A stretch of 64,000 nucleotides of DNA from Lota lota (taxonomy: Eukaryota > Chordata > Actinopteri > Gadiformes > Lotidae). The stretch is from positions 1,672,501-1,736,500 of the forward strand of contig JACYXH010000091.1 in assembly GCA_026745465.1 (NCBI GenBank), read 5' to 3'. Below are positions 1-64,000 of this stretch, in pieces. Numbering within the stretch: the stretch's first letter is position 1; the number at the start of each line of letters is the position of its first letter. The notes under the pieces are model-generated. The model had not been told where the DNA came from. It worked only from the letters and a program-made list of their open reading frames with translations, and did no database searches. A program made the translations under genes and the position numbers.

Positions 1-4200
<4,200 letters not shown>

Positions 4201-4214
4201 CCACCCCCAGCCCA

Positions 4215-4308
4215 TGACGTCAGAGAAAATAAGTCTCTCTCCTTTGGAATTAGGAGATAAAAAAGACATCACCTGTCTCAAAACCTGTTGACGTCAGCAG
4301 CAATTAAG
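4215..4308 (+). promoter_or_regulatory. Candidate CRE-containing promoter / non-coding first exon
   Basis: Two perfect palindromic cAMP-response elements (TGACGTCA) lie at 4215-4222 and 4289-4296. An AT-rich ATAAAA segment lies between them near 4256-4262. A strong splice-donor match (AAG|GTAAGG) follows at 4308/4309. This combination suggests a promoter with a short untranslated first exon. The nearest downstream + strand gene is the kcnmb2-like gene, whose coding starts at 13084, and mammalian KCNMB2 has upstream non-coding exons. The link to kcnmb2 is inference and the TSS is unknown. Confidence 0.35.
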
Positions 4309-4309
4309 G

Positions 4310-5685
4310 TAAGGAAAATGTGTGTAAATTAAACAATCAATAAATAGTTTGTGATAGACAATACTTGTGGATTGATGCACTGCAAAGCAAAACCCTTTTC
4401 TTCCATTAACAAACCAGGGGATGAGTTGAATCATGGGCGACTTTGATATCAGATATTACCAATATTGAAGACAGAATGTTTACATAGGATACCCAGTTTC
4501 CTATGTACATATGTACCTATGTAGTTTAATATGTAGTTTCTATATGGAAATCTGTAAAATTAATGACATAGTTTGTCATTTTATAATTACTTTTAAAGTC
4601 CTATTTGTGTACACAAATGTGAAGTAAAATGTATGTCATCACAATATACGTATTTAGTAAGTATTTCAGTCAGTTGACTGAAATCATAGTTATACGGTCA
4701 GATTGCATTCATATTCCTATCTGAAACTACAAGGCAGCAAGCAAGACATAAGTCATTGTGACTCCAGGTGGAGAGCTCAGTGCAGGTAACCTGAATAGAT
4801 CGATAGTCTGAGATAATTAGCTAGTGTGAAGGAGACCTTTAAAACTATGGTTGCAATGAACTGTGTGTATAGCATTATCCAAGTAATTCAGTAAAGCAGA
4901 TGCCACCCAGCTACAACTTAAAGCACCACTAATCACCACCTTCTCTACATTGCAAACGTCTGAATAAGTCGGTTATAGTTCTTATCCTACATGAAAGGAG
5001 CAAAAGGGTTTTTGTCCTGATAATATAATGTGAGAACTGCATAATATATGCTTATATTTGGTGCCGTGTATTACATCAAAGATGTTAAGGTAAAGTATGA
5101 GCTTTTGCTTACCGATTGCTACACAGACAATTCTTATGACATTGTCAGATGTGGGGGACATTGCCCACATATGTTGTACACATTGTACAACATTTTCCAT
5201 CTGGGATCAATAAAGTACTATCTTATTTTATCTTGCATATCATAATGGTGAAGTTGATATAAGCGACCTTTGAGCAAAAAAGATGATGATAAGGACTTTA
5301 GGAAAAACTTAACAAGAACAGTGTTAGCAAGGTTTATATATATTTTTTAAAGATTAATGCTCAACATTATTCCTATACTCCTATTCCTATATACAGTAGT
5401 TGCCCATATTATTCTACATATCTAGCCTAGCGCATGAGTGTGCCCAGGCATGATGGTTGCTTGACTGGTTGTTAAATGAATACTATTGTTTTACTGTTGT
5501 TCTTTTGATGCACAATGAGTTTCCTAAGATAGAGTCACAGGTCTGAGCGAAGAAACCTTGTCAACAGGGAAGAATTGCCACAATGTTCTCTTGTAAAGAA
5601 TGTCTGCTGTGTCTATAACGTTCTAGCTGTATTGCATAGCTAGACCAAAGTGTGTCATGACTTGACTTCCTAACTGAACATTTAT

Positions 5686-5757
<72 letters not shown>

Positions 5758-5846
5758 CCAGAACAAGAAGGACAACCTCATGGCTCAAACAAGGTGTCTG
5801 ATCCATGAAACCTGCCCATGTGCCCACGTACACACATGTGGGCGCA

Positions 5847-5917
<71 letters not shown>

Positions 5918-7540
5918 ACACTAAGCAAAACTCGTGCCTTCCAAATGACCTTCCAGAACAAGAAGCATGACCTTATGTCTCAGACAGTGTGTGTGTGTGT
6001 GCGTCACAGGCATGTGCATGTGTATCCTGCAGCACCTGTGCTGTCATCATGCATTGCCAACTGATGTGCATGCCACTAGTTTATATGACCAAGAGAGACA
6101 AGAGGCTTTCAGGGTACGTGCTCCCAGATATACAGATCTGTGTGTTTGTGTGTGTGTGTGTGTGTGTGAGTGAGAGTGTGTGTATGTGTGTGTGGGCATG
6201 CATGCGTGTGCACATGGATATTTGGAGTACATGTTTGGAAAAGTGATCCACAGATCACTTTTGTTGCACCCTCCAGGTTGGACCCAAGTGGCCAAATGTA
6301 GAGGTCCAGGAGCCAATGAAATATGGGGCCACGCACAGGAACCTGACGTGACAGACACTTGTCTGTTTTTCTACAGTTCATGCGTACCTACAGAGCTGTC
6401 ACTCGGCAACCTGCCATCGAGCACTCTCATTGACTTACTCCCAGTCACACATCAAATCCAAGTTCCGTGTGACGGGAAAAGGCAAGCAGGTTGAAAGCTA
6501 ATCATCAAAATGATTCCTGATGTGCATCATATATATATAAACATAGTGGCAAATTCGACAGATTGAAGCCTGATAAATGTCTGCAAATGGCTATGTAACT
6601 ACAGATTAAGCTGAATGATATAGCAGTCCTAATGTAGTCTGTGTTTAGTGCTGACTCGTAGGGGCGGAGGAAATATATGGATTCATGTGAGCATTGCTAT
6701 TCATTGCTTCCGCAACTTGCATTGTCAGGTTGACTCAAAAATCGATTTATTTTGAAGCCAGAAATGCCAACATTATCTTACTGGAAGCAAATTAATTGTA
6801 GGCTACCATCCTACAGAAGGAGCCAGAGTGTATCGTATGACAGTAAAAGTAGTATTTGCCCAGTGCCTTAGCATCAACAACATTCTGTTCTGTTCGCTGT
6901 TCATTTATAAAACAATGGGGGACACCTGCGGACCTGTAAAACCCAATCCAAACGTTAACCCATACTGACCGTATGGGTTGATGTTGGGGTGCAAATACAC
7001 AAAATATAATCCTGCTCAAAAACATTGTGAAATAGCGTACTTCAATATTTTCAGAATCGCAATACATATCGTATCGGCACTCAAAAATCTTTTTAATATG
7101 GTATTATGGGACGATTGTCGTCACTACTAACTTGGTGGTACATAAAGCTGCCTTGGCTCTCATATTCCAGTGCACAACACAGTCAGAAGGAGTGATGAAC
7201 AACACTTTACATTGTGAGAGGGAGCTCATTGGTGGAATCTTCTGAGACACTGCATAGTGACTTAGAAGGGGGGGGGGTTGTGCTCATAGACGCCTATAGG
7301 TAGTTGGGTGCTTGGGAGTGATCGTATTTATAGCTGGAAGTGGCCACTTGACTTTTACCACTAGACTTTCCTGCATAGGTTATTATTGTACAGGTCCAGG
7401 TCCGACTAGGCCCATCATTATCTGTGTGATGGGCGGAGGTTTCAGCTGGTGTGACTCAGAAACAGTCACTACTGTATTTCTTACAGTAAGTCGTATACAG
7501 TTGTGACTGGGAGGTGGGAGGTGTGTGAAAATGTTGCAAT
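4310..7540. other. Non-coding spacer with microsatellites
   Basis: No convincing exon. There are CA tracts at about 5691-5756 and 5826-5921 and TG-rich stretches at 5987-6001 and 6138-6194. A short tail at about 5200-5235 (GGGATCAATAAAGTACTATC followed by TTATTTTATC) resembles the 3' end of fish non-LTR retrotransposons and may be a truncated LINE tail. Confidence 0.45.
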
Positions 7541-7544
7541 CTGA

Positions 7545-7770
7545 AATGGTAAATGGACTGCATTTATGTAGCTCTTTTCTGACCTGTTGACGCTCAAAGC
7601 GCTTTACAATTAGTGCCTCACATTCACCCAGTCATACACACATTCATACACCGATGTCCACCAAGCAAGGGACAGCCAGATCGTCAATAGCAGCTAGAGT
7701 TAGGTGTCTTGCTCAGGGACACCTTGCTCTTAGCTAGGAGAAGCTGGGGAACGAACCGAACCGAACCGAA
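7545..7770 (+). repeat. Dispersed teleost repeat (non-coding element)
   Basis: The segment starting GTAAATGGACTGCATTTATG runs through AAAGCGCTTTACAAT, CATTCACCCAGTCATACAC and GTGTCTTGCTCAGGGACAC to GGGGAACGAACCGAACCG. From memory this matches the organisation of a very common interspersed repeat in fish introns and spacers. It is non-coding. The class was not confirmed because no repeat-library search was possible. Confidence 0.6.
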
Positions 7771-7779
7771 AAGTTACTG

Positions 7780-10083
7780 GCTCCCTGCAAGGCTACATTT
7801 GACATTGGACATGCACATGTTTTGGGAAAAGATGGATGTGTGTGTGTGTGTGTGTGTGTGTGACACTGGGCTTGTCTCACAAGAGCAGCGGAGACAGACA
7901 TAAATGGAAAGGAAGCCTCGGTGAGTGTTGCAGCATGGTAGACGGGCTCCCTCGCAAACAAAGCCATTGTTGGCATGACACTTTAAGTGAATATGTTGAG
8001 TTTGCCAGCACACTTGTGCTGCTGGTGCTGGTCCAGTTAATTACAATCGCTCCCCCCTTGTCCCTCTGTCGTCTATTTTAATGGCGGGAATGCCACTCCC
8101 ACAGGCCTGCCTTATATGTATGCAAGCAGGCCAGAAGGGACAGCGGATGGAGACTTAAACTGGCGGTTGAAGCAGCTGGTTAGTGCTTAGTAAAGAGGCT
8201 ACGCTAACAGAGCTAACTTGGCGTAAAACTTCAGGGAACGACAGGAATTTAGCTGTACAATCTAACTCAATTGATCTACTTTATTCATGTTTTTTTCCCT
8301 TTGTGTGATTTCTTTAAAACAGACATTTATATTATACTTGGAAAATGCTTGTCTGTTCATCGTTCAAGTTGGAAGGGTTTTCTCAGTTTAACACAATAAT
8401 TGAAAGCCACTTCAACCAGGCTGTCATGGTTGATACGGAGCGCCACTGAACATATAACTAGATGAGAAACTGAGGGATATCATGTGCAAGGTGCCATGCA
8501 AGCTGACAATTGTTCCCAGAGTCTGACCAACAGCACCTGTCCCACGCCAACGGAGATTAGGTGAGCACCCGTTTTCAACCACCATACTCAGTAACTGAAA
8601 GCTAAGACTTAGGTGAATGCCATCCTCTTGTCAGGCACATGTAAACACACATATATATTTATGTTATTTTATTTTATAAACCTGATTCTTATTAATCAAA
8701 AAGATGCATTCACTACTACCCAGGGTAGGCTAATATTGTACATACTGCTTATAAAAGCATAACATTTCTGATCCATTTTGTATGATTTACTTCATTGTTT
8801 AGATCTTTTAATGTTATAATCAGACCTACTTGATCAGTATTTGGGTAAATAGGAGAGACACTCAATCGTACACCAAAAACAATCCAATCATACAATGAAT
8901 TGTTTTGGTGTTTTGGTGTTCTTTGTATAATGTAGATGTGTCATGTTTCTGAGGCCGGGGATCTACAGTATAAGCACACATGAGAGAGTGCCTAATGGAA
9001 ACAAACATGACCACCAAATCAGGGGTCATGTTATAAACACATAAAGAAAATGTGAATGTGATGTGTCTGATAAGCCATTGCCAAAAACGCAACGACTTTC
9101 AACTCTAAGATCAGGGTGTCCGTAGGAAATGTTGCCACTGTAAGCCGGATGTCTGGATATCTGGCCTCCGAGATTACAAGTGACGAAAGTGTTTGAATAC
9201 CAGTGTTTTATATCAGCTCAGAAATTCTTAGCAGCAGCATGCTCAACCTAGGGTGAGGGAAAGGGCAGTGTTGATGTGAAGGAGTATAACAGACACCAGC
9301 AGGAGCCACATCATAGAGCTCTGCCTAGGTGTCTGCGCAAATGAATGCTTAGCGAGAAAGTTGGAAATCTCTACGCACAGATTTTCCGAGATGTTCAAAC
9401 AGTCTCAGCTAAGGGGTTTTCGATACCAATTGTCCTCCGATTGTGCGCACGTGAGCAGCTAGGATTCCTCACACACACCGTCACATCCTATAATTGACCA
9501 GAAATGTTACTACATTTACTGTATATTACAAAGGGAAGGTTATAAAAGTGGCGAAAGTGGCGCAAAAGTCAATTGCGTTGATCACATTTGGATAACCGGT
9601 TGCCACTGCATAATTGCGTTTGGTTGGCAATATGAATCACTCGCAAGGGCCAATTCTCCGCCCAACACGGTGGTGGGCGGAGCACTTAGGGCCCCCCAAC
9701 CCCACGGGCCCTAGTGCAACCACACTACCTGCACTGTCTATATTCACGCCCCTGCATTGGGGTGAGACTGGGTTGGATAACAAGTCCTTTATATAGTAAG
9801 ACTCCTTGTTAACCTTGTGTTTCAAGAAAGCCCTCAGTGTGCCTTAACAAAAAATGTTTGGGAGAAAATTCAAAAACCACAATTACACATGTGTACACAG
9901 AAGATAGACATAGCTTAAATCAAAACAACAGAAAGCAGATAGAACACAAATATAGTGTCAACCCCTGCAGTAGTTGGACGGCCCCCCTTCTGTATCAGGC
10001 AACATGACATAGCCCCTCCAAAATATTCTCCATCAGTGCCAAGCTTCCCCCCAGCACTCAGGGACACATGCACACACGGACAC

Positions 10084-10159
<76 letters not shown>

Positions 10160-13019
10160 GGTGCATGATTTATCTCATTGTTTCAGTGTATCTTTATTTA
10201 AAATTAACCAACCAAACATGTGGTTAATGTTTTTACTGTTTGTCATTGCAGGACATTGGAGGAAGGCAATGACACATTTTTATTTATATTGTTGGGGGTT
10301 TAATAACATATATTGTAATTAAATACTTTGTCACTCAATATACTTACATTAAATCCAAATAATGCCAAGTTTGACATCTGACCTAAACGATAGGGTGCAA
10401 TAATAAATAATGTGTAACCTAACGTTCTAATAATTTCACATTTCTAAGCATTGTTTTTCTCAACCCCATTATGTGTCTCCGCCAAGGCTAGCTGTGAACT
10501 TTCAAGGTTTTTGGAATATTGCCTACATGGAAGATTGGTACCAAACTCCTGGCAGCAGTGCAAACAAATCTCTCTCTGGTTTCCCTCTCTGCAAGCGGAC
10601 TAGGAGGACCTCCATGCTTGTTTTACAGATGTTTAACACTTTATCACCGTTATCACCAGCCTCCACTCACAGGAGGACTCTATTTTGACCAACATGTCTT
10701 ACGCACATAATCATACACCATGTAGACATGCAGACATACACACATTCAAGGACACACACGCATGCATGCATGCAATGCACACACCATAAAATCACAACAT
10801 CAGAACTTAAGAATGTAAAAGATCAGAGATAAGGTGATGGGTAGGGCCTACTAGTAAATAAGGCATCAAATAGCCCTTTTTACTTTCTCCCAACACACCT
10901 CTCTGACCTTGCATACACAGCTGATATCATCTGAACTCAAACACAGCCCAACAAGACAACATTTTAAGTCTCAGTTGTAAGGCATCTTATGGCATGTTAG
11001 CGCTGCCAAAAGGTGACATCAAGCACATCGGAACCACCATCAACCTCTTTGATGGAACGACCAGCTGTCTGTCCACTCCACACTATACAGTGCAGTGATT
11101 ATTGGAATTTCGTTGACAAGCAGTCATTTGAAGCAGGCCTATGCTGTAGCTAATTTCGGAAAAATACCAGGCTTAAATCGGGAACTGGTATCTGAGAATA
11201 TTTCCAAGGTACTGAGAGTCATATTAAAGCCTTGAAGACCCTTTAGGTAGGCTTACATGTTTGGCCTGCTCAGTATGACACATGCATCATAGCAGCACCC
11301 AGTATAAGTTCAACTGGAAAGAAGCTCAAGTGTTTATGTATTCTTTTTTGTGAAAATCCGAAGTTGGCAGCTGGAGTACTGTGATGTGATTTGTTTATAG
11401 TGCTGAGAAAAACCAAAATGCCAAGGAGGATGAAAGTATAGGCCTACTTTACTCATGGGGCCGTCGTTACAAGACCAATTACCATGGACTAAGTGTCAAG
11501 TGTCAAGTGTTGATTGATAAGAACAGTCACAAAAGTATTGGCAGTTTCAGGGTAAGTTACTTTGTGCTGAAATCAGCGGCAAAGCTACCATATATCCAGG
11601 GAATGCAGCTGCATTGGGGCCCGCAGTAGTTAAGGTTCCTACCAATTGTAGGAAAAACCGGCCGATTCTATAGGGCCGACTGACTCAGCGGACTCAGTTG
11701 GGGAGGGGGGGGGGGGGGGGGGGGGGGGCAATCGAGGATGAAATCGTCTTGATTGTCGTGTAATATTGGGGGTATGAAGACACGCAATTTTGCCGCCAGG
11801 GAAAGTCGGATGGCAAAGATTTTTTCAAACCTGTATATTATCGGGCCTGACTCGCGAAGTGTGGAGGGGACTGAGACTAAGATCTGCGATTACAGTGGCA
11901 CCAGCCAATGGGAAGAAACAAAATGTCAACTTTAAAATGTTGACAATCAGACATCAACCCATGATTTTCTTCCTAGTAATTCTAAATGGCTTAAACTGCG
12001 GCTTAACTACCAGAGGAACAACTCCTTTGTCTAAACCTCCAAAAGCACAGTCTTGAAATGTGCCGTTCACTAGAGAGGTGTCGATAAATCCATATTTCAT
12101 TTGTGGACACGTTATTCAGTTTCTCTACTTTGACTTTGACTTTTGAAGAATTAACCTGACGACTTTGCAATAGCGCGGCCTACAGAATTCCTGCTAGTGT
12201 ATGATCGAACAGAATATAAATCATCCCCAATGAAGAGACATATAGGCCTACTTAAAATACAAACATATACACAAATACTTTGTGTCTAAATGTGAATGCA
12301 AATAACCTAATCATGGCCATGCATACCTCATTACTGTCTAGGTGAGTGTTCCCGTGAGATTTGGCGGGTTTTCAGAGAAGACGCCGAGTATCTTTAGAGT
12401 ATTCATTTTTGGACACCCACATGTTCCCACTTGCCTAGTGTGGACCAGCGACCCGACGGCAAGGCAAAACTGATCGTCAAGCTCATTCATTTTAGTGTGT
12501 ACTGCTGAAGTCGGCCCGACTTTAATAGTTGCCCAGTGGGTAGGAGCCTTTAACACGCACAGATTGAAAATATGTGGCGAGTGGAAGACAGACGTAAAAC
12601 AGCAAGAGAAACGCAACAAGGTCATCTAGTGGGGAGGGCCAGAATCGCAGAAGTGCAGACAGTGCTAAAGCTAGCATTGATTCATTGGGCCTGCTTTGAT
12701 CATTTGGCATTGGGGCCCAGCGCTGACTCGTTTCGCCACTGGTTGGAATGTAAGACTTGTCTGTTGGATGTATGCCATTGGATATGAATCACTATAATTA
12801 AAAAAACAAACTTTAAAAAACAAACACCAACACCAGACTACAATAGTGGCCATCACCGAACAATAACCAATGGGTATACGGCAAGTTGGCCTAAAGTTGG
12901 TTTTTGATAGTTTATGAATTTTTCTTTAAATAAAGGCAACAGGACTGTTCGTGTTTTAAACAGGGCTCCAACATTGGGAGTCTGTAGGGTTTTAGTAACT
13001 GGTTTTCTGTGCTTGGCAG
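7780..13019. other. Upstream region of kcnmb2-like gene, no coding exon seen
   Basis: Non-coding in my reading. It holds a CA tract at 10086-10156, a poly-G run at about 11705-11728 and one copy of a dispersed repeat at 11870-12109. If the promoter near 4.2 kb belongs to kcnmb2, this would be intron 1. Confidence 0.45.
11870..12109 (+). repeat. Dispersed repeat A, copy 1
   Basis: Clearly similar over about 240 bp to 21678-21912. Shared landmarks are GACAATCA-ACA-A--C-ATG followed by TTTTCTTCCT, GCTTAAACTGC followed by TTAACTACCAGAG, and AGAGAGGTGTCGATAAA near the 3' end. There is no coding potential. Likely an interspersed non-autonomous element. Confidence 0.65.
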
Positions 13020-16000
13020 GTGGTTTGAACAGGCCAGTGTGAACAGCAACGGAGGACTACAACTCCCACATCCCACAGAGAATATGTTCCTGTGGGCAGG
13101 AAGTAAGGCCCATCAAGGAGGAAGTGAAAGGAGGTACTGTGAATTGTCTGGTGATTACAACTTTTTTATTTAATGGGGTTGTACTAAATCTTTTTCAGAA
13201 TTATATTTTATAGAACTGCCATTGAAAAGTGTTATATTATATCTGCTTTGAGCAACACTTAATATGTTTGTCCCTTTTGTCACAAATTAACTAATTAATT
13301 AAAAAAATTCACTGAGACCAGGCCTCTAATGTATAACATTTGAAAGTAACCCTACCACAACAAAGACACAATGTACTTTACTCTGTCACAAGAATGCTAT
13401 GTACTTTACGCGGCTAGGATGTCTCATGCAGACATCCTAACCATAACACAGAGAGAGAGAGGAATGCTTTCATACAGATGCTTTCATCAAGAGTGCATAG
13501 ACGCACTAAATGAAAAATAGAAACAGATGTATCATTATTAGAATATAATAAGAATATTAGAATATAGTTATCCTATACAAAACCACCTATCAATTTTCTA
13601 AATTATCTATAAAAGAATTTTGAAAATATTGAAAATATGATATAAAAACTATTGAAAATATGTCTATATCAAGAATAATATCCTATGCATCACCTGCAGT
13701 GCCCTTGGGTACCACCAGTGGTACACGGTGTACACCAGGTTGAAAACGCTGGTCTAATGGACACACACAATAGAGCCTCTTCTCACACTTAGAGACACAA
13801 TATAATCAGATTGCAGATCAGGTATATTTGGCACGCCTCAGGGACATTGCATTGCATCAGTTTGACATTGCATTTATGCATTTGACAACACCATTGTTGC
13901 ATGCCGTTGTTTGAATGCCTTTTCCCACAAACCATGATTTACTCAAACATACCAGCCCAAGTCACTTCACACAAGACATTTGGGTCTAAAGCAAAACACG
14001 GTATTGCTTTTTTCCCATGTGAACACCATAGCTGTAATATTTATCATTCATCAGGAATGTTGTAGAGTGGGATATGACCACTAGGGACAGTAGTGCCATT
14101 GTTGGGCACAGGAACTTACCGCTCTCCCCCCTGAGTTGGAAGTTGATGCATGGTTGCTATCAATAAAGAGTTATGAGCAAAGTCTGTGCCAGTCCAGTTA
14201 CTAATTAGTATTCCCAATATCCTACAATGAGCATTGATCATAGGCTGATCAGCTGATCTGCCTGGTCCGTGGGACTAGCCCTGGGAAATGGTTACCATGA
14301 TACCATGTGATCCAACAATGTGTCCCCCTCAGACCCATCTACCATAAGAGCCGTGAGTACGATGTGCTGGACAAGAGGAAGACAGTCACGGCTCTGAGGG
14401 CTGGGGAGGACCGGGCCATCCTGCTGGGTCTGGGCATGGTGCTGGTCTCCATCATGATGTACTTTGTCCTGGGCATCACCATACTGCGCTCCTACTCAGA
14501 CAGGTATTACCATCCAAACATTCAGACAAAATAATTGTTTGATATGTTACAAGTTATAAAATATGTTGTGGTGTGTGGAGAAGGGGCACCCCACAGAGAG
14601 CCTACGATGGTCCACACAGAACCAGACAGACCCGTCCTTCTGTCGTCACTCCAAGGATGGGGCCAAACCAGGCACTGTTTAACTCTTCTACTCGGTCCCA
14701 GTCCTAGCAAAGCCGCTTGGTCATTCTGAATATTCCGCTTTTCTTCTTCTTCTTCTTCTTCTTCTTCTTCTTCTCTTCAGCGTGTGGACTGAGGAGTCCA
14801 GATGCGTCATCGTGAATGCCACCATAGTGTGGGACGTAAACTGCTCATTCAGCTGTGGAACGGAGTGCTGGAAGAGCTCTCGTTACCCCTGTCTCCAGGT
14901 CTACGTCAGCCTCAACTCCTCAGGGAAGGTGGTGCGCTTGTCCCACAACGAGGAGACTCAGGACAGAAATCCAGAGGTACGTAAGGACGGGGTCAGTGGC
15001 ATGGCAAGACTCTTCTAGGTGCGCTGGTGGCCCAGGAGGGGCACAGAATAACAAACGCAGGGGTAACACCCAGTCTTTGCAAAGCAGTTGCAGAGAATGT
15101 ATACTTCCCAAAATGTACTTGTTGTAGTTACATGCCAGATTTAGAGTCGCAATGTGTAACATATCAACTAGCTCGTAGCTTTAAAATAACCTCAATGCTG
15201 ATCGATTTCAATAATGTTCCCAAATAAAAAACACTGGCCAGCCCATAACTCTCTCTTTATTTGCAAGAATCTTACGATGGGCACTCTCAAAAACCCTCCA
15301 ACTCACGCAACGCCACACAGCCAAGCTGCGCTAATTTGCATCACACAGTTGCACAGCCAGTAAGAGTGGACGGAACACTGTCATTTGGTTTTTGGACTTT
15401 AATAAGGGTGGCTTTAATATCACATTTTGTATACCCCTGGATTTTATTGACAGTCATATTCAGGACAAACTGTTGGCACAATTACTCAGCAAACAACATT
15501 GTATAACTGCAGCTTGGCACCCTCATTCAATTCATGTAAGGAGAAAGTATGAAGCAAATCGAGTTTGGACACTATCACCCTAGCATGTTCAAGTTTTACT
15601 TTATTTTTGGTCTGCGTGGGCATGTTGCATAAGTCGTGTTGGTTAACAGAGATTGTCATTCAGGTAATTGTAACACTAGATATCAAAAGTTGATGCCAGG
15701 ACGTTATTATTATTCACACCTCAAAGGTGATAGCTGAAAACTGTAGAATGTTCATGGCCGAGAACCAGAGATGGGCAACAATACATTGAAATGTATCTAG
15801 ATACAAAATAAAAAATACATCCGCAGCAACTGTGTCAAAATATATTACAAATTCCTTGTGTGAGCAAATGTATTTCATTAAAATACATGTAATTTTAATG
15901 TTAAAATACATAAAGTAAGAGTCAAGTATTAGTCGAATAGATACTATCTATTCATGTTTGTTAATGATTTGTTATCCGGTTTGATGCTGAACTCAATGAC

Positions 16001-17586
16001 TTTTTTCCCCAATTTCTTTGTGATATATATTAATAATAATATATTTATATATATAGCGATATATATAATATATCATATAAATATATGATTATTATTAATA
16101 ATAGAAAATAAGAATACAAAGCAAACACAAAAAGCTAGATTTACTCCAGAGTTATGTCAGTTAGATAGCAGGTCAGCTACGACCAAGAAGTAATTCTATG
16201 TTATAACAGAACTTCTTTGGGGAGACGGCACAGAGCCAGACACCAGAAACGGAAAGGGGCGGAATTACAACTGGTTTCCTGTTTCTACCAAAGATAAACT
16301 AATTTGCATGAGTGGCTGAAGCTCTCAAAAGGGGATTTAAAAACGTTTCTACAGTGGCCAGTCTACACAATGTGTAGCTAGTGCTGGCAAAGGTCATCTT
16401 CACTGTTATTGGCAAAATACACGCTTACAGATCGCGGCCTCCAGCAACATGATTGGTTGAAACAAACATGAAGCAAAAATAAATAGAAACGGCGTATTCA
16501 CCCAGATTTGAGATTTAGATATCAGACTTTCACTTAGCTAGCTAGCGAAATTAGTTAATAAGCTAGCTAGAATTCACGACCCACAGTGGCGACCAGTGAT
16601 AAGCGCCACACAAGCCGGCTTGCATTTGCAAGTCATGACATGCATCTAGTCATGTGACACATACCCACTTGAACAGCCAAATCTACAAAATAGGGTTGCT
16701 GCTTACAATAAGAAATATTAGCATAATGTAAATATATGATATCTTAATTTCATTGACAGACACTAGTAAAGATATTTAAGTATTTTAAATACAAAAATGC
16801 TACGGCAAACGGTACCAGAATATTAATTACATGTAGTTTTTTTCATTCGGATCAAATACCCCAAAGTAATTAAATTACGTGCTTTAGTACACTAGCACGA
16901 AGTGTATGAACCTTCGTGTATGAACCTTTGTGTATGAACTAGTGTATGAACCTGAAGCATGAAGTAGTTCCGATTTGTTCACTCTTGTTGACAGGTGTAC
17001 TCGAGATAACAATGCAAGATTTCATGCAAGAAAATGCGATATTATCACAAAAATAACATACAGGTTGTTTAGGACCTACTGAACATCTCAATGGGTTTTA
17101 AATACCTTGACTATAGTGTACTATAATCAAATCAAATCAAATCAAATCAAATGATTAAGTAGTTATGTCAAACCTGTCCAACCTGATTTGGAAATAACTC
17201 ATGCGTGTGTGAGTCATTTGACTTGTTTGTTCACATGGGCCTTAACAATGACACTAATATATTGTTACAACAATACCCTGTTATTGCTTTACCATCTCCA
17301 GTGCTTCTACGTCCCAAAGTGCCAGAAGGACTATGCTGCGACTCACGCAACGGTCCTGAACATATCCGAGCTCCTCCGCTCTCAGCGCAGCGTTCTGTGC
17401 TTCGTGGATCCCAAGGACCAGGCGGACAGCGCCATCTTGACCCAGATCTACGGCCAGGTGGCGGTCTTCCACTCCCTCTTCTGGCCCACCTGCACGTTCA
17501 TCGTGGGAAGCATCATCATCGCCATGGTCAAACTTACCCAACACCTGTCCATCATGTGCGAGCAGCTGAGCCGAATTAAAAGGTGA
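13020..17586 (+). CDS. kcnmb2: Calcium-activated potassium channel beta-2-like subunit
   Basis: Accessory subunit of the large-conductance BK (Slo1) channel at the plasma membrane; it tunes Ca2+/voltage gating and gives fast inactivation. Coding exons are 13084-13133, 14333-14503, 14781-14976 and 17302-17583 plus stop at 17584-17586, with compatible phases. The model is 233 aa; human KCNMB2 is 235. Residues 1-16 start MFLW, a hydrophobic ball tip like the mammalian FIW. TM1 is about residues 45-68. The extracellular loop (about 75-190) contains SVWTEES, YPCLQVYV, CFYVPKC, many cysteines and NAT/NCS/NSS/NIS glycosylation sequons. TM2 is about 192-215 (FHSLFWPTC), and the protein ends LSRIKR. 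The leader before ATG may begin at an acceptor at 13019. The LDKRKTVTAL-AGEDRAILLG stretch favours beta-2 over beta-3. A fish beta-2/beta-3 paralogue remains possible. Confidence 0.9.
13084..13133 (+). CDS. kcnmb2: kcnmb2-like exon 1: N-terminal inactivation ball
   Basis: A 50-nt coding exon encodes MFLWAGSKAHQGGSER plus two bases of an Arg codon and ends at AG|GTACTG. Joined in phase to 14333 it gives ERRPIYHKSREYD, which aligns with the human beta-2 N-terminus (MFIW, then DEKRNIYQK). It is too short to appear as a long open frame. The residues Phe2-Leu3-Trp4 correspond to the pore-plugging FIW triplet of mammalian beta-2. Confidence 0.82.
14740..14780 (+). repeat. (CTT)n polypyrimidine tract at acceptor
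   Basis: An approximately 35-bp TTC/CTT repeat directly precedes the CTCTTCAG acceptor of kcnmb2-like exon 3, so a trinucleotide repeat supplies the polypyrimidine tract. Confidence 0.8.
16028..16106. repeat. AT-rich imperfect palindrome
   Basis: Within intron 3 of the kcnmb2-like gene. The left arm (ATTAATAATAATATATTTATAT) is mirrored by the right arm (ATATAAATATATGATTATTATTAAT), separated by a short TA-rich loop containing GCGAT. The whole could extrude a cruciform. Confidence 0.7.
16203..16490 (+). repeat. Dispersed repeat B, copy 1
   Basis: Diverged similarity to 51232-51530. Shared blocks include GTTTCCTGTTT, AAACTAATTTGCA / AAACTGATTTGCA, AGGGGATTT, TGGCCAGTCTACA / TTGCCAGTCTACA, CTAGTGCTGGC and CCAGCAACATGATT. 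It lies in intron 3 of the kcnmb2-like gene. Non-coding. Confidence 0.65.
17130..17153 (+). repeat. (ATCAA)n short tandem repeat
   Basis: About five copies of a pentanucleotide just before exon 4 of the kcnmb2-like gene. Confidence 0.85.
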
Positions 17587-17993
17587 GGGAGGCCGGTTCA
17601 ACCTTCAACCTCTCAAGCGTCACAAGAACGATTGGGGGGCGAAGGACAGCCGTAGAAGTGGCTCTGTTGAGTGGAGAAGATCAACGGCGGCAGCGTGGTC
17701 CATGCATTGTGCTTGGTTTATGTACTGTACCTTGCACACCAGGGACCTACCAAAGGCACATCTTAATGGCAGTCTTAAAACAAAATCACTATACAACTTA
17801 AAATGCAAGGACACTGGACATGAATCTCGTGCACTGCAGCACTCCAAAGAATCTGATATGCAATGTCTGTTGTTAACAGCCGTTTAACTGAAAGATTCTC
17901 TTTAGCTTAAGGCCCAAATGTCTTGTATGAAGCAACTAGGGCTGGTATGTTTGAATTAATCCTGGTTTGATGGGGAACGACGTCAATGGTAGC

Positions 17994-18159
17994 TTAAAGG
18001 AGCCGTAGGCAAGATTAACAGGATATTTCACTTACCAACAAGAATTTGAAAAGACAAAAGGCAAGAAAAGATGTCGACCTGCCCTTCACAGCCTACTTCA
18101 CAGTCATACATTTTGACTTAATTATTTTAAAGAAATATTGCATTCTGCTCCTTTAAAAC
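17994..18159. mobile_element. MITE-like element with short terminal inverted repeats
   Basis: Begins TTAAAGGAGC and ends GCTCCTTTAA, an exact 10-bp inverted repeat about 166 bp apart with no coding potential. The structure is that of a non-autonomous DNA transposon, but one copy with short TIRs is only moderate evidence. Confidence 0.5.
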
Positions 18160-19419
18160 TGTAGTGCTGATAAAATGTCATAAAACAGTAATATTATAAT
18201 AATAATAATATTACATACAAATATATAAACTGACACTGTCAACATATAAATAATATAATGTTCTTGTTCTCAGAATCTCATCATCATCATCATTGTTTCC
18301 AACACGTTCTGTCCCATAATTCTGCCAACTGTTTGGTTTTAGAAGCTGTGAATGAGCGAGGTACCAATATTACAATCAGTACAGTCACAAACAACGGAAA
18401 TACTCCATTGCCACATTAAGATTACAATAGGGAAAAACAAAAGGCTATGAAATATATATAAATGAAGAAATGTAGGCCATTTTGTGGATGATTTTTTCCA
18501 AAGCATCTTACAAAACCAGAAGGTCATTCTTTGCATGGGTGGCCCAAGAGGAAATAGATAGACAGACAACTAGATAGACAGCTTGATTATCTAACAGTTA
18601 AATAAAACAGCTTAGTGTGTTATATAGTAAGGAGTCCATTTCAACATGCAACTGTAAAATGTTCTTCAACTTTAAATCTCACATGACCAAGATTTAAAGT
18701 TGTGCATCCCCTCTTCTCTGAATAATCAGTTACAAGTTTCCTCATGTTAACAACTCTGGGAATGTTCTGAGAGGAGCTGACGTTTAATCATAATGATCAA
18801 CTCTGACGATGATTGTGATCTTTCAAACAAATGGTGAATATATTCAGCCATGCCAGTGAGGTTCATGACCTCATCACATAAGCATGTCTGTTGTCGCAGA
18901 CATAAAATACACAGTTAATCATGTAAAATTTACAATGACAAGGGAAATGGAAATAACTATAGAAACACACACACATAGTGTTTTAAGGGCCAAATAATTG
19001 ATGTGGCTTGAAGAACATGCAAACCAAAAATAATAAATAATTAAAATTGAAGCAAGTTAGTTGAAGATTGAGATAAGGCCATTGATGTGAGATTGCAAAC
19101 ACCCACACAGTAAGGTGTACAAAAAGGAGCCATTACATTTTGTTTCATTTAGGTTTTTAGCTGTTCCCCCTCAGCGTGACTATTTGCCAAGCAGGGGACA
19201 TGCAAGCCATTTGGGAAATAATGTAGATGTAAACAGAAGAACAGTATTATAAATATAATTGTGAAGAGAGTTGAATATTCGTTTGTCTGGAATGATTTGC
19301 ATTATTTTCTATTTTTTGAAGACATGCTGTTAACATGTTCAGGCATCCAAGAGCCCATGTCCTCTAAAAAACCTAAATCTTAGTCTGTTTGGTTTCATTC
19401 ATCCACTCCCAACCGACAG

Positions 19420-19422
<3 letters not shown>

Positions 19423-19508
<86 letters not shown>
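19423..19508. repeat. (CA)n microsatellite, about 43 units
   Basis: A pure CA tract followed by degenerate CATACACACAAACACA. Confidence 0.97.
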
Positions 19509-19513
<5 letters not shown>

Positions 19514-19643
19514 ACAAACACAAACACACACAGTGCAGGGAGAGATAATGAGTCCATGGAGGACATTCAGGCTTGACTGCTGCTCAGCGGAAGAAAGGTA
19601 TTTCAGCTATGAAACCTTTAATCCTACCCAGTAAACTGTGTGT

Positions 19644-19677
<34 letters not shown>

Positions 19678-21677
19678 TCGTGTGTTTGCGGTTGGGTGAG
19701 TGTTTGTGTGTGTGTGTTTGTGTGTGTGTATGTGTGTCTGTGTGTGTGTGTGGGTCTGTGTGTGTCTGTGTACACATTGCAACAGGGTGAGCACAAGGAC
19801 ATTGTTCTGTGTCGCTCCTGTAAATGGAGGAGTAAAACTGTCTAACGTTATATACATTTATACAGTAGGCTTAAATTTGATACATATAACATACATACAA
19901 TGAAATACTGTCTGCCCTTTTATACACACTCAAATAAGGTTAAGAAACTGCACATCATTTTTTTATGAATACATCCAAAGAGGACAATAAGTGCACGGTC
20001 AATATTGCACAGTATATTGAAAAACTCTACATTGTGAAATGTAACACTGGAACCTCTGCCTAACAGTTAAGCCGAATCAGCCATCTTGTACCCAATTGCT
20101 GTCGGTCCACTCCCAACCGACACAAACACACACACACCACACAAGCACACACACAAAACACACACACACACACCACACATCACACACACACCACACACAC
20201 AAGCACATACACCACACATCACACACACACCACACAACACACATCACACACACACACACACACACACACACGAGTCAGCTGTTTGCTGGGATCATGACAT
20301 GCAGTGACAGCTGGCCTTGCTGTGACTTAGTGAGAAACCTTTTGCTAAATGCTGCATGTCCACAGCATCACAGCTTACTCTACCATACTGCTTACAGCTC
20401 ACACTCTGCAGCTCTACGGACCAGCTACATTTACTACACACATTGTGAATGCGTTGCCATTTCAAGGACACAACATGGCAAATCAACACTGTACTGTCTG
20501 AGTAGCTTTATGTGTTTATTTATTGCTATGTATTTGCCCTGGCATAGCCTCTAGTGGACAGCAAAGTCCATAGCATAGTATAGTTCCGTTATATCCACAT
20601 TAATATTTAGCTATTTATAAGTACAGCATTTCTTGCCAGAACATTGTGCCCCCGGAACCCAATCAATCTGGAAGTGACACAACGCCACCCTGGGGTGGGG
20701 GAATAGGTGCGTTGGGTTGTATAAACCCAGTTGATATATATCTTTTAAATAATCAATTCAGAAGTGTTGTTGTACAATTTATGAGGGCAATATTCCAATC
20801 TTCAAAAAAATATTTTTTTACAAAATTATAATTGTTTATAAATCTATGGGTATTTTGTCCTGAACCCTACATTTCTGACCCATTTGTTGAATAAATATGT
20901 AATGTTAATATGTTGGTGTATTTTACCTACTATGGTCCATTGATTCAAGGTGTCTCACGCAGTAGATTATACCTGAGGGCACTGTGTAAAACACCACACC
21001 TGAGTAAATCATTTTAGCTTCAACACCTTGTAGCCTATACTAATTCACTATGGCCTTCTGGGACACCGGGCAATCCTTTTGATTGTGCGCTTTTGAACAT
21101 GATAAGATATAGACCTTTGGCTTAGAGATCAAATGTACTTCATCTTAATTCCTCCCCCTACAGGGACAAATGTTCATTACTTCAATATGGGCAGAAACCT
21201 GTAGAAAAACAACAATGAGGGCTGCAGTGAAAAAGTGCAGGTTTCAGTATCTGTGAACTAATCACACCACAACCACAGATAAGAGTTCTCCAGAAAGCCC
21301 CAGGTACATAATCAAACACAAAGTGTAGCCCAAAAACAATTACACACAGAATGAAACCACTGTCTTCGGGCCATGGAAATAAATTCTTTACACAATGGAT
21401 CATTCAGACCATCTCATTTCTTGGTGAAATATCAGGACATTTTGAGCATGGTTTATTTGGTTTTACTGGCTATGACGCGCTGTCGGCAGGAACAAGTATG
21501 GTTGTCTCTGTCATGAGGAAGAATTCTTTTTATGAATGCCACACCATGGCTTTTTAGACAGAAAGTACTTCTGAGCAGACAGACAGCAGACAGACCTTTG
21601 TTTTCAAATATGGAACTCTTCACGATTATGCGTGTTAGACGATTACAAGGTGCAGAGACAAACGGCCAGTTTCTCGT

Positions 21678-21912
21678 AACTCAGACTCAGATATCTGGAT
21701 TAAAAAGATGACAATCACACATAAACCTATGGTTTTCTTCCTTGTCATTTGAAATAGCTTAAACTGCTGATTAACTACCAGAGCAACAAGTCCTTTTGTC
21801 TAAACCTGCAAAAATGAAGGCTTGAACGGTGCTTGAAACGTTCATTTCAGTAGGAAAGACTGTGCCATTTGTTAGAGAGGTGTCGATAAACCCATATTCC
21901 ATTTGTAGCGAC
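21678..21912 (+). repeat. Dispersed repeat A, copy 2
   Basis: Second copy of the element at 11870-12109, same orientation, about 9.8 kb away. It ends with AGAGGTGTCGATAAACCCATAT-CCATTTGT. Small indels separate the copies, so this is not a recent duplication. Confidence 0.65.
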
Positions 21913-22020
21913 ACAAACAAACACACACACACACACGCACACACACAATCGGACCATCTTTATTTAGACTGAATTGTTTTTATAATTTCTTTAAGGTTTA
22001 AACTAAATGTGTGGCATACA

Positions 22021-22026
22021 TTTATT
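22021..22026 (-). terminator. Poly(A) signal of the 440-aa minus-strand gene
   Basis: AATAAA on the minus strand (TTTATT on +), about 110 bp past the stop codon at 22134-22136. Suitable distance for a short 3'UTR. Confidence 0.5.
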
Positions 22027-22133
22027 AGCCCTTTCGTCCACGTTCAACAATACACCGGTTAACCCCCGAGGCTGTTCCAATTCCTTTCTGCTTAGAACAC
22101 TCTTCTCAACCTCCCAAACAGCTTTAGAATAGT

Positions 22134-25100
22134 TCACATTGTTTTCCGCCATCTTATCTTCAAGTCAAAGTCAGCTCTCTGGCCGAGCAGATTGTTAAAC
22201 AGCGGCTGAGAGTACAGGAAAAAGTCCCTGCTCTCTTCCAGGCCCTGCGCATCTAAAAGGAGGGTGGCCAGGGCTTGTTCTATGACTGGAGACTCACAGG
22301 CACGATGCTGCACACTATGACTCACATTCCTCATGGCTTCAATGACTAACAGACCCTCACTGGCTGTGGTGTGCGCAGCCCCTCCAACTCCACTCATTAC
22401 ATTGGCTGCACCTCTTTTACTGCTCACTGCGACATTTGTATCCGTCTCTTTTGGACCCGTGTTTCCCATAACCTCATTGGATCCTGCTGTAAGAGTTGCC
22501 GCTTGGTTCATTGCGGTTGTTGAATTATGCCCGTCGGTGGTGGTCCTGTTGAGGTGACCCTTTGGGCAGGCCAGGCTAACATTGCCCACCACCGCCCCCA
22601 CACAGGCGGCTACCCCAGCTCCCTTTGTTTCGCTCGGTTCTTGCTCAGTCCCATTGTCGGTGAGGTGGTGAAATGTCGTAGCCGATAGTGTTTGCCCATC
22701 AGGTTGGGCAGCTATGGGTTTGTGTGTGCCTGAGGGCGGGGTTTCCCGGATGTTTCGGCGGAGATAGGATGCGTAGTCCTGCACCAGCTGGGAGAAAGCC
22801 GTCCTGTAAGAAAGGCGCAGTGACTCGGCTGAGCCAGGAGGCACCGATTTCAGTCGCACCTAGCAAGGCAATCAGAGAAAAAGATAGTAAAACATTAATG
22901 TGCTAGCTTATTAGTAGAGAACAGATATAAATATGATCACATGCTCAATGGCTTTCAATGGACAGTAAGAAGGAAATAAACAATACGACACGATATTGGA
23001 AGACATGCTCTGTTTATATGACAAACCTGGATTTCAATTTGAATGTAAACAGTAATCACAAGCTCGAGAGCATATTGCTTTACCTGTACCTGTCTAACTT
23101 TGGAATGAACTGTATCTACATCACTTCACTTCCCTTTGATAACACCTTTGATAAAACATTTCATATTCACACACTGTGAATTCTACAAGGTATTTGAAAG
23201 CAAAGGCCTGACCTACTCTATAAATAAGTATATATATTACTCTTTAGGTGTTTTGTTTCCAGTCAGCGGCAACCCAAAAACATTTCCACATGTCCCTGTG
23301 GTGGCTCGATGGGGCCACTGGGGAGAAGCAATCAATATCACCTTTGCCCCCTATTCGCCCTAGTGGTCTTGGGTCTGACCTGGTGGATCCTCATGTGCAG
23401 GTGGACGGCGGCGCCCGCCAGCCACTGCCTCATGGCCTCTGAGCTCATCCGCTTCTTGGTGGTCATCCTCTCGTAGTGGTCGAGCAGCTCCAGCTTCAGC
23501 CAGTTGTCATAGAGCTCCGTCGTCTCGGCCATTCCCTCCACGTCGTTGGCCACGCCGGGGATCTGTCGGAGGTAGGCGTGGATGATCCGGCCAATTCTGG
23601 AGGAGCGCCGGATCCCAAATATGCACCCGGTAGCCCACTGCTGCTCCGGGACCTTGGCAGAATGGGGGTGTCACATGTGTGTGTATGTTTGCTGGGGTTG
23701 TAGTGGGTGTGGGGGGGTTTGTTTCAGTCAAATACCTGCAGGCTACTAGAATGATGTCCATCAAGTTGAAAATATGCCACGGGGACAATAGACAACAAAG
23801 ACAATTTTGTTGTCTACCAGTTTTCAATGATGGCATGCCAAAGAAAACAGGTTTCTTCCGGGTGACACATTACAACTGGCCATACCCCTTTTTATCCAGC
23901 AGGTATCTTTGGCATTGTTAATGCATTTTTGGATTGAAAATCATAAAACCATAAATACTATGCAAATTATCGATGAAATGACCTTCAAACCATTCAAAAT
24001 CAACACATCACATTCGGTACAATTCTGTTGTAAACTGGCAGATACGGTGTTCTTGACTTAAACAATGATGTGCTTTCAAACAATGGCATCAGTGACAAAG
24101 TCAACAGGTGTGACATTCTATTGTCGTGTACGTAAACTGACTGGCAGACTGTGGTCATGAACAAATCAAAGGAGCTGATTGTGGATTACAAAATAAGGAT
24201 TTTCTGTCAGCTTTTCCTTGTCCTTGCAATGTTGAATGTTAACATTTGAAATATGTGGTATAGCAACCCAGAAACCTCCACAGACTTCTAAATAAGTTAG
24301 ACACACATTGGTGTTTTGGGGGCAGAAATGTCTCACGACAATACCCAAGACAACACAGATTGAACAGGACAGCGATCTAAACCAGACCAAGGTGTGCGTA
24401 GTTGAGCTGAGACAAGAAAACGTTCTTTCCTATAGTGTATCAATACACCACTAATCACCAAGCACTATTACAGTTGTACTTATCCTACTTTGTACAATCA
24501 CCTGCATTATGTTGTACTCGTATCTTACGTCTACTGTGTAATGCGAATAGAGTTGACCTGATCTAATCTTTATAGTGTGGAATAATTCTGTAGGTAATGT
24601 TTGAGAGTTGTTAAGAAAGAGAGAAACAGCGCAAGAAAGCAAGAACTCAAAGAAATACCCCTCCCTTTCAACTCCCTAACTACGCTACGTTTCTCTGCCA
24701 AAACGTAACGTTGAGAGAATGATTGACAGGCACGATGTTTAATCCGAACCAATCATGGAACAGTTGATTGCTTACAAAATTGAAATTGTCTCAAACAGAT
24801 GCAGGCGCACAGCCAACCAGAACTAATATTCTCAAAGCACATTGTGCAAACAAAATATGTGGTGGATGGCTGTCGGACTTCTAACAAATTACATTCAAAC
24901 GATATCTCTTTAATCGTACCTACAGCCCCTTCGAGTGGTTGAAGAAAGCAAATGGTTAAACGTTTATTCAGCACAAGCATAACCTTTTGCCATTAGAACA
25001 TTCTACAACAGTTTCCTGTGTCATCCTCAAGTCCCCCACCTTTTTGGCCACAAGGTCAAAGAGCACGGACAGGGCCAGGGCGACCACGCCCACTCCTCCA

Positions 25101-25363
25101 TGCCGGACCCTGGAGCTCCCGCCCACCTCCCCAGTCACGTTGCGGCGGAAGGCGGCCAGTTGCTCCGGCGTCATGCCCCTCTGCAACGAGGCGTACTGGT
25201 GCAACAGGGACGCGCGGGACTCCATGGACAGGAAGGCAGTGAGGACGGGGTCCAGGGAGATGTCCGGGACGACACCGGCATCCCTGGCCACGGAAAACAG
25301 CTGCTGAACGGTGGTCTGGGAGGGAAGACAGAGGCTGCTCGCGCTGACGGCCTGCAGGATCAT
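22134..25363 (-). CDS. Uncharacterised 440-aa protein, three exons
   Basis: I do not recognise this protein. Exons on the minus strand are 25363-25040 (108 codons, ATG at 25363-25361), 23652-23380 (91 codons) and 22859-22134 (241 codons plus stop). All junctions are phase 0 with good GT/AG sites (AAG|GTGGGG, CCAAG|GTCCCG, CAG|GTCAGA, GCTAG|GTGCGA). Residues 1-65 are mixed helical with no clear signal peptide. A hydrophobic stretch (about 88-104, VGVVALALSVLFDLVAK) could be a membrane or buried helix. Residues about 109-235 are rich in charged and aromatic amphipathic helix (YDNWLKLELLDHYERM, YASYLRRNIRE). Residues about 245-370 are Thr/Ser/Gly/Asn-rich and probably disordered. The last 60 residues are ordered again (SRDFFLYSQPLFNNLLG). 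Coding DNA is GC-rich against AT-rich introns, which supports a real gene. Confidence 0.75.
24584..24933. mobile_element. MITE family M1, copy 1 (intronic)
   Basis: The left end (TTCTGTAGGTAATGTTTGAGAG) and the right end (AAATTACATTCAAACGATAT, then CTTTAATCGTACCTACAGC) are inverted relatives of each other. Both ends match the elements at 29570-29694 and 32890-33250. It is about 350 bp, non-coding, and lies in intron 1 of the 440-aa gene. Confidence 0.65.
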
Positions 25364-26047
25364 GGCTGCGCAGTTTTATTTTTTTGCTTTTGTGTCAGCC
25401 GCAATGTGAACTTTTTTTTTCCCGGTTGTGACTCTCACTCGCCCTCTACTTATCTTTTGTCTATGTCTTCATCAGCGTGCCGTTGTTTGCGATTTGATGA
25501 TGGATCTTGATGATGAATCACTCGTCTTCATGCCTGTATTCTTTTCGATTCGGTCCCAGTGTTGTAAGTATTGTGAGGTTTCCTGACCCCCCAAAAAAGG
25601 CAGGTTGTGTTTGAACGGTGTGTTGCAGAGTCAATATTTGAGGATTGTGATACGTTGCTCTGGGCTGGTGAGATAGACTAATGGAACATGGGACACTGTG
25701 TAAACTTTTAATTATATTCATGATTTAGGTCTCAAAATAAAACTTTATTGTTTATAACATTATAATTATTATGAAATGTGGCATCAAGAACGAAAACATA
25801 GGCCTACAACTTTTATTGTTCCATTATACACTTTTTTGTTAAAATATAAGGCAAGGAATAAAGGTAAAATATGTTTGAGAGAAGTTAGTTATTGTTCGAA
25901 CCTTTCTGAGGTTTCCTTTGTAACCCTTTTTCAATTAATGAGGAAAAATCTTGACGAAAACTAAAAATAAATAAATAAATCAAATAATTATTATAATTAC
26001 CATTCAACCATTCATCTGGCATATGTCCAATAAATATATCAAATAAT

Positions 26048-26234
26048 TTAAAGGGTAGTTTGCTGATTCAAAAGATTGAGCCTAGTGGAAAGACATTATT
26101 TTAATACACAGTTTTGTAGTCAAAATACTCGTCTTTCTGCCAAATGTGGCATAGTGATTTCAAAAATGGCATTGGTTGTCTTGTTTTAACTACTAACTAC
26201 CTTAATGTGTTGAATCGGCGAACTGTCCCTTTAA
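26048..26234. mobile_element. MITE-like element with 24-25-bp TIRs
   Basis: The left end TTAAAGGG-TAGTTTGCTGATTCAA and the reverse complement of the right end TTAAAGGGACAGTTCGCCGATTCAA match with a few substitutions and one indel. The interior is about 140 bp and non-coding. Structure of a non-autonomous DNA transposon. Confidence 0.7.
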
Positions 26235-26399
26235 GTCTGAAGGCCTTTAATGAAACGTTAACGCCTGGATAACACATAGCGTAAGTGCATTGTTGTTGTT
26301 GTTTTACCATAGGCCTCTCATGCAGAAACCCAGTAGCATGGCAAGACATATCATGGTGACAGCATGATACTTAGCAATTTGCTAAGCTTCTTTGTAGAA

Positions 26400-26469
<70 letters not shown>
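26400..26469. repeat. (CA)n microsatellite, about 35 units
   Basis: Pure CA tract followed by interrupted CACA/AGACACA repeats to about 26520. Confidence 0.97.
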
Positions 26470-26471
<2 letters not shown>

Positions 26472-26602
26472 GACACATTCACACACACACCCACACAAAG
26501 ACACAAAGACACACCCACACCTTCAAAACAGTGTTGACAGCAAGTCAAAAGTGGGCGTTGGTTTCAGTGATAAGACCAAATTCTTAAGCCTTAACTCTAA
26601 CA

Positions 26603-26718
26603 GACACTGCAAGGTGTACTTCACAGGTAGAGACACTGCGGTGTGTGCTTCACAGGTAGAGACACTGCGGTGTGTGCTTCACAGGTAGAGACACTACAGG
26701 GTGTGCTTCACAGGTACA
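26603..26718 (+). repeat. Four 29-bp tandem repeats before the SMB gene start codon
   Basis: Four head-to-tail units of exactly 29 bp, each close to GACACTGCGGTGTGTGCTTC followed by ACAGGTAGA. Units 2 and 3 are identical; units 1 and 4 have two to four changes. The array ends 27 bp before the proposed ATG at 26746, so it lies in the 5'UTR or core promoter of the SMB gene. Confidence 0.92.
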
Positions 26719-26745
26719 GAGACTGCGTTGAAGAGATTAACCAAG

Positions 26746-29700
26746 ATGCTGAGATGCTGGGCTACAACTTGCATTGGACTGACAATAATGCTACAAGCAG
26801 CCAACGGACAAACTGGTGAGTTTAAATGACATCAAAATAATGATTCCAATGATTCAATTCAATTTTGGTGATCAAACAAGAGTTACATTTGCTTGTCCAG
26901 GAGCTGAAAATTTAAGGAATAATTCACCAATATACAATTCTGAAATCTGTTTATTGTTCTCACTCTTGAACAGTTCATTTACTACATTTAGTAATCATTA
27001 TTGACGATTTTGCCAAAAATGTGTAAGCCCTCATTATCAGGCTTCTAGATGGCTATGATTTCTATTGAACTCAATCCCAAAATGCACCAGAACACCGTCC
27101 ACAGGTACACCACCAGCGTAGCTCGTAGCTTAGACGCAGCTCAGAGTCTGATATTATCAACCACCAACTCCGCTCTCTCTTATGCCTCCTTCCTACATAA
27201 AATCTGTTCTGCTGCATGAACGGGCTTAAACTGATGTCACCTGCACCAGCTGCAGTCAATGTTTCTAACACGGAATCTCCAGAATCTGAATTAAATTAAT
27301 TGATATCGTGAAGTGGCTAGTGTAATGGCTTATGGGTAACTTAGGAAATGGTAGCTTGAGAAATGGTATCGCTGCTGTCTACTTTGAGCTTAGTTAAATT
27401 AAAATGACTATTTTAATAGCCTACCATGTAATGGTAGACACAGGAGTCATTTTGTTAATGCTGTATTTGACACTGTTATTCTTTATAAACAAATAAGTTA
27501 TCAAATGTCTGTAAAACAGTAGCTTTCAATTACCGTCGCTTGAGATCCACTCGCCATTGTAAAGCACCAGACTTGGGCTAAGAACTTGTGATATTGCCTT
27601 TATTTTGAAATGAGTCTCTCAAGTACATCACTACATGTGGCACTTGCATGTTGTATCAATTTTGAATCTGGATTTTGAGTTTTTTTAAATGTGAGGTTTT
27701 AATCCAAAATTTGATCTGAATATTGAATGTGTATGTATGTAAGGTTTGAATTGTTATATTGAAACTGAATATTAGTTTACAATTTGTATGTGAATATTAA
27801 TTATGTTTGTGATTTTATTTGTGATTGCATAATCCTGTATAATTTAACAGAATTCTTCGTAGTGAAGCACAATTTCTGTCTTTCTACAATTCTATTTCAA
27901 TGTTGAATAATTCAGTGTCAGTCTGTCGAAAGTTTCAAATCATTTAAGCAAAGATTCAACTTTCTGGTGGCACTGTTCTGACGCCATTCTTCAGCTATAA
28001 TACCTGCCACATCTGGACAACCGGAGGTTACCAGTGGTAGCAACGTGCCGCCAAATCCATCAGCTGAAGCTTCATTAGGTAATGTAATTATTTACAATTT
28101 CACATGAAGTAGCCAGAAATTTAACATTTTGAAGGATGAAAAAGGAAAAACCTTGAAACCAATGGATGAACACTGAATCCAATTTAATGAGGACTTTCTC
28201 CATATTTAGTGACCAACTCTACAACTACGGCTTCTACAAATGGGTCAACAAAACCCACGGCAATAGCTGGGAATTCATTTAGTAAGTTGTTACTTATTAT
28301 TACACAACTTCATAGTAACCAGAAACGATATCCTTTGAAGGAGATATATGTGCACGCAGACACTCACCCACGCACGTACACACACACGCACATACACACA
28401 CACACACGCACACACACACGCACACACACACTTATTCCTGGACAAAGAGTAGTCATACTTGTAGTCATAATGATTTTCTATCTTTGTGCTGCAAGCCGAA
28501 TTCAAAGAAGAATGAGGAAGCTGGCACTGTATTTAACTGTTTTTTTAACTGTGATGCTTTCTGAAACGAATGCTAAAGCATTATATATACAATGTTGAAC
28601 TGTTTTTCAAAAGTTTTACATTGTACTGTTGTGTTTGTTGACAACACATTGTCGGCGCTAATCCTGATAAGTTATCTGATTGTTTATATTGAAAACATTC
28701 AGATAATACTCAAATAAGATAATATAGTACTCAAATAATCCCAATGTAATTTGGTACTGATCATGTCAGCTTCAAACGATAGTGGCTTCCATTTTTGTGA
28801 CCCCATATGTGGAGACTTAACACTTAGCACGTACAGTACTTTGAGTCTACTTCTTTATACTTTTACATACTTTATATGGTGTCTATGGTGGCACGGTGCC
28901 ACCAGACACCATAAATATTTATTATGCTCTATCTTGCTGGTACAATCTGTGTAAAGTTGATAGTCAGTAGCGTATGTTTGCCACATTGTACCAGGTATAG
29001 CGACCCATTGATATCAATGTATCGCTTTGCTGTTTGTATTCAACACATCAAATACACATGGCATATACAGGGCCTGGAATCAAAGTGTGCAGGTGTAACC
29101 GTCTATTTATTTTGGATGCCTACATGTTGATTTCAATCACTAGGAATCCCAGCAGGGGTTAAATAATTTCAATTGATTGTGAAGCAATTGTGTCCTCTGC
29201 TGGAAGGTTGTGCCAGTGATCCCCCACTGTGCTGTCTGGGGCAGGATAACAGCTGTAGAAGGAGCTGCTTCTGTGACGTGGCTTGTCTTCGAATTGGTGA
29301 CTGCTGTAGTGACTTCACCACCACTTGCGTTACAGGTAAAACATTGTTTTTATTATGCAATACATTTCTGTTACATTTACAGAAATGTCTGGGTGTGTCC
29401 TAGGTGGGATGGAACGGTTCCATAATTCAAATTTCACACGTAGATTTGTTGGGCCCCTTTTCAAATAAAGTATAACCAAGTAAAACTTTGTGATCATTTG
29501 CTTCTTCTTTTTGTACACTTTATTTGGGCCAAGGGATATAATGTCCATTACATGCTACCTCATATTAATGGTGCAGTATGTATGATTCAAGAGTTGTAAA
29601 GAGAGTGAGAGGGGAAAAGAGCAGAAAAGAGAATGGTGCCATTTCTAACAAATTACACTCAATTAATAGCTCCAAATTTTACAGCAGCTTTAAGTGTAAA

Positions 29701-32217
29701 AGTTGAAAATGTTTCTCTTTTTTCAGGATTCCCAACAAATCAAACCTCTAATTCCAACAACGAAACAACTTTCCCTATATTTTCCTTTTCAGGTATTATT
29801 TTTCCTTTTAAATAAAATACAAAAAATGACATATTTTTTCATTTAAATCCTTTCATTTAAAAACATATTAAGTTATATAGCAAGTTATATTTTAATTTGC
29901 AAATATATATTTATATTTGTAATAGAGGGGAAAGTAAATACAATAATTAGCCAGTAAATAACAAAAATAGAGATCAATATTTTTTGTGCATGGTTAATTA
30001 GGTACTTCTAATTAGTTAATTAGGTTCATATCTGCCGATATTCAATAGATCTGTGAAATTGTAATATGTACACTACTTCTGTCTAAGTTTAGCCAGAAGG
30101 ACAGTCATTATTCACAATCGATATTCAGCTTTGTCCTGATTTTCATATAACTTTGTGTTTGTGTTCTTTAGGGAAGTGTTCTGAAGAGTCTCTCAAGTGT
30201 TGCTCAGGCTCAAATCCATTATGTTTCAATGGTTGCTTCTGTGATGAAAGCTGTGTGGTAAAAAGTGACTGCTGCCCTGACTATAAAGACACCTGCATGA
30301 AAGGTCAGCTGTTATCATTTAACAAAATAATTTTTTGTAATATATATTGAATGAATATAGCTAACAACAAACCTCAAATCAATGGGTATATTTCCTAAAA
30401 AGCATCACATTCGATTGGAACATGAAATGTATGGCAAATGTTCAGTTGTGGCTGATTGCATATCATGGAGCTCAAGACGTTGCTAGCGTGAAGTGAAGTA
30501 GTAACTATATATGTATGTATATATAAATTATTTGGATATAGGTATATATAAATTGGAATATAAACATATTTTTCATGTTTCCATTTGTATCCACTCTTCT
30601 CTCCCGTCCTCTCCTAGCAATAAACAACACAACTACAACAGTCTCTCCAAACAACACAACTACAACAGTCTCTCCAAAAACCGTCCCCACCACTCCAACA
30701 GGTACCAAATACATCTTAAAAGGAACGGTTCATCCATGTTCAAGCTTATTTTCATGTTTTAGATGTAGGGATCCACAAAACAAAGAATGAATGGACAATC
30801 GACGCAATAGCAAAAGGTTATTGCACACTCGCGCACTCAAAAAAGCGTATCTGCAATTACAAATGTCACATCATATTCAGTGCATTGTAGGACCCTCAAG
30901 GAATTTGTTATGTAGATAATTTGCTATCATAACCAGGACTTAACGCACACTCAACGAACTCAATCAACTCTTTTTGTGACGCTGGTGCAAACAGGTGTAG
31001 GGCTCAAAAACAAGACTCGCGAGGACAGGCAGGTAGAATCAGGGAGAGTAGTCTTTACTGGAGGCAATGGCTCGGTACACGGGTAGGCAGTTGAAGCAGG
31101 GCAGAGGCACAAAAGCGTGAGGCGAAAGAAGAGTCGAGGGGTCGAGATGCGGTCGGGGGGATAGTCGATAAATCACTAGGAACAGAATGCTGGGACGCTT
31201 GACACGGAGGTACAAAGACGAAATCGCACAGAAGGAGGGAAACACACTGACTAAATACAGTAGAAGGAAAGAGGTAATGAGGGACAGGTGAAAACAATCG
31301 ACGCGACGGGGAACGATCACAGGCGGGAAACACGGGCAGGGAGCGACGCATCTGGAACGACAGGAAAAGCCAGTAAAAAGTAACACAGAAAACAATGACG
31401 GAATGAAGGAAACAAAAACATAACTTAAGGAGCAGGGCGAGACGTGACACTTTTGTGTGTTGACATTCTTCTCAAGCATACTTTTTTTTAAGCTGGTGAA
31501 CTGGTATATAATATATAATATACATTATTAACCTCAAATCACTGGACTGTGAGTAAAATAGCATCTTAGCTTCTATTGACCTTGTTTTGTCTTTGAATCC
31601 TTTCAGATCTTCAGAAGTTGATCTTTGCCTTGTCCGTTTCTTTTGTGGCTCCATCCAGTTACAATAATTCGGTCATAAAGAATGGTCTTCAACAGGTATA
31701 GAAATGTATGCGTGTGCGTGTGCGTGTGTGTGTGTGTGTGTGCTTCATCAAATACAATACTTTGTCTCACTACTTACATTGCACATTTAGTTATTTTTCT
31801 TATTGCACAACCCCAGTGAGATGACCAACCGAACCACACCTATTTTCTCATTATTGTTCCCTAAACATTTTAGTTTAACAACATCAAGGCCGATTTGCAC
31901 GCAGAAGTATTTAACTTTGGCTCACAGTTTCTTCACAGATATTTCAGGAAAAATATATCTGTGGTTTGTTCAAGCAGGAACATGCATGCTTTGGTCATTT
32001 CACTGTATATGACAGCAAATTGAATAATATAGTAGTTTCCTAACTATACTATTTAATATATGGCTATATTGACCTATGTGTTCATGTGTTGTTAATTTGT
32101 CTCTTTCCTGTCTGATTCCATTTTCTTTTTGTTCATCTGTTGCAGGCTTTGTCGAAAATAAAGGACTATATAGGTGCAGACATTGACTTCAAGGTCCTCA
32201 AGATTCGAATCAAATAA
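26746..32217 (+). CDS. Secreted mucin-like protein with two somatomedin-B-type domains
   Basis: No gene name can be given. Nine coding exons: 26746-26815, 27995-28078, 28210-28281, 29207-29335, 29727-29792, 30172-30303, 30618-30701, 31607-31695 and 32146-32217 (stop 32215-32217); 265 aa. Residues 1-23 form a signal peptide (MLRCWATTCIGLTIMLQAANGQT). Residues 24-75, 119-140 and 185-212 are short Thr/Ser/Pro/Asn-rich mucin-like linkers with many NxT/S sequons and a repeated NNTTTTVSP. Residues 77-116 and 143-182 are two SMB-type modules with identical spacing C-x6-CC-x6-C-x3-C-x-C-x3-C-x5-CC-x6-C. Residues 213-265 look like a beta-helix-beta half of a SEA-like fold. Exons 2-7 are all phase 1-1 and so duplicable as cassettes. 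The weakest acceptor is that of exon 4 (GGAAG|GTTGTG). Likely extracellular; function unknown. Confidence 0.8.
29570..29694. mobile_element. MITE family M1, internally deleted copy
   Basis: The left end GGTGCAGTATGTATGATTCA and right end (TTCTAACAAATTACACTCAA ... TACAGCAGCTTTAAG) match both termini of the longer copies, but the centre is missing. It lies in intron 4 of the SMB gene, 33 bp before exon 5. Confidence 0.7.
31000..31452. mobile_element. Probable terminal part of a teleost transposable element
   Basis: A GC- and purine-rich block in an AT-rich intron, with AGTCTTTACTGGAGGCAATG, GACAGGTGAAAACAATCG, GAACGACAGGAAAAGCC and GGAGCAGGGCGAGACGTGAC. The style (ACAGGTGAAAACAAT, GGAGCAGGGCGAGACGTGACA end) resembles a widespread fish repeat that I know only by pattern. 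The minus-strand open frames here have low-complexity composition and I do not call them genes. It lies in intron 7 of the SMB gene. Confidence 0.5.
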
Positions 32218-32636
32218 GAACCCCCAAAAAACTTTAGTCATTCATTTATAGTAGGGGTATTTAGGTCAGCGGCACCTGCCTTGATATTATAATAATTACA
32301 CTGGGCCACAGTTTTCCTTAAATCATGTTGTAATGTGTTTTAACAATATCAATATTTCCTATGTGACGTATTTCTTCCTGGGGTGCTTTGGTGTTTGAGT
32401 ATTAACAGAAACACGGCCCGCGCCGCACAGTGCTTCAGCTCCGCCTGCGGTGTGCATGTGACCCACATCTAGCAAACTTCCTTGTGCTCAACATCATTTT
32501 AAGATGTGGCTTTTCACCTACTTTCTGCATTCAGGTTTTTGATGATATGCCATCAACTCCCAGTGTAGGCCTACTACATTTATATATCCATTGGTTTTGA
32601 GGTTATTTCACAACTGGACCTTTCAATATATTTAAC

Positions 32637-32642
32637 AATAAA
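32637..32642 (+). terminator. Candidate poly(A) signal of the SMB gene
   Basis: AATAAA about 420 bp downstream of the stop codon; the first canonical signal noticed on the + strand after the CDS. Confidence 0.45.
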
Positions 32643-32889
32643 TGCCAGTCCAGGGCATAGAGGGATTCTTACACATATGGTTTTGTAGCAGAAAATACAA
32701 ATTATGAGTATTTGCACCAATAATTACAGCTGATTAAAATTGTTGGAACAAAATATGCTGTTTTCTACAGAGAATGCTGTCATTGTGCACATTATAGGCA
32801 TCATGTAGCAAGCAAATATTATGGTTGTAATGGGCTCTGCTTCATTAAGTGTTGATGATGTGTTGTTATTTTATTATCATGGTCTAGCT

Positions 32890-33250
32890 TAAAGCTGATG
32901 ATTTGAGAGTTGTAAAGAGATGGAGCAGGATAGAGCGGAAGAGAGCAAGATTTTGAAACTAAACAATCCAAAAAACATCCAATCCCTCTGCTCCCGCCCT
33001 CCGTATGTTTGTACGCACCTGTGATGGACAGGCTAGATGGATTCCCCAAACCAATCCGGGAAGAGATACCCTGATTGGTCAGAAATTTGTCAGGAGCTGT
33101 GCAAAATCGAAATAGTCTCCTGCAGAGGCAGGCTTAGTCAACTTGAAACGGATATTATCACAACGCATTTCACTAATTAATAGGTGACTGCCATTTCAAA
33201 CAAATTACATTCAAATAATAGCTCTTAAATCATACCTACAGCACCTTTAA
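32890..33250. mobile_element. MITE family M1, copy 2
   Basis: The left end (GCTGATGATTTGAGAGTTGT) and right end (ACAAATTACATTCAAATAAT, then AGCTCTTAAATCATACCTACAGCACCTTTAA) match the copies at 24584 and 29570. The reverse complement of the right end (AAAGGTGCTGTAGGTATGAT, then TTAAGAG) aligns with the left end of copy 29570, showing terminal inverted repeats of about 25 bp. Confidence 0.7.
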
Positions 33251-33259
33251 ATGTGGCAA

Positions 33260-34090
33260 TTTCCTTATGAAGGACTTCGGAATTGACATGAGTAATTTGA
33301 GTGAAAACAAAACTGAATTTCTTTGCCTTCTTTGCCTATGCCTATGAGAAACATTTTGTTTCTCAAAATGCTCTTGTACAGAAAGACTACTTCTCAGCAA
33401 TGTGCTATCCTGCAATGTTAATATCAAAGCACCAACAGTCTATCTTAAACTATTCAATTACAAATGTGATTACATTTAAATACATGTCAATTTAAGTCAA
33501 TAGGTGTAGTCAAATATTTTACATTTAAGTATTTTTCTGAAAAATCGTCATTAGACCGCGGCTTAACATTGACACGTACGCCTATCTGTGTGCAGTAAAA
33601 TATATATGAAAGCAAGTTTACTCGTCCAATTAATATTAACATTTAATTAATGTTAGCCAAGGACTAATATTTGACGATATTTGACCATATCACTCACCTG
33701 TTAACATGTCAGTCTTCTCGAGCAAAAAACGTTTGTCATGCATTGACTACTATCGCTTGCCTTTGCGTCAGAAATAATGACGGCGTTAGGACATGAGTTT
33801 AATTGACCTCTTGACTCGAGTGGTTGTATTAATAGACTGTTGTGGAGTATGTACATGCAACGTCCCTGACAAGCGTGCATGTTCGCATGTCGGAAAGGGC
33901 GGGGCCAGAAGAGAAACGTGGAGACATTGATTGACATGATGCGTGCGCAAGGATATTATCACGATTACAGTAGAATAGCATTCTGGATTTGAATAAAGAA
34001 GAAGGGCCTGCTTTAAACGTGGGCTACTATATGATGCCAGGTGGTCATAATACGTGGCAAAAGCCACCATTTTTACATGAATAAAGAGTC
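33260..34090. other. Intergenic spacer, nothing recognised
   Basis: AT-rich to mixed sequence with no coding exon, microsatellite or element recognised. Confidence 0.4.
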
Positions 34091-34094
34091 CATT

Positions 34095-34327
34095 TTCTAA
34101 GGATGCGTCGAGCTCATGGTAGGCTAACCTATCAGGATGGCTCGAGCGCCCCGCACATTGTGTCAGCCGCACGAAGATGAATACGCAATTGTTTTGCAGT
34201 AGCTACATTTTTGACCGCCGCTCGGAATGTAATTACAGTCCTATTATACGAAGCAACGAAGCTATTGTTGTCGGAATCTCCGGATTGCACAGCAAGGAAT
34301 CCCGTCTCTCCTTCTTTCTCTGGCGAG
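34095..34327 (+). other. Possible 5' non-coding exon of lrrc24
   Basis: A GC-rich, CpG-containing stretch (GCTCGAGCGCCCCGCAC, GACCGCCGCTCGG) ends in a strong donor (GGCGAG|GTAAGG at 34327/34328). The first coding exon of lrrc24 is preceded by an acceptor (CTGTACCCACAG at 37050), which requires an upstream leader exon; this is the best candidate nearby. The left limit is arbitrary. Confidence 0.4.
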
Positions 34328-34806
34328 GTAAGGTGTACAGTAGAATCATATTCTCATCGTTAACAAGCGTGTGCCCATCTTGGATGTAGCCTTGACTAAA
34401 TTAGATCAACAAAGCATAACATGGGCTGCAATACCTGAGCTATATTAGGGATCGATTTCACTGATCTGCAATAACATGTGCAATAATTAAAAATAGATAT
34501 TAGAAGGGTTTGAATAAATGTGTGTTCATAATGAAAATTCGTCACATGGATTATTCTGTACCTGAGCTGTCAACATACATTGTGCGTCAATGTTGTCTGT
34601 GTTGTTTGAATATTATAATAAAACTTAATTAAAATAAATATTTGCAGCTGTAAATAAAACAATGACACGTGGTTTGGACGTGAGAAGAGGTAGGCTATTC
34701 AATACGATAAAGGTTTACCTGCACATTGGTCTTATCCTAACTGGCCACGAATTAAAATGATCCGCCGGTTAATACGTTTCTTAGATGATAGGGATGATTA
34801 ACACAC

Positions 34807-34906
34807 ACAGACGCACCCAGACATACAGTCAGTCAGACAGACAGACAGGCAGACATACAGTCAGTCAGACATACAGTCAGTCAGTCAGTCAGTCAGTCAG
34901 TCAGTC

Positions 34907-34939
<33 letters not shown>

Positions 34940-34963
34940 CACACACAGACACACAGACAGACA

Positions 34964-35046
<83 letters not shown>
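34807..35046. repeat. Compound (TCAG)n-(ACAG)n-(AC)n microsatellite
   Basis: Interleaved TCAG and ACAG tetranucleotides from about 34827 pass into AC dinucleotides from about 34961 to 35046, suggesting stepwise growth from one motif into the next. Confidence 0.93.
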
Positions 35047-35048
<2 letters not shown>

Positions 35049-35049
35049 T

Positions 35050-36134
35050 TGTATGGTGAGGCCTACTATACGTCCATGTAATGTATGTATGTCCAGGTAA
35101 ATAAACGAACTTTGGCAAGAGCAAGACAGAGACCTCACGGGAAGCAATGAGGATAATGGAAGCTGGGCACAGAAGGTTGATTTGTCGAGGAAGTGAAGAC
35201 TTACCTAGTGCAAACGTACCTAACCTAAGACAATTTAAAGATATTAAAGATCTTTACAAAAATGAAAAATCTTAAAAAAAAACATTAACCAGTTTTGTCT
35301 GCACTTTTTTATTATTATGTACCTCAAGGGGGACCAGTTCCCAACAAACCAGATGTCGGACAAAGAGTATATTGTTGTGGGATAAAGTGGGACACATTGC
35401 CAATGCTGAGAGGTTGTCTCAAATGTGTTTTGCGTGTGGCTTCAAGTCGTATTCCCCCCGTGTGACATTATGAAAAAAACTACTTGGAGAATTGCCTCAC
35501 GCAAGCTTGACCAACTTATAAATAGTTTCCCAGTCTTTGCATTTCTCTTTTCTCTTTCTTTGTAGTAGTTTCCACCATATTCTGCCTAAATATGCATAAC
35601 GTCTGACTTTGTGGTGACTCACAACTTTCCCTGTTTGGCTTAGCGTAGCATAAAGCAAAGACGGTGACAGCTTACCTGCACTTGATCCATATGTGCACAG
35701 TTTGATTGACATCTAACCCAGCCCCATGATGACAGCTTTCCCTGCTTTCTTCACAGCCATTGGATAAAAGCCAGATTTGAGAAAAGTGTCTATCCTGCAG
35801 TGGATTGACTGTTGAAGATAAGCGCCAATCAAAATGCGGGACATCGTCTCAATATGTGAGATGCGTGACAAGGGATAAATGCTCAGCAGTCCCTCATAAA
35901 GTGGGACCCCTGGTCAACCTACACCCCTCCTTGAGAAGGATCCCAGAACTATAGCATGGTTACAATACTCTATTCTCTACCACCTTTACTGTGTTTTCTA
36001 CGGAAAATATACACAGATACATGTATTAGTTAAAAACGCTAAATCACACATTAAGGCATGAGCATTTAACAAATTAGAGACTCAGGACTTGCTCAAACTA
36101 CTAATGATGTACACCTATGGTGAACCATAAATGG

Positions 36135-36170
<36 letters not shown>

Positions 36171-37050
36171 CTCAGCTTTAACTATGGCATTTAGATAGGC
36201 CCCTTTCAATGCTATGCTATGTCCCATGAATACAACACAGGATCAACTTAAAAAAAGTCCTGTTCAATTAAGTGGCCATAAAATGGCGTGTTGGGTGTTG
36301 TTGCAAAGGCAATAATGTATTTCTGGTAGAGAAAACTGTCAATAACTGCTTCTGACACACATGCCCACAGTCTATGTTAGTCATTTTGTGCACAGTGAAA
36401 TAAACAATCATGTATTGGAGCTAAACAATCTAACAGGACAAATGGTGTATTTTCACCCTCACATAACAAACGCATGTAGAAAGTAAAGAATGTATCTGCT
36501 TCATCCATGTTCTTGGTCAACTGATTGTTTCTATTCTGCTGTGAATCTGTGGAGGACTTAAAAGTGCCAGGGAACCTAAATGGTGTTTTTGTTTTGTGCA
36601 TGTGTGGAGCCCCGTCTGAAGGAGTGGTTAACGTTGCACCTAACTCCATGTAGAAGAACGGTGGCAGCCAGCTCAGATATGGACCTCAGCTAAATCTAGG
36701 CAGAAACTATGAGGGCTAAATGGAAAAATAAGAAGGAATGAACATAGCACAGCGATAACATGATGCATAATAATTTGTGCATAAGACAATGCACAATGTT
36801 GATCCTCTTGAGAGTGGTGATGGTAATGGTGTATCAATATTTGCTCTAAGTTCAACCTACAGTCCACTAGGCTGTATTACAGTGTTCCAACCGTGCTGTG
36901 TAAGGCAGTGATGCTGTACGAGAGGATAGTATCGGCTGTTATTTATTTTATCTACATAGATTGAAAAGGACACATTACAGTGCAGGTATTAGTATCACAC
37001 TGCATTGTCGTGCATTTTGGTCACTTTTATCTTCTTTGCTGTACCCACAG
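35050..37050. other. Non-coding, probable lrrc24 5' intron
   Basis: No coding exon recognised; a short TG tract lies at about 36138-36168. If the leader exon near 34.3 kb is right, this is intron 1. Confidence 0.4.
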
Positions 37051-37112
37051 GAGCCTGAAAGCTCGCACCAGGCCCGTATATCTGTCTGCTTACCTCCAGC
37101 CCCACCCCGATT

Positions 37113-42154
<5,042 letters not shown>

Positions 42155-42713
42155 GCGCCACGTGAAAACTAAGCTAAAGATAGCCAGAGATCCTACATGC
42201 TGAGTTGGGATACTTGACTCCGCTTGTTTCATTCCGCTTACTGTGCTTCTTGCTGACCATTTGTGTGTAAGACATAACAAAACAAACAAACCATCGCAGC
42301 GAAGGGGAAAAAACACGCAACGTGTCTAGAGAAAAGCACGCGTCTGGTGTCTCAAAGGAACGCCGTTCAAACGTGGAGGTTCAGGAAAAGGGCAAAGGCC
42401 TGCTGGGGGAGGGGGGGGGGGGGGACGACGACGACAAGGAGGATAAACAGACTTTGTTCAGGTTGACCCTCACCTCACCTGGGTGACCTGGAATATGTAT
42501 GGGTAGAACAATCCCCCCCCCCTCACCGCTTTCTCTACACTATAAGACTTGAGGTGATGTAGTGGCACTGGACAAGGTCCATGCGCTGGGGCGAGCCAGT
42601 TTGCCAGTAAAGGTGATTACTTACTGAGAGATGGCTTTGGCTACTGTGACTCACTCCCATCAGTCCAATCAAATGTTGTTTGCATAAAACGACCCCCCCC
42701 CCCCCCCACCCTC

Positions 42714-42746
<33 letters not shown>

Positions 42747-45700
42747 TTTCATACAATAATAATGAGGGTTGACTATTCTTTTATCTATATGGTTACGGAG
42801 GGTAGATACATTTAACAGTATATTAATGCATCTACTCATGATGTTTCAACATGAGATAGTAGGAAGGAAACTCTTCAAGTAGGTTTAGCCATACATCTGG
42901 GTCATCATGTATAAAAGCACTCACACAGTTTCTGTGCCGGGGCGTGGAACAAGCCGCGTCCATGTTACAACACGAATAATTGAAGCTAAACCATGTTTGT
43001 GGTCGTACGAGGGACATGATCGATGATTTGTGAGCGTGTTATGACTGCCTGAGTGGGTACGTACAGCCAGGGGGGAATAGAAACATATTTCAAGTAATTG
43101 GATACAATTCACCGCCACATAATGAACAGCAAATGTTTTTTTTTTTTTTATTGACTATGATTCAGCAGAGGACCAGCCGTCCATGTCGAGAGGTACAACG
43201 ATTTCTAATTATGATTCATATATTATCTCCAGACATGCCTTTCTTGTACAGTCATACTTTACAAGAGGTTACTAGTAGCTGTCATATCAATGTTGAAATG
43301 TATGGAAAGCATGTGTCGGTGGATCGTTAATTGGATATTATATTCTTCTGTGGAAGGGAATATTTGAGTTCATTCAAAGTAAAACAGATTTAGAGTGGCT
43401 TGCTGCTCGGTGCAGTCTAAATACACCGATTTTCATTTCCACACAAACAAATATTTGACTATTGCCTTGCTAAAGTTATTGTGTTAACAGGTTTGAAATG
43501 ATGGCACTACAAGTCATAAGAATAGGGGATATTAGTTAAAAGCCTCTCTTCCATTACTAAAAGGACTAATAGTGTTATGTGCTTTAGAGTCATCTGTCAG
43601 AGATCAGATTAATATGGTAAAGGTGCTTAGTAAAAAGTTATTCCAAGGTGATTTTCTACAGCCATCCCTACCTGTATTTTCTTCCTTTAAAAACATTTGT
43701 CAGCATTGATCATTCAAATGTTAAAATACCAATAACATAGGTCTGCTCCTTTTATGTACCAGAGCATAGGTAGTATACTCAACTTCAATAGTTTAGTCTA
43801 CTACCCCTGCCCTGGTACTTGTACATGGTAAATGTGTTATTGCAGAAAACCACCAGTAGGGGGATAAAGTCAAAGATTTTTGTCTCACACCTATTTCGGA
43901 ATACTTTTAATACTGCAGGCTGAGAGTGGAGAAGAGTTTTAAACTTTCATTTGAGTCACAGAGAGGCGAATGACTGGTAGTAGCAGCAAATAACAGTTAT
44001 TACTATGTAATCATACTGTAGTCGCTGCTGCTCTGGAAGAGCTGCTCTAGAGAATCGCTGCCGTCTTGTGCTAGGCCCATTTTGTTGACAGCACTGCTGG
44101 ATTCACCTTTATAAAATACTATTTTACAAATGAAAATAAGACTTTTTTTTAAATTCAGTTTCAGCATGCCAGACGTTCAAGATAATGCCGCCACTGTTCT
44201 TCTCCAAAGATCTCAGGAATGGAATTTAAAAGCATAGAATGTATCCATCTGCTGTTCTTCATTAATTAAGTTTCCCTTCTGAATCGGGACTGTATCAACG
44301 GGTGTTGACAACCTCTGACGTTGGAACATGTCGCCAGTTCAGCTTCCTAAGTCGCAGATTTCAAACTAGACACTAATATATATCTTCATGATGTTCAAAC
44401 ATTTAATGGCTGCCATATTATTCAGGGTTAGGTGTCTCCTGACACTAAGTAGGCCTATGTCTTCATTTTTTTTATACAGTCGTTTAAAGTAGCACAAATG
44501 AATGGAAAATATTACTATTATCCTAAATAATAGACTCCATGGGAAAATGCTTGATCACAGAAACACATTCTATTCATTTAAATTCTATGATTTCAGTCAA
44601 TGTTTCCTCCTAATCAACGTCGATGTACAGTGTGAAAATGCATGGTGATGTATTTCAAGGGCATTATCTATCCTTTTATTTAATCTTTTATATGTAATGA
44701 TCTTGTAAAGTATAAGATATGCTTGCTATACAGGTGTGTTTTTTCTGTACAAACCTCAACGGTTTTTGCTGCATATTTGAAATATCATCTTTCCCCCCTC
44801 TAAGTTATATATTTGTTTACGTTATTAATGATTTAGAGTCTAGGAATACCTATTCTAAAAAAAGATTATCTGTTACAGATTATTCATAATAATCTGGGGC
44901 AGGATAGTGTAGTGGCCAGGATGTACGACTCCCAGCTGAAAGGTTCTGAGTTCCATACCCAATGTCGCAGCCTACCTGCAGTGGGCATCCTTGAGCAAGA
45001 TGACCGCTAGGTCCCTACCCACCTGCCCTACCTACCTGCTTCCTTAATAACGTAATGTATCTGGATACATAGGTCCACAATGCACATCAAGAATGTCTCC
45101 TTTTATATTTACGGTAGTTAACGTAAATGACCGTTATTGATCTCTTCCTTACTCATGGGACATTTCTGAGCTCCTGGCTGGAAACACTGTCATGTTTAGA
45201 TGCAATGGTGGAAGTTAGATGTTGTCTCATCCTTACATTTTATTTCACTCATCCGACAAGAAATTTGAAAGTTGATACCTCAAATGGCCTAATTTATTTG
45301 CCTAATGAATTCAAGAACATATATTGATGTTTACAATGATATAACCGATTCACACGTAATATTTATGTTCGAGATATAAGTCAGCAGCTGGTACCGCGCA
45401 ACAAAGTAAGAAAACATTCTGACACTCAAATGTGCATTCTAACCCATGGATCAATTCTGTTATCAAGTAGTTCAGCTATTATTTGAAACTCTTCCATTTA
45501 AATCTAATGTCATCTCATTGTCTTCACATAATCCTTGCTAGACATGGACAAAGCTACAGCATTTAAATCAGCCATGTCGTTCATTACATAACCAGTGCTA
45601 CATGTTTGTTATGGCTGCTATATTATTCTCTGTGGATATACAATTGGTTTTACTATTGTTGGTTTGTTATTTTAAACATGTTAAGCATATTACCTAGTGT

Positions 45701-45870
45701 ATTGAGTACCAATAATTTTTGGTTTGTATGTGTTTATATTCAGATCAACTTAATTTATTTTACTTAATTTATTCCAAGCCCTTTGTGAATGTATTGATTT
45801 TTTTGGTCTTTAAACAATTTATTGTATGCTCCATTCTATTTTAAAGTAATAAAGTCAATCTGTGCCGTTC
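42155..45870 (+). other. lrrc24: Probable long 3'UTR of lrrc24
   Basis: No further exon is seen after the stop. The first well-placed poly(A) signal noticed is AATAAA in TAATAAAGTCAATC at about 45848-45853. Homopolymer G/C runs (42409-42424, 42693-42707), a CA tract (42719-42746) and a tRNA-like SINE (44893-45080) would lie in this UTR. Inferred only; an earlier poly(A) site is possible. Confidence 0.35.
44893..45080 (+). mobile_element. tRNA-derived SINE-like element
   Basis: GGGGCAGGATAGTGTAGTGG looks like a tRNA 5' half with an A-box-like AGTGTAGTGG. AGGTTCTGAGTTCCATACC resembles a B box (GGTTCNANNCC). The rest (GCAGTGGGCATCCTTGAGCA, then AGATGACCGCTAGGTCCC) is typical of fish tRNA-SINE bodies. 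A degenerate old copy without a clear poly-A or short-repeat tail. Confidence 0.6.
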
Positions 45871-45939
45871 CTACTTTGCATCAAATATTTCTACAAACCC
45901 TGACTTTCACTTCTTGTTTCATTTAATATAACTGCTCCC

Positions 45940-46473
45940 AGGCTGACAACTGGGAGGAAGTGGACCCCATCTGAGGCTATAGAGCAAGCTAAATCTGCTC
46001 TCAGGCACAGAGACATTGTAAGCCAGGTGCATCATGGGAGAGGGGGTGTTAGCCTCCTGACAAGTTGTCCCACTTAGCAACCGCAGCCCAAAGGAGGAAG
46101 CTGGTTGTTTCTGAGGTCTGCCAGCAAGAGGAAGCAACACGGTGCAAGGGCAGTCTAACAGACTGAACAGGGCCAGTCGACAACATGGGAAAACCTGGAG
46201 CACCGCGAATTTACCTGGAAGGATCTGTGGGAGATGGAAGGAGGCAGAATGAGCTTCATCAGAGTCATCTACCATGTGCTTCCCACAAACAAGAACTTAA
46301 AGCAGTGGTTTGGAGAAGATCCATCCTGTACGCTCTGCAAAACACTGGCAACTCCAAGGAATATTCTTACCTGCTGCAAAGCCCATCTTTCCCATGGACG
46401 CTATACCTCGTGGCTAAATAGAATGGACCCGAGCTGGGTTGCCAGGTTACCATCAACCTATAGGAAGGGGTAG
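45940..46473 (+). pseudogene. Decayed LINE reverse-transcriptase C-terminal fragment
   Basis: Reading one + frame gives RKWTPSEAIEQAKSALRHRD, then IVSQVHHGRGGVSL, stop codons, TTWENLEHREFTWKDLWEME, then RMSFIRVIYHVLPT, FGEDPSCTLCKTLATPRNIL, and SHGRYTSW. This pattern (ALRHRDIV, TTWE...TW.DIW, RLSF.IRATYD.LPSP, CxxC...H.L..CK...GRY) is the C-terminal tail of non-LTR retrotransposon ORF2 proteins common in fish. Internal stops and loss of the usual His (N in NILTCCK) show it is dead. It is not a host gene. Confidence 0.75.
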
Positions 46474-46518
46474 AAATTCCCATTTTGAAACTTTTTGGCA
46501 TCACAGGTCTCTTAAATT

Positions 46519-46590
46519 ATTTTCTGTACACTGGTTAAACTTTGAGCCTGGTGTTCTGTCTCTACTGATGAGGTCTTTCCAAGCCAGAGT
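46519..46590 (+). repeat. Dispersed repeat C, copy 1
   Basis: About 70 bp nearly identical to 48197-48270 (ATTTTCTGTACACTGGTTAA, then ACTTTGAGCCTG-TGTTCTGTCTCTACTGATG). It lies directly downstream of the LINE fragment, so may belong to the same or a neighbouring element. Confidence 0.75.
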
Positions 46591-48196
46591 GTACCAGAAG
46601 TCATCATAGGTTCTAATTAATGATGGCTTTTTACATCTTCGTATGACCTCTCAGGGAGGGATTACACCACTTCCGGTTGGGCTAGAACCACTAAATTGAT
46701 AATCTTGTATGTCCTTTAAGCCCTCTTTCATATAAAAAAGACCCCATGTCTTTAGCTCATTTCCAAGTAGACTAGACCCCTAGATCACACAACGATTCTG
46801 TCACTTCTGGCTGGGCTAGAGCCTCCAAACATATCATTTTAGTAGTTGAATGCCCTTATTTATATAAAAGTGGTCAATAGGAGTACAACAGGCCCCACCC
46901 TATAATTTGCGACCATAACGGGGGGCCTGGCTGTCACTCATGGGCCACGGTAACTTTTGCAATTGAAGAGCATACTAGACTCTTCCGTCTTCTCACACAC
47001 TCAATAATGTTGTAGATTATTGAGACAATTGAGGAAGATTCTACATTACATTTTAAGAAATTATTATTAATCTGGTTCTCTATTCCACATTCCTATAAAT
47101 ATGCAGCTTGCCATGGTCATTGTTTGCACTCAACAACAGAAATACAAATACTCTCACACATTACCTCGGCGGCACTCGGGGAGGCGCTGTTCAGTCTGGC
47201 GCACCTTAGAATATCTGTCTATTTCCTAGCCAGCGAGTGCGCTATGGTTTGGAGTAAAACACGGCTAAATCATTTATCTTTAGATTAGTAAATGACTGAA
47301 GAGGATAAATCCTCATCTAGGTTTGTGTAAATGAACCTTTACATAGAACTCACAAACTCGTAAGCAACGTGGACTGTACTTACATTGCATAACGTTTCAT
47401 TCGTGTACCTCATCACAGTGTCCCGTTTCTAGCACAGGTTCCAAGAATCAATCATTTCGGGGGTTGTTCAGAAGATTGTGTTCATATTACATGTTCATGT
47501 ATTAAATGCAGGGTCTATGCGTGCATGTTACAGAAAATGAAACGATGGCCATAGGTCGCAAACAAGCGCATATGGATATATACGAGAACTGGAGGGCGGG
47601 GGGATTCTGAACAAAAATGTAGCTCATGGTTCCACGTGTTTGAAATAGGTATTGTGTAATAAAGTTGATCATTTTGGTTATTTCTTAAACAACATAGCCT
47701 ACCCCGATTATGTTCCATCAAAACCCCAAAATGAGCATGAAAAGCGCCCCGAGCAGTTTAACGAACTAAACATCATTTACAGTCACTGAACGAAGGTTAT
47801 GACAATAAAAGGCTAATTTCTCCCTAGAAATGTTATCAAACTCCATTTTAATGCCGAATCTATAGATCTATATCTATGGATATAGATCTATATATATATA
47901 TTGTGCCAAATCAATGCAATAACAGACATCGTTTTCCAGTACTCAATGTACTGGAAAAACATATTCAAACAGATATCGACCTTTCCAACTATTTGAGTTT
48001 GTAGTATGAATCTTAGGCATACGAGCCTATTTATCGTCTCACTGAGGTGCCTAACCTCAATGAGTTTAATAAAAAAAATCACCTAGATATTATATATAAA
48101 CAAATGTCCAACCATTTGATGTCATTTGATGTTTGATCATTGAGTCCGTATTGAATCGACGTTCACATTTGTTCGCATCATAAATTATTTGTCAAT

Positions 48197-48270
48197 ATTT
48201 TCTGTACACTGGTTAAACTTTGAGCCTGTTGTTCTGTCTCTACTGATGTAGCCTTTCCAAGCCACTCTGT
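48197..48270 (+). repeat. Dispersed repeat C, copy 2
   Basis: Near-identical to 46519-46590, same orientation, about 1.7 kb apart; the flanks differ. Confidence 0.75.
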
Positions 48271-48384
48271 AAATATTGATAATGCCAGAGTAATCTTTAC
48301 TGTGTAGTTTTGTCAATATTGTGATTTATTGTGTAAGACACAAGACGGTCACCTTAAATAATCCTGTGGCATTGCCACAATTAA

Positions 48385-48405
48385 GGGGGGGGGGGGGGGG
48401 GGGGG
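48385..48405 (+). repeat. Poly-G run, about 21 nt
   Basis: Homopolymer of G in intergenic DNA. Confidence 0.95.
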
Positions 48406-48839
48406 TTAGATGTATGATTTTAAAATCATACATTTGTTATTTGTTCCCCCCTTTTTTCTTTTTTTACCAGTGTTTGATTTACGTTTTTATTCCAGAATAG
48501 ATACATAACAAGATAATATATAAACAATGAAAGCAGGATTTACAGAGGTTGCAATCTGTTGCCATGTGTGTGATTTTGGTACGATAGTACAGGTTATGTG
48601 AAAAGGACATTCGGTCATCAGAGATTTGATTATCTCATACAGTACTTACTTAGTACTACTATACAGGGTAATGCCCATTTTGCTTGTAGTTTTACATATA
48701 TTTGTAACATGGTTTCATCAATACCATTCATTAAAACACTCAAAAGTGGACAGTGTAGAATATGGTAAGAAGGGAGACAAAAGGAAAGCTAAATAAACTA
48801 TGATATTTAGGAAAGTAGGAGATAAAGAACTCCCAGTAA

Positions 48840-49300
<461 letters not shown>

Positions 49301-49915
49301 GACACTACGAGACAGTGTCTGCAGGTCCTTAAAAAGTCTCAATTCAGATTTCTGTTGGCCTTGTCCTGTCCATTGAGTCACGGGATACACTGCTGACCAA
49401 CTCCTGCTGTTGTTGAGACTCCCTGTATAAATATTCGTTAAAATAAAACAAAAGACAAAAATATAAATTATATATTATACTATAGTATACACTATAACTA
49501 TATATTATATGTAAACAAATTATGAACAAGATGCATAGTGAACAATATGTTAAGTTAGTATTATTCTTTTTTTATTGTCGTTTCTTAAGCAAAACCCCAA
49601 ACAAAAGTTACAAATGTTACTCAAATAAAGTCAATTTTCTCAAAGGGCATCACAGGCCAAAATACATGATCCCCTCTAATCCTAATCCTGCTAAAGGGCA
49701 AGGGAAAACTGTATCAAGGGAGAAACCATGAGAAGTAACGCAGAAGACTTACATTTTGTGAAAAACCAACAACCTCATTCCCGTGTGCACTACTAGGCAG
49801 CACAGACCACTGACCCACGGTGGTTAAAGTCTCTGTTTGTTTGGCAGCTCTGCTATACCCTGTGCCCTGCACTACGTAGGCGTATGCACACGCTATACTC
49901 TCCCCAGAGTCTCTC

Positions 49916-49923
49916 TATATAAG
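49916..49923 (+). promoter_or_regulatory. TATA box of the fetuin-like gene
   Basis: TATATAAG lies 70-77 bp upstream of the ATG at 49993. With a start site about 25-30 bp downstream this leaves a 5'UTR of roughly 45 nt, the normal arrangement for a TATA-driven liver secretory gene. Confidence 0.65.
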
Positions 49924-49992
49924 CACCCTGGCTTCATACCGCTGCACCCATCCCTCTACTGCTTCTCCTCCCCCAGCCAGACCGTCATCATC

Positions 49993-53533
<3,541 letters not shown>

Positions 53534-53827
53534 AGAAATATACACATGCAGGCACGTGCACACACCTTGGGGAATGCACGCGCGCACACACACATATGAA
53601 TGCACGCACGCACACCCACACACATAAATTGAAACTTCTGAACTTAACCTGAGATTGGCAAATAAAAACGGGATAAGATGGAGAGTGGATGTTAAGATGA
53701 GGACGTCTTTACGTAGGGAAGATGCGTTATTGTACAAGCCTGACACCTTGTGGACATTTGCAGTTATCTCATGTAAACCTGACTTCATTGCAATATTAAC
53801 CCCCCATGGAGATTCTGAGCCTTAGGT

Positions 53828-53833
53828 AATAAA
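53828..53833 (+). terminator. Candidate poly(A) signal of the fetuin-like gene
   Basis: AATAAA about 295 bp after the stop. A second, earlier AATAAA lies at 53661-53666. Confidence 0.5.
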
Positions 53834-53899
53834 CTGACTAAACTGAACTGTTAATGCCACCATCTTTCATTTTCTGTGTCCGTGTCATACCATAAAATA

Positions 53900-56120
53900 C
53901 ATATTGTGTCAGAACACTATAAATATCAGCACCAACCCAAATGCTGGAAATATGATATACCCTGTTTATAGTGATGGACAACAGGATCTAATAACGTAAA
54001 ATAACCATAACACATCACTAAGGGATGTATCCACTACATTTTTCCTCATAATTTCTAATAATACGATTAGATTAGATTCACTTAAGAATGCTGCCTGGAC
54101 GTCAGTGGCTTTGGATCCACTCATCGGTTCGAAACCGTTATGGCTGAGCTTCAATGTTCTGAAGACACACGACTTCCATAGCATGAGAGTAGACCTACTT
54201 CCAAATATCACAAAGCAAATAGGTGATTTGAACATTGTTCAGCTTTGATGAAATTGTATAGCTGCTAGATACATTCGCTACTAAAATCCATCCATTGATA
54301 GATCTGTTGGTACAGTCCACTGGATGGGTTGGTAGGCTGAAATAGAATCCCTTTAACATAGCACTTATTCTTAATCTACAAATGTATATTACTGTTTTGT
54401 AAATTATTAGTTCTTCATTAACTAAAGGCTTGTGAATAACTTATGACTGAACGTTATTATGAAGTGTTACACATGTTTCGGATGTTGCTTTGTCAAATTC
54501 TTTGTCAACGAACTGCTATTCTTCTCGCTCCTGTGACTTTTAACTGGTCAACACAGTTCATAGGAAGTAGGAGATCGGAAATTGTGTTGCGATAGACCTC
54601 TGTTGATAGACCGATAGACCATCGGTCTATAGACCACCACTACAATTTAGGATCCTCTCCCAGCTTTACTGACGGAGGGAGGGAGTATTCTAATGCAAAC
54701 CAATCTACCAATCCACATGTGGTTTACAGTTTTATCCCATTTAATAATGTACATAAGTATTAACGTTAGATTATGCTAATTGAACATCAAGTCAGTGAAA
54801 GCTATGGTATCACATTGATCATTGTTATACAAAGTAAAATATAAAGCAACTTGACTCAAAGCAGAAAATATGTGTTTAATCATTGAAAACAATGATTTGA
54901 CAAAGTTTGATATCTGCTCATGGCTTCAGCTTAAGTGACATGATTAAAGTATATTCTCATTTCTGGGAACATAATAAATACTAACAAATGTGCGAAAAGT
55001 GCTACTAAGACAAAGAGTGTAGAGCCATCATAGAGAAAGACCAAAAAAGTAAGACCATCGGAGTAGATTAAACCCCCTCCAGATAGTAAAATAGAGCGTA
55101 AAATATCTGGAAGTGTAAAATAGATAAAGCTTAATTAGGACAGACTTATGTCCAGTGTTTTTTTAAAGCTTTTAAAACAGCGTTTATAATATCTTTTGTT
55201 CAGCAAATTACAATAGATTATTTAGTGAATAAATATAACTTTTCATTTGGCACTCAGTATTGCTCTGTGACTTGTGTGTTGGAGCGAGCGTGTGCGGTTG
55301 TGTACCTTTGTGTGTCTATAGTTGATATGAAATCAATCGATCAATGCTGTCAGATATACTGTCCTTCTATGTGCTTCTCTCTTATTCACACCATGAATAA
55401 CCATAACTATTGCAGTTGGACCAAACCAATGAAGAAAGAAAGACAGGAAGAAAGACAAAAGATACAAAAGAAGAAAAAAGAATGCTTCCTTCATGAAATC
55501 TCTACTTTAAAAAACGGCCAAACTTCTCAGCACATGCATAGTTGCACAGTTGAAAATCGCCATCAGACATTAACAGAAACCAAGCACGGGATGGGTGAAA
55601 AAGGTGTGGTAGGTAACATATGTTTGAGACGGCTCATTTCAAGAAGGTCAAAGGATATTTAGATAGCTATTGTTGTTGACCTAAAAGAAAAAAAACATTC
55701 CCAAAGACAATTCCATTTTATCCTGTGTCCCATGTTTGATATTGTTCTATACCTTAAGTAGTTAAACACAGGGATACTACATTGAGGGAGTCTAGCAGAG
55801 GTAACACATTACAGACATTAACCAAGGAATGAAGTGAAATGTTACGAACCAGTTTACCAATTAATAAAAGTTACATTCCGTGACAAATTTCCTCTGGGTT
55901 ATGTTTCCGTTCTCGCTAAAGTACTCGTTATCGGCTTTCATTCTGTGAACCAGTGCATTCTGTTGCAAGAGAAGTACTTACAAGAAAACCCCCATTAGTG
56001 AAATGCTTTGTTCAATACTGTTTAAGGGATGACACCTGATGGTTTCCTTTAGGGTTATGCTTGTTTGTCTTTGTCCTTGGCATTGTTGAACGCCCACACA
56101 TGTCCATCTCCATCTGAACA
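53900..56120. other. Spacer between convergent genes
   Basis: AT-rich, with no coding exon recognised. It lies between the 3' ends of the fetuin-like (+) and multi-pass (-) genes. Confidence 0.45.
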
Positions 56121-56121
56121 G

Positions 56122-58654
56122 TCACAAAGGAAAACTAGCATTGGCTGGCGTTAGTGGGCTACTGTTGGTAGACATAAGTGGGCTGTGCCTGTAGATGTGA
56201 AGGCTCTCGGCCACTTCCATCAGGGTCAACAGGACGTCATAAGCGACGGCAAACAGGAAGTAGATAGGAAGCAACCAACTCAGGCTGAAGACCCGCCCAC
56301 TTACCGGCAGTGGAATGGAGAGGTGTCTGGGTGGACAGAGAGGAGAATAATACTGTTAATTCATTGATAACACTCATTTATAGCGCTGTTTAAATGCTGA
56401 AACACGCAGTCTAACAGTGGATTCTGACTGAGTCAAACCAACTCACACACTTCTACAATTATCTGGGGGGCCAAATAATATTGCTTGTGGGCCAGCTACG
56501 GCTCGCAGGCCGCTCATTGCCGGCCCCTGTCATAGAGGATCACATTATTTTTAGCTTCCTTGTACATACAACATTAATGGAGATAATTACCATGACTTTA
56601 ATATAAGAAATGCTGCCTTGAGGCAAGTTACAGTACTCGATATGGAGTCTCAGCCTCTTGGTTCATTTTCACAATGTCCCCATGCGACCCATACTGAACG
56701 TCCGATAGATAGAGCAGGTGAAGCCTTTCAGAGTCTTGAGAAACTCAATACACGATCATCATTGGCTGTCAGTTTTTCACAGAACTGTAGCCGTAGCTTC
56801 GGAGCCACATGGATGAAACAGGTTTATTCTTATGTTTATAGTCATACATACGTTTATTGAGTCCGCCACTATAGAAGTTTTATAAGGGTGTTTTTCTAGA
56901 AGTACGTTTCCCGGCGTACGGTCCGTAATTGGTTGCACTTACATGTCAATCAGACCTCTTCCTGATAGGAAGGCGGTTCTTGACACAGTTACTCAACACT
57001 GGGTCCCAGACTTTCCGGTTTATTGAGCAGTGTACTTTGATAGTTTCCCCAAACAATATTGAAATAAAATAGTTTTTATAAAATTTATTATATTCTTGGA
57101 ATATAACGCAGATATTTCTATGTTAAATATGGGAAGATGTGGTTCATCCTATTTGGCTGGAGGACGCGTTTTCAATGCATAAGTAGGATAAATCCAATGC
57201 ATGTGGTAGAAGAGTTACGGACAGTTCCATTGGAAATGAAAGAACCCCCATCGTTATGACAGGTATAAGAATAGCATAAGAATAGTATAAGAATAGCATG
57301 TAAGAATCTGCACTCACTGGAATCTGTGTGCTTTGGAGGCCTGCAGCATGGCGAAGACAAACAGTCCCACCTCAGTGTTGAGGAATAAAGAAACTACCTT
57401 GTCCAGCATCACAACAAAACCCTGTGGATTTACAAACAACACACACACACACACACACACAGACACTCAGACACTCACACACAATAAAACGGGCGTAGCT
57501 AGTTCTGGCGGAACAGTCTAGTCATGCAGCTGACAGCTGATGGCTAACGCGGTCCAATTAAACGCACGTACACTGATAGGCGTTCTCAAACACGTTCTCA
57601 AACACTCACTCTGCGAATCTAAGTGTGCTGAGCAGAATTACTCCCACCGCCACCCAGCCTCTACTGGCTTTGGTTCTGCTCTGTATTGTATGTGACCTAA
57701 ACACTGGCTTTGGTTCTGCTCTGTATTGTATGTGACCTAAACACTGGCTTTGGTTCTGCTCTGTATTGTATGTGACCTAAACACTGGCTTTGGTTCTGCT
57801 CTGTATTGTATGTAACCTAAACACTGGCTTTGGTTCTGCTCTGTATTGTATGTGACCTAAACACTGGCTTTGGTTCTGCTCTGTATTGTATGTGACCTAA
57901 ACACTGGCTTTGGTTCTGCTCTGTATTGTATGTGACCTAAACACTGGCTTTGGTTCTGCTCTGTATTGTATGTGACCTAAACACTGGCTTTGGTTCTGCT
58001 CTGTATTGTATGTGACCTAAACACTGGCTTTGGTTCTGCTCTGTATTGTATGTGACCTAAACACTGGCTTTGGTTCTGCTCTGTATTGTATGTAACATAT
58101 GGGTTGAGATATCTGATGTACCCCATGGGGGATTGTATAGCGCTCCCTGTTGTCAAATGTTGGTATGCTGTTGGTATTCTGTATCTGACATCTGTATGTC
58201 ATGCTTTAAATCCTACAGAAGGGAGCACCAGAAAAGAGTGGAACAATACCGCCAAACTAAATTGTATACCATTTCAAGAAATAAATGGTTAAATCGATGA
58301 CATGAGTGATTCCTGACAGAACTCACCAAATTGCACCAAATGCAAAAATGTTTTGAAAAGTTTTTTATAATGTCTTGTGCATCTTATGATGCTGCAGATA
58401 AGCCTATGCATCCTTCATAGTATTTATAGTTGGTTTCCTCTGCTTTTGAAGTTTCAACAGTACTGCCCAATTTATAGATTGAATGTCCAAGACGTGTTTT
58501 TCTAATTTGTTCTACACACTATCAAGCAGCTTACCCTTGGATCGCAAGCCGAGATGACAAAGATGGTCCCAAACGCCAGCAATGACATGCACCCACTGGC
58601 AAGGCTATGACAAAGACAGACAGAGTCAGAGAGAACCAGAACGAGAGAGAGAAA

Positions 58655-58689
<35 letters not shown>

Positions 58690-59034
58690 AAAGAGAGCCA
58701 TTTGTGTTCATCCATGAAACCAACTTAATTTTGTCCCAAGGAATCATTTGGAAATCCTCCTATTGAACTTTTTCTTTGGTGGTGGTGGATGGTGGTTGGG
58801 TGGTGGTGGTGGATGGTGGTGGATGGGGGTTGGATGGTGGTGGTTGATGGTGGTGGATGGGGGTTGGGTGGTGGTGGTTGGGTTGGTAAAGCAGGAGGTC
58901 GGGGGCTGTGTGGACTTCTATCCTCTCCTTGTCTTTTATGTGAATGTGCAAATGACCAGAAACACAGCAGAGAGAATGTAGATCAAATAAGACAGCCAGA
59001 AAATGAGATAGAAAAGAGGGTGCAAGGTAGAGCA

Positions 59035-59089
<55 letters not shown>

Positions 59090-61423
59090 ATCCAGTGGTA
59101 AATAGCCTGTGAAATGACTGTGGGTGAGCTGGCTGCTGCTGGGAGCAGAATGAGAGGGGCCAGTGGAAATAGATGGCAGGAGGGAACTGCAGGACATAAC
59201 ACCAGCCCCTGTTAGCTTTTAGCAAACATATTTTGGCTTTTTTCCCCCCCTGTGGTATTATTGGCCATGGGAATCTAGCGTTTGTAGGTCTTATATTCAA
59301 CAACACCATTTCGGGCGGCGTGTTAGTGTGAGCAACCAAACTTATTCCATGACTTTGAGCGTCTAGATAGACACTAATGTGGTACTAGGGTTTTTTTTCC
59401 ATTCTCTTTGAAGATGGCTGGATGCTATGTGTATGATGTTTCGGGAACCACAAAAAAACACAAAAGGTAGAAACTAAATATACGAGTGTGTCTGTGTGCC
59501 ACTGGCTGGTGTTGTGGCTATTCCAAGCCCAACACATTGCTCAATCTACAACAAGCAGAACTGATGAATCTGTAGCCTGGTCCCGAGACAAATGTGCACG
59601 TCAGCAGCCTGGAAGTGAGCCTCTGCCTTTACTAACAGTTCTATGTGCTCCAAGAGGCAGTGAAATATACAGACATATACTTTGTACAAATCTGGTGTTG
59701 TAAGTCAGAAGACACAAGGTATGTGGGCGGGCCTTATGTTTCTATTGAGATTCTGTAGGCTGCAACAGAGAAGACAATGTCATCGGAGCAGCCAGTAATA
59801 GCTGTCACGCTCGCTGTCAGATTTAAACAATCCAATTTAATCTACAGTAACCTAAACTAAACAATCGCATCTACAGTGACTTTATCCAATGCCAACAATT
59901 GAATCTAATCTACAGTAAACGAATTGTATGTAATGTACACAAATGTAAATTAATGTTATCTGTAATTCTTATCTAATCTTAAGTACTATAAACTATCATA
60001 ATCCAATCTAATGTAAACACATCTAAGGTAAACAAATCCAATCCAATCGAGTCTAATCTAATCTAAACAAAACTAGTCTAATCTCATTGTATAGGAGACC
60101 TGACGCGATGATGATTGTAGGAAGGTGATAAATGGTGGCTGGTTTACCTCTTAGCTGAGCAGACATGCAGCCTGGTGGGGAAGCGTCGCTCCCAGGCTTT
60201 CGATAAGACCTCCAGTCTGTCTGTCCACAGGGAGCTCACCAGGCCATCAACTGGACAGCAAATTAGACATTTAGTTCATTCAGTACAGTCATCAAATAAG
60301 CTTACCATGAAAAAACTCTGACGCAACTAATGTGCTTGCTCATTCATACATTCAGAGTTTGTTAAATGGACAGTGAACCCAAAATCGTTTATTTTAAATG
60401 TTTCTGTTTGAACGTGGTAATTTGTCTTATTTGATTTTTAACATAGTCATATATGCCATTTTGTCACTGTTGGTAAAAAACTGATGACAGTTATTTAGAG
60501 AAAACAGGTGTAAAATCCAATGTTTTTGTCAGAATCTGCCAACCAGTTTGTGAATGTTCTGCTCCAAACTAAGGTGGCGTTTATGAAGGGACACCGACGG
60601 CGAGCTTTGTGTGGTTCTGTAGCGCTCCGTCTGGGCAGCGGTTGATGTTGACGCCCGTGTCCAAGAGAGGGTTAAGCTTCTCGGATACGCCTACAAAGTA
60701 TAACGCCAGATTTCAGATCCACCGCTCATAACCAAGATACTAGCTTATAAGCAGTATCACAAAGTATCACGCCCGTCCCCAATCCTTCCTCGAACTCTCA
60801 GCCCAAAACATATTTAAAAACAAAATCTCCTTATCTCCGAATTCGAGCTGAAACAGGGGCTTCACTTACACTTAAAGGTTCTAGTCTCTTCTCTATTGAT
60901 GAGTCTATTATGTTTATTCTGGGGGATTCACTGACACATACTGTCACTCACTACTCAAATACATGTCATACAATTGGAAAACTATGATAAGTAAAGCATT
61001 CTTAAAGAGCCACTGTTTCAGCTGGAATTTGAACACTGAGATTTAAAAAGATGTTGAGAGTTCTAGTACATTTTTCTCTAAATTGGGGACTTATTTCAGT
61101 AACAGTGAGAAAATGGCATAGATTACTATGTTGACGATCATATAAGACAGAAAAGGCAAAAAAAGTTTTGGTTTCACTGGCTCTTTAAGTGCATGCATAC
61201 ACCAATTATGGTCCCGCTGTCAAGTTATTGACTTGTGCATGGATAAATGGATAAATGGATGATAGATACACAGACAGACAGACAGCGCCCAGGGGAGGTG
61301 AACCCTACTGGTGTGTTTCATGGCAGAACCCATCACTAGGAAGGAGACTGTGATGCTGATGGCGATGAAGATCTGGATCAGTTCTGACACCCAGCAGTAG
61401 GCCTTGTGTTGCTCCCTGATGAT
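56122..61423 (-). CDS. Unidentified multi-pass membrane protein, 3' part
   Basis: I cannot name this protein. Five minus-strand exons join in phase: 61423-61309, 60250-60148, 58604-58535, 57421-57318 and 56326-56122 (stop TGA at 56124-56122), giving the last 198 aa. Hydrophobic segments, in order, are in exon 1 (ELIQIFIAISITVSFLVMG), exon 3 (SLLAFGTIFVISA), exon 4 (KVVSLFLNTEVGLFVFAML) and exon 5 (LSWLLPIYFLFAVAYDVLL), with charged connectors (exon 2 has DRLEVLSKAWERRFPTRL). The tail is Ser/Thr/Pro/Asn-rich (HIYRHSPLMSTNSSPLTP). Acceptors and donors are good (TTTCTCTGCAG|ATC; AAGAG|GTAAAC; TTTGTCATAG|CCT; ATCCACAG|GGT; CCACCCAG|ACA). The exons are short and interrupted, so no long open frame reveals the gene. 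Upstream exons were not found before the window edge, so the start is missing. Introns contain a 40-bp minisatellite and a MITE. Confidence 0.7.
57664..58097. repeat. 40-bp minisatellite, about 11 copies
   Basis: Eleven head-to-tail units of 40 bp starting CTGGCTTTGGTTCTGCTCTG then TATTGTATGTGACCTAAACA. Units are almost identical; one internal unit and the last have TGTAAC instead of TGTGAC. It lies in the intron between exons 57421-57318 and 58604-58535 of the multi-pass gene. High homogeneity suggests recent expansion. Confidence 0.97.
58655..58690. repeat. (GA)n tract
   Basis: About 28 bp of GA directly upstream (in minus-strand sense) of the exon at 58604-58535; on the minus strand it is a CT tract about 50 bp before the acceptor. 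Confidence 0.9.
58778..58885. repeat. GGT/GGAT-rich degenerate tandem repeat
   Basis: G-rich strand of GGTGGTGGATGGTGGTTGGG-type units, many G doublets/triplets; possible G-quadruplex forming. Intronic. Confidence 0.85.
59036..59087. repeat. (GA)n tract, about 52 bp
   Basis: Uninterrupted AG dinucleotide tract, intronic. Confidence 0.95.
61001..61189. mobile_element. MITE-like element with 15-bp TIRs
   Basis: Left end CTTAAAGAGCCACTG and reverse complement of right end CTTAAAGAGCCAGTG differ at one base; 189 bp overall, non-coding. It lies 120 bp from the exon at 61309-61423 in the multi-pass gene. Confidence 0.72.
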
Positions 61424-61509
61424 CTGCAGAGAAACAGAGTGATAGACAGAGACAGAGACAGAGACGAGATAGAGAGACGGAGAGAGAGACAGAGAAAGAG
61501 GGACACATA

Positions 61510-63716
61510 GAGAGGGAGAGAGAGACAGAGAAAGAGACCCTAAAATGTTTGATTTAAGTTGAAACTACTAAAACTTTCTTAAAAAAACAACAGCCCAAAG
61601 TAGAGCAATCGTTTTTTAGCTGTGTGTGATAAAAAGCCACTTTGAAGAAGTTACTAGGTTCACATTGTGGAAGGTCACCTCCAGCCAAAAAACATATTTA
61701 TATTTTCAGTCAACAGGATTCTCCCGCTACGGTCAGGGAAAAATAGAGCCACGGGAATCCATGAGCGGTGAATGAGATTTGAAGGGAGTTAGGGCTAGGT
61801 GGGCAGGCTGTCCTTTTCCCCGGCTAGGAGTTAATAAAAGAAGGTTCCTTCTTTTAACGTGATTTATTGTGCCTCGTAAATCTGGAGAGCGCTATACAGC
61901 GGCTTGGTCCTCTCAAGATTGATTTATAGTCCACAACGTGTCACATGGGGATGGAGCATTCATGGTACAAGCCAACTTTGAAACACAGAAGAAGAAAAAA
62001 AAGAAATAATAATGGTACAAAAAAGGTGGTTCTATTAAATATTTTTTGGGGGACATTTAAAATCAGCCCATCAAAATAATTCTGGAGGCAATCGGTCCTG
62101 GAAGCTATATTATCTTATTTAGTAGGCAGGTTGAAGTGTTAGTATTAGATGATGTTAAGATGTTAAGAGTGTCCAATAAGATATTACAAAAGCGCAAATA
62201 ATACAGAAATGTCCACTAGGGGATGCTAAAGAGCTACACATCTATTTCGACTGATGGACAGGCCTGCGGGTATACTGTACTGTTTTCAGATCCAAACAGT
62301 TGTACATTAGTTGATAACAGCTTAGTTTTTCACTTTGCAGGTTGGGAATGTGTTTTCAAGTTCATGGGCCTTGATCTTCTTTTGCAATATTTAATGCGTT
62401 CTTCTTTTGTTGTTCAGTTGTTGTTGTTGTTTGTGAATCTCGCCTACTGTAAATATCTAAGTCTCTCTGCTCAAGTTCTCTATCCTCAAATTTTAAATAT
62501 TTCTTATTTACATTATTTACACAAACAAACACACACACACACACACACACACACAGACTAAACAACCCTGAATACAGACACACAAAGGCGGGTTTGTGTT
62601 AAATGTGACATTTAACAACAGAAGCAGATTTCTCAGGAGACCCTCCAGATCACATATCCCTTCGTTTGCAAATATAAAATATTTAAATTGTGAAGTAGTG
62701 AGGGTCCAAACAGAAAGCTGTGGAGGCAGACCCTTCTTTACTTGTTAGAAAGAACATCTCTAACGCTCATCCGGTTTGACATCTCATTCTGTGATCAAAA
62801 GCAACCTGCATTTAATGGGGAAAACAAATATACATATATATACCATGATAGCCAGAAGAATGAATAATGAACAAATTATAATAATGTAAAGAATGATGCT
62901 TTTCTTCTTTGATGTGGCTGTGTGTCACATGGCATCTGCTTGATTGCTGAGCTGAATGAAGGTCATCTGATCTCAGCTTATCATATTGTATTATTAAAAA
63001 CATGATAGGAGTATTGACTATTTACAACTATATGGACGATTAGGTAAAGTTAGCCTCAGTCGCAGGCCAGTTTTACCCTATATCCATTTTCTGTGGCTGG
63101 GCTGTATAAAGTGACATCAACCCTTGATTGAATAATTGCCTAATTAAATTGGTTAATTTGGTAATATACATGACATAATTAAACACATTTTAATAAAGTT
63201 ATGAATTGCTCTGCTTGTCCTCTGCAGATCAGTACTGCTTTACTTTTTGTACAGTATTTCTAATACATTAACAATTATATTCTTGAAGTTGTTGTTGGTT
63301 GTTGTTGCTGTGTTGTTGGTGTCTCCACCAACCGGAGTCATCATGGTTAAATACTGTTCTTGTCTCACCAGCACCACACACTTATGCTGCAATAGTATAA
63401 TATCTGTAACAATTTGAACCAATTTTGTAGAACTTGAGTGATTTCTTAATAAATATTTTGCTCCGTGGGGGACATAAAGTGGTGTTTGCTGTGGTCTTTC
63501 CAGTCAGAGAATAGTGTGTTTACTAGTAACCACGCTCCCCACTCCCTCAGAAATTCTTGGTTTAGGCGAGAAAATCAGCACTGCGAAACGGACACAATTG
63601 GTCTGCAAAACAATAACTGTGTAGCCTGACATATCAAGACCAATTCACAAAGGCGTAATAGTCTGGAACCTCTCAGTTAAGGGTGGTAGATGTGGGAAAT
63701 TAGTAGTGGGAGGGGC

Positions 63717-63757
<41 letters not shown>

Positions 63758-64000
63758 CAATATAGATGCAGGGGCAGGGCATAGTTCAGAAAAGGTCACA
63801 GCTGTTTAAAGACAAGACAGCAAGAAATGTTGACCTACTCTATGAAGAATATATATTTTCTTAACAAGGTGTGAAATGATTACTTCGACGCAGGGGAGAA
63901 TGTGTTGGCACTTCCATCCAACTAAGCACTGTTTTACAATCAGCTATTGCCAAATGTTATACTGGTTACCTAGCCTTTTCAGTAGGTATAATGTGCAGCC
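61510..64000. other. Right edge, no exon recognised
   Basis: Expected to hold upstream exons or intron of the minus-strand multi-pass gene, but no exon with splice sites and membrane-like coding was recognised. It contains a CA tract at 62529-62554 and another at 63719-63756. Confidence 0.4.

Follow-up and report, generated by a model that had tools for sequence, protein, structure and literature searches.

The window analyzed here is a 64,000-nucleotide stretch of the Lota lota genome, and its plus strand carries a gene model of nine exons at positions 26746–32217, which together form one frame of 265 residues (Table 1). The model is built from the DNA of this one species, from which the exon limits were re-derived, and all eight introns follow the GT...AG rule. 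A 29-bp repeat of 4.3 copies (26602–26727) ends 18 bases before the start codon and is possibly part of the 5′ untranslated region.

Table 1. Exons of the gene model; SMB, somatomedin B; positions are those of the window.
Exon	Positions	Strand	Phase	Content
1	26746..26815	+	ends in phase 1	start codon and signal-peptide-like leader (from hydropathy)
2	27995..28078	+	1-1	Ser/Thr/Pro-rich linker
3	28210..28281	+	1-1	Thr/Asn-rich linker; two N-glycosylation sequons
4	29207..29335	+	1-1	SMB module 1, ten cysteines; Pfam 22.2 bits alone
5	29727..29792	+	1-1	Asn/Thr-rich linker; two sequons
6	30172..30303	+	1-1	SMB module 2, ten cysteines; Pfam 22.1 bits alone
7	30618..30701	+	1-1	Thr-rich linker; 27-nt in-frame repeat (NNTTTTVSP)
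8	31607..31695	+	1-0	C-terminal module, first half; no Pfam match
9	32146..32217	+	0 to stop	C-terminal module, second half; no Pfam match

Upstream of this gene lies an exon (17155–17586) whose Pfam match, CaKB with E 1.1e-32, assigns it to the beta subunit of a calcium-activated potassium channel, and the minus strand at 22134–25375 holds two long, protein-like open frames (22134–22859 and 24968–25375) that have no Pfam match. Downstream, a probable gene for a membrane protein with leucine-rich repeats and an immunoglobulin domain lies at 37059–42154 on the plus strand (LRR_8, E 3e-13; ig, E 8.3e-5; the membrane span was recognized by eye). The translation of 49828–50307 looks by eye like the N-terminal part, leader included, of a fetuin-like protein, and Pfam gives there only a sub-threshold proline-rich match. 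The window also contains many CA repeats and, at 57663–58093, a 40-bp repeat in 10.8 nearly perfect copies (99% matches). On the minus strand of the upstream flank, some 50 kb from the window, there are WD-repeat exons (L016:1-573) that look by eye like those of TBL1XR1.

Exons 4 and 6 each encode a module with exactly the spacing C-x6-CC-x6-C-x3-C-x-C-x3-C-x5-CC-x6-C. Both modules retain the core of the Somatomedin_B family (PF01033), CxCx3Cx5CCx6C, and resemble that family also in their length of about 40 residues and in their phase 1-1 exon. They depart from it in the arm, C-x6-CC-x6-C-x3: the six core cysteines match the classic eight-cysteine spacing, but the arm has four cysteines in place of two. 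In the whole protein Pfam matched Somatomedin_B over two stretches (29 bits, E 1.3e-6, cut-off 23.1), and this independent match argues that the cysteine spacing is not due to chance. Taken singly, the modules fall slightly below the cut-off of 23.1 bits, and their match begins at profile position 7, so that the core fits and the changed N-terminal arm remains unmatched. Because the Pfam family can be recognized without the arm, the departure there marks an SMB variant. In an alignment anchored on the core, the two additional cysteines would be one from the CC and the one that lies four residues before the core, and they could plausibly form a fifth bond.

The two modules are identical at 16 of 43 positions, ten of which are the cysteines themselves, and their duplication is therefore old. 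A self-comparison of 26001–33500 gave no sign of recent exon duplication, since it returned simple repeats and a few matches of 41–81 bases, all outside the exons. A two-module profile run over the six frames of the window recovered both modules, as it must by construction (E 9e-26 and 3e-25); the next best match had E 0.15. No further SMB module was found in the window or in its flanks of about 189 kb, of which about 15 kb read N (15,100 bases, in the upstream flank). Viral contigs were also searched with the tandem; five stretches fitted a pattern and none was a relative. A structure model of module 2, computed from the single sequence and preceded by about 26 residues that come from the intron, reached a mean pLDDT of 39.7, too low to judge a disulfide-knot fold by.

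The splice sites were also considered independently of the model. Open phase-1/1 exons of 51–160 nt within 26830–31600 whose acceptor and donor both score 3 or more number 16 and include all six modelled exons from 2 to 7, at ranks 1, 2, 5, 8, 10 and 13; these are raw ranks, from generic splice weights. The modelled acceptor of module 2 is the top-scoring one. A weak point of the model is module 1, whose acceptor (3.6) scores below a phase-0 acceptor inside the module (4.6).

A PF01033 profile search of the 575-Mb genome gave at least 15 other modules among the matches listed (30 candidates scored), the two of the window not being among them. The counts leave out second readings of one module where loci overlap (L005 and L008), frames with CCCC runs and low-complexity cysteine runs. 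Counted from the first arm cysteine, 14 of these 15 Pfam-found modules have eight cysteines and one has nine, and the CC-x6-C arm occurs in none of the 15 among the matches listed. Other ten-cysteine modules may have gone unseen elsewhere in the genome, since those of the window were themselves missing from the matches listed. The module with nine, the second of locus L002, is a classic SMB apart from its extra cysteine, which stands three residues ahead of the core CxC. The preliminary description of this locus had proposed a tandem pair of SMB modules, each with two cysteines more than usual, and the exact spacing, the Pfam match and this genomic comparison bear it out.

The top-scoring upstream acceptor is in phase 1 at all 15 other modules, and the top donor at 12 of them (two have another phase and one has no donor in range). 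A symmetric exon is thus ordinary for SMB. The symmetric 1-1 exons pointed out earlier do appear in the model, for modules and linkers alike, but with phase 1 so regular among the SMB modules of this genome they do not point to a cassette gene of an unusual kind.

The three linkers, of 54, 23 and 28 residues, consist of Ser, Thr and Pro to 48, 43 and 64%, respectively. The protein has nine sequons, overlapping ones included, of which eight are in the linkers and one is in the tail. In exon 7 the 27-nt unit is present in 2.1 perfect copies, and a recent gain of repeats has therefore probably lengthened this linker. The term mucin-like, used in the first account of the gene, overstates this composition, since the longest linker has 54 residues at 48% Ser+Thr+Pro and the richest only 28 at 64%. 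The long Pro/Thr/Ser domain of a mucin is absent, and the composition is better described as that of linkers that carry sugars. Residues 1–19, the leader, are the only 19-mer with a mean hydropathy above 1.2 and are mildly hydrophobic (1.22); the scan of all 265 residues by 19-mers found no second span over that value.

By eye, the tail, which comprises the C-terminal 54 residues, reads as strand-helix-strand, like half of a SEA-type module. The intron that divides it is in phase 0, whereas the exons before it are in phase 1. A whole SEA domain is longer than 54 residues. The tail might thus be the remnant of a larger surface protein (e.g. SMB with a SEA-like or receptor part), of which the gene would be a shortened relative after loss of the membrane part. 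SMB domains do occur in adhesion receptors of amphioxus, according to one report (PMC2246102). This origin appears unlikely: the tail has no Pfam match at E up to 10 (a search in which most weak matches are lost to HMMER's filters), the window and the readable flanks contain no second copy, and the hydropathy scan showed only the leader.

Somatomedin_B was the sole family found in the whole-protein Pfam search at E up to 1, which separates the gene from the described proteins that it most resembles. Proteoglycan 4 (PRG4, lubricin) combines two SMB modules of eight cysteines near its N-terminus and Ser/Thr-rich sequence with a hemopexin domain and a mucin domain of considerable length. It shares with the present protein the two SMB modules and the Ser/Thr-rich sequence; here, in contrast, the modules have ten cysteines, the linkers are short and the hemopexin domain was not among the matches. 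ENPP1 and ENPP3 also have a tandem pair of SMB modules, and their SMB parts are the best-matching solved chains by sequence, although both matches are weak (ENPP3, E 0.0061; ENPP1, E 0.088). Their modules are joined to a phosphodiesterase, which Pfam did not find here.

The extra cysteines may have parallels elsewhere. The SMB modules of the TINAG type (TINAG and TINAGL1) and of SBSPON appear to carry a similar CC-x6-C arm ahead of the core, and for this reason the ten-cysteine variant itself is probably not new. The gene could then be orthologous or paralogous to a described gene of one of these types. In PMC7981590, TINAG and TINAGL1 are presented as SMB joined to an inactive cathepsin-B-like domain, with an extracellular matrix protein as the product, and SBSPON has a thrombospondin type 1 domain by its name, as given in PMC12320502. 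Neither a cathepsin-B-like nor a thrombospondin type 1 domain was found by Pfam here, which makes this kinship improbable. Full-text literature searches, some of which carry little weight because they returned no paper at all, listed no work on this gene and no named gene with this layout; a named orthologue may exist among fish proteins.

That the exons are real remnants of a decaying or mis-modelled gene without a functional protein is very improbable, for although the model comes from DNA and the acceptor of module 1 is weak, the frame and all ten cysteines are intact in two copies as diverged as these and every intron has its GT and AG.

We therefore consider that the locus probably carries an ordinary but apparently unnamed gene for a secreted, sugar-coated protein with two SMB-family knots in a ten-cysteine form in place of the usual eight. 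As far as the sequence allows, we estimate at roughly 60% the probability that the product is a secreted extracellular glycoprotein made of a leader, two SMB modules, glycosylated linkers and a C-terminal module of small size. What the sequence shows directly is the layout of the exons, the spacing of the modules, the Pfam match, the sequons and the lack of a second strongly hydrophobic span. From these we infer that the gene is transcribed and that its product is secreted, glycosylated and disulfide-bonded, and we likewise infer its binding role and its site of action.

The leader would direct secretion of the protein as a matrix or mucosal glycoprotein. The two disulfide-knotted modules would be kept apart by the Ser/Thr/Asn-rich linkers, which, N-glycosylated and probably also O-glycosylated, would act as stiff spacers. 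SMB modules, such as that of vitronectin, bind other extracellular or cell-surface proteins, and because of what they do elsewhere the paired knots would most likely serve as binding heads for another protein of this kind.

It is also conceivable, though doubtful, that the secreted glycoprotein belongs to an undescribed and possibly fish-specific family, made up of ten-cysteine SMB knots and glycosylated linkers, in which species would differ in their number of knots as symmetric exons were gained or lost. The overall picture of the SMB family would not be altered by this gene. If orthologues are confirmed, it would be a small and clean case of the ten-cysteine SMB variant in tandem, free of an enzyme or hemopexin partner, and would be useful for learning how the cysteines pair and which surface binds.
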